From positions 6,395 through 33,476 of the forward strand of contig DOZZ01000137.1 of assembly GCA_003517725.1 (NCBI GenBank): a stretch of DNA of 27,082 bases, written 5' to 3'. Every line of letters starts with the position of its first letter. Position 1 is the first letter of the stretch. This document shows positions 1 through 27,082 of the stretch, piece after piece. This DNA is from Bryobacterales bacterium (GTDB lineage Bacteria; Acidobacteriota; Terriglobia; Bryobacterales; Bryobacteraceae). The position numbers and the translations under genes were made by a program. The notes under the pieces are model-generated. The model saw only the letters and a list, made by a program, of their open reading frames with translations. It searched no databases and was not told the origin of the DNA.

Positions 1-43
1 TAAGATGCTTGACTTACAAGATGAACAGTTGCAAGGGAAGGTG

Positions 44-1888
44 CTAAGGCTTCGATACGGCCGGCAGCGAGATTCCGGCCCCGTAGGGGGCTAGTCCCGG
101 GATGCTGACCGGCAACTTACCGGAAATACTGGTTTCGCCGAGTAACGCGCGCACCAGCGCAATCTCCGAGGGTGGTACCGTGCTGTACGCCGTGAGGTAA
201 GCCGCAACGTCCGGAAAGGCCCGCAGCAGATAAGGACTGCCCAGCGCCGCTAAAATAATCGGCTTGCCAATGCGCCGCAACAGTTCAGGATACGCGCCGC
301 GCAGCGCGACGTTGCCGGCATAAGCCGCGACCGACACGAACGCCGCCGCCACCACGCTCTCGGCTGTTTGCGACTGCTGCACCAACGCATCCAGATCGGC
401 CGGGCTCAGCGCGGGGTCGAGGATGCGCACGTTGGCATTCGGCACGCGTTTTTTGAGCTCCTGCGCGAACGCCTGCCCCTCGTCGCCTTTACTATTTTCC
501 GTCAGCAGCAGGAACAGCGTCTTCGCCGGATCGCGCAGCGGCACCAGAGCCCCATCGTTGCGCACCAGCGTAATGGAACGGTCGGCGATGCCTTGGGCCA
601 CGGCGTTGGCCTCCGGCAAATTCACCAGCTTGGAAATGGACTTCTGGTTCACTAGCTTGCCGCGGTCCATTCCCACGCGAGCTTTGGCGAGCAGAATGCG
701 GTGAACGCTCTCATTGATGCGTTGTCGCGTCAGCCGGCCCGATTTAACGGCCGTCATCACGGCATCGATTGCGGCCAGCGGATCCGAGGGCATCAGCAGC
801 ACATCGACGCCCGCCTCCAGCGCGCGAACCGCCGCGTCACCAACCGTGAAGCCCTTGGCGATGCCGCCCATCTCGAGCGCGTCGGTGACGATGATGCCGC
901 GGAAGCCCAGGTCATGGCGCAGCAGGCCGGTGAGAATGGCGGGCGAGAGCGTGGCCGGTGTGGCGGCATCTTCGATGGCCGGCAGCGCCACGTGGGCCGA
1001 CATCACCGCGTCGACCCCGGCTTGTATGGCGGCGCGAAACGGCGGCAGCTCCACTTCATCCAAATGCTGACGCGTGGCCGGGATAGTTACCAGGTTCACG
1101 TGCGTGTCGGTGGCGGCATCGCCGTGGCCGGGAAAATGTTTAGCCGTGGTCAACACGCGATAGCGCGGGTCGGAGTGCGCGCCCTCGATGAACGCCGCCA
1201 CGTAGCGCGAAACGTCAGCCGCATTCTCGCCGAACGAGCGAATGTTGATGATAGGGTTGTCCGGGTTACTGTTGACGTCGGCCACCGGATAGAAGATCCA
1301 CTGTATGCCGATGGCCCGTGCCTCGCGCGCCGTAATGACGCCTTCAGCGCGGGCGCTCCCGGCGTCTCCGCCGGCCGCGAAGGCCATGGCGTGCGGAAAC
1401 ACCGTGGTGTCGTTCAGGCGCATCGACGCGCCACGCTCCAAATCGGCCGAGAATAGCAGCGGAATGCGCGCCGCACCCTGCAGTTTGTTGATGAGCGCCG
1501 CGGCCTGCAGCGGATCGGCGTGCTGGATCAGGTGGCCTTCAAAAACGTTAACCAGAATCACGCCGCCGACGCGCGTGCGGCGCACCAGGTTGAACAGATC
1601 TTTGTACGCCTTCGAGCGCGGCGCCAGGGGCTGCCCGCTGAACGGCACCACCACCAATTGCGCCACGGCGTCGTGCAGCGAGAGCGAGCGGGCCCAGCGC
1701 GCCGCCGTCTTCTCTTCGCGCGCGGCGCTCGCCTCTACCCGCGCGGCCTTTTTGATTTTAGGTTTAGCGCGGCGGACGGGAGCTTTCGATACACGCCGGT
1801 GACGGACGGCCAGCGCCGGCCCGGGCAGCAGCACAAAACACAGAAGCAGGCGAGCGAAAGAAGCAGGCACTACACGCAAGCTTGTCAC
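44..1888 (-). CDS. Secreted glycoside hydrolase family 3 protein, beta-N-acetylhexosaminidase (NagZ-like)
   Basis: Protein of 614 residues. A signal-like N terminus (hydrophobic residues about 12-27, ending PALA) is followed by a Lys/Arg-rich stretch (29-50). The GH3 barrel covers about 70-410. It has the NagZ-type motif KHFPGHGD at 250-257 with the downstream D-T-H (261-263), which supplies the His/Asp acid-base dyad of this subfamily. The nucleophile is probably Asp336 in VTDALEM. A second alpha/beta domain (about 430-600) matches the GH3 C-terminal domain, as in two-domain Gram-positive NagZ. The expected reaction is removal of terminal beta-linked GlcNAc from peptidoglycan fragments or other glycans. 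The signal sequence places it outside the cytoplasm, unlike cytoplasmic enterobacterial NagZ. The start is GTG with no clear Shine-Dalgarno, so the N terminus is tentative. The family is clear; the exact substrate is inferred. Confidence 0.9.
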   Translation of the reverse strand: MTSLRVVPASFARLLLCFVLLPGPALAVRHRRVSKAPVRRAKPKIKKAARVEASAAREEKTAARWARSLSLHDAVAQLVVVPFSGQPLAPRSKAYKDLFNLVRRTRVGGVILVNVFEGHLIQHADPLQAAALINKLQGAARIPLLFSADLERGASMRLNDTTVFPHAMAFAAGGDAGSARAEGVITAREARAIGIQWIFYPVADVNSNPDNPIINIRSFGENAADVSRYVAAFIEGAHSDPRYRVLTTAKHFPGHGDAATDTHVNLVTIPATRQHLDEVELPPFRAAIQAGVDAVMSAHVALPAIEDAATPATLSPAILTGLLRHDLGFRGIIVTDALEMGGIAKGFTVGDAAVRALEAGVDVLLMPSDPLAAIDAVMTAVKSGRLTRQRINESVHRILLAKARVGMDRGKLVNQKSISKLVNLPEANAVAQGIADRSITLVRNDGALVPLRDPAKTLFLLLTENSKGDEGQAFAQELKKRVPNANVRILDPALSPADLDALVQQSQTAESVVAAAFVSVAAYAGNVALRGAYPELLRRIGKPIILAALGSPYLLRAFPDVAAYLTAYSTVPPSEIALVRALLGETSISGKLPVSIPGLAPYGAGISLPAVSKP

Positions 1889-1922
1889 AAAACAGGAATG
1901 CCGCGGGCAGAGCGGCCGTGCG

Positions 1923-2378
1923 TTAAGCGCTGCGGCTGGCGTCAGTCCGGCGGCGTTGCGAACCGGCCGATTTGGCGCGCACCGGCGCCGCCGGGCGCAA
2001 CAGGCGCTTGACGTTGTGGGTCAGGTTGGGCAACTCGGACACGTTTTTGGCAAGCACCGCGTCGGCGCCCGTGCTCTCGGTCGTCATGCCCAGAAAATCC
2101 GCGAAACCCGAGAGCAGAATCGTGGGCACGGTCGGCCGCACCGCCCGCAATGCCGCGATCAACTCGACGCCCGTCATCTTCAACATCTTGTAGTCCGTCA
2201 CCACCAGGTCAAACGTTTCTTCACTAAACAGGCCGATGGCTTTCTCGGCGCTGGTGGTTGTCTTCACGCGGTAGCCCAAGCCTTCGAGCACGCGCCGCCG
2301 CGCCATATTACCGTGTTCATTGTCGTCCACCAGAAGAATTAGAGGGACAGGAATATCCGGTGAAGTCGCGGTTTGCAT
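1923..2378 (-). CDS. Stand-alone response regulator receiver protein
   Basis: Protein of 151 residues made of one CheY-like receiver domain (about 12-130) plus a short basic Arg/Ser tail. Visible landmarks are the acidic pair Asp18-Asp19, the phosphoacceptor Asp62 in VVTDYKM, Ser90 in the ILLSGF switch region, and Lys111. There is no DNA-binding or enzymatic output domain, so it probably acts by protein contact or in a phosphorelay. No histidine kinase is present in the window, so its partner is unknown. It lies 34 bases upstream of the GH3 gene on the same strand and may be co-transcribed with it. The divergent ABC exporter starts 159 bases away. Confidence 0.88.
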   Translation of the reverse strand: MQTATSPDIPVPLILLVDDNEHGNMARRRVLEGLGYRVKTTTSAEKAIGLFSEETFDLVVTDYKMLKMTGVELIAALRAVRPTVPTILLSGFADFLGMTTESTGADAVLAKNVSELPNLTHNVKRLLRPAAPVRAKSAGSQRRRTDASRSA

Positions 2379-2537
2379 GAGGGTGACGGTGCGAGAGTAA
2401 CAAGGCGGCTACAGCTTGTCAATAATTCCTCCGCCGGTTGCAGTCGAATCAAAACACGGGAGATTTAGAGCTTGACTTTTGCCTGCCGTACGGTCCCTTA
2501 ATCATCCTCTTTAAAGAAGCGGGTAGGCTGGTACTAG

Positions 2538-4367
2538 ATGCCTCCTCGCGAACGCAAGATGGAGCTACCGCACTCCTGGATCGACCGCCTTCGGGCCTTG
2601 CATAACGTCACTCCGCTGATCCGGATGATCTGGGATACCAGCCCTGCTTTAACCGCGGCCACGCTTGCCATTCGCCTCGTTTCCGCTTTCATTCCGGTGG
2701 CCCAACTGTGGGTCGGCAAACTGATTATCGATAGCCTGGTGCGGGTGATGACCCATCGTGCGCCCAACTCGGGGCGGGTCTGGGTTTATCTTTCGTGGGA
2801 AATTGCGCTGGTCGTTGTGAGCGATTTGTTGGGACGGCTCGGCGCTTTCTGCGACAGCCTGCTGGGCGACAAGTTCACCAATTTTCTGAGCCTGCGGCTG
2901 ATGGAGCACGCGGGTGCGCTCGATCTGGTCACTCTCGAAAATCCGGAGTTCCACGACAAACTGGAACGCGCGCGGCGTCAGACCACGGGCCGCCTGGGAA
3001 TGCTGGCGACGGTAGCCGGAGTGGCCCAGCAGACCATTACGCTGTTGTCGCTCTCGGCCGCCGTGGTGGCTTTCTCGCCGTGGTTCCTGGTGCTGATGGT
3101 GGCGGCCGTGATTCCGTCTTTTCTCGGTGAGACCCACTTCGCCATGCTGGCCTATTCCATGCTTTTCCGATGGACGCCGGAACGCCGCGAACTGGACTAT
3201 CTGCGCCTGCTGGGAGCCAGTCACCAGAGCGCCAAAGAAGTCAAAATCTTTGGGCTGGGGCCCTTTCTCACCGCCCGCGCGCGCCGCCTCTTTAATCAGT
3301 TCTACGACTCCAACAAGCGGCTCGCCATGCGCCGCGCGGCCACCGGCGCGCTTTTGAATCTGCTGCCGACCGCCGGCTACTACGGAGCTTACGTTTTGAT
3401 TTTGCTCGGCACTCTGGCAGGCAGGCTAACGCTTGGTGACCTCACCTTCCTCTCCGGCGCCTTCGCGCGATCGCGCAGCATCATCGAAGGTTTGTTTTCG
3501 AGCTTCAACAACATCACCGAGCAGGCGTTCTATCTGAAAGATCTCTTCGACTTTTTCGAGACCAAGCCCACCATCGTCTCCAAGCCCGGCGCACTGCCGG
3601 CTCCTCGGCCGATCCAGTCGGGTTTCGAATTTCGACGCGTCTCGTTCGCCTACCCCGGATCGCGCCGCAACGTGCTCCACGGCGTCAGCTTCCGGCTGGA
3701 CGCGCGCGAACGCATTGCACTGATCGGGGAAAACGGGGCCGGCAAAACCACCCTCGTGAAGCTGCTGGCGCGTTTGTATGACCCGACCGAGGGCAGCATC
3801 CTGCTGGACGGGGTCGATCTGCGCGATTACTCGGCCGAGGATCTGGCCCGGGAGATCGGCGTGATCTTCCAGGATTACATGCGGTACGACATGCTGGTCA
3901 AAGACAACATCGGCCTCGGACGCGTCGAAATGCTGGCGGATCAAAATCGCATCGAACAGGCCGCGCACAAAAGCCTGGCAGCCCCGCTGATTGCCAACCT
4001 GCCCGGCGGCTACCAGCAAATGCTGGGGCGCCGTTTTGATAACGGCATCGATCTTTCCGCCGGACAATGGCAGAAAATTGCGTTGGCCCGCGCCTACATG
4101 CGCGACGCGCAGGTCCTGATTTTAGATGAGCCCACCGCAAGCCTTGACGCGCGCGCCGAGTATGAAGTGTTCCTGCGCTTCACGGAACTCACGCGGGACC
4201 GCATGGCGATGCTGATTTCACATCGGTTTTCAACGGTGAGGATGGCGGACCGCATTCTGGTACTCGCGGATGGCGGCATCCAGGAGCAAGGCACCCATGA
4301 ACAGTTGCTTGCGCTGCGGGGCCGTTACGCCGAACTGTTCGAATTACAGGCGGCCGGATATCGTTGA
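2538..4367 (+). CDS. ABC exporter, fused permease and ATPase (NisT-like peptide-exporter type)
   Basis: Protein of 609 residues. The N-terminal half (about 20-330) is a six-helix exporter membrane domain and contains the NPEFHDKLERA element seen in NisT-like exporters. The nucleotide-binding domain shows Walker A GENGAGKTT (397-405), signature LSAGQWQK (506-513), Walker B VLILDEP (526-532) and an H-loop SHR (561-563). The LSxGQWQ form is typical of exporters for ribosomal peptides and related molecules. There is no C39 peptidase domain, so leader removal would need another protease. It is convergent with the JmjC/cupin gene, separated by a hairpin. ATG at 2538 was chosen; an internal ATG at residue 8 is possible, and neither has a strong Shine-Dalgarno. 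Export of the neighbouring Trp/Gly/Asp peptide is inferred from context. Confidence 0.9.
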   Translation: MPPRERKMELPHSWIDRLRALHNVTPLIRMIWDTSPALTAATLAIRLVSAFIPVAQLWVGKLIIDSLVRVMTHRAPNSGRVWVYLSWEIALVVVSDLLGRLGAFCDSLLGDKFTNFLSLRLMEHAGALDLVTLENPEFHDKLERARRQTTGRLGMLATVAGVAQQTITLLSLSAAVVAFSPWFLVLMVAAVIPSFLGETHFAMLAYSMLFRWTPERRELDYLRLLGASHQSAKEVKIFGLGPFLTARARRLFNQFYDSNKRLAMRRAATGALLNLLPTAGYYGAYVLILLGTLAGRLTLGDLTFLSGAFARSRSIIEGLFSSFNNITEQAFYLKDLFDFFETKPTIVSKPGALPAPRPIQSGFEFRRVSFAYPGSRRNVLHGVSFRLDARERIALIGENGAGKTTLVKLLARLYDPTEGSILLDGVDLRDYSAEDLAREIGVIFQDYMRYDMLVKDNIGLGRVEMLADQNRIEQAAHKSLAAPLIANLPGGYQQMLGRRFDNGIDLSAGQWQKIALARAYMRDAQVLILDEPTASLDARAEYEVFLRFTELTRDRMAMLISHRFSTVRMADRILVLADGGIQEQGTHEQLLALRGRYAELFELQAAGYR

Positions 4368-4392
4368 GACTTTGTGCACCGATATCCAGCCG
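4351..4392. terminator. Long hairpin between convergent genes, likely bidirectional terminator
   Basis: The arms CGGC-c-GGATATCG (4351-4363) and CGATATCC-a-GCCG (4380-4392) pair over 12 base pairs with one mismatch, around a 16-base loop. The hairpin overlaps the stop codon of the ABC exporter and lies just past the end of the cupin gene on the other strand. No clear T-run follows on either side, so intrinsic termination is plausible but not certain. Confidence 0.55.
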
Positions 4393-4399
4393 AACTGTA

Positions 4400-5620
4400 T
4401 TACGCGGCCCGGTCGGGAACGACTGCGGCCAGGCCGGCATTCACCAGCTCGGCTACAAACACCCGCAGCGTTGCCGGAGGGATGGTTTCGCCGCTGGTTT
4501 GCTGAAGCTGCGCCAGACTACACGTCTGGTGAGCCCGCAACGCTTCGAGCACCGGACCCGCGGCCGCCGCGAAAGTAGCCTCCTTGCCGTTACCGCGGAC
4601 CACAATGGTGTCGTCTCCGTTGCGGTGCCACTCCACTGGGCGAGCCACCAGGTATTTCACGGCCCATCCTTCATCTTCCGGAGGCAGCACTGAGGGTTGA
4701 GCGGTCCACGGCAGTCCGAAATGGGGCCGCGAGCGAGCCTGCGCGTCGAGCATTGAAAAATATTCGTCCAGCAGTCCTGGCTGCCAGGCTTGTTCCCAGG
4801 CCTGGCGCAGACACTCGAGGTGAGCCTCTTTGGCGGCCGCCGTGGCCAGCCGCGGGAGGTCGTTGCGCACATCCGTGCTGGAACGCAGCCGATCCGCGAA
4901 CCACGCCATGAAATCGAGGCCGCTCGCCCGGTGTATTCCCACCGTGAGATGCAGCGTCGGTTCGTCCAGCGGCACGGCCACATGCCACCAGCCTCGCGGA
5001 ATATACAGCAGGTCGCCGTCTTCCAGCAAGCCTTCCCACACCGGCTTTTCCGGAGGAGCTTCCTTTTTGGGATCGCCCTCCACCGGATGTTCGCGGGTCA
5101 TGGGATAGACCTTCCAGTGCTTGCGGCCGCTGATTTGAAGAATCAGCACGTCATGGCCGTCCCAGTGAAGGTCGAAGCCCGGCGACGTACGCCAACCCGC
5201 GTACAGGTTGACCTGAATGCGGGCGCGCAAGGCTTTTTCGATGTCCGCCGCGAGATCCCGGACGGGAGCATGGAGTTCATCCACGGCATCCAGGATCAGC
5301 GTCGCGCCTTGCTGCAAATGCTGGGTCAGTTCGGCGGAGCGGATGCGGGTCGTGGCAGGCGCATTCGGGCGCCGCGCCGGATGGTAGGAAAGAAATGAGT
5401 CGGCGGGAATGGGCTGACCGTCGCGTGCCAGCCGTAAGCGCGGGGTGTCCAGTTGGTGCAGAGCCAGGATCTCGTTCAGGTCGGGCCAGGTAAGCAGAGA
5501 TGAGAACTTGCCGGGGTGACCTGGGAAATATTGAAAACTTCTTCCCAGGTCGTTTTGCACAAACTTATCGGTGCTGGCCGGCGCAAGAACGTCGGCCAGC
5601 GTTTTAGGAGTCTTTTCCAT
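4400..5620 (-). CDS. JmjC/cupin-4 family Fe(II)/2-oxoglutarate-dependent oxygenase with C-terminal winged-helix-like domain
   Basis: Protein of 406 residues. The double-stranded beta-helix core (about 75-235) shows the HxD...H iron site: His152-Trp-Asp154 and His213 in GWWHVAVP. The segment GRKHWKVYP (165-173) carries a Lys likely to bind 2-oxoglutarate. A helical linker (about 235-320) and a winged-helix-like domain (about 322-402) follow, the order seen in bacterial ribosomal oxygenases such as RoxA/YcfD. Members of this family hydroxylate protein side chains. RoxA-like proteins act on ribosomal protein uL16, so a ribosomal role is an alternative. The gene starts 24 bases after the stop of the Trp/Gly/Asp peptide gene on the same strand, with no clear Shine-Dalgarno of its own. 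That suggests coupling to the peptide, so the inferred substrate is the peptide. Confidence 0.85.
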   Translation of the reverse strand: MEKTPKTLADVLAPASTDKFVQNDLGRSFQYFPGHPGKFSSLLTWPDLNEILALHQLDTPRLRLARDGQPIPADSFLSYHPARRPNAPATTRIRSAELTQHLQQGATLILDAVDELHAPVRDLAADIEKALRARIQVNLYAGWRTSPGFDLHWDGHDVLILQISGRKHWKVYPMTREHPVEGDPKKEAPPEKPVWEGLLEDGDLLYIPRGWWHVAVPLDEPTLHLTVGIHRASGLDFMAWFADRLRSSTDVRNDLPRLATAAAKEAHLECLRQAWEQAWQPGLLDEYFSMLDAQARSRPHFGLPWTAQPSVLPPEDEGWAVKYLVARPVEWHRNGDDTIVVRGNGKEATFAAAAGPVLEALRAHQTCSLAQLQQTSGETIPPATLRVFVAELVNAGLAAVVPDRAA

Positions 5621-5644
5621 GAGGAATGCCGCTGTCGGATGGGT

Positions 5645-5845
5645 TTAGTAATCGCCGTCCCAGCCGTCCCAACCATCGCCATCCCAGCCATCCGCGTCGC
5701 CAAAGCCGTCCCAGCCGTCTCCGTCATCCCAGCCCCACCAGCCCCACCAGCCCCAGGATGTCGACTGCGCACCGAATTTGGTGGGCGGTCCCGCAACGGG
5801 CTTCACGCCGAGCAAAAGTCCCGATTTCGAGTTTAGTTGTGCCAT
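5645..5845 (-). CDS. Small Trp/Gly/Asp-repeat peptide, candidate RiPP precursor
   Basis: Peptide of 66 residues. Residues 1-30 are an ordinary leader-like stretch beginning MAQLNSKSGLLLGVKP. Residues 31-66 are 12 Gly, 11 Asp, 10 Trp and one each of Phe, Ala and Tyr. This tail begins with WGWWGWWGWDD and continues as degenerate DGWDG repeats ending at Tyr66. ATG at 5845 is preferred because GGAAGG (5852-5857) lies 6 bases upstream; an in-frame start further upstream (5881) would add 12 residues. The tail is strongly acidic and aromatic, unlike any globular protein. The next gene on the same strand, 24 bases on, is a JmjC/cupin oxygenase, and an exporter lies beyond. Precursor function is inferred; I do not recognise the sequence as a named family. 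It could instead be a repetitive metal-binding or surface peptide. Confidence 0.75.
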   Translation of the reverse strand: MAQLNSKSGLLLGVKPVAGPPTKFGAQSTSWGWWGWWGWDDGDGWDGFGDADGWDGDGWDGWDGDY

Positions 5846-5848
5846 GAT

Positions 5849-5857
5849 CCACCTTCC
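5849..5857 (-). promoter_or_regulatory. Shine-Dalgarno fixing the start of the Trp/Gly/Asp peptide
   Basis: On the minus strand the bases GGAAGGTGG precede ATC-ATG. The GGAAGG core is 6 bases from the ATG at 5845. No comparable site precedes the longer in-frame start at 5881. Confidence 0.7.
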
Positions 5858-6121
5858 GTATGAATTTGCCGCACGTCCCAACCATCAGCGCCCGGAACAT
5901 GCACTTAGGTAGACGAGGCCTGACGCGCTAAGTTTCACACACATTTACAAATTTGGACTTGCTTTTCATTAAGGAACCGTCATCAATTTCACGGCTCCGC
6001 GGCCTTCTAGCTGCAACCACCTCTACAGGGGCAGCGTCACTCGGTCAGGTCGGCGAATGGTCGCGGGCCAATCCAACGCAGCCGCTTAGCCGTTTGCGTT
6101 TTGTTAACGGGGATAAAAAAT

Positions 6122-7729
6122 ATGTGGTCGACGAACCGAGCAGTTTACGCAGTCATATGTATCTCTCTCGGAGCGATTCCGCTGCTCGCGCAGCAGCCTT
6201 CGATTTCCGCGATCCAGAATAATTACAGTTATACGCTCCCTACTGTGCCGAACTACGGCATAGCGCCCGGATCTCTGTTCGTGATCTTCGGCTCGAATCT
6301 CTCCACGGTGACCACGCCGGTTTTGCAGTCCAGCGCCGCGCCGGGCGTGCCCCTCACGTTGAACGGCGTCACTGTCACGGCCAGCATCAACGGGACGGTG
6401 GCGAAGGTACCGCTTTACTACGTCTCGACAACGCAGATTGCCGGCATCTTAACGGCGAGCGTTCCGGCTGGGACAGGAACCATTACGGTTACGAACAACG
6501 GCCAAGCTAGCGCCCCGGCGCCGCTGCAGGTGGTTGCGAGCGATTTCGGGATTCTGACGACGAACAACGCCGGATCCGGATCGGCGGCCGCCTATGACGC
6601 GAATAATAAGCTGCTTACCGCCACCAATTCCGCGCGTCCCGGCCAGACGATCGTGCTCTGGGGTTCGGGGGTTGGCGCCGACCCGGGCAATGACGACAGA
6701 ATCTTTCCCCAAAAGCAGAACAATCTCAGCAACATCCCCGTGCAGGTTTTCATGGGTGGCGCGTCCGCACCCGTCGTGTACCGGGGCAGATCTCAATTTC
6801 CGGGAGTAGACCAAATCGACGTAACTGTGCCGGCGGGCGTACCGACGGGCTGCTATGTCTCGCTGGTCGTCATGAGCGGAAACGTCGTTAGCAATTCCAC
6901 CACCCTGCCGATCGCGCCGAATGGCGGAACGTGTTCGGACCCGAACACTGAGTTCACCGCTGCTCAATTGCAAGCGCTCAGTAATAAAAGCAGCGTGAAC
7001 GTCGGCACCATGTTCATCAGCCAGGAGGCCAACGTGGCGAGGAACCTTTCTCGTAATGTGTTCCGGGGCAAATTCCTGAACTACGCGTCGGCGGATTTCA
7101 ACGCGAGGACGCCATCACCCGGATTCCTCTCTTATGGCAGCTGCCAGATCCTTACGAAAGAGGCGCGTGCAACGCACCTGGACGTAGGCCCAACACTCAC
7201 CGTCTTAGGGCCCGGTGGAGAACAGGGATCGGCTTCTCCCACCACACAGAAAGACGGCACGCCAGGAGACTACGTAGGCTCGCTACCGGACGGGTTCATT
7301 CCCAGCGGAGGCGGCTCCTTCACCTTCAGCAACGGCTCCGGATCGGCCGCCGTCGGGCCGTTCAACGCAGCGGCAGTCACCATGCCGCCGCCGCTGACGT
7401 GGACCAACATGGGCGGGATTTCAACCATTAATCGATCGCAAGGCGTCACCGTCACGTGGAGCGGCGGTTCTCCCGGGACTTTCGTGATGCTCTTGGGAGC
7501 CGCCAGGATCTCCTCCACCTCGAATGCCGCCGTGTCGTTCGCTTGTGCGGCGTCGCTGAACTCGGGACAGTTCACGATCCCGCCTTCCCTGTTGCTCGCC
7601 GTGCCCGCCGGGACTGGACAGCTAATCCTGTATAACGTCACGGCGCCGGCGCCGTTCTCCGCTCCGGGCCTGGACCTGGGCGCTGCCTTCGCCGAGGTGG
7701 GTTGGAATATCCCGGTGATGTATCAGTAG
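6122..7729 (+). CDS. Secreted protein with TIGR03437-type (IPT/TIG-like) module
   Basis: Protein of 535 residues. Residues 1-24 form a signal peptide (MWSTNR, a hydrophobic core, then LLAQQ with likely cleavage after Ala). Residues about 28-275 match the uncharacterised acidobacterial module of the TIGR03437 type. Recognisable elements are an Asn-Tyr-Ser-Tyr opening, IAPGSLFVIFGSNLS, a PLYYVSTTQI strand, a GQTIVLWGSGVGADPG turn and the closing VDQIDVTVPAGVPTG strand. The module is often C-terminal, but here it is N-terminal. The remaining 250 residues are rich in Gly, Ser, Thr and Pro and have no recognised domain. ATG at 6122 follows GGGGAT at modest spacing; a TTG seven codons upstream (6101) is possible but would extend the signal peptide. 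The role is unknown, probably extracellular or cell-surface. Confidence 0.82.
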   Translation: MWSTNRAVYAVICISLGAIPLLAQQPSISAIQNNYSYTLPTVPNYGIAPGSLFVIFGSNLSTVTTPVLQSSAAPGVPLTLNGVTVTASINGTVAKVPLYYVSTTQIAGILTASVPAGTGTITVTNNGQASAPAPLQVVASDFGILTTNNAGSGSAAAYDANNKLLTATNSARPGQTIVLWGSGVGADPGNDDRIFPQKQNNLSNIPVQVFMGGASAPVVYRGRSQFPGVDQIDVTVPAGVPTGCYVSLVVMSGNVVSNSTTLPIAPNGGTCSDPNTEFTAAQLQALSNKSSVNVGTMFISQEANVARNLSRNVFRGKFLNYASADFNARTPSPGFLSYGSCQILTKEARATHLDVGPTLTVLGPGGEQGSASPTTQKDGTPGDYVGSLPDGFIPSGGGSFTFSNGSGSAAVGPFNAAAVTMPPPLTWTNMGGISTINRSQGVTVTWSGGSPGTFVMLLGAARISSTSNAAVSFACAASLNSGQFTIPPSLLLAVPAGTGQLILYNVTAPAPFSAPGLDLGAAFAEVGWNIPVMYQ

Positions 7730-7745
7730 GGCAGCAGCCGCGGCT

Positions 7746-8720
7746 CTATAGCGGCAACATCGACAGCAGCGTAAGCGCCGCGATCAGGCCTGCAAACTGA
7801 CCGCAGCCGTTCCAATCCGGCTCAGTGTCGTCGTGTTTGGAATAAGCGCGATACGCCAGCGCCAGCGCCAGGATGATGAGCATGCCCTCGCGCGAAACCA
7901 GCCACGCGAGGCCTGCCACCGCCGCCAGCAGCGCCGTCTGCGTGCGGTCGAGCGATCGCGTGCCGCGGCTGCCGTCCAGTTGCCACACCGGAATCAGATT
8001 AAACAGATTCAGCCAAGCCGTGGCATGCATCATCGCCACCCAGAAGGGCTGGCCGGTCACCACATACAGCCCAAACCACAGCAGCCCCGCGCCCAATCCC
8101 CAGATCGGCCCGGCCAGACCCACGCGCGCGTCTTCGATGGCCGACGCCGGGTGCTGTTTCAATCGGATCAGCGCGCCGAAGCCCGGAATGAAAGTAGGCG
8201 CCGTGGCCGGCACGCCATAACGGCTCAAAGCCGCCACATGGCCCATTTCGTGGATGTAAATTGAGAGCAGAAAACACAGCGCGAACTTCCAGCCCCACAG
8301 CGTCCAGTACACGCCGAAGGTGGCGAGGAACGAAAGCAATGTCCCGAGCTTTCCAAAACCCAGCAGCAGAAACTTGGCCTTGCCCAATCCCGCCGCGACC
8401 ACGCCCAAGGGCCCCAGTGACGACACGCGCTTCCACCATGGCGGGCGGGCCTCGCCCGAATGCACGCGGCTGCTGAGCGCGGCGATTTTGCTCACGATGG
8501 TGTGATATTGCTGCGTCTCGGGCGGCAGCAGCGTCAGAGCTTCGCGCCACGCGCCAAGGGCTTTCGAAACATCGCCGGCACTCTCGGCCGAGGCGGCAGC
8601 CTGCGCCAGCTCCCGCAGGCGCGCCGTATGCACCAGCGCGCCGCACGAAAGACAAGTCAGAACTCCCGGCGCCAGCTCCGCGCCGCACCGGCCGCAGGTG
8701 GTCAATACTGGAGCCGTCAT
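7746..8720 (-). CDS. Site-2-type M50 intramembrane metalloprotease with N-terminal zinc ribbon
   Basis: Protein of 324 residues. A zinc ribbon comes first (Cys9-x2-Cys12 and Cys23-x2-Cys26), then a helical stretch (about 33-90). The multi-pass protease domain has the zinc motif HEMGH (157-161) in a membrane helix and NLIPVWQLDG (241-250), where Asp249 is the third zinc ligand. These two motifs define the M50/site-2 protease family. Members cleave substrates within the membrane, often anti-sigma factors or misfolded membrane proteins. No PDZ domain is visible. The start ATG overlaps the stop of the upstream zinc-ribbon membrane gene by 4 bases (ATGA), so the two are probably translationally coupled and may work together. 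Stop is TAG at 7746, 17 bases from the convergent secreted-protein gene. Confidence 0.88.
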   Translation of the reverse strand: MTAPVLTTCGRCGAELAPGVLTCLSCGALVHTARLRELAQAAASAESAGDVSKALGAWREALTLLPPETQQYHTIVSKIAALSSRVHSGEARPPWWKRVSSLGPLGVVAAGLGKAKFLLLGFGKLGTLLSFLATFGVYWTLWGWKFALCFLLSIYIHEMGHVAALSRYGVPATAPTFIPGFGALIRLKQHPASAIEDARVGLAGPIWGLGAGLLWFGLYVVTGQPFWVAMMHATAWLNLFNLIPVWQLDGSRGTRSLDRTQTALLAAVAGLAWLVSREGMLIILALALAYRAYSKHDDTEPDWNGCGQFAGLIAALTLLSMLPL

Positions 8721-9325
8721 GCCGCGCTCACGCCGGCGTAGGGACCTGAAAATTCCACCTTCGCCGGTTGATTGAATTTCCAGGCCTGCCACAGGCCAAT
8801 GCCCGTGATGACCAGGCTCAAGGGATGCCGCAGGCCTCCCGTTAACGGCTCGCCCAGGGCCAGACCCGCCAGCGTGAGGTCGCTCACCTGAGCCCCAGCT
8901 TGGGCGCGCGCGGCGTAAAGCCCCGGCAGGTATGAACTGGCGATCGCCACGTACGTGAGCGCCACGGCCAGCGCCTGATACTTGCGGCCGCCCGGCGCGC
9001 CCGAGCCTTGGCGCACGGCTCTGCCAACCAGGTAACCCACGGCCACCGCGATCAAACCAATTTGCAGATGCGTAATCGCCAGGACCGCATAATAAAGGAC
9101 CGCTCCGGCCGCCGCCGCGCCCGCGCCATATAGCGCCGCGCGTCCCATCTGCCCCGGATTCCCCAGTTGCTGCTCGATAACCCCGCGGCACGCGCGGCAG
9201 AAGACACGGCCGTTGGCGCGATAGTAATCCGAAATAGCCGGCCGCTGGCAACCTGAACAGACTGGCCCGCTGCCGCCGGCGTATTCGGCGGTGTCGAACT
9301 GCAGCGGGGCATCCGGTGGTTCCAT
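8717..9325 (-). CDS. Zinc-ribbon/B-box-like membrane protein of unknown function
   Basis: Protein of 202 residues. The N terminus has paired cysteines, CSGCQ and then CRACRG (about 23-46), as in a zinc ribbon. About four hydrophobic segments follow (about 62-82, 87-104, 118-136 and 163-180). The sequence is Ala/Gly-rich and ends in a short polar tail. I do not recognise a named family. It lies 18 bases downstream of the NYN/LOTUS gene and overlaps the M50 protease gene by 4 bases. A zinc ribbon in both neighbouring membrane proteins suggests a shared complex or pathway, which is inference. Confidence 0.78.
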   Translation of the reverse strand: MEPPDAPLQFDTAEYAGGSGPVCSGCQRPAISDYYRANGRVFCRACRGVIEQQLGNPGQMGRAALYGAGAAAAGAVLYYAVLAITHLQIGLIAVAVGYLVGRAVRQGSGAPGGRKYQALAVALTYVAIASSYLPGLYAARAQAGAQVSDLTLAGLALGEPLTGGLRHPLSLVITGIGLWQAWKFNQPAKVEFSGPYAGVSAA

Positions 9326-9343
9326 AGAACGGCCGCGATGGCT

Positions 9344-10702
9344 TTATTCCATTACGCCCGGCGGCGGCGCGGGTTTGCGAGTGCGCTTCACCGGGGCGCG
9401 TTTGGTGGGCCCGCCCGCCCGCTTGCGCTTAGTGACCATGTTGCCATTCACTTCGGAGCCCGACTTGCGCGGGCTGGACGAGCGCTTCACCGGTGTTGAA
9501 CCCGCGGTCGGCTGCCCCGGCACTTCCGGCTGCGGCTCTTCCTCTTCGGGCAGCTCCTCGGCGATCGGGACCGGCTCCACCGCAGGCAGTGCCGGCGGAT
9601 GGAATTCGGCGCCCAGGTACACCGTGAGCCCCTTCTCCTCGTCCGGCTGCATGCGCACCACGCCTTTGTCCTGCGCGTAGTTCAGAAAATCGTTGAACTC
9701 CTGGAAGCCGTAAACTTTCCAGTCGAAGGTCGGCTGCTCTTCGCGCACCCACTCGGCCAGGTCCGCCGCCAGTTGCCCTTCTTCCATCTCGATGCGATGG
9801 CTTTCGAGCACGTCGCGCAGCGCCGGCAGCGCCTCTTCCGGACGCGCCGTCTTCTCGCTCTGGCCCGGATGCTTGCGCTGGATCATGTAACGGCCTTCGC
9901 CGCCGGTCACCAGCACGTGGTCGGCTTTGCGCAGCTTTTCAATGAAGTCGGTGAACGAGTTGGCCCCGTACGCCTTCTCACTGAAGCTCGAATCCAGCTG
10001 CAGCATGGTGGATTTCAGCAGCCCCAGTTGCGGCCGCACCTCGCGCCGGTCCAGCACTTGCAGTGCGCGCTCCACCAGCGGCATGGCCTGCGCCAGTTCG
10101 AGAGCCGGACGCCTTTGATGCGACCCGCCGCCCCCACCGCCGCCGCCTCGCTGTTGATGCTGCCGATCCTGCCGCGCGTGTGGCGTGGGGCCCGAGGCCG
10201 TCTGCACCGATACCGGCGAAGCCTTGGGCACCGACTCGTCCACCATCGACTCGTAGCTGATGAACTCGTGGCAGTTCTTCTGCAGGATAGTGCTGGTAAA
10301 GGCCCGTCCGCCCACCACGAAGATGGTCTTGTCGTACTGCTTCAGCTTGTTCACCAGCGCGATGAAGTCGCTGTCGCCGCTAACAATGGCGAACGCATTG
10401 ATGTGATCGTGGGTGAAGGCCATCTCGAGCGCATCGAGCGCCAGGTTGATGTCCGCGCCGTTCTTGTCGCCGCGCGGCGACGGGTCGCGCTGCACCATCT
10501 GCACCGCGTGCTCCGACAACGTGCGCGTGAAATTCTCCTGCCGGCCCCAATTGGCATAGGCGATCTTGGTGACGATTTCACCGCGCTCTTTCAGCGCTTC
10601 GAGCACCGCCGCGACGTCGAATTCGCGCTGCAGGGTCGACTTGACGCCGATCTCGATATTGTCGAAGTCGATAAATACTGCAATCTTCAGTTGCTTTTCC
10701 AT
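9344..10702 (-). CDS. NYN-domain putative ribonuclease with two OST-HTH/LOTUS-like domains
   Basis: Protein of 452 residues. The N-terminal PIN-like NYN domain (about 5-155) shows the acidic metal site: Asp12 and Asp14 in FIDFDN, Asp84 in GADINLALDAL, and Asp110 and Asp112 in SGDSDF. A low-complexity linker with eight Gly in a row (186-193) follows. Two winged-helix segments of OST-HTH/LOTUS type come next (about 200-275 and 288-365), both known elsewhere as RNA-binding modules. The C terminus has an acidic Pro/Glu stretch and then a Lys/Arg-rich tail (about 405-447) suited to nucleic acid binding. Predicted role: metal-dependent RNA cleavage or RNA handling. ATG at 10702 was chosen because GGAAGG lies 7 bases upstream; an ATG five codons earlier lacks such a site. 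The gene starts 27 bases after the mutase small subunit. Confidence 0.87.
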   Translation of the reverse strand: MEKQLKIAVFIDFDNIEIGVKSTLQREFDVAAVLEALKERGEIVTKIAYANWGRQENFTRTLSEHAVQMVQRDPSPRGDKNGADINLALDALEMAFTHDHINAFAIVSGDSDFIALVNKLKQYDKTIFVVGGRAFTSTILQKNCHEFISYESMVDESVPKASPVSVQTASGPTPHARQDRQHQQRGGGGGGGGSHQRRPALELAQAMPLVERALQVLDRREVRPQLGLLKSTMLQLDSSFSEKAYGANSFTDFIEKLRKADHVLVTGGEGRYMIQRKHPGQSEKTARPEEALPALRDVLESHRIEMEEGQLAADLAEWVREEQPTFDWKVYGFQEFNDFLNYAQDKGVVRMQPDEEKGLTVYLGAEFHPPALPAVEPVPIAEELPEEEEPQPEVPGQPTAGSTPVKRSSSPRKSGSEVNGNMVTKRKRAGGPTKRAPVKRTRKPAPPPGVME

Positions 10703-10709
10703 TGAAGAA

Positions 10710-10715
10710 CCTTCC
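10710..10715 (-). promoter_or_regulatory. Shine-Dalgarno GGAAGG deciding the NYN gene start
   Basis: GGAAGG on the minus strand lies 7 bases before the ATG at 10702. The alternative ATG at 10717 overlaps this site and has no good ribosome site of its own. Confidence 0.6.
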
Positions 10716-10729
10716 ATCTTGCCAGTCCT

Positions 10730-11146
10730 TTACGCGGGGTGCGCTGCCGTCCTGCCGGTGGCGTTGCGGATGAACTCGACTATCTCATCGAGCGACGACC
10801 CAGGTTGAAACACCGCGGCAACTCCCTGCTGTTTCAGAGTGATGACGTCCGCGTCGGGAATAATGCCCCCGACAATAACCCGCACATCCAACATCTCGTG
10901 TTCACGAAGCAATTGCATCAGGCGCGGCACAATGGCATTGTGCGCGCCGGAAAGGATCGAAAGCCCGATCACCTGCACGTCTTCCTGCAGGGCGGCATGC
11001 ACGATCATCTCCGCGGACTGACGCAGACCAGTATAGATTACTTCCATACCGGCGTCGCGCAGCGCCCGGGCAATTACCTTGGCCCCGCGGTCGTGCCCAT
11101 CCAGGCCGGGTTTGGCCACCAGGACTCGAATCGGCGGTTTCTGCAT
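10730..11146 (-). CDS. icmB: B12-binding small subunit of acyl-CoA mutase (isobutyryl-CoA mutase type)
   Basis: Protein of 138 residues formed by a single cobalamin-binding Rossmann-like domain. The DxHxxG motif is Asp16-Gly-His18-Asp-Arg-Gly21, where the His is the lower cobalt ligand. GLSILSG (about 61-67) and VGGIIPDAD (about 92-100) are the usual loops around the nucleotide tail. Its length fits the separate small subunit of isobutyryl-CoA mutase and of split methylmalonyl-CoA mutases. It begins 6 bases after the large subunit and surely forms one enzyme with it. The choice of symbol depends on the substrate residues in the large subunit. Confidence 0.85.
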
Positions 11147-11152
11147 CGGGAA

Positions 11153-12733
11153 TTAAAGGACGCTCGTCTCTTGGTGCGTGCCGAACACCGTCCGCAGTGT
11201 CTGGCAGATTTCCCCTAAAGTAGCGTAAGCACGGACTGCTTCTAGGATACATGGCATCATGTTCCCGTTGCCCGCCGCCGTCTTCCGCAGGGCCTCAAGC
11301 GCCGTGGTCACCCGCACAGTATCGCGCCGGGCCCGCAACTCGCTCAGCTTGCGGCATTGGTTCTCGGCGGCCGCCGCATCGATCTTCAGCAGCGGCACCG
11401 GGGCGTCCAGTTCGACCGTGTAGCGGTTCACGCCGACTATCACGCGCTCGCCCGCTTCCACTTCGCGCTGGTAGCGGTAGCTGGCGTCGGCAATCTCGCG
11501 CTGCGGGAAGCCGCTCTCGATGGCCGCCACCATGCCGCCCATCGCGTCAATGCGCCGTATATAGTCGAGCGCCCCTTCATATAAGCGCTGCGTCAGGCTC
11601 TCGACAAAGTAACTGCCGCCGAACGGGTCGGGCTCCCCGGTGATACCGGTCTCGTGCGCGATCACCTGTTGCGTACGCAGCGCGATCGTAACGGCATGCT
11701 CGGAGGGCAGCGCGAAAGCTTCGTCGAGCGAATTGGTGTGCAGCGACTGCGTGCCGCCCAGCACTCCGGCCAGCGCCTGCAGCGTGGTCCGCACGATGTT
11801 GTTGTAAGGTTGCTGCCAGGTCAGTGAACAACCGGCGGTCTGCGTGTGGAATCGCAGCTTCAGGCTGCGCGGGTCTTTGGCGCCATAGCGCTCCCGCAGC
11901 AGCGTGGCCCACAGCTTCCGCGCCGCCCGGTATTTCGCGATCTCCTCGAAAAAATCACTGTGCGCGTTGAAAAAGAAGCTCAGCCGCGGCGCAAACTCGT
12001 CGATCTTCAAACCGCGCGCGATGCCGTGGTCTACGTATTCCAGGCCATCGCGGATGGTGAACGCCAGCTCCTGCAGCGCCGTCGAGCCGGCCTCGCGGAT
12101 GTGATACCCACTGATCGAAATGGGATTGAAGCGCGGCGTGTGGCGGGTCGCGTATTCGAGCGTGTCAGTCACCAGCCGCATGGAAGGCGCGGGCGGAAAA
12201 ATGAACTCTTTCTGCGCGATGTACTCCTTCAGAATGTCGTTCTGCAGCGTGCCCGAGAGCCGCGTCCAGTCGACACCCTGCTCTTCCGCGACCACCAGGT
12301 ACATGGCCCAGAGGATGGCGGCCGGCGAGTTGATGGTCATCGAAATGCTGATGTCGCCAAGCGGAATATCCCGCAGCAGCGCCTGCATGTCCTCGAGCGA
12401 GCAGATCGAAGCCCCGCAATGCCCCACCTCGCCCCGCGCCGCCGGATGGTCGGCATCGTAGCCCATCAGCGTCGGCAGATCGAACGCTACCGAAAGCCCG
12501 CTCTGGCCCTGCTCCAGCAGGTAGCGGTAGCGCAGGTTGGTCTCCTCGGGCGTGGCGAATCCCGAGAACTGGCGCACGGTCCACAGCCGGTCGCGGTACA
12601 TGCTGGGGTGGATGCCGCGTGTATAGGGAAACTCGCCAGGCGCCGGCGGCAGCGCGCCGTCCTCATAGAGTGCCGCCACGGGCTCGCCGCTGATGGTGGT
12701 GAAGCGCTTCTCGGCGGCTGTGGGCCGGCTCAC
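11153..12733 (-). CDS. icmA: Acyl-CoA mutase large subunit, probably isobutyryl-CoA mutase
   Basis: Protein of 526 residues, the catalytic barrel of the methylmalonyl-CoA mutase superfamily without its own B12 domain. Family landmarks are TRGIHPSMY (38-46), GLSVAFDLP (79-87), [11 protein letters not shown] (161-171), [12 protein letters not shown] (205-215, catalytic His211) and [10 protein letters not shown]. Two residues decide the substrate. Where methylmalonyl-CoA mutase has Tyr (RQYAGF) this protein has Phe56 (RQFSGF). Where that enzyme has the carboxylate-binding Arg, this one has Gln174 (EYIAQKEF). The Phe/Gln pair is the known mark of isobutyryl-CoA mutase, which interconverts isobutyryl-CoA and n-butyryl-CoA. 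An automatic label of methylmalonyl-CoA mutase would probably be wrong. The start is GTG, with TAAACT 7 bases upstream and no Shine-Dalgarno. Confidence 0.87.
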
Positions 12734-12740
12734 ACTTGCC

Positions 12741-12746
12741 AGTTTA
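12741..12746 (-). promoter_or_regulatory. Putative -10 box (TAAACT) of the mutase operon
   Basis: TAAACT on the minus strand ends 7 bases before the GTG start at 12733. This would put the transcript start at or next to the start codon. It lies back to back with the TATACT of the divergent phosphomannomutase gene, within a 45-base gap. Confidence 0.4.
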
Positions 12747-12764
12747 GCGCGCGCGCCGGCACGT

Positions 12765-12770
12765 TATACT
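12765..12770 (+). promoter_or_regulatory. Putative -10 box (TATACT) of the phosphomannomutase gene
   Basis: TATACT ends 8 bases before the ATG at 12779, and no Shine-Dalgarno lies in between. The spacing fits a leaderless or near-leaderless transcript. No convincing -35 at 17 bases was found. Confidence 0.45.
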
Positions 12771-12778
12771 TTCGCCAG

Positions 12779-14128
12779 ATGCTGAAAACGACCATCTTCC
12801 GCGAGTACGATATTCGCGGCATCGCGGAAGAAGAACTGCTCGACGGCGGAATCGCGGACCTGGGCCGCGCCGTCGGCACCTACCTGTTGCGCCACAACGG
12901 TCCCAACGTCAACCTCGGCCGCGATTGCCGCCTCAGCTCCACGCGCCTGCGCAACGCTTTGATCCAAGGCTTGAAGTCCACCGGCTGCCACGTCACCGAC
13001 ATCGGCGTGGTCCCGACGCCGCTGCTGTACTACTCGACGGTGCACCTCAAAGCCGCCGGCGGGGTGATGATCACCGGCAGCCATAATCCGGCCGAGTACA
13101 ACGGCTTCAAAGTAGTTTGCGGCGCCGGCACCATCCATGGCGACGAGATTCAGCAGCTCCGCCACATGATGGAGCTGCGCGACTTCATCGAGGGCCAGGG
13201 CTCCGAACGCGCCTTCGATATCGAAACTCCGTACGTCGACGAGGTCAGCGCCCAGTTCGACTTCAAGCGCCGCGTAAAAGTGGTATGCGACGCCGGCAAC
13301 GGCACCGCCGGACCCGCCATGCACCGCATCCTCGCTCGGCTCAACGTCGACTACCGCGAAATGTTCTTCGAGATGGACGGAAACTTTCCCAACCACCATC
13401 CCGATCCCACGGTTCCGTCCAACCTGAAACAGCTGGTGGCCGCCGTCAAAAAAGAAAAGGCCGACCTGGGCATCGCCTTCGATGGCGATTCCGACCGCAT
13501 CGGCGCCGTCGACGACAAAGGCAACGTCATCTACGGCGACCAGCTCATGATCATCTACGCGCGCGAGATTCTGTCGCGCAAGCCGGGCTCGACGGTGATT
13601 GGCGAAGTCAAGTGCTCGCAGTCGCTCTACGACGACATCCGCAAGCACGGCGGCCACGGCATCATGTGGAAGACCGGCCACTCGCTGATCAAGGCTAAGA
13701 TGAAAGAGACGCACGCCGAACTAGCCGGCGAGATGAGCGGCCACATGTTCTTCGCCGACCGCTATTACGGCTTCGATGACGCGCTGTACGCCGCGTGCCG
13801 CCTGATGGAGATCGTGTCGAAGTCAGGCCAAAAACTTTCGGCGCAGCTGGCCGATCTGCCCAAAACAGTCACGACGCCCGAGATTCGCGTCGATTGCGAA
13901 GACGAGCAGAAATTCGACGTAGTGCGCCGCGTCACCGAACACTTCCAGAAACTCTACGAAGTAACGGCAGTGGACGGCGCGCGCATCAACTTCCCGGACG
14001 GCTGGGGCCTGGTGCGAGCCTCCAACACGCAGCCGGTGCTAGTGCTGCGCTTCGAAGCCGCCACGCCCGAGCTACTAAAAAAATATCGCGACGAAGTAGA
14101 AAAGGCAGTAGAAGGCGCCCGCGCCTAG
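12779..14128 (+). CDS. Phosphomannomutase/phosphoglucomutase
   Basis: Protein of 449 residues with the four-domain alpha-D-phosphohexomutase layout. It begins IFREYDIRGI, typical of the bacterial PMM/PGM (AlgC/ManB) group. The phosphoserine loop is TGSHNPAEYNGFK with Ser101. The metal loop is DGDSDR (235-240). The sugar-binding loop is GEMSGH (317-322). The phosphate-binding loop near the C terminus is RASNTQP. The enzyme interconverts the 6- and 1-phosphates of mannose or glucose and supplies sugar nucleotides for polysaccharides, which fits the glycan operon further along. ATG at 12779 opens right at the domain start; the frame is open far upstream, but that part is antisense to the mutase. 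The stop TAG overlaps the stop of the convergent gene within CTAG. Confidence 0.92.
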   Translation: MLKTTIFREYDIRGIAEEELLDGGIADLGRAVGTYLLRHNGPNVNLGRDCRLSSTRLRNALIQGLKSTGCHVTDIGVVPTPLLYYSTVHLKAAGGVMITGSHNPAEYNGFKVVCGAGTIHGDEIQQLRHMMELRDFIEGQGSERAFDIETPYVDEVSAQFDFKRRVKVVCDAGNGTAGPAMHRILARLNVDYREMFFEMDGNFPNHHPDPTVPSNLKQLVAAVKKEKADLGIAFDGDSDRIGAVDDKGNVIYGDQLMIIYAREILSRKPGSTVIGEVKCSQSLYDDIRKHGGHGIMWKTGHSLIKAKMKETHAELAGEMSGHMFFADRYYGFDDALYAACRLMEIVSKSGQKLSAQLADLPKTVTTPEIRVDCEDEQKFDVVRRVTEHFQKLYEVTAVDGARINFPDGWGLVRASNTQPVLVLRFEAATPELLKKYRDEVEKAVEGARA

Positions 14129-14628
14129 TTACGCGGCCCGTAGTTCTCAGTGCGCCCAGCCAGCGGCTGCACCAATCCATTGCCGCAGACCGCCACGCCG
14201 GTGCGCGTCAGCGCATGCAGAAAATTTTGGAACAGAGCATAGAACACCTGCTCCGTAATGGGCTGCCGCCCCGGCAACCGAAACGTCGCGGGCAGCTCTT
14301 TGTTGATCTTCACCCGCACCGAATAAACCTGGCTGCGTCCCGAGCGGTCGCGCTTATTAGCCACCGAAATAGGCGTCTGCATCACGCCGCCGGTACGGCC
14401 ATCGACATAGAACTGGCAGCGCGAAAACCAGCCCAGGTTGGCGGGATCGGCGGCATCGAACAGCAGCAACGGGTTCTGCCGGTCAAGCGCGGTCAGGTCC
14501 AGTTGTATGTTGCGATCATTCTCGCGCAGCTTGCTTTCAAAGCCGGCCTGCTTGGCCGCGGCCGACACTTCTTCGTTTTCAAGCTCCAGGAGGATGTACT
14601 TGTAATCCCCCGCCTGCAATACCTGCAT
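14125..14628 (-). CDS. Hypothetical protein, 167 residues
   Basis: I do not recognise a family. The protein has no signal peptide or membrane segment and looks soluble, with alternating strands and helices and an amphipathic helix near VFYALFQNFLHAL (about 128-140). It is convergent with the phosphomannomutase gene, and the two stop codons overlap in CTAG (14125-14128). It lies 82 bases from the end of the amidohydrolase gene on the same strand and may share its transcript. Coding is supported by length, codon use and an ATG start that fits the gap. Function is unknown. Confidence 0.65.
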   Translation of the reverse strand: MQVLQAGDYKYILLELENEEVSAAAKQAGFESKLRENDRNIQLDLTALDRQNPLLLFDAADPANLGWFSRCQFYVDGRTGGVMQTPISVANKRDRSGRSQVYSVRVKINKELPATFRLPGRQPITEQVFYALFQNFLHALTRTGVAVCGNGLVQPLAGRTENYGPRN

Positions 14629-14710
14629 GAACTCTCATTCTAACGTTTCCGTTACCGAACCCAAAAGTTATTTGGTCCGGAACGTCACGGCGGGAGCGTC
14701 TGCTAGCGCC

Positions 14711-15646
14711 TCACGCGCTCAACCGATACGTCCTGTGCCCGTTCTGCCAAGTCAGTTTCCGCAAAATTTGGGGGCTTGTGGAAGCTTTCAGCAGCGTCAA
14801 GGTCTCGCGCGCCACGCACTTGCCAGCCAACCGCGCGGCGGCGGGGTTACCGGGTTGGCCGGTGCCCGAGCCTTTGCCATCCTGGCAGCCGCAGTCGCTG
14901 CCGAAGATCAACTTGTCCTGGTGGCGCTTGAGAAACCCGGCGGTGAACTCGGCATCTCTCGACAGCGCATTGTTGCCGGAATTCGCCGATAGATCGCCAA
15001 ACAGATTCGGATAATCGCCCAGCAGCTTGTCGGTCACGCCGCCCCGCTTAACCGGTCCCGTCGGATAAGCCGACTGGTTGGCGTAAGCCGCGTCGACATT
15101 GGCCCAGAACGCATCCGCGTGTCCCACGAAACGCGTCTTCGGGTAAGCCTTCAGCATGGTTTCAAAATTCTTGAAGCCCGTGCTGAACGTGCCTTCCCCA
15201 TCGAAATGTGGTACCTCCTGAAAGTGCACCAGAATCGGCACATTCAGTTCCGCGGCCAGCGCGTACATGCGCCGCAGCTCCGGGCCGTCCGCCGCTACGT
15301 GCGACTTCAGTTCGCCCAAGCCAATCGCCCCCTGCTTCACGGCTTTTGTCAAAACTGCCGCGGCATCGGGCTTGGTGATGTCGGTCGATGCCGACCACAC
15401 AAAGCGCCCCGGGTACTTGGCCTGCGCCGCCTTGACCCGATCGGCGTCCCTGGCATTTGCCAGCAGAATGGCCTTCTGTACGCCGCTGCCATCGATATGG
15501 GCGAAGTTGCCGTCGATGTTCTGCCGCAAATGCAGATGGATATCCATCACCGGCACGCCCCACAAAGCGGACGGCGCCGGTTCAGCCTTCAACAGCGAAA
15601 CGGCGAGCGACGCAGCCGTGGCGTGGAGAAACTTTCTTCGATTCAT
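14711..15646 (-). CDS. Tat-exported amidohydrolase (amidohydrolase-2 family)
   Basis: Protein of 311 residues. It starts MNRRKFLHATAAS, a twin-arginine export signal, with a hydrophobic stretch to about residue 20. The metal-dependent TIM-barrel shows the HxH motif at His37 and His39 (MDIHLHL), Glu112, His141 (ILVHFQE), His176 (FVGHADAF) and Asp251 (FGSDCGCQDG). These fit the amidohydrolase-2 fold of TIM-barrel hydrolases and decarboxylases. The substrate cannot be told from sequence. The frame stays open upstream, but that part is the decayed oxidoreductase remnant, and the Tat signal marks the true start. TAGAAT lies 11 bases before the ATG, suggesting its own leaderless promoter. Confidence 0.87.
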   Translation of the reverse strand: MNRRKFLHATAASLAVSLLKAEPAPSALWGVPVMDIHLHLRQNIDGNFAHIDGSGVQKAILLANARDADRVKAAQAKYPGRFVWSASTDITKPDAAAVLTKAVKQGAIGLGELKSHVAADGPELRRMYALAAELNVPILVHFQEVPHFDGEGTFSTGFKNFETMLKAYPKTRFVGHADAFWANVDAAYANQSAYPTGPVKRGGVTDKLLGDYPNLFGDLSANSGNNALSRDAEFTAGFLKRHQDKLIFGSDCGCQDGKGSGTGQPGNPAAARLAGKCVARETLTLLKASTSPQILRKLTWQNGHRTYRLSA

Positions 15647-15657
15647 AAGTTGGTCGT

Positions 15658-15663
15658 ATTCTA
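15658..15663 (-). promoter_or_regulatory. Putative -10 box (TAGAAT) of the amidohydrolase gene
   Basis: TAGAAT on the minus strand ends 11 bases before the ATG at 15646. It overlaps the stop codon of the iorB remnant. No Shine-Dalgarno lies between box and start. Confidence 0.4.
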
Positions 15664-15940
15664 CGCCAGCTGCTTTTTCACCGGCAGCTCGCGAATGCGC
15701 TTTCCCGTGGCCGCGAAGATCGCGTTGCAATGAGCCGGCGCCATGGGCGGCACGCCAGGTTCGCCGACGCCCGCGGGCGCCGCATCGCTGTTCACCAGAT
15801 GCACGTGCGTGACGGTCGGCGCCTGGTGCATGCGCGCTACCGGATAAGTATTGAAACTCGACTGCCGTATGCGCCCGTCGGCGGCCGTGATCTCGCCCAT
15901 CATCGCGATGCTGGTGCCGAAAACAGCCGCGCTGCAGCGG
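15661..15940 (-). pseudogene. Truncated C-terminal remnant of a molybdopterin-binding large subunit (iorB/xanthine dehydrogenase family)
   Basis: About 93 residues in frame match only the C-terminal end of an isoquinoline-1-oxidoreductase-type large subunit. Visible marks are AVFGTSIAMMGEIT, the segment DGRIRQSSFNTYPVARMHQAP, and the family's GVGEPGVPPMAPAHCNAIFAATGKRIRELP near the end. Whole proteins of this family have more than 700 residues, so most of the gene is gone. The 5' side joins directly to a piece of the small-subunit gene in another frame. There is no start or export signal. It is a decayed remnant rather than a working enzyme, and it overlaps the promoter region of the amidohydrolase gene. 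Confidence 0.8.
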
Positions 15941-16035
15941 ATGATTCCCTTGCGCCGAAAGTCCCTCAATAGTGGTGATGCGCTTGCCGGCCGCTGCGCC
16001 CATCGGCGTCAGGCAACTCCGCGGCCCTACGGACC
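15932..16035 (-). pseudogene. Fragment of a [2Fe-2S] small subunit (iorA type)
   Basis: One minus-strand frame reads SCLTPMGAAAGKRITTIEGL followed by SAQGNHPLQ. This is the conserved central block of the [2Fe-2S] small subunit of molybdenum hydroxylases, including the first-cluster Cys and the KxITTIEGL signature. Only about 30 residues remain. Both the N-terminal ferredoxin part and the C-terminal cluster domain (which should follow HPLQ) are missing. It ends at or near CTGCAG (15932-15937), where the iorB remnant begins in another frame. Upstream it breaks off close to the inverted repeat at 16031. Confidence 0.7.
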
Positions 16036-16064
16036 AAAAAATTTAAGTGTATACTGCTTGGTCC
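16031..16064 (+). promoter_or_regulatory. Promoter with flanking inverted repeat upstream of the Cys-rich peptide
   Basis: GGACCAA (16031-16037) and TTGGTCC (16058-16064) are a perfect 7-base inverted repeat with a 20-base spacer. The -10-like TATACT (16050-16055) lies inside the spacer. It sits 57 bases before the ATG at 16121, at the broken end of the iorA fragment. It may be an operator around a promoter, or a scar of a rearrangement; no clear -35 was found. Confidence 0.4.
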
Positions 16065-16120
16065 AGACGTCAGAAATGGACGTTCTGGATAGAAGCCAAA
16101 TTCGTAAGGGGATGATCAGA

Positions 16121-16324
16121 ATGAGACTAAGAATATTCTTGATGGCTGCGGCGCTGGTCGTCACGCTTGCTGGGTCGCAAGGTGTCGCCCAAAGCCCGAC
16201 CAAGTGTTTGACGGCATGTCAACGGACGTACGAGCCTTTACTACGGGCCTGCGGAACTGACGCCACTTGCATAGCGACCGTCCTTGCGCAACTCGAGGAT
16301 TGTGTTGAAGCGTGTCCTTTTTGA
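16121..16324 (+). CDS. Small secreted six-cysteine protein
   Basis: Protein of 67 residues. Residues 1 to about 23 are a signal peptide (MRLRIF, hydrophobic core, GVAQS). The mature part has six Cys at 29, 33, 44, 50, 61 and 65, giving the spacing C-x3-C-x10-C-x5-C-x10-C-x3-C, which is symmetric about its centre. Two CxxxC ends on two predicted helices suggest a helical hairpin held by disulfides, similar in outline to alpha-hairpinins and twin-CX3C proteins. No named family is recognised. ATG at 16121 was chosen because AAGGGG ends 9 bases before it; the ATG at 16112 abuts the site. Base usage is less GC-rich than in most of the window. Function is unknown. Confidence 0.7.
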   Translation: MRLRIFLMAAALVVTLAGSQGVAQSPTKCLTACQRTYEPLLRACGTDATCIATVLAQLEDCVEACPF

Positions 16325-16455
16325 TTAAGTGTCGTCTCGCCCGAACCGCGCGTTGACAGATGGGCCGCCCTGATCAAGACCAAAACGGTTTGTGAAGCGC
16401 GGCCTACCGACTTCCAAAGCCGCTTCGCCTTTACCGCCGACGCCGAAGCGACACG

Positions 16456-16487
16456 GCCGTACGTTATATCACTTGAAATTGTACGGC
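16456..16487. repeat. Inverted repeat GCCGTAC / GTACGGC
   Basis: A perfect 7-base inverted repeat (16456-16462 and 16481-16487) with an AT-rich 18-base spacer that includes TTATAT. It lies in the 279-base gap between the Cys-rich peptide and the acyltransferase gene (16325-16603), where I see no gene or RNA. It may be an operator or part of a promoter for the acyltransferase. Confidence 0.35.
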
Positions 16488-16603
16488 GATAGCCTCGGCC
16501 CTGTCACTATCTCTCTGGCCAGCAGCATAATTACACAAGCTGCTCGATTTCAGTCGTGAACTACAGGCTCCGGGAAACTCACCATACTCCTTGTGATACA
16601 GAC

Positions 16604-17662
16604 ATGGCAAGCAATCGCATTCCATCTCTCGATGGATTGAGGGCCGTGGCAATACTGATGGTTCTGGTGTCGCATCTGAGCGAAGCCCCGGCATTCATTA
16701 CCCTTCCGTCCGAGGCGCCCAACCTATTGGGCGATACGGGCGTGCGTGTCTTCTTTGTCCTTTCGGGCTTCCTGATTACCACCCTGTTGATAACAGAGCA
16801 CGCACGCACGGGACGCGTAGATATATTCCGATTCTATGTTCGCCGGTGTTTCCGTATTTTTCCCGCGTTCTACCTCTACTTGGGCGTATTGCTGGTTTTA
16901 TCGGTTTCGGGCTGGATCACGTTGCGGTCAGGTGATCTGGCCAAGGCAGCTCTCTACGTGGTCGATTACTTCCCATGGAACTCTACCTCCAACTTTGTGA
17001 GGCATATCTGGTCGCTTTCGGTCGAGGAGCAATTCTACTTAATCTGGCCTGTTACGATTTGCGTGTTAGGCCTGCGCCGTGCTAAGCGGGTAGCGCTCGC
17101 TTCCATCGTCATCTCGCCGGTCTGGCGCATCGCAGTGCTGCACTGGTTTCCGGTGTTCAATCTTACCTTGCCCAGGCGTTTCGATTGTATTAGTGACGCC
17201 TTGGCTACCGGGTGCCTGTTGGCCTGCTTACATCCCTTTCTGGCTACCTTGGATCCTTACCGGAGGATGTTACAGTCGCGCTGGATGCATGTGCTGCCGA
17301 TTGCGGTACTGCTGGCAGCGGCGGCCAGCTTTCATCCCCACATTTATTACGGTTTTTTGGAATCGGTAATGAACTTAGGAATCGCGCTATACATGCACTA
17401 CTGCATCTTTCATCCGCCCAGGATCCTGAACATCGCGATGGTCAGGTGGCTCGGCCTCATGAGCTACTCAATTTACCTTTGGCAGCAGTTGTTCTGTGCC
17501 CCGAATGAAGGGTTAATCCGTTTGGCGTGGTACGCCGCGGTCCCGCTCACTCTGGGAGCTGCCTCTCTCTCCTACTACCTGGTAGAACATCCCATGCAGC
17601 GCCTTGGACACCGGCTGACAGCAAGAATACCGGCCAGGGAGACGCAAGTCGTTTTTCGGTAG
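16604..17662 (+). CDS. Acyltransferase 3 family membrane protein (OafA/YrhL-like)
   Basis: Protein of 352 residues. It starts MASNRIPSLDGLRAVAILMVLVSH, the typical opening of the family, with the conserved Arg and His of the R-x10-H motif. VFFVLSGFLITTLLI, the YVRRCFRIFPAFY loop and HIWSLSVEEQFYLIWP are further family blocks. About ten membrane helices are visible. Members move acyl groups, often acetyl, onto sugars of surface polysaccharides, lipopolysaccharide or peptidoglycan from the cytoplasmic side. There is no C-terminal SGNH domain. ATG at 16604 fits the family start; a GTG at 16556 would add 16 unlikely residues. No Shine-Dalgarno is clear. Its base usage is more AT-rich than its neighbours, which hints at transfer. 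The target glycan is unknown. Confidence 0.87.
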   Translation: MASNRIPSLDGLRAVAILMVLVSHLSEAPAFITLPSEAPNLLGDTGVRVFFVLSGFLITTLLITEHARTGRVDIFRFYVRRCFRIFPAFYLYLGVLLVLSVSGWITLRSGDLAKAALYVVDYFPWNSTSNFVRHIWSLSVEEQFYLIWPVTICVLGLRRAKRVALASIVISPVWRIAVLHWFPVFNLTLPRRFDCISDALATGCLLACLHPFLATLDPYRRMLQSRWMHVLPIAVLLAAAASFHPHIYYGFLESVMNLGIALYMHYCIFHPPRILNIAMVRWLGLMSYSIYLWQQLFCAPNEGLIRLAWYAAVPLTLGAASLSYYLVEHPMQRLGHRLTARIPARETQVVFR

Positions 17663-17848
17663 CGATAGTCGACCATGAATTCGATGCTTAGTTTGTTTGG
17701 ATCGCGACGGGCGTTCCTTTGCAACACTTTGCTCTCTCACGCTGCTCGACTAGCCGGCACCGGTCCTAATCGGCCGCCGGCCGGAAAATTGGCTTTTTTC
17801 GCCGCTTAGCATAAGGCCTTGTTTCAAAGTTCCGCCGGCGCGTCGCAA

Positions 17849-17889
17849 GCGAAATGGAATTGAGCAGGCGCTGTTCCGCTCTATTTCGC
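17849..17889. terminator. Nested inverted repeat at the 3' end of the PQQ-like gene
   Basis: GCGAAAT (17849-17855) and ATTTCGC (17883-17889) pair perfectly, and inside them GGAA/TTCC and AGC/GCT can extend the stem. The structure spans the stop codon of the beta-propeller gene. There is no T-run directly after it, so a terminator or 3' stabilising role is only probable. The rest of the 17663-17880 gap shows no gene. Confidence 0.35.
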
Positions 17890-19410
17890 TGGCAATCCGA
17901 AGCTGTAGACCTGCGAGTCGTGGTCCACGGCGTACACGCGTCCATCCGAAATCGCCAGGCCGCTGAAGTGGACCCATCCGGTAATGGCGTTGCCGCTGTT
18001 GTACAGTTCCTTGCCGGTCCGCGCGTCGAGCGCGTGCAGGATCGCGGTGTGCGTATTCAGAAGCCGCTTGTCTTCGCCGCCGCCCTGTTTGGCGTTCTCG
18101 CCCGTGCCTAATACAAATACCACCCCATTGGCGATCACGGCCGGGTCGGGCAAGTCGATATCGCCCGAGACCCAGGCGGGTTCGAGCACCGGGTTCTGCG
18201 TCTTCGGATCGGCCGCGACTTTGAAGGCCATCAGGCTGCCGTGCGGCGCGGGACCATTCGTTACCGCGAAAGGGGGCGGCGTCGCGGAGGGCGGGCCGCC
18301 CATCGGCACATAGAGCCAGGTCTGGCCGTCCTCATCGCGCGCCGTCGAGAGGCCGCCCCAGATGCCCATGCCTTCGCAGCACACGCCGCGATCGTTGCCG
18401 AGCCGCGGGCTCGTGAATAACGTGGTCTGGTGATCGCCACCGCCGAGTGCGTCGGCATCCATCACGTACACCACGCCTTCTTTCGCGCCGCTGGCCAGCA
18501 GGTGCCGGTTGCGCCAGCCGAACCAGACCGGGCTCGACGCGCCGAGGTCCAAATCGCGCTTGTTGAGGTAGCGCCAGTTGGGCGGCGTAAAGTAGTCGAC
18601 CAGGTCGAGCGTGTTGAGCGAGGCGGCCACCACGCTGTTTGAATAATCGCCTGCCTGCGTGTCGATGCGGCCGTCGGCGGTGGCGCCGTAGACGCGTCCG
18701 TTCTGGCCCACGATCGCGCCGCCGCGGCCCCAGATGCCGGCCGTGTTGGTGTTCGACAGCAGCATCTGGCGCACCACCGGATGATGCCGGTCGCGCACGT
18801 CGATCGAATAGAAGCCCGAGATACCACCGCCGCACCCTTGCGCCAGCACTGTGTAAAGGATGCCGTCCACCAGGTTCAGGCTCCAGTTCTTCGAGAACGG
18901 CGCCACGAACTGCACCGGGCCGTAGCGCACCTTGCCGCTGCCGAGATCGAGACCGAAGAGCGAACCGTCGGGCGCGATCACGTAGAGCAGGCTGGCATTG
19001 CGGTCGATCACCGGCGTGGCAGTGATGCCGTTAGGGCACAGGAAGGTTCCTTGATAGCCGCCTTTGCCCGGCAGGATCACGGACTTGAAGGTGTGACTCC
19101 AGAGCTCCTCGCCCGTTTGCGAATCGAGCGCGAAGACGTTCCCCGTGATGCCCGCGACGTAGACCACGTTGCGCGTGCCATGCACGGTGGCGATGTCGGA
19201 GGCGACTACCGGCGCGGTGAGCGCCGAAAGGCGATAGCTCTCGTTCTTGAGCTTCGCCTTCCACTTCAATTGCAGCGTGCCGACGTTGGCGGGGCTAATC
19301 AGGGTCTCTTCGGCGGCCCAGCCGGTGCGCTGCGGATCGTGCGCGAAGGTGGTCCAGTCGGCCGCGGACAAGGTGGGGAGGCACAAGCAAAAAATTAAAA
19401 GGATTCGCAT
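17881..19410 (-). CDS. Secreted PQQ-like beta-propeller repeat protein
   Basis: Protein of 509 residues. A signal peptide (MRILLIFCLCLPTLSAADW) precedes repeated beta-propeller blades. Typical blade elements are VVYVAGITGNVFALDSQTGEELWSH, SLLYVIAPDGSLFGLDLGSGKV and TAILHALDARTGKELYNSG, with the W-x-x-x-DPQRTGW opening common in such proteins. The blades resemble those of PQQ-dependent alcohol dehydrogenases, but no cytochrome c motif (CxxCH) was seen. The active-site Cys pair of those enzymes is also not evident, although a Cys-Cys pair occurs (about residue 351). A binding or scaffolding role in the periplasm is as likely as an oxidoreductase. TATACT lies 12 bases before the ATG with no Shine-Dalgarno. 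Confidence 0.82.
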   Translation of the reverse strand: MRILLIFCLCLPTLSAADWTTFAHDPQRTGWAAEETLISPANVGTLQLKWKAKLKNESYRLSALTAPVVASDIATVHGTRNVVYVAGITGNVFALDSQTGEELWSHTFKSVILPGKGGYQGTFLCPNGITATPVIDRNASLLYVIAPDGSLFGLDLGSGKVRYGPVQFVAPFSKNWSLNLVDGILYTVLAQGCGGGISGFYSIDVRDRHHPVVRQMLLSNTNTAGIWGRGGAIVGQNGRVYGATADGRIDTQAGDYSNSVVAASLNTLDLVDYFTPPNWRYLNKRDLDLGASSPVWFGWRNRHLLASGAKEGVVYVMDADALGGGDHQTTLFTSPRLGNDRGVCCEGMGIWGGLSTARDEDGQTWLYVPMGGPPSATPPPFAVTNGPAPHGSLMAFKVAADPKTQNPVLEPAWVSGDIDLPDPAVIANGVVFVLGTGENAKQGGGEDKRLLNTHTAILHALDARTGKELYNSGNAITGWVHFSGLAISDGRVYAVDHDSQVYSFGLPAK

Positions 19411-19422
19411 CGTGGAAGATAG

Positions 19423-19428
19423 AGTATA
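19423..19428 (-). promoter_or_regulatory. Putative -10 box (TATACT) of the PQQ-like gene
   Basis: TATACT on the minus strand ends 12 bases before the ATG at 19410, in the 32-base gap after the upstream membrane-protein gene. The sequence between has no Shine-Dalgarno. This suggests an independent, nearly leaderless transcript. Confidence 0.45.
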
Positions 19429-19442
19429 TCCGCCCCGCGTCC

Positions 19443-20120
19443 TTATAGAATGTTCACGGCGCGCGCGGCGAGCAGCGCGATGGTGGCCAGCGAAATCAAG
19501 GACTGGATCATCATCATGCTCTTGGCCCAGCGCGAGAGCACGGGCACGTCGGTCGGCGAAAACGCCGTGCTGGTATTGAAGGCCAGGAAAAGATAGTCGA
19601 CAAATCCCGGCGACCAGTTCTGTTCGCCCGCAACCGCGCGGGCTTCGGGCGTCATGGTCATCTGCGGAAACAGGAAGGCGCCGTCCACGTGACCCGGCTG
19701 CAGATCGCGCGCGTAGGGACCGCCGCCGTCGAGCCGCCAGTACCATGACGCGAAGATCAGCATATTGCTGATCCACAGCGCGGCGGCTGAAATCAAAAGG
19801 CGGATGGGCGGTTCTTTATGCGCCGGCAACGCGGCCACCAACAGCCCCAGCGACCAGATGGTCGCGACAGTCAGCGTGCCGGTCAGGATGTAGCCCAGAA
19901 TCTGATTCAGGCCGTGCCGCCCGCTGCGCCGCGCGACCACCGTGGCGGCCGCCAGGACCATAACCACGGACAGGACGATCCAGGAATTTACCGGGCGCAG
20001 CGACCGCGGCAGGGCAAAGTAAAGCCCCGCCACGGCCAACACTGCCACCAGGGCGGGCCAGCGGGGCTCCGGATCTCGGACGGCGCCGGGTGAAACACGC
20101 GGGCTCAGCATCTCTGCCAT
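19443..20120 (-). CDS. Multi-pass membrane protein resembling the DUF1345 family
   Basis: Protein of 225 residues with about six hydrophobic segments (near 22-36, 45-62, 75-95, 107-124, 172-185 and 196-220). The C-terminal part, FVDYLFLAFNTSTAFSPTDV then a short loop and a last helix, resembles the end of DUF1345 membrane proteins, where a pore-loop-like stretch is followed by TD/SD and Arg. There is no K+-channel GYG filter. The assignment to DUF1345 is by recall and not certain; the molecular role is unknown. It is followed 32 bases later by the PQQ-like gene on the same strand. ATG at 20120 is the first good start. Confidence 0.75.
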   Translation of the reverse strand: MAEMLSPRVSPGAVRDPEPRWPALVAVLAVAGLYFALPRSLRPVNSWIVLSVVMVLAAATVVARRSGRHGLNQILGYILTGTLTVATIWSLGLLVAALPAHKEPPIRLLISAAALWISNMLIFASWYWRLDGGGPYARDLQPGHVDGAFLFPQMTMTPEARAVAGEQNWSPGFVDYLFLAFNTSTAFSPTDVPVLSRWAKSMMMIQSLISLATIALLAARAVNIL

Positions 20121-20156
20121 TGTGCACTGGCAGGATGAGTATTGCCGAATCCGCGC

Positions 20157-20429
20157 CTACACGCCCTCGGAGCCGTGCAGCTTAACCAGCTTGTCGTAAA
20201 GCCCGAGCAACAGGAAAGTGGGCGCCCAATGGCCTACGAAGTTGGCTTTGCGCTCATCGCCGCTGACTTGGAAAAAAAGAGAAATGCCGATAGAGCCGAG
20301 CGCGGCCCAAAGAAAAGTGTCGGACGGAAGTTTCGCGGTCTGCTGTTCAATGCTGCGGGCGACGGGCCCTTCGCGATGTTCCTCGCGCGGGCCGGGACGT
20401 GGATCGTTGATCAATTCTGGTTGGCTCAA
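20157..20429 (-). CDS. Small conserved membrane protein, TTG start
   Basis: Protein of 90 residues: a polar N terminus rich in Pro, Glu and Arg, then two hydrophobic segments (about TFLWAALGSIGISLFF and HWAPTFLLLGLYDKLV) and a short tail. Two membrane helices are likely. The function is unknown. TTG at 20429 is chosen because AAAAGGAG lies 5 bases upstream, the strongest ribosome site in this part; the longer frame from 20486 has no such site. It precedes the DUF1345-like gene by 36 bases on the same strand and may be co-transcribed with it. Confidence 0.68.
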   Translation of the reverse strand: MSQPELINDPRPGPREEHREGPVARSIEQQTAKLPSDTFLWAALGSIGISLFFQVSGDERKANFVGHWAPTFLLLGLYDKLVKLHGSEGV

Positions 20430-20434
20430 TGGAA

Positions 20435-20442
20435 CTCCTTTT
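20435..20442 (-). promoter_or_regulatory. Shine-Dalgarno AAAAGGAG fixing a TTG start
   Basis: The minus-strand bases AAAAGGAG are followed by a 5-base spacer and TTG at 20429. This decides the start of the small membrane protein. Confidence 0.65.
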
Positions 20443-20585
20443 AATGCGCCGGAAGACGGCGGCTGTTGGATGGATGCACTGAGCACGCGAAAATAGCGGC
20501 GTTTCGCAAAAATTTTACAGTTAGGAAGTGCTGAATTGTACGGCCTGGCAAAAACTGGCGGCCACGGGCCAACCCTTCAACAGAA

Positions 20586-20591
20586 TATACT
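20586..20591 (+). promoter_or_regulatory. Putative -10 box (TATACT) of the polysaccharide operon
   Basis: TATACT ends 10 bases before the ATG at 20602. The spacer TTAGAAAGAA has at most a weak ribosome site. It would start transcription within a few bases of the first gene of the operon. Confidence 0.45.
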
Positions 20592-20601
20592 TTAGAAAGA
20601 A

Positions 20602-21756
20602 ATGCGATTCGCGGTCGACGCACACGCCATCGGAAGGCACCTCACCGGCAACGAAGTATACGTTCGAAGCCTGCTGTCCGCGTTTGCACGAGTGGACAAG
20701 AACTCGGCCTTCACCGCCTATCTTTCTTCGCGGGGGGCGGCCCAGGCGGTCCCGCGGCGCTTCGACGTGCGCTACGTTTCGGCTAATCCTTTCGTGCGCT
20801 TAGGAATAGAGTTGCCGCGAGCGATACAGCGCGATAAGCCGAACCTGCTGCACGTGCAATACACGGCGCCGTTGTGGTGTCCGGCGCCGGTCGTCGTGAG
20901 TGTGCATGACGTCAGTTTTCTCGAACATCCGGAGTACTTCACGCGCGGACGGCGGGCGCAGTTGCGATGGTCGGTGCGGCGCACGGTGCTGAATGCCGCG
21001 GCCATCATCACGGGCAGCAGTTTTTCGCGCGAACGAATTCTCGCCGCGTATCCCGTGGCGGAACAGAAAGTGCACGTGGTGCCCGATGCCGCCAGCACCA
21101 CGTTCCGGCCGCTGAGCCGGGAACGCGCGGCGGCCGGCATGCGGGAGCGCTTCGGTTTCCAATTCCCCTTCGTTCTTTCGGTGGGCGACCTGCAGCCGCG
21201 CAAGAATCAGAATGGGTTGATCGCGGCTTTCGCGCAGTTGGTCAAGGCACAGCCGCAGTTGCCGCAGCATCTGGTGCTGGCGGGCAAGGACACGTGGTTC
21301 AGCGGGCGCGTGCGCGAGGCAGCACGCGAGTCGGGCGTGGGCGACCGCATCCACTTCACCGGGTTCGTGACGGACGACGATCTGCTGCAGCTTTATAACG
21401 CGTGCGACTGCTTCGTGTTTCCGTCTTACTACGAAGGCTTCGGCATCCCCATTCTGGAGGCCATGGCGTGTGGCCGCGCGGTGGCCTGCTCCAACACATC
21501 GTCCATGCCGGAGGTGGCCGACGGCGCGGGGCTGCTATTCGATCCGTATCGAACCGAGGAGATCGCGCGGGCCATGCGCGACATCCTGCTCGATGGCGAG
21601 CTGCGAGGCCGCATGGAGCGCCTGGGACAGCAACGCGCGGCGCATTTTAGCTGGCAGCGTACCGCCGAACTGACTCTAGACGTCTACCAGAGCGTGGCCA
21701 CACCCGATCGAACCGCCGCCCCTTTGAAACGCCAGCCCGCGCTGCAGCCGCGATGA
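20602..21756 (+). CDS. GT4-family glycosyltransferase
   Basis: Protein of 384 residues with the GT-B fold. The N-terminal half starts MRFAVDAHAIGRHLTGNEVY and includes HVQYTAPLW and VVSVHDVSFLEHP. The C-terminal half has VLSVGDLQPRKNQ, the HFTGFVTDDDLLQLYNACD segment and the E-x7-E motif in YEGFGIPILEAM, which binds the nucleotide sugar. It should be a retaining transferase moving a sugar (mannose is common in this group) onto a lipid-linked glycan in the cytoplasm. It is the first gene of a coupled operon; its TGA overlaps the next ATG by 4 bases. The exact donor and acceptor cannot be told. Confidence 0.92.
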   Translation: MRFAVDAHAIGRHLTGNEVYVRSLLSAFARVDKNSAFTAYLSSRGAAQAVPRRFDVRYVSANPFVRLGIELPRAIQRDKPNLLHVQYTAPLWCPAPVVVSVHDVSFLEHPEYFTRGRRAQLRWSVRRTVLNAAAIITGSSFSRERILAAYPVAEQKVHVVPDAASTTFRPLSRERAAAGMRERFGFQFPFVLSVGDLQPRKNQNGLIAAFAQLVKAQPQLPQHLVLAGKDTWFSGRVREAARESGVGDRIHFTGFVTDDDLLQLYNACDCFVFPSYYEGFGIPILEAMACGRAVACSNTSSMPEVADGAGLLFDPYRTEEIARAMRDILLDGELRGRMERLGQQRAAHFSWQRTAELTLDVYQSVATPDRTAAPLKRQPALQPR

Positions 21757-22436
21757 AGGCGCTGCTCTTGCTTCTAGTCGCCGGCGCTTCTGTGCAGGGC
21801 GCGGCGACCGGTGGCAGTTTTCCAACCGGGAGCGAAGTACTGGATTACTCCATCAACTGGCCCAGCGGGCTCAGTGTAGGCGAAGGCCATTTGAAGGCGA
21901 CCTTGAACCAGACCGGCAGTTGGGATTTCGATTTCACGGCCGAAGCCGCGTTCCCCGGCTTCCCGTTGAAAGACGAGTACAAGGCATCGGCGAACTCCGA
22001 GCTCTGCTCGGCCAGCCTCAGCAAAGAGTTCCTGCACGGGAGCCGGCGCAATACCGAAACCACCACGTTCAGCGGGCGCACCGCGACGCGCGAAACCAAA
22101 TCCGGCGGCAAAGCCGAACTGGCCGTCGCGGACTGCGCCAGAGACGGCCTCACCTTCGTCTACTTCGTGCGGCGCGAGTTGTCGCACGGTAAGGTGCCGG
22201 CGCCGCAGGAGGTTTTGTTCGGCGCCCGCTACAACATCCAGATGACGTACCAGGGCAGCGCCAATATTCCAGTGGCCGGAGCTTCGGTGGTGACGGACCG
22301 CATGCTGGTGAAGGGCCGCGGACCCGCGGCCAATTTTCAGGCCGAGATTTATTTTGCGCGAGATCCGGCGCGCACGCCGCTATTGGTGAAGGTGCCCACG
22401 GCGCTGGGGCCGTTCAGCATGGAGCTGATGCACTGA
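21753..22436 (+). CDS. DUF3108-family secreted protein
   Basis: Protein of 227 residues. A signal peptide (MKALLLLLVAGASVQGAA) is followed by a beta-rich region that matches the DUF3108 pattern: an opening LDYSINWPSGLSVGEGHL, a middle strand after DGLTFVYFVRREL, and a final segment where VKVPTALGPFSMEL closes the barrel. The family is periplasmic and its function is unknown. Its place inside a glycan operon, overlapping the glycosyltransferase before and the glycosyltransferase-methyltransferase after, suggests a part in polysaccharide handling in the envelope. That is inference from context. Confidence 0.85.
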   Translation: MKALLLLLVAGASVQGAATGGSFPTGSEVLDYSINWPSGLSVGEGHLKATLNQTGSWDFDFTAEAAFPGFPLKDEYKASANSELCSASLSKEFLHGSRRNTETTTFSGRTATRETKSGGKAELAVADCARDGLTFVYFVRRELSHGKVPAPQEVLFGARYNIQMTYQGSANIPVAGASVVTDRMLVKGRGPAANFQAEIYFARDPARTPLLVKVPTALGPFSMELMH

Positions 22437-24448
22437 GAGACGTCCCACTGATTCGAATCGCATTCTTCTCGCCGCTGCCTCCCTCGCGCAGCGGCATCGC
22501 GGATTACTCGCAGGCGCTGCTGGCCGAAATGGCGCCATTGGCGGAGATCACCACCTTCTCTACCGCGGAGCAACACTTCGACCCGGCGGCATTCGACATC
22601 GCCATCTATCAGATCGGCAACAACGCGCACCACGATTTCGTGTACGAGACCGCGCTGCGGCACCCCGGCATCGTCGTCATGCACGAAGCCAACCTGCACC
22701 ACTTGATCACCGCTCTGACCATCCGGCGCGCCGATTGGGATGCCTACGTGGAGGAGTGCGCCTATAACGGCGGCGAAACAGCGCGAGCCTATGCGCTGCG
22801 TGTGCGCGCGCTCGAAGTAGGTCCCGATTATGAGGGCCTGAACATGACCCGGCGGCTGCTGGAAACGGCGCGCGGCGTGGTAGTGCACAGCGAATTCATG
22901 GTGAGCCGCATGCGAGGCGCCGGATACACCGGACCGGTCGCGCGCATTCCGCACGGGGCATGGATCCGCGGCTGCGCGGCGCCCGCAGTGGGCCGCAATG
23001 GCATGCGCCAGCGGTTGGGGCTGGACGCGCGCACGCCGCTGATCGGAACCTTCGGTTTTCTGAAGCCGTACAAGCGGCTTCCGGAATCGCTGCGTGCGTT
23101 GCGACGGTTGATTCGCGTGGACCCGCGCGTCAAATTGATTCTGGGCGGCGAGCCGCACCCCGAACTGCCGCTGCGGCAGATGATTGAATCGCTCGGCCTG
23201 GAAGCCCACGTGCGCGTGCTGGGCTTCACGCCGCCCGAAGACTTTCCGGCGTACATCGAAGCCTGTGACGTGGTGCTCAACCTGCGCTATCCCACGGTCG
23301 GTGAAACTTCCGGCAGCCTGTTGCGCGCGCTGGGCGCGGGCAAAGCCGTGCTGGTGTCGAATTGCGGCGCCTTCGGCGAACTGCCGGACGACGTGTGCCT
23401 GAAAGTGCCGGTCGGCGCGGGCGAAGAAGACCTGATCTTCGAATACTTGAACGTGCTGATCTCGCGGCCGGATCTGGCCGAAGCCATGGGCGCGAGGGCG
23501 CGCTCCTGGGTCGAGCGCGAGTGCACCTGGAGCCAGGCGGCGCAACGTTACGTGGCGTTTGCCGAAAGCGTGCTGCGCGGGCCGGACGCTGAGGTGGAGC
23601 GCACGCCTGAAGTTGTAAAAGAGCCGGAAACAGCGGCGGATTATGTTCCGCCACCTCGCAATCCGGAGCTCGAAGCCTACATCGCGACGTGGGTCGTGAA
23701 CGCAGGTTCGCGCTCCTATGTCGAGACGCACAAGACGCGTCTGGCGCGCACCCTCGAGATCACGCCGGCGGGCGGACCGCATCACGGCGTTCTCGAGATG
23801 GGCGCGTATATGCAGATCACGCCGGCTCTGAAAACGCGCCTGGGCTACGGCAGCGTGCGCGGCTGTTATTTCGGGCCGGCGGGTGAATCCCACGTTTCGT
23901 CGGCCGAGAGTACCGCGGGCGAAAAGTTCGAGTGCCGCATCGATCTATTCAATGCGGAGACGGACCGCTATCCGTACGACGACGAAACGTTCGACACAGT
24001 GCTGTGTTGTGAACTAATCGAGCATCTGTTCCAGGACCCCATGTTCCTGATGAGCGAGGTCAACCGCATTCTGAAGCACGGCGGACACATGGTGCTGACG
24101 ACGCCGAACATCGCGTCCTTGCGAGGCGTGGAGGCCATTCTGCAGGGCTACCATCCGGGATTTTTCCATGCCTACATCAAGCCCTCCGAGTCAGGCGAAG
24201 TGGATGCGAGGCATAATCGGGAGTACACGCCGGAGGAAGTGCACCACCTGCTGACCAACTCGGGCTTTGAAGTCACGCTGCTCGAAACCGGCATGTTCCG
24301 CGAGGAGCCGCGGCCGGAGCAGGCGTGGGTCGCGCATCTGCTGGAACAATACCGGTTGCCCACCGCGATGCGCGGCGACGGCATCTACGTGGTGGGCCGC
24401 AAGACCGGTGCGGTGCGTGAGCGCTGGCCGGGCTGGCTGTACTCGTGA
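22433..24448 (+). CDS. Fused GT4-type glycosyltransferase and SAM methyltransferase, probable CTG start
   Basis: About 671 residues if started at CTG 22433; the first ATG is at 22529. The earlier start restores IRIAFFSPLPPSRSGIADYS, the first strand and loop of a GT-B fold, which an ATG start would cut off. GGAG (22421-22424) lies 8 bases before the CTG, and the CTG overlaps the previous stop as CTGA. The GT half (about 1-400) has FGFLKPYKRLPESLRAL and GETSGSLLRALGAGKAVLVSN, where the second Glu of E-x7-E is replaced. The methyltransferase half (about 445-650) has VLEMGAY in place of a glycine-rich motif I, then FDTVLCCELIEHLFQDP and GGHMVLTTPN. It probably adds a sugar and methylates a glycan. 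The start is the uncertain part. Confidence 0.82.
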   Translation: MRDVPLIRIAFFSPLPPSRSGIADYSQALLAEMAPLAEITTFSTAEQHFDPAAFDIAIYQIGNNAHHDFVYETALRHPGIVVMHEANLHHLITALTIRRADWDAYVEECAYNGGETARAYALRVRALEVGPDYEGLNMTRRLLETARGVVVHSEFMVSRMRGAGYTGPVARIPHGAWIRGCAAPAVGRNGMRQRLGLDARTPLIGTFGFLKPYKRLPESLRALRRLIRVDPRVKLILGGEPHPELPLRQMIESLGLEAHVRVLGFTPPEDFPAYIEACDVVLNLRYPTVGETSGSLLRALGAGKAVLVSNCGAFGELPDDVCLKVPVGAGEEDLIFEYLNVLISRPDLAEAMGARARSWVERECTWSQAAQRYVAFAESVLRGPDAEVERTPEVVKEPETAADYVPPPRNPELEAYIATWVVNAGSRSYVETHKTRLARTLEITPAGGPHHGVLEMGAYMQITPALKTRLGYGSVRGCYFGPAGESHVSSAESTAGEKFECRIDLFNAETDRYPYDDETFDTVLCCELIEHLFQDPMFLMSEVNRILKHGGHMVLTTPNIASLRGVEAILQGYHPGFFHAYIKPSESGEVDARHNREYTPEEVHHLLTNSGFEVTLLETGMFREEPRPEQAWVAHLLEQYRLPTAMRGDGIYVVGRKTGAVRERWPGWLYS

Positions 24449-25629
24449 ACCTTCCGGTCACTCTGGCGGTGGCCAACGACACGCGCGAAACCTGGCGCGC
24501 GGAGGACGGCTACTCGATCGGCTACCAACTGTTCGACCCCGCGACCGATGTGCTGATCGTCGAAGGCCACCGCACGCCGCTGCCCGCGCCGGTAGCTCCG
24601 GGTGAGACGCGCAGCTTCGAGATCGAGCTGAGCCTGCCGGTGGAAGCCGGCGTCTATCGTGCCTTTGTGAGCGTGCTGCATGAGCCGGCGGGCTGGCTTT
24701 ATGAGCGCGGCAGACCCTTTCTGCGGCTGGAAATTGAGGTGACGGTGGAGGGCCGGCCTGGCGTAGTGCGCTCCGAGATCACCACGCTGCGGCGTTTAAT
24801 CCAGCGCGCCAAGCTGCGGGCTGCCGCGCGCGCCCTGGTGCTGCCGTTTCAATCGGCATGGAAACACCGGTCACTGATCCGCACGCTGGTGCAGCGCGAC
24901 ATTCTGGGCCGCTATCGCGGTTCGTTCGGAGGCGTCTTCTGGACCCTGCTGAACCCGCTGCTGCTGATGCTGACCTACTTCTTCGTCTTCGGGGTGGTGT
25001 TGAAGGCGCGTTTCGCCAACGACAACAGCACGTCGGGCTTCGCGCTCTATTTTCTCGCCGGCATGCTGCCGTGGCTGGCGTTCAGCGAGGCCGCGGGGCG
25101 CGCGCCGGTGGTGCTGCACGAAAACAAAACGCTCATCAAGAAGGTGGTCTTCCCGCTGGATATTCTGCCGGTCAACACCGTGATCGCCGGGCTGGTGAGC
25201 GAGGCGTTTGGACTGGCGCTGTTTCTGATTGCCCTGCTGCTGATCCGCGGCACGGTGCCGCTAACTGCGTTGTGGCTGCCGGTTTTGATCGTGCCCCAGT
25301 TGCTGTTCAGCGTGGGCATCGCCTGGTTTCTGGCGGCGCTCGGAGCGTTTGTACGGGACCTTGCGCAGATCAATGGCTTTCTGCTGACGCTCTGGTTTTT
25401 TCTGACGCCGATCTGCTACCCGGAAACGCAGGTGCCGCCGGAAGCCGCTGGGCTGCTCTGGTTGAATCCCATTTATGAGCTGGTCCGCGGCTATCGCGCC
25501 GTGCTACTGGAACGTCACGCGCCGGACTGGCACATGACCGCGCAGCTATGGGCGGTGGGGCTGCTGGTGTGTCTGGCGGGACACGCCGGGTATTACAAAC
25601 TGCGGTTCACGTTCGCGGACGTCATCTAA
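24445..25629 (+). CDS. ABC-2 polysaccharide export permease with N-terminal beta-sandwich domain
   Basis: Protein of 394 residues starting at GTG, overlapping the previous stop as GTGA. Residues 1-105 form an Ig-like domain with YQLFDP, EGHRTPLPAPVAPGE and PVEAGVYRAFVSVLHEPAGWL, a pattern known from Wzt C-terminal-like glycan-binding domains and related modules. Residues about 140-394 are a six-helix ABC-2 permease of the Wzm/TagG type. Elements are RDILGRYRGSFGGVFWTLLNP, LAGMLPWLAFSE, NKTLIKKVVFPLDILP and the TPICYP loop. Such permeases export O-antigen or teichoic-acid-like chains with an ATPase partner. That partner is not adjacent. Plain permeases of this family have about 260-280 residues, so the extra domain is unusual. 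Confidence 0.88.
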   Translation: MNLPVTLAVANDTRETWRAEDGYSIGYQLFDPATDVLIVEGHRTPLPAPVAPGETRSFEIELSLPVEAGVYRAFVSVLHEPAGWLYERGRPFLRLEIEVTVEGRPGVVRSEITTLRRLIQRAKLRAAARALVLPFQSAWKHRSLIRTLVQRDILGRYRGSFGGVFWTLLNPLLLMLTYFFVFGVVLKARFANDNSTSGFALYFLAGMLPWLAFSEAAGRAPVVLHENKTLIKKVVFPLDILPVNTVIAGLVSEAFGLALFLIALLLIRGTVPLTALWLPVLIVPQLLFSVGIAWFLAALGAFVRDLAQINGFLLTLWFFLTPICYPETQVPPEAAGLLWLNPIYELVRGYRAVLLERHAPDWHMTAQLWAVGLLVCLAGHAGYYKLRFTFADVI

Positions 25630-25676
25630 ATTCTCATCTCATCGGGTTTATGGCGCTACGCTAGCATCAGACAAGC

Positions 25677-26078
25677 ATGAGTTTCCTGGACAATCTTGAA
25701 AATACCCTCAAAAGTCTGGAGGGCATCGAGGAAAACAGCGCCGAAGATCGCCGCCGCCAGGATGCCGAGAGCGCGCGCGTCGCCGCCGTCGCGCCATGGG
25801 CCGGCCGATTGAAACAAAGCACGTACGTTCGCGATTTGATGTCGCTGGCCACGCGCGCCGGCTATCAACAGCGCGCCAAAGTGAATCTGACGTGGATCGG
25901 AACCACCCTGCGCCTGGAACTGCGGCGCGACCGCCTGGAGCTGCGGCCTCAATCCCACGGCGTGCTGGCCGTCTTCCTGCGTGACGGGCAGGAACTCGGC
26001 AGCCGCAGCCTCGATTTAAGCGAAGCCCCGCAAGAGCTTGTCACGGCCTGGCTGGCCGTTATGGAGCCAACAGGCTAA
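25677..26078 (+). CDS. Hypothetical protein, 133 residues
   Basis: No family is recognised. The N-terminal third (about 1-40) is charged and likely helical (MSFLDNLENTLKSLEG...). The rest looks like a small alpha/beta domain with strands such as KVNLTWIGTTLRLELRRDRLELRP. There is no signal peptide or membrane segment. It lies 47 bases after the export permease on the same strand, and its 3' end overlaps the convergent gene by 20 bases. A TAGCAT-like -10 sits about 9 bases before the ATG. Function is unknown. Confidence 0.68.
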   Translation: MSFLDNLENTLKSLEGIEENSAEDRRRQDAESARVAAVAPWAGRLKQSTYVRDLMSLATRAGYQQRAKVNLTWIGTTLRLELRRDRLELRPQSHGVLAVFLRDGQELGSRSLDLSEAPQELVTAWLAVMEPTG

Positions 26079-26448
26079 GCAGTTCAGCGTGTAAGCGCGC
26101 GGCCTCTGGCGAAGCTGCCAGCGCAAGCCTGTACTTCCCCTGAAAATCAGCTTCCCCGCCCGCTCCTTCGAGCAGAACGCGCGACTGTTGCAGCAGTCTC
26201 TGCAGCGTTTCAGGCGGAGCCGGCTTGCGAATCGATAGCGCTTCGTCCAGAGCCACGATCAGGCGCGACACCTGGCGCAGCCAGTCGAACTGCGGGTCGG
26301 CAATCAGCAGTTGCAGCAGCGTCGCGGGCGGCGTCGCGGCGCCCGCGACGCGCTCGTATTCCGCGCGTTCCGCATCCAGTAATAGCTTGTGCAGTTCGAG
26401 CAGGTGCTGGCGAATGGTTCGGGCCAGTTGGGTCGATTCAGCGGGCAT
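26059..26448 (-). CDS. Hypothetical helical protein, 129 residues
   Basis: The sequence is almost all alpha-helical, rich in Leu, Ala, Glu and Arg, with heptad-like stretches (LARTIRQHLLELHKLLLDAERAEY) and no signal or membrane segment. No family is recognised. The 3' end overlaps the convergent neighbour over 26059-26078. ATG at 26448 is used; GTG at 26451 directly before it is equally possible. It sits 9 bases after the end of the upstream membrane-protein gene, so the two are probably co-transcribed. Confidence 0.65.
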   Translation of the reverse strand: MPAESTQLARTIRQHLLELHKLLLDAERAEYERVAGAATPPATLLQLLIADPQFDWLRQVSRLIVALDEALSIRKPAPPETLQRLLQQSRVLLEGAGGEADFQGKYRLALAASPEAARLHAELLSLLAP

Positions 26449-26457
26449 CACCGGTTT

Positions 26458-27082
26458 TCATTGTAATCGGGACTTGGTGCGGTACACGCGCACGAACCGG
26501 TTACGCGAAGTGGACACCAGGTTCATTGTGGCGTTCAGTTCCGCTAGGAATTCCGCATAGTCAGTCCCGCGCGCCGCCTCGGGCGTGTCTTCGCCCACCA
26601 CGATCACGTAGTCGATCGTGACCGGCAGTGTCTGGCGCAATTGCCGCAACGTCCCCGCCCCATCTGGAAACGGCGCTTCCAAACTCCACAGAGCCTTGCG
26701 CTGCGCGCTCGTGAAGGCGGGCCGCAAACTCACCGAGAACACCGGGTTGGCCGGCTGCCAGTCGGCCAGATCGATTCTCTGCCGCTCTGCCCCAACATAC
26801 GCATCCAGATGCAGCAGCGGGTCGCTCCAATTGCCCGAGAAGCCATAGCGCCATGGAATCGACGGCGTGTGATAGCGCAGCCGCACAAAGCGGGCGTGGG
26901 GCGGAATCACGGACGCCGCAGCCAGATAATCCTCAGCGACCTTGCTCATGCCCTCGGCGGTCTGCCGCGTGGCGATCAGATTGGCCGCCATTGCCGCGGC
27001 AATGAAGACGCCTATCGGCATCTGGCACCGCCGCATGCGCCTGACTGAGCACAGCACCATGGCGCCGAACAGGAACATGGCC
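26458..27082 (-). CDS. C-terminal part of a membrane protein, cut by the window edge
   Basis: The frame is open to the last base of the window, so only the C-terminal part (208 codons) is seen. It begins with hydrophobic segments (FLFGAMVLCS and PIGVFIAAAMAANLIA) and continues with a soluble domain of about 150 residues. That domain includes PPHARFVRLRYHTP, a TIDYVIVVGED strand and a C-terminal FVRVYRTKSRLQ. The layout, membrane helices and then a C-terminal extracytoplasmic domain, is common in polytopic glycosyltransferases and related proteins. No family can be named from this part. The true start lies outside the window. Confidence 0.65.
   Translation of the reverse strand, partial: AMFLFGAMVLCSVRRMRRCQMPIGVFIAAAMAANLIATRQTAEGMSKVAEDYLAAASVIPPHARFVRLRYHTPSIPWRYGFSGNWSDPLLHLDAYVGAERQRIDLADWQPANPVFSVSLRPAFTSAQRKALWSLEAPFPDGAGTLRQLRQTLPVTIDYVIVVGEDTPEAARGTDYAEFLAELNATMNLVSTSRNRFVRVYRTKSRLQ

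Follow-up and report, generated by a model that had tools for sequence, protein, structure and literature searches.

CinX of cinnamycin performs a 2OG-dependent beta-hydroxylation of a RiPP Asp; it belongs to another enzyme family than the oxygenase described here, and it modifies a single Asp in the core of a lanthipeptide. The ribosomal oxygenases NO66 (RIOX1), MINA53 (RIOX2) and YcfD/RoxA (JmjC_2, PF08007) combine a JmjC fold carrying an HxD...H iron site with a helical part and a C-terminal winged helix. The function of this winged-helix domain is called unclear in the part of the literature available to us (PMC6182338). RRE-like folds fused to PF08007 domains have been described in fish and algae, and homologues from bacteria were noted to lie in RiPP-like contexts (Bregman et al., 2025; PMC12710340); the accessible sections of that article mention neither a family of precursors nor a leader motif or a core of Asp repeats. 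According to the available portion of a further report (PMC12257519), the JmjC/cupin-type hydroxylases BpmG and PbsQ act on biphenomycin-like RiPP precursors, where their target is an Orn and the pathway comprises many enzymes. A Nif11 domain/cupin cluster in Synechococcus was also considered and, as far as its accessible description goes, was not found to be related (PMC10783134).

The stretch of DNA analysed here (27,082 nucleotides, hereafter the window) encodes a precursor-like peptide of 66 amino acids on the minus strand (5645..5845). The ORF starts with ATG, with GGAAGG a short way upstream, and mirror ORFs overlap it on the opposite strand. Its leader part (residues 1-30, 5756..5845, minus strand; MAQLNSKSGLLLGVKPVAGPPTKFGAQSTS) contains the motif SGLLLGV at residues 8-14, and is followed by a core of 36 residues (31-66, 5648..5755, minus strand) ending in DGDGWDGWDGDY, the boundary between the two being a guess. 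Translation confirmed the core composition given in the preliminary description, namely 12 Gly, 11 Asp, 10 Trp and three others (F, A and Y). No Pfam or NCBIfam model matches the peptide, the preliminary description having recognised no named class in the combination, and no description of the precursor family was found in titles and abstracts of the open-access literature. Among the matches listed (120 of 664 precursor homologues), at least 45 homologues share the leader motif (K)SGLLLGV. Residues S8, L10 and L12 are invariant in the peptide alignment A1, which holds the window peptide and the 45 counted homologues (46 of 47 proteins, P0024 with its extended N-terminus being left out). A conserved leader with a variable tail is seen across the homologues in the alignment, the leader profile and the core composition, as the preliminary description had anticipated. 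When the peptide alone was searched against 199 genomes of the phylum, 66 genomes matched at E <=10, but only the match of the window itself fell below 0.004, the rest being short pieces at >=0.004. Among 237 genomes of its own family, the window holds the only Trp-type peptide. The pattern DGWDGDGW gave 14 matches in the species genome collection, none of which proved on inspection to be a small leader-bearing precursor, and no promoter or terminator consensus was found between 4300 and 6200.

The second gene (4400..5620, minus strand) starts 24 nt past the stop of the peptide gene on the same strand, as previously noted, and encodes a JmjC_2/cupin-4 2-oxoglutarate oxygenase of 406 amino acids (PF08007, E 1.4e-26). 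The intact HxD...H iron site reported earlier (H152, D154, H213) is invariant in 36 homologues (alignment A2, taken from the 120 of 1052 oxygenase homologues listed), and among 54 wider homologues its three residues are retained in 52, 52 and 53, respectively. With its JmjC domain and C-terminal winged helix (residues 316-406, 4403..4675, minus strand), the protein has the architecture of ribosomal oxygenases. Some homologues carry the name L16 Arg81 hydroxylase in their source records. Folded alone, the winged helix is almost as similar to RiPP leader-binding domains as to MINA53. It shows the RRE order of three strands followed by three helices and matches solved RREs, with weak Foldseek E-values; MINA53 scores highest, and the fold is therefore not exclusive to RREs. 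A weak PqqD match (PF05402, E 0.027) occurs in 1 of the 36 homologues in A2, and HTH_24 in 7 of them. A pattern search for the oxygenase in the species genome collection confirmed nothing.

The pair of peptide and oxygenase is real and conserved. In Pyrinomonadaceae, a second acidobacterial family (assigned from the names of the homologues), an Asp-rich ORF lies just upstream in 16/16 oxygenase loci with upstream sequence, and a leader motif of the same type as in the window peptide is visible in 13; one of these precursors (L083) was missed by the Asp/Gly filter and found by reading the DNA. Across 119 genomes, leader and oxygenase occur together in 15, the oxygenase only in 2, the leader only in 2 and neither in 100 (Fisher p 4e-15). 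Nine Trp-type peptides, including that of the window, lie on a contig sized exactly as that of an oxygenase, as compared to a mean of 0.475 and a maximum of 3 in 120 shifted controls. In 14/14 Streptomyces plasmid loci read, an ORF for a small peptide precedes the oxygenase at a distance of 9-21 nt; these loci were picked for variety from 33 Streptomyces records, within a record set of 38 at E <=1e-30 and 77 at 1e-20. When 5458 ORFs were scored with a profile built only from Trp-type leaders (45 of 46, P0031 not fitting the motif expression), precursors took ranks 1-7; among 2369 other ORFs, ranks 1-3 went to three nearly identical precursors from Streptomyces (E 2.4e-4 to 2.7e-4). No precursor was found at the Embleya locus L143. 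A widespread lack of a peptide beside related cupins had been named beforehand as speaking against the proposal. The Pyrinomonadaceae loci and the Streptomyces loci read do have the peptide, whereas among four distant oxygenase homologues of the own family with upstream sequence, two have another DG-repeat peptide and two have none; of the oxygenase homologues listed, this comparison covers those scoring above the 99 lower ones (P0070-P0168). The putative modifying enzyme is encoded beside the gene-encoded candidate precursor in a conserved pairing.

The preliminary description had added a NisT-like exporter as a third component. An ABC exporter is indeed encoded nearby (2538..4367, plus strand) and carries LSAGQWQ, a form of the LSxGQWQ signature of NisT-type peptide exporters. 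However, the gene is convergent with the oxygenase gene, with 32 nt between the two stops, and therefore cannot share an operon with it, a point not mentioned in the preliminary description. The best NCBIfam and PDB matches of the protein are MsbA/ABCB types (those to NCBIfam far under the curated cut-offs), and no relative was found in 19 related loci, where the window, the only Trp-type locus read, served as positive control. Being neither co-transcribed nor conserved with the precursor, the exporter was rejected as a part of the system and is probably a bystander.

Based on this dataset, we propose, with a probability of about two in three, a two-gene RiPP-like system in which the JmjC hydroxylase would hold the leader of the peptide via its C-terminal winged helix and hydroxylate core residues, most likely Asp. 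The peptide gene would provide a precursor in which a recognition leader (SGLLL[GS]V) is joined to an Asp-rich core of repeats, and the winged helix of the ribosomal-oxygenase-type enzyme would act as a built-in RRE-like leader-binding domain. Many core residues may be hydroxylated, most likely at the beta carbon of Asp, a position suggested by analogy with the C3 hydroxylation in ribosomal oxygenases. Removal of the leader may follow, and the acidic product may have a metal-binding or surface role. Side-chain hydroxylation, as proposed from the outset, is the likely chemistry. Unlike what the accessible text describes for BpmG and PbsQ (PMC12257519), no enzyme gene besides the oxygenase is seen next to the peptide in the window, and the core consists of repeats with Asp.

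The alternative that survives best, although we regard it as unlikely, is that the peptide stays whole and serves as a hydroxylated intracellular or surface buffer of calcium or other metals rather than as a natural product, its N-terminal motif only docking the enzyme. Apart from the oxygenase and Suc_Fer, every neighbour family is confined to 5 or fewer of 17 loci, which favours such a protein, and the assembly of the window has no match to Suc_Fer (PF06999). DGDG-type repeats resemble calcium loops, and distant relatives adjoin proteins with Asp repeats whose N-termini are signal- or Tat-like. The window peptide, however, shows by eye no signal-like stretch at its N-terminus, and a conserved leader with a variable core is the usual pattern of RiPPs.

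It is less probable still that the pair is correctly recognized but a residue other than Asp is modified, such as Trp by beta-hydroxylation in the window type and other residues elsewhere. Trp makes up 21.6% of the Trp-type tails, and the residues hydroxylated by known ribosomal oxygenases are His or Arg rather than Asp, as stated in the available part of PMC6182338. On the other hand, Trp accounts for 1 residue in 120 whole sister-clade proteins, despite enzymes 42-48% identical to that of the window (Pyrinomonadaceae). Pyrinomonadaceae cores carry Ser/Thr in place of Trp and keep Asp at 32%; the content of Asp is 32.4% and 32.3% in the two core types (Trp type and Ser/Thr type). The invariant core columns in A1 number 10, comprising 8 Asp and 2 Gly, and all 13 ORFs with >=20% Asp among the 981 in 17 loci are oxygenase-adjacent precursors. 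Since Trp is practically absent from the sister-clade peptides while Asp is retained, the initial suggestion of Asp or Trp narrows in favour of Asp, which from the sequences is most likely the modified core residue.

An ordinary ribosomal protein oxygenase of the YcfD/NO66 type beside an unrelated acidic peptide appears quite improbable. The shared architecture, best PDB matches to ribosomal oxygenases, the homologues named as L16 hydroxylases and the status of the enzyme as the sole PF08007 match in an assembly 81% complete would agree with it. Against it stand the conserved pairing and leader, an identity of only about 20% to the solved ribosomal oxygenases, and the rarity of the enzyme (2/385 sampled phylum genomes at E 1e-60), unlike a housekeeping enzyme.

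A spurious low-complexity reading frame, for which the repetitive sequence and the mirror ORFs could speak, may be dismissed: the peptide ORF is judged from its sequence not to be a chance one because at least 45 homologues have the conserved leader and pN < pS holds in the five relatives' precursor pairs with overall pN < 0.25 (of 91), and the upstream GGAAGG and the tie of the peptide to the oxygenase point the same way.

Together with the related pairs found in other bacteria, these data suggest an enzyme-modified peptide family so far unnamed. RiPP-like families would thereby gain one with very few genes, whose conserved leader carries cores as unlike as WDGDG, SDGTD and SDGGGTGKSDGND. The role of the winged helix in ribosomal oxygenases becomes testable, as a candidate ligand is found here in the SGLLL leader. 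For the production of metal-binding peptides, an enzyme acting on many Asp residues of a repeat could be of use. More tentatively, and doubtful at present, there may be a class of poly-hydroxyaspartate peptides that extends across phyla, is produced by JmjC enzymes of the ribosomal-oxygenase type and binds metal ions (calcium, lanthanides or iron). If so, the winged helix found in human NO66 and MINA53 would be related to a domain that binds peptide leaders, which would connect the ribosome hydroxylases of humans with peptide biosynthesis in bacteria.

The peptide of the window is encoded by a 66-aa open reading frame (ORF) on the minus strand (5645-5845, from translation), and its ATG is preceded by GGAAGG. 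Recounting its final 36 residues (12 Gly, 11 Asp, 10 Trp, Phe, Ala, Tyr) yields the composition reported in the preliminary description. The JmjC_2/cupin-4 oxygenase (406 aa, 4400-5620, minus strand) starts 24 nt past the peptide ORF, and one of its homologues shows 77% identity. No model for the peptide is found in Pfam or NCBIfam. A search of 5.8 billion proteins returns 46 further proteins at E up to 1, and alignment of 45 of these (excluding P0024) with the window peptide displays invariant positions S8, L10 and L12 in the leader, together with ten invariant core columns (D40, D50, D52, D55, G56, D57, D60, D63, G64, D65). Among 237 genomes of the own family, this Trp-type peptide occurs in the window's genome only (Acidobacteriota; assembly 81% complete).

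Nine Trp-type peptides, including that of the window, sit on contigs exactly as long as the contig of an oxygenase homologue (drawn from the best 120 of 1052 homologues), compared to a mean of 0.475 and a maximum of 3 coincidences in a control whose lengths were offset by 1-60 bases in both directions. All nine partners are within the 20 top-scoring oxygenases having a listed contig; of the 96 with lower scores, which include fragments, none shares its length with a peptide contig.

The names of precursor homologues point to Pyrinomonadaceae as a second acidobacterial family, where the oxygenase is present in 17/119 genomes (42-48% identity to that of the window). One contig (L094) begins within the oxygenase; each of the 16 remaining loci displays an Asp-rich ORF directly upstream. 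An SG[LF]-type leader, mostly SGLLLSVEPL, is found in 13 of the 16, with two copies in L078; the ORF of genome G283 lacks the motif and consists of DGDGTDGDGSD repeats, and two ORFs (L086, L088) are truncated by the contig start, leaving the core alone visible. The cores are SDGTD/ADGTD-like. An Asp content of at least 20% is reached by 13 of 981 ORFs of 50-200 aa in the 17 loci, all of them oxygenase-adjacent precursors. In L095 (G889), one oxygenase is preceded by two tandem precursors with similar leaders and different cores. The proposed pair of precursor and oxygenase is strongly supported.

When the 5458 ORFs in the 17 loci are searched with a leader profile derived solely from Trp-type peptides, precursors take the first seven ranks and account for 10 of the 15 matches up to E 10; as the best E is 0.01, single matches are weak and the evidence lies in the ranking. 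The Pyrinomonadaceae leader profile (E up to 0.01) matches 17/119 genomes, 15 of which also have the oxygenase (Fisher p 4e-15), and since it was built from positive genomes, only its absence elsewhere is independent evidence. A leader match without oxygenase is found in G834 and G818, the latter (E 0.005, in-frame stop) probably by chance. The leader contigs G831:C212 and G834:C295 (L125, L126) are both 20,526 long with the match at the identical place, which probably reflects double binning of a single contig. G283 and G824 (contig cut) have the oxygenase without leader match; in G831 and G837 both lie on separate contigs, near contig ends. Nine precursors used as queries retrieve 664 homologues at E up to 0.001. 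Among the best 120 of these, 117 fit the motif expression, two are near variants (SSDLLLSV, SGLLQSV) and one has the motif outside the scanned part. Three Asp-rich precursors (P0186, P0195, P0273) are named cobalamin biosynthesis protein CobT by a source, probably a low-complexity misannotation. Five of 91 precursor pairs have an overall pN under 0.25, and in each of these five pN is lower than pS, both for the leader and for the remainder.

Plasmid records carrying the oxygenase (E of 1e-30 or below) number 38, including 33 from Streptomyces. All 14 Streptomyces loci sampled, which are related and hence not independent, display a small ORF placed 9-21 nt ahead of the oxygenase gene and ending in SDGGGTG[KR]SDGND (9/14), DGGGTGKGDGND (2/14) or TGGKSDMNDT (3/14). 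By eye, a GL[LVI]-type motif is seen in 12; the N-termini of L136 and L138 deviate. Three nearly identical NSGLLIGVRRI-type ORFs rank 1-3 of 2369 with the Trp-type leader profile (E 2.4e-4 to 2.7e-4), which leaves the other Streptomyces upstream ORFs unmatched; a profile of both leader types finds the three at E 0.014-0.016. An aldo/keto reductase gene follows in 12/14 loci, and then a gene annotated as phosphotransferase or hypothetical. This compact cluster (L129-L142) looks like a separate biosynthetic pathway. In a Nocardia locus (L144), the ORF preceding the oxygenase contains DDLLLAVESL; no such ORF was found in an Embleya locus (L143). On a Nostoc sp. C057 plasmid (L145, 2539-5183), a cupin oxygenase gene precedes one for sucrase ferredoxin, the same order as in Pyrinomonadaceae, and a 46-aa peptide ending in WSGGEGDDNA is encoded ~315 nt upstream of the oxygenase. 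On a Paraburkholderia megapolitana plasmid (L146), a cupin oxygenase relative is surrounded by ThiF, MoaD/ThiS, YcaO-like and MFS genes as well as a 42-aa ORF, by gene content a putative further RiPP-like context. In a FastTree phylogeny of 54 oxygenases, the nine Trp-type sequences cluster (support 1.0) and form an acidobacterial clade with Pyrinomonadaceae (0.949); those of Streptomyces, Embleya and Nocardia group in a clade of their own (0.961). A joint clade of both, including 4/5 distant own-family oxygenases, is unsupported (0.304).

Besides the window's genome, these five of the 237 own-family genomes carry an oxygenase when the threshold is set at E 1e-40 (29-39% identity to that of the window). 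Two (G476, G477) display a divergent SGPGPxxDGF-repeat peptide; its gene lies ~400-680 nt upstream on the opposite strand, divergently oriented (L070, L071), and encodes a signal-like N-terminus and five repeats, next to oxygenases 38-39% identical to that of the window. No peptide is seen near the oxygenase in G486 and G468, and the G456 contig begins at the oxygenase gene. Arg and Asn replace H152 and D154 in G468 (L068) and G456 (L069), with Tyr at 213 in L068; with iron ligands lost, these relatives may be inactive or altered in function. Among 17 non-window JmjC matches, an Asp-repeat peptide adjoins the gene in 10 (L033, L035, L037-L044), and none passes the filters applied in seven (L034, L036, L045-L049). 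All eight loci L037-L044 encode a small Tat-type, by eye lipobox-like protein whose TDSDG/DSDQ stretches differ in copy number between loci, upstream on the opposite strand, beside oxygenases of ~29% identity; in L035/L077, a Tat-type protein with DSDTGRPPDNK repeats lies on the oxygenase strand. The expectation that homologous cupin genes keep a peptide neighbour holds in Pyrinomonadaceae loci with upstream sequence (16/16) and in the sampled Streptomyces loci (14/14), but not in G486, G468 and the seven JmjC matches.

The ABC gene (2538-4367), previously included as a NisT-like exporter, has plus-strand orientation and converges on the oxygenase gene. The top PDB sequence matches of its product are ABCB4 and ABCB1, with MsbA lower, and the top NCBIfam models, with scores far below cut-off, represent the MsbA type. 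A scan of 19 related loci, 252,603 bases altogether, revealed no relative of this protein with an E of 1e-5 or lower; the window, serving as positive control, was recovered. Membership of the ABC gene in the system is not supported. Directly after the oxygenase, 15/17 Pyrinomonadaceae loci have a Suc_Fer-like gene (PF06999 confirmed on the single full protein scanned; no match in the window's assembly), and no other neighbouring family is common to more than five of the 17.

The system is likely RiPP-like. Among known kinds, it comes closest to RiPPs that have a JmjC hydroxylase, namely the biphenomycin family (as excerpted from PMC12257519), and to ribosomal oxygenases; in the open-access literature, no title or abstract was found that describes this precursor-oxygenase family. 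The Asp share of the tails is 32.4% in the Trp type versus 32.3% in the Ser/Thr type of Pyrinomonadaceae, while Trp falls from 21.6% of Trp-type tails to one residue in 120 whole Ser/Thr-type proteins (best 120 of 664), and the combined Ser and Thr share of the tails grows from 3.5% to 26.4%. This constancy suggests Asp as the likeliest common target of modification. The data show the pairing and the pattern of leader and core; beyond these, we infer a probable mechanism by which the C-terminal winged helix of the oxygenase would bind the SGLLL leader and the JmjC site would hydroxylate core residues one after another, with the beta carbon of Asp as the likeliest position. Afterwards, the leader may be cleaved off, or the whole acidic protein may be put to use.
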